5,531 nucleotides of DNA from assembly GCA_001797815.1 (NCBI GenBank), contig MGQK01000129.1, positions 29,974 to 35,504 of the forward strand, written 5' to 3'. The notes under the pieces were generated by a model. It worked only from the letters and a program-made list of their open reading frames with translations. It did no database searches and was not told the DNA's origin. The position numbers and the translations under genes are program-made. Positions 1 to 5,531 of the stretch are shown here, piece by piece. Source of the DNA: Deltaproteobacteria bacterium RBG_13_61_14. GTDB taxonomy: Bacteria > RBG-13-61-14. Position 1 is the first letter of the stretch, and each line of letters opens with the position of its first letter.

Positions 1-1
1 C

Positions 2-436
2 TCCAACCTGCTCTTGACCGAGGCCTTCGGCCCGCATCAGCGCCTGGGCGGGATCATCACCTCCGCCCCGCTCGCGCCCGACCCGCGGCGCGAATGGGAC
101 CTTTGCCTCCCGGGTTGCACTCTCTGCGAAAAGGCCTGCCCGGTGGCCGCGCTCAAAGAGGGGAAATATGATGTGGACCCTTGCTTCACCTACTGGTCCA
201 CCGGCTTCGAGCGGATGCGGCCGCGGCGGCTCCGGGAATGGCCGGCCTATCTCCGCATGCTCCTTCAGCATCAGCGCCGGCGAGACTGGTTCATCGAGAT
301 GGGCCAGACCATGATCACCGACGTGGATTTCTGTATTGAATGCATGAAAGCCTGCCCCGTGGGCGAGCGCGGGAAAGCCCCGCGGCCGCGCCCCCGCTCG
401 TCCGATGACTCTGTCCAGGCTCAGGATACATGGTAA
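2..436 (+). CDS. 4Fe-4S double-cluster protein, C-terminal part (epoxyqueuosine reductase-like), partial
   Basis: This is the 3' end of a gene that enters from the left edge; the frame is open from base 2, so the TTG at 14 is not a credible start. The visible 144 residues begin with SNLLLTEAFGPHQRLGGIIT, which resembles the segment just before the Fe-S domain in epoxyqueuosine reductase (QueG) and reductive-dehalogenase-like proteins. Cys35, Cys39, Cys42 and Cys46-Pro form a first [4Fe-4S] motif. Cys61 followed by Cys111-x2-Cys114-x3-Cys118-Pro fits a second cluster whose fourth ligand lies between the two motifs, as in QueG. The first motif has three residues between its first two cysteines instead of the usual two. 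The last 24 residues are Arg/Pro-rich and polar, probably a disordered tail. A role in electron transfer or a reductive reaction is inferred. Whether it is a queuosine enzyme cannot be decided without the catalytic N-terminal part. Confidence 0.8.
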   Translation, partial: SNLLLTEAFGPHQRLGGIITSAPLAPDPRREWDLCLPGCTLCEKACPVAALKEGKYDVDPCFTYWSTGFERMRPRRLREWPAYLRMLLQHQRRRDWFIEMGQTMITDVDFCIECMKACPVGERGKAPRPRPRSSDDSVQAQDTW

Positions 437-455
437 ACACCCTGCCTTCCTTCCT

Positions 456-494
456 GGCGCGCCAACGAGCGCGCCCTAGGGGGAGGCGCGCGCC
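456..494. repeat. G+C-rich inverted repeat (hairpin)
   Basis: The 7-base arm GCGCGCC (469-475) is complementary to GGCGCGC (485-491), with a 9-base loop. An alternative pairing joins 456-462 (GGCGCGC) with 488-494 (GCGCGCC). It begins about 20 bases after the stop of the Fe-S gene. No T-run follows directly, so it may only stabilise the mRNA end or work with the T-rich hairpin downstream. Confidence 0.45.
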
Positions 495-513
495 GTCTGA
501 GCGCAAACACCCA

Positions 514-538
514 AAGGCGCTCGACGCCTTCTTTTCTT
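514..538 (+). terminator. Probable rho-independent terminator of the upstream Fe-S gene
   Basis: A perfect 6-bp stem, AAGGCG (514-519) with CGCCTT (525-530), encloses the loop CTCGA and is followed at once by CTTTTCTT. This is a short but well-formed intrinsic terminator shape on the + strand, about 80 bases after the stop codon at 434-436 and upstream of the next promoter. The stem is short, so efficiency may be modest. Confidence 0.5.
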
Positions 539-560
539 GGCGGCTTCGCCCCTTTAACCA

Positions 561-587
561 CCTTCTTCTTTCTTCTTCTTTTCTTTC
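561..587 (+). repeat. 27-base pure pyrimidine tract
   Basis: Every base from 561 to 587 is C or T, arranged mostly as repeats of TTC and TTTC, and the tract ends at AG (588-589). It stands out in an otherwise G+C-rich sequence. It lies between the terminator-like hairpin and the promoter of the next gene. It could be low-complexity drift, an additional U-rich termination zone for + strand transcripts, or a slippage-prone simple repeat. No function is assigned. Confidence 0.6.
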
Positions 588-658
588 AGCTAAACCCCGA
601 GTTTGCTGGGATCGGGAGGGCACAAAGTGTTTACAATGTATTGAACCTATACAGACTC

Positions 659-687
659 TTGAACTCGCCTCCGCTTCCCGCTATTAT
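659..687 (+). promoter_or_regulatory. Sigma70-type promoter for the ferritin-like gene
   Basis: TTGAAC (659-664) and TATTAT (682-687) are separated by exactly 17 bases, close to the TTGACA/TATAAT consensus. The start site would be near 693-695, giving a leader of about 38 bases before the ATG at 732. The sequence around the -10 element is locally A+T-rich within a G+C-rich window. Confidence 0.6.
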
Positions 688-717
688 AAATTGAGAGCCG
701 GGATGGCCCACAGGGAA

Positions 718-723
718 CGGAGG
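718..723 (+). promoter_or_regulatory. Ribosome binding site CGGAGG
   Basis: CGGAGG lies 8 bases upstream of the ATG at 732. It is a strong Shine-Dalgarno match and fixes the start of the 68-residue gene. Confidence 0.75.
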
Positions 724-731
724 TTGCGGCC

Positions 732-938
732 ATGGATAAATTGGAACTGTTCTACATTTTCCGCGCGGCCATAGACCACGAGAAGCAGGGCGAACGCATG
801 TATAGCGAAGCCATCAAGCTGACCGAGGACCGGCCCGAGCTGAGCAAAGTGTTTGTCGAAATTTTCCGCGAGGTGCAGCGCCACCAGAAGCGGCTGCTCT
901 TTCTTTACAAAAAACACAAGGCCGAGTTCGAGTCCTGA
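732..938 (+). CDS. Short ferritin/rubrerythrin-like helical protein (68 aa)
   Basis: The 68-residue product is almost entirely predicted helix: helix 1 about residues 3-32, a turn at Asp33-Arg34-Pro35, and helix 2 about 36-64. Helix 1 carries Glu17-x3-Glu21-x2-Tyr24 and helix 2 carries Glu43-x3-Glu47-x3-His51. This is the layout of half a ferritin-like four-helix bundle, as in rubrerythrin or encapsulated ferritins, where two such hairpins bind a di-iron site. It would therefore need to dimerise. The usual E-x-x-H of helix 2 is not exact: the position three before His51 is Val48, and the nearest Glu is four before. Iron binding is thus uncertain. Normal ferritin-like domains are about 130-150 aa, and encapsulated ferritins about 100. 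It has its own promoter and strong ribosome site, which supports a real gene. A role in iron or oxidative-stress handling is inference; a non-metal helical hairpin is the alternative. Confidence 0.72.
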   Translation: MDKLELFYIFRAAIDHEKQGERMYSEAIKLTEDRPELSKVFVEIFREVQRHQKRLLFLYKKHKAEFES

Positions 939-1001
939 CCCTATTTTTTCCTGGCACAATGTTGGTCGGGGCGATAAGCAATGGAATGTCAGATCATTTT
1001 A

Positions 1002-1025
1002 CTTGGTGCCTTGGTGACTTGGTGG
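1002..1025. repeat. Three tandem copies of the 8-mer CTTGGTGN
   Basis: Units CTTGGTGC (1002-1009), CTTGGTGA (1010-1017) and CTTGGTGG (1018-1025) follow each other exactly, differing only in the eighth base. This resembles a family of short intergenic repeats (CACCAAGG-type on the other strand) that I recall as scattered through many environmental bacterial genomes; that recollection is unverified. It lies in the gap ahead of the membrane-protein gene. Confidence 0.75.
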
Positions 1026-1031
1026 TAAAAT
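1003..1031 (+). promoter_or_regulatory. Possible promoter embedded in the 8-mer repeat
   Basis: TTGGTG (1003-1008), inside the first repeat unit, and TAAAAT (1026-1031), just after the third unit, are separated by 17 bases. The -10 element matches consensus at five of six positions; the -35 element matches only TTG. The predicted start would be near 1038, giving a leader of about 43 bases before the ATG at 1081. This is a weak call. Confidence 0.3.
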
Positions 1032-1080
1032 CTCCTCTGCCGCTCGGCCCCGGCCGGCTGAGCGTGAAACTTCCTCTCCC

Positions 1081-2202
1081 ATGAGCGCCGTTTTCCAACT
1101 CCTTGCCGACTCCGGCTTCGCCCAGCTCAGCCCGGGCCAGGCGGTCATGATCGCGGTCGGCCTGGTCCTGGTCATTCTCTCCATTTCCCGCGACCTCGAG
1201 CCCCTGCTGCTGATCCCGCTCGGCTTCGGAATCGTGCTCGCCAACATCCCCCTCTCCGGGCTCCTTGACCCGGCACCCGGCGGCATCTTCTACTACCTCT
1301 TCCAATATACCATCCTCAACAACTTCGCGCCCATCTTCCTCTTCTTCGGCGTCGGCGCCATGACCGACCTCGGCCCGCTCCTCGCCCGACCCTCCCTCTT
1401 CCTCATCTCCGCCCTGGCCCAGGCCGGCCAGTTCCTGGTCCTGCTCCTCGCCCTCGTCCTCGGCTTCGGGCTCAAGCAGGCCGCGGCCATCGGCATCATC
1501 GCCGGCGCCAACGGCCCGGTCACCGTGTTCATGGCCACCCACCTGGCGCCCGAGCTTCTCGGCCCGATCGTGGTCACCGCCTACCTCTACATGGCGCTGG
1601 TGCACCTGATCCAGCCGCCGATCATGCGCCTGCTCACGACCGCGGAGGAGCGCAAGATCGCGATGGCCCAGCTCCGCCAGGTCTCGCGCCAGGAGCGCAT
1701 CGGCTTCATCCTGGCGGTCACCGTGCTCGCCTGCCTGCTCCTGCCCGTCGGGACCCCGCTCTTCGCTTTCTTCATGGCCGGCAACCTGCTCCGCGAGTCC
1801 GGCCGCACCGACCGCCTCGCCGGCGCCGCGGCCAACGAGATCACCAACCTCTTCATCCTCTGCCTGGTCTTCGGCCTTTCCTACACCCTGGCCGCGGACC
1901 AGTTCCTCCACCGCCAGACCCTGCTCATCCTCGGACTGGGACTCCTCGGTTTTGCCTCCGCCACCGCCTTCGGCATCCTCATGGCCAAAGTCCTCAACTA
2001 CTTCAGCCGCGGACAAGTGAACCCACTGATCGGCGCCGCCGGTCTGGCCGCGGTGCCCCATTCGCCCCGCGTGGTCCAGATCGAAGGCCGCAAAGCCAAC
2101 CCCGACAACTTCCTGATCATGCACGCCATGGGGCCCAACCTCGGCGCCATCATCGCGTCCTCGGTGGTCGCCTGCGTGATCTACTCCCTGCTCGCGCACT
2201 GA
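1081..2202 (+). CDS. oadB: Na+-translocating decarboxylase beta subunit family protein (OadB/GcdB/MmdB type)
   Basis: This family forms the membrane channel of Na+-pumping biotin-dependent decarboxylases (oxaloacetate, glutaconyl-CoA, methylmalonyl-CoA), coupling decarboxylation of carboxybiotin to Na+ export. The 373-residue length matches the shorter family members. The family's conserved stretches are all present: LLLIPLGFG (42-50), FGVGAMTDLGPLLA (89-102), the GA-x-GP motif (142-146), LAPELLGP (155-162), AYLYMAL (167-173), LIQPPIMRLLTT (176-187), NPLIGAAG (314-321) and HAMGPN (348-353). Around ten hydrophobic segments are visible. Two deviations matter: the GADGP motif reads GANGP (Asn144), and the Ser of NPLIGxAGxS is Ala323. 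By alignment these are Klebsiella OadB Asp203 and Ser382, described as coupling residues. Tyr170, Asn314, Gly318 and Arg330 (Tyr229, Asn373, Gly377, Arg389) are kept. ATG 1081 is the only start in its open stretch but lacks a clear Shine-Dalgarno. No alpha or gamma subunit is adjacent, so substrate and ion are unknown. Confidence 0.9.
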   Translation: MSAVFQLLADSGFAQLSPGQAVMIAVGLVLVILSISRDLEPLLLIPLGFGIVLANIPLSGLLDPAPGGIFYYLFQYTILNNFAPIFLFFGVGAMTDLGPLLARPSLFLISALAQAGQFLVLLLALVLGFGLKQAAAIGIIAGANGPVTVFMATHLAPELLGPIVVTAYLYMALVHLIQPPIMRLLTTAEERKIAMAQLRQVSRQERIGFILAVTVLACLLLPVGTPLFAFFMAGNLLRESGRTDRLAGAAANEITNLFILCLVFGLSYTLAADQFLHRQTLLILGLGLLGFASATAFGILMAKVLNYFSRGQVNPLIGAAGLAAVPHSPRVVQIEGRKANPDNFLIMHAMGPNLGAIIASSVVACVIYSLLAH

Positions 2203-2245
2203 TTCATATTGGCATAAAGATGGGCCAGCTTTACTCGTGGCCAAG

Positions 2246-2273
2246 GTAGGGGCATGGCATGCCATGCCCCTAC
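2246..2273. repeat. 28-bp perfect palindrome between convergent genes
   Basis: All 14 base pairs match around a centre at 2259/2260; each arm reads GTAGGGGCATGGCA from its outer end. It occupies most of the 75-base gap between the + strand membrane-protein gene (stop at 2200-2202) and the minus-strand operon (stop at 2278-2280). No T-run follows on either strand, so a classic intrinsic terminator is not indicated. It resembles dispersed palindromic (REP-like) elements with a TAGGGGC outer end that I recall from environmental bacteria, and could protect both mRNA 3' ends. Confidence 0.85.
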
Positions 2274-2277
2274 TCGC

Positions 2278-2994
2278 TTAAGCAAATTGGGCGAGACGGA
2301 GGAAGACCTTTTCGGCCCGGTCCTGATTGACGATGCCGCAGATGCAAGGCTGGGCGATTTCTTCCGCGGCCTGGCGGGCGGTGAGCTGTTTTTGCCGGAC
2401 GCTCTTCACCAGGTGCTGGACCAGGTGCACCGAGATCAGACCGTGGCCGCACATGGTAAGGAGTTCCAGCTCGCCGGCCGCGGGCAAGCGCTCGGTGCGG
2501 CCGCGGAATCCCAGGCTGTGAAGGTAAGTATGCTCGCGCAACCCGGTCGCGCCGCAGCACTGGTGGATATCGCCGAACAAGCCGGAAAGCACGATCGAGA
2601 TGGGGTAACCCTTTTCCCGGTTTCGCTTCAACCATTCTCCTTGCAAGTCCTGGAGCAGGGCGATCACCTTTTCCGGGTCGGTGTAAATGGCGGTGAGCAC
2701 GCTCGAGCGTTCGGCCACCAGGCGCAAGAGCAACGCCCGGGTGGCTTCGGGTCGGAAGCGCGACATCAGCCGCACCAGGGCCTGCTTGGAGCCGAGCTGG
2801 GGAATGTCCAGGTCCGGGAAGTTGCGCGAGAGCCAGTTGCTCGGACCGTGGGCCAGCATCTTCTCGGCCAGTTCCGCCATGGCCTCGCCAATCCCTTGCT
2901 TCCGCTTATACTTCCCCGGGATCATGGCCAGGACGATGATCTCCTCGCCCGGATGCTCCGGGCTTAAGCCGCGACGCTGGGAGGTGTGCGACAC
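2278..2994 (-). CDS. Cysteine/histidine-rich protein of unknown function
   Basis: I do not recognise this 238-residue protein. Its first half (about 35-125) is mainly amphipathic helix with no cysteines. The second half gathers all five cysteines with many histidines: His144-x-Cys146-Cys147, then His155 and His159; Met181-Cys182-Gly-His184-Gly; and Cys217-x-Cys219-Gly-Ile. This pattern suggests a metal or Fe-S site formed by Cys146/147, Cys182, Cys217 and Cys219, but it matches no standard ferredoxin motif. There is no signal peptide or membrane span, so it is probably cytoplasmic. The GTG start at 2994 is preferred over an internal ATG at residue 24 because AGAGGG lies 6 bases upstream and the preceding gene stops only 2 bases before it, indicating translational coupling. 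It is the last gene of the minus-strand operon, so a role linked to the Fe-S protein before it is a reasonable inference, for example cluster assembly or electron transfer. Confidence 0.75.
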   Translation of the reverse strand: MSHTSQRRGLSPEHPGEEIIVLAMIPGKYKRKQGIGEAMAELAEKMLAHGPSNWLSRNFPDLDIPQLGSKQALVRLMSRFRPEATRALLLRLVAERSSVLTAIYTDPEKVIALLQDLQGEWLKRNREKGYPISIVLSGLFGDIHQCCGATGLREHTYLHSLGFRGRTERLPAAGELELLTMCGHGLISVHLVQHLVKSVRQKQLTARQAAEEIAQPCICGIVNQDRAEKVFLRLAQFA

Positions 2995-2996
2995 GA

Positions 2997-3839
2997 CTAG
3001 CCCTCTTGCCGAGCGATGCCCTCGGCCAGGCCCAGGTTGACCTTGCCGTTGGGCAGGCGAAAAACTTCCGGCCCGAAGAGCGGATCCAGCGGCGAGGCGC
3101 CGTCCGGCACGGCCCGCAAGGCGATGCTGACATTGAACACGGTCTCCACTTCCTCGGACAGCTCGGCCAGCAGAGCGCGCAATTCCGCGAACGCGCTTCG
3201 CGGCAGGATGAACTCGACCAGGGCCGAGATTACCTTTTCGTCCAATACCTCGGGTTTGAACGCGCCGGTCTTCGAGTCCGCGATCAACTCCGCCACGGGA
3301 TTATCCGCGACCGCCGGATAACCGTGTTCCGTGAATTTCCTGACCACCCGTTCCACCTCGCGGAGCCGGGCGCCCAGGGCCGGCCGGCCCAGCTCGACGA
3401 AGACTCCCATGAAGCCCGGCTGGTAGCGGCGGGTGGAGTCGTTGGTCTTGATGCCCTCGGTGCCGCGGCCGGGCACGCCGGTGGACTTATGCTCGACTAA
3501 CGGATTGGAAAAAGCCTCGCGCAGGGTGCGCGGCCATTCCAGCTTGCCGGGTTGGATGGCGTCTCCCGGACAGACCCGCGAGCGCTGGCACACCCCGCAT
3601 TCGGCGCACTCCTCCGGATCGGTCCGGGCGACTTCGTCCAGCCGGATAGCGCCCATCGGGCACAAGGGCACGCAGCTTCCGCAGCCGATGCAGCGGGAAG
3701 GATCAATCCAGCGGTGCGGCACCTCCGCCGCAGCCGGCCGGGAGCAGGCTTGGGGAGACGCCGCGACCGCGGCCGCGCCGACTGCGGAGCCGATCAGAAA
3801 GTGCCGCCGATTGATCGCCGGTCGCTTGTCTTCGGTCAT
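2997..3839 (-). CDS. Tat-exported 2x[4Fe-4S] ferredoxin-like protein
   Basis: The 280-residue product starts with a twin-arginine signal: Asn10-Arg11-Arg12-His-Phe-Leu-Ile, then a hydrophobic Ala/Gly-rich stretch to about residue 28 and an AAA cleavage region near 36-38. It should be folded with its clusters in the cytoplasm and exported by Tat. Cys50-x2-Cys53-x2-Cys56-x3-Cys60-Pro is a canonical [4Fe-4S] motif. The second, Cys78-x2-Cys81-x2-Cys84-x5-Cys90-Pro, has two extra residues before its last cysteine. Residues 121-165 (GVPGRGTEGIKTND, then FVELGRPALG) look like a conserved segment I associate with uncharacterised Fe-S proteins, but I cannot name the family. The rest is mixed helix and strand without cysteines. 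ATG 3839 is chosen over a start further upstream because the Tat signal begins right there and ATGA overlaps the hydrolase stop by 4 bases. Probably an extracytoplasmic electron carrier. Confidence 0.85.
   Translation of the reverse strand: MTEDKRPAINRRHFLIGSAVGAAAVAASPQACSRPAAAEVPHRWIDPSRCIGCGSCVPLCPMGAIRLDEVARTDPEECAECGVCQRSRVCPGDAIQPGKLEWPRTLREAFSNPLVEHKSTGVPGRGTEGIKTNDSTRRYQPGFMGVFVELGRPALGARLREVERVVRKFTEHGYPAVADNPVAELIADSKTGAFKPEVLDEKVISALVEFILPRSAFAELRALLAELSEEVETVFNVSIALRAVPDGASPLDPLFGPEVFRLPNGKVNLGLAEGIARQEG
3001..3006 (-). promoter_or_regulatory. Ribosome binding site AGAGGG for the GTG-start gene
   Basis: On the minus strand AGAGGG lies 6 bases before the GTG at 2994, inside the end of the upstream Fe-S gene. 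It decides for the GTG start and supports coupled translation. Confidence 0.5.
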
Positions 3840-5531
3840 GGAATTACCGGGAGCAGCAGGTGCGACGGATGCTCGCGGTCGTGGTAAATCGTCTGGCGGG
3901 CCGCGATCGGCTCGCCCGCCGCTCCGCCGAGGTTGGCGTTGCGGTCGTAGCGGGGGAAGTTGGACGAGCTGACTTCCACCCGCAGGCGGTGGCCCTTGAG
4001 AAACACGTTGCTCGTGCACCAGAGGTCCAATGCCAAGGCGTAGATCCGGCCGGGATCGAGCAGGGAAGGGCGGTCGCGACCCTCGCGGAACCGCGCCCGG
4101 ATGATGCCGTCATTAATGTTAATCGCCTCGCCGTTGGGATACACGTCCACCAGCTTCACCGTGAAGTCGGTATCCTTCGCGGAAGAGGCCGCATAAATAA
4201 CGGCGCGGAGCGGGCCGGTGATCTCAAGGTCTTCCGGCAAAACCTCGGAGGTATAGACCAGGACATCCCGGCGCTCTTCCACCTCGCGCTGGTCCATGGA
4301 GCCGGAGGGCGGCAAGAGCTTGTTCCCGCCCCGGGTCGGCACCGGGTCATGCGGATCGTAATCATACCGGTCCGGCGGCTCCTCGCCCGGCGGCTCGGTG
4401 GAGAAGGTGCCGTCGCCTTGGCAGGAGTTCGCCTGCCCGCCGGAGTGGAGATAATAACGGGTCCATTGGGTGCGGAGGAGCGGCCATTCGTTCTCGTCGC
4501 GCCAGACGTTCTTGCCCATCACGTAGAGGCGGAGCGGCGGGCTGTGGACAAAGGCGTTGTCGCGGCCCTGGAGCCAGTAGTCCCACCAGTCAAAATTGAA
4601 TAACGACCGGTAGACCGCGAAGCTCCGGGCCGCGTTCTCTCCTCCGCTCGGCGCGTCGTGCCGGCCGGGCATGATATGCGCCCAGGGCCCGACGATGAGG
4701 CGGGAAGCGTCCCGCGCCGGGCCGGCCGCGTATTTCTTGATGTTGACAAAGTCCTCCATGGTCGCGGCATTGTGCACGTCATACCAGCCGCTGACCAGCA
4801 GCACCGGCGATTTCAGGTCGCGGTAGCGCTCCCGCGGATCGGCATAGCCCATGGTCGCCTCGGCGATGCCCGGCGTGAACATCACGTCCCGGAATTTTTC
4901 CAGCACGTCCACCGAATACGGCGGCCCGTTCCAGCTCAGCTCCTCGCCGACCTTCTGGCTCAGCACCCGGAGGATTCCGTCCAGGTCTTGCCCCACCAAT
5001 TCCTCCGGTCGCACCCGCCAGGGTTCCTCCAGGGACGCGTTGTAATAGCCGGTGGTCATGATCCTTTCCTGCAAAAGTTCCTCCACCTCTTTGCGCGATC
5101 TTCCCTCGATCCGGCCGGCGTGATGCCCGGTGCGGCTGGCCCAGGTGACCACCGCCTCGTGCAGGTTGGCCCCGCCGCGGTGGCCGGCGGCGAAGTCCAT
5201 GGAAGTGAACTGGGGGTAGAGGCAGGTCATGTCCGGCGAGTCGGAGACCAGCCACTGGGTGCGGCCGAGGAAGCTCGCGCCCCAGGCGCCGATCTTGCCG
5301 TTGAACCAGGGCTGTTGTTTGATCCAGACGATCAGGTCGTGGCCGTCCACGTAATCGCTCAGCACCGGGATGAAGTTCTTGCCCTCGCTCTCGCCGGTGG
5401 CCCGGGTGTCCTGGATCACGAACACGTAGCCGTGGCTGGCGATGATGTAGCCGATGGCGGTCAGGTTCTTCTTTTCATAGGGCAGCCGGCAGGTGATGGC
5501 CGGATACTTGCCCGGAGGCAGAGGCTCGTAG
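3836..5531 (-). CDS. S15-family serine hydrolase (CocE/NonD type), N-terminus missing
   Basis: This family of alpha/beta hydrolases includes X-Pro dipeptidyl-peptidases, cocaine esterase and acylamino-ester hydrolases. The frame stays open to the right edge, so the GTG at 5425 is internal; 564 residues are visible of a usual 570-650. From the edge come LPPGKYPAI and RLPYEKKN, whose Tyr18 fits the oxyanion-hole Tyr of CocE. QDTRATGESEG (40-50) and the nucleophile elbow WGASFLG with Ser86 (codon 5273-5275) follow. The Asp of GWYDVHNA (Asp251, codon 4778-4780) and the His of GPWAH (His285, codon 4676-4678) complete the triad. A helical cap lies about residues 125-235, and the C-terminal jelly-roll runs from about 420 (VLVYTSEVLPEDLEITGP) to the end, with RLRVEVSSSNFPRYDRN typical of the family. 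The catalytic set is complete and an active enzyme is likely; whether its substrate is a peptide, ester or amide is unknown. It is the first visible gene of the operon and overlaps the Fe-S gene by 4 bases. Confidence 0.93.
   Translation of the reverse strand, partial: YEPLPPGKYPAITCRLPYEKKNLTAIGYIIASHGYVFVIQDTRATGESEGKNFIPVLSDYVDGHDLIVWIKQQPWFNGKIGAWGASFLGRTQWLVSDSPDMTCLYPQFTSMDFAAGHRGGANLHEAVVTWASRTGHHAGRIEGRSRKEVEELLQERIMTTGYYNASLEEPWRVRPEELVGQDLDGILRVLSQKVGEELSWNGPPYSVDVLEKFRDVMFTPGIAEATMGYADPRERYRDLKSPVLLVSGWYDVHNAATMEDFVNIKKYAAGPARDASRLIVGPWAHIMPGRHDAPSGGENAARSFAVYRSLFNFDWWDYWLQGRDNAFVHSPPLRLYVMGKNVWRDENEWPLLRTQWTRYYLHSGGQANSCQGDGTFSTEPPGEEPPDRYDYDPHDPVPTRGGNKLLPPSGSMDQREVEERRDVLVYTSEVLPEDLEITGPLRAVIYAASSAKDTDFTVKLVDVYPNGEAININDGIIRARFREGRDRPSLLDPGRIYALALDLWCTSNVFLKGHRLRVEVSSSNFPRYDRNANLGGAAGEPIAARQTIYHDREHPSHLLLPVIP

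Follow-up and report, generated by a model that had tools for sequence, protein, structure and literature searches.

In decarboxylase pumps, Asp203 of the beta subunit is considered indispensable for catalysis as well as for Na+ binding. The closest described system is the OAD of Salmonella, whose first Na+ site has been assigned to Asp203 in the tip of hairpin 1 and Ser382 in the tip of hairpin 2; neither D203A nor S382A shows Na+ binding in ITC, N412A at the second Na+ site has a milder effect, and substitutions of Asp203 or Ser382 severely disrupt activity in the enzymes of both Klebsiella and Salmonella (PMC7274780). In the model proposed there, Na+ and a proton contest a single cavity.

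The window, meaning the whole stretch of 5,531 nt that was analyzed (G000:C129:29974-35504), comes from a genome of 4.7 Mb in 132 contigs that is 95% complete. Positions 1081-2202 of its forward strand encode an intact, free-standing OAD_beta (OadB/MmdB/GcdB-like) membrane protein of 373 aa, hereafter the window beta, which lies above the curated cut-offs of both Pfam OAD_beta PF03977 (409 bits, cut-off 31.6) and NCBIfam TIGR01109 (384 bits, cut-off 190.6). Its sole structure-solved relative by sequence is Salmonella OadB (6iva, 6iww). With OadB of Salmonella and Klebsiella it shares homology over the full length, 48% identity over the structural alignment and the predicted fold, as the AlphaFold2 model (mean pLDDT 91.3, pTM 0.87) matches 6iww with a Z of 49.4 and an rmsd of 2.1 over 359 residues. 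Domain E of OadB is missing, as it is from other family members. The reading frame (GC3 0.93, GC2 0.41) has a codon pattern like that of the other beta gene of the genome. Downstream of its 3' end lies a perfect palindrome of 28 bp (GTAGGGGCATGGCATGCCATGCCCCTAC, 2246-2273), possibly a terminator or a repeat element, and a similar palindrome (GTAGGGGC...GCCCCTAC) is found on the same contig (L005 7764). A short direct repeat, CTTGGTGCCTTGGTGACTTGGTGG, is located upstream of the start at about 1002-1024.

The clearest departure from OadB is seen at the two hairpin tips. Codon 144 (AAC, 1510-1512, forward strand) encodes Asn at the Asp203 position in the tip of hairpin 1 (IIAGANGP), and codons 323-324 (GCC GCG, 2047-2052, forward strand) encode Ala-Ala at Ser382/Ala383 in the tip of hairpin 2 (NPLIGAAGLAAVP), with serine in neither the 382 nor the 383 register. 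An earlier note had aligned Asn144 with Asp203 and Ala323 with Ser382 at a constant offset of 59, which also set Tyr170, Asn314, Gly318 and Arg330 on the conserved Tyr229, Asn373, Gly377 and Arg389. The codons, phmmer against Salmonella OadB (6iva) and the MAFFT alignments all bear this out; no different acidic residue aligns at the Asp203 position, and chance or misalignment is excluded by identical columns in all alignments made. The description of both positions as Na+-pathway residues likewise agrees with their place in the first Na+ site and with the loss of Na+ binding in the alanine mutants (PMC7274780).

Around these tips the cavity is kept. Alignment places conserved residues at Glu40 (codon 40, 1198-1200), Arg304 (codon 245, 1813-1815), Asn311 (codon 252, 1834-1836) and Asn412 of the second Na+ site (codon 353, 2137-2139), all on the forward strand, in addition to Tyr229, Arg250, Arg258, Asn315, Asn373, Gly377, Arg389 and Ser419. 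Thus, all residues reported as essential (PMC7274780), Glu40 among them, are retained except 203 and 382. Position 392 is Gln; it varies across the family, and its substitution is tolerated in Klebsiella OadB (PMC7274780). Loss of the carboxylate at 203 would shift the competition between Na+ and the proton in the cavity.

The two replacements differ greatly in how rare they are. Position 203 is Asp in all of 93 relatives, which span many phyla and include ten from plasmid records, and in the aligned set of 95 proteins Asn203 occurs only in the window beta and in one other protein, the L113 beta described below. Positions 382-383 read Ser-Ala (SA) in 68 of the relatives, Ala-Ser (AS) in 24 and Ser-Cys in MadB, so that 92 of 93 are SA or AS and Ala-Ala is unique to the window beta in this set. 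Ala382 is therefore common, always with the serine moved to 383. Residue 206 (Salmonella numbering) covaries with the register of the hairpin 2 serine across the 95 betas: it is Met in all 24 AS proteins and also in MadB, Thr, Pro, Ser or Val in SA proteins with Asp203, and Val and Ala in the two Asn203 proteins.

Searches of genomic DNA gave a similar picture for Asn203, although scans with the pattern II[GA][GA][AS](D/N)GP undercount because they require the exact flanking motif. In 80 genomes of one phylum they returned 53 Asp and no Asn matches, and in 249 genomes of another phylum two Asn matches among at least about 150 matches listed. One of these two was a true OAD_beta (L113), while the other (G1498) fell by chance in a long ORF unrelated to the family. 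When 1,191 genomes from three further phyla were scanned for Asn alone, four matches came up, none of them in an OAD_beta or other OadB relative, and a scan of IMG/VR found no relative.

The changes at 203 and 382 belong to a general divergence, as about 13 more near-invariant positions differ and the protein forms a long branch of its own (1.4 to 1.8 changes per column). Near-invariant columns were defined as at least 95% conserved. The window beta departs at 15 of 87 such columns in the first set and at 14 of 78 in the larger one, against a median of 0 among members, and this is the highest number among the aligned members except MadB; its best relative is about 50% identical. The earlier statement that only the Asp203 and Ser382 equivalents differ accordingly holds for the six residues then listed and not for the whole protein. 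Nor is there support for Asn and Ala as a defining pair or clade, as no relative found shares both, and Ala by itself is hardly unusual when it marks a separate group of 24 members with Ser383. The suggestion of a kept fold with a changed pair is upheld for the fold, and a change in or loss of Na+ coupling can fairly be read from it. The case for the pair as a unit, on the other hand, loses ground, given that Ala382 is frequent in company with a moved serine, that divergence runs through the whole protein and that an intact operon has Asn203 without Ala382. An origin of the window beta by recent duplication of the operon beta in the same genome was rejected, since a grouping of the window copy with the operon copy and the relatives from its order gave an AU p of 0.008 (a quick tree with a long branch). 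A joint clade of the window beta and the L113 beta, which would imply a single origin of Asn203, gave an AU p of 0.44 and was neither favored nor rejected.

The second Asn203 protein (L113 5462-6592, genome G1429) reads IIGGANGP at hairpin 1 and NPLIGSAGVSAVP at hairpin 2, and thus combines Asn203 with a retained Ser382. It is encoded by the last gene of a four-gene operon (Carboxyl_trans, OAD_gamma, Biotin_lipoyl, OAD_beta), with genes for MeaB and methylmalonyl-CoA mutase nearby on the opposite strand. Like the window beta it has GANGP at hairpin 1 and a residue 206 that is neither Thr nor Met. Unlike the window beta it keeps Ser382 and a complete operon, differs at just 4 of the 76 near-invariant positions, and groups with Clostridia/Fusobacteria betas, namely those of Acetoanaerobium, Ilyobacter, Peptoclostridium and a Peptococcaceae genome (99% SH-aLRT). 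The complete operon around this protein suggests that a decarboxylase may well function with Asn203. The second beta of G1429 is canonical, with Asp203 and Ser382, and solitary (L114 3390-4577, reverse strand). Since Asn203 is found in the operon and Asp203 in the solitary copy, Asn203 neither requires nor predicts operon loss and is not simply the sign of an orphaned copy.

Genomic context sets the window beta apart from OadB and from the MmdB/GcdB-type betas, whose family and length it shares. Profile searches of the contigs found no biotin carrier or carboxyltransferase family on C129, and no gamma-like gene was seen among the neighboring ORFs; matches to the biotin domain lie on C8, C16, C84 and C130 and those of carboxyltransferase type on C16, C121 and C130. 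The canonical beta of the same genome (L007, contig C8) differs in having GADGP and GVSAV and in standing next to genes for OAD_gamma and a biotin carrier. The other two genomes of the order each have a single beta, adjoining a biotin carrier. The window beta is instead surrounded by ferredoxin-like genes, two acyl-CoA dehydrogenase-like genes, a CocE/NonD hydrolase and a rubrerythrin-like ORF, and these neighbors suggest no decarboxylase pathway. A cluster that includes window positions 2-436 and L006 2670-3443, 5025-6059 and 8495-9976 combines several iron-sulfur (QueG/ferredoxin-like) proteins with an SCP2 protein and two genes of acyl-CoA dehydrogenase type, and a ferredoxin-like protein with a Tat-like signal (RRHFLIGSAVGAAAVAAS; 3000-3839, reverse strand) adjoins the hydrolase. 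Solitary beta genes are not exceptional, and linkage is not universal: among loci flanked by at least 2.5 kb on either side, carrier and carboxyltransferase genes are lacking from 3 of 46 of SA type and 8 of 16 of AS type. AS-type betas are often solitary (L023, L030, L036, L037, L039, L043, L080, L081). A FlK-like thioesterase lies upstream of those in Selenomonadaceae (L023, L081), and a HutP-family gene is found upstream of one in Thermoanaerobacter (L036), with another near madB of Rhodobacter (L103).

Based on this comparison, the window beta is best read, tentatively, as a diverged, free-standing paralogue of the carboxybiotin decarboxylases in which Na+ coupling is altered or lost, a reading that is given somewhat less than even chances. 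The protein probably still handles carboxybiotin, as the elevator fold is kept along with Glu40, Arg304, Asn311, Asn412, Ser419 and Arg389, and for carriers and a carboxyltransferase it would depend on genes at other sites in the genome. Now that Asn and Ala stand in for both side chains of the first site, Asp203 and Ser382, the normal cycle of two Na+ has probably ceased to drive decarboxylation or be coupled to it, which leaves either an altered stoichiometry or an uncoupled reaction. The family profiles, the fold, the kept essential residues, the intact reading frame with its native codon pattern and the L113 operon all speak for such a paralogue. The partner complex is an assumption, however, because C129 holds no carrier or carboxyltransferase and no gamma-like gene is a neighbor. 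In addition, Asn and Ala together may simply be dead, given that substitutions of Asp203 or Ser382 severely disrupt activity (PMC7274780). The more specific proposal, that an OadB-type beta decarboxylates carboxybiotin in the absence of the first Na+ site and is naturally uncoupled or re-coupled, Asn203 being present also in at least one intact operon of the methylmalonyl-CoA decarboxylase type, is possible but doubtful.

Three alternatives were weighed, here in descending order. Perhaps the window beta is a decaying, non-functional extra copy whose Na+ site was lost under relaxed selection while the canonical operon beta was retained. The 14 to 15 near-invariant changes also fit this explanation, as do the long branch, the solitary position, the presence of gamma and biotin carrier genes beside the canonical beta on C8 and the single beta in each of the two other genomes of the order. 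The intact frame of 373 aa with native codons, the well-predicted OadB fold and the retention of every essential cavity residue save 203 and 382 speak against it, and decay is considered unlikely. Less likely again is a pump subunit of the usual Na+-coupled kind that still binds Na+ through Asn203 and backbone carbonyls and serves a biotin carrier encoded elsewhere. CitS offers a precedent for such binding, as its Na1 ion is coordinated by backbone carbonyls and nothing else (PMC4718727, PMC5451387). For Staphylothermus, partner genes at unlinked loci have been suggested (PMC2678158). Asn412 in the second site is kept, and Asn203 does occur in the otherwise normal L113 operon. Yet D203A and S382A are each sufficient to abolish Na+ binding (PMC7274780), whereas the window beta is changed at both and has no serine at 383 either.

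CitS (2HCT) is also the model for the last alternative, a stand-alone, elevator-type secondary carboxylate transporter whose hairpin 1 tip, GANGP, has drifted towards the GGNG type of CitS. CitS shares the elevator fold and two hairpins with the window beta (Z 16.1, rmsd 4.8 to 5.1), its hairpin 1 reads GGGNGAG, its Asn186 and Ser405 bind citrate (PMC4718727), and the window beta is free-standing as such a transporter would be. This likeness of fold is not specific, because NapA, NhaP and ASBT also resemble the window beta, if more weakly. At the sequence level hhalign, run with one CitS sequence, detected no relation (probability 0.3) and gave no alignment of Asp203 with Asn186; their equivalence is a guess from the motif. 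The hairpin 2 serine is moreover lost, the residues of the carboxybiotin cavity are conserved, and Asn203 is found in a decarboxylase operon as well, which makes a transporter of this kind improbable.

The window beta is thus a rare, testable variant of a known protein and not a new kind of system. The recurrence of Asn203 is a more useful result than the pair of replacements, as it allows the part played by Asp203 to be tested in proteins that occur naturally. Natural Asn203 proteins that keep the cavity, one of them in a full operon, offer a direct test of whether decarboxylation can be separated from Na+ transport, and of which residue supplies or relays the proton.
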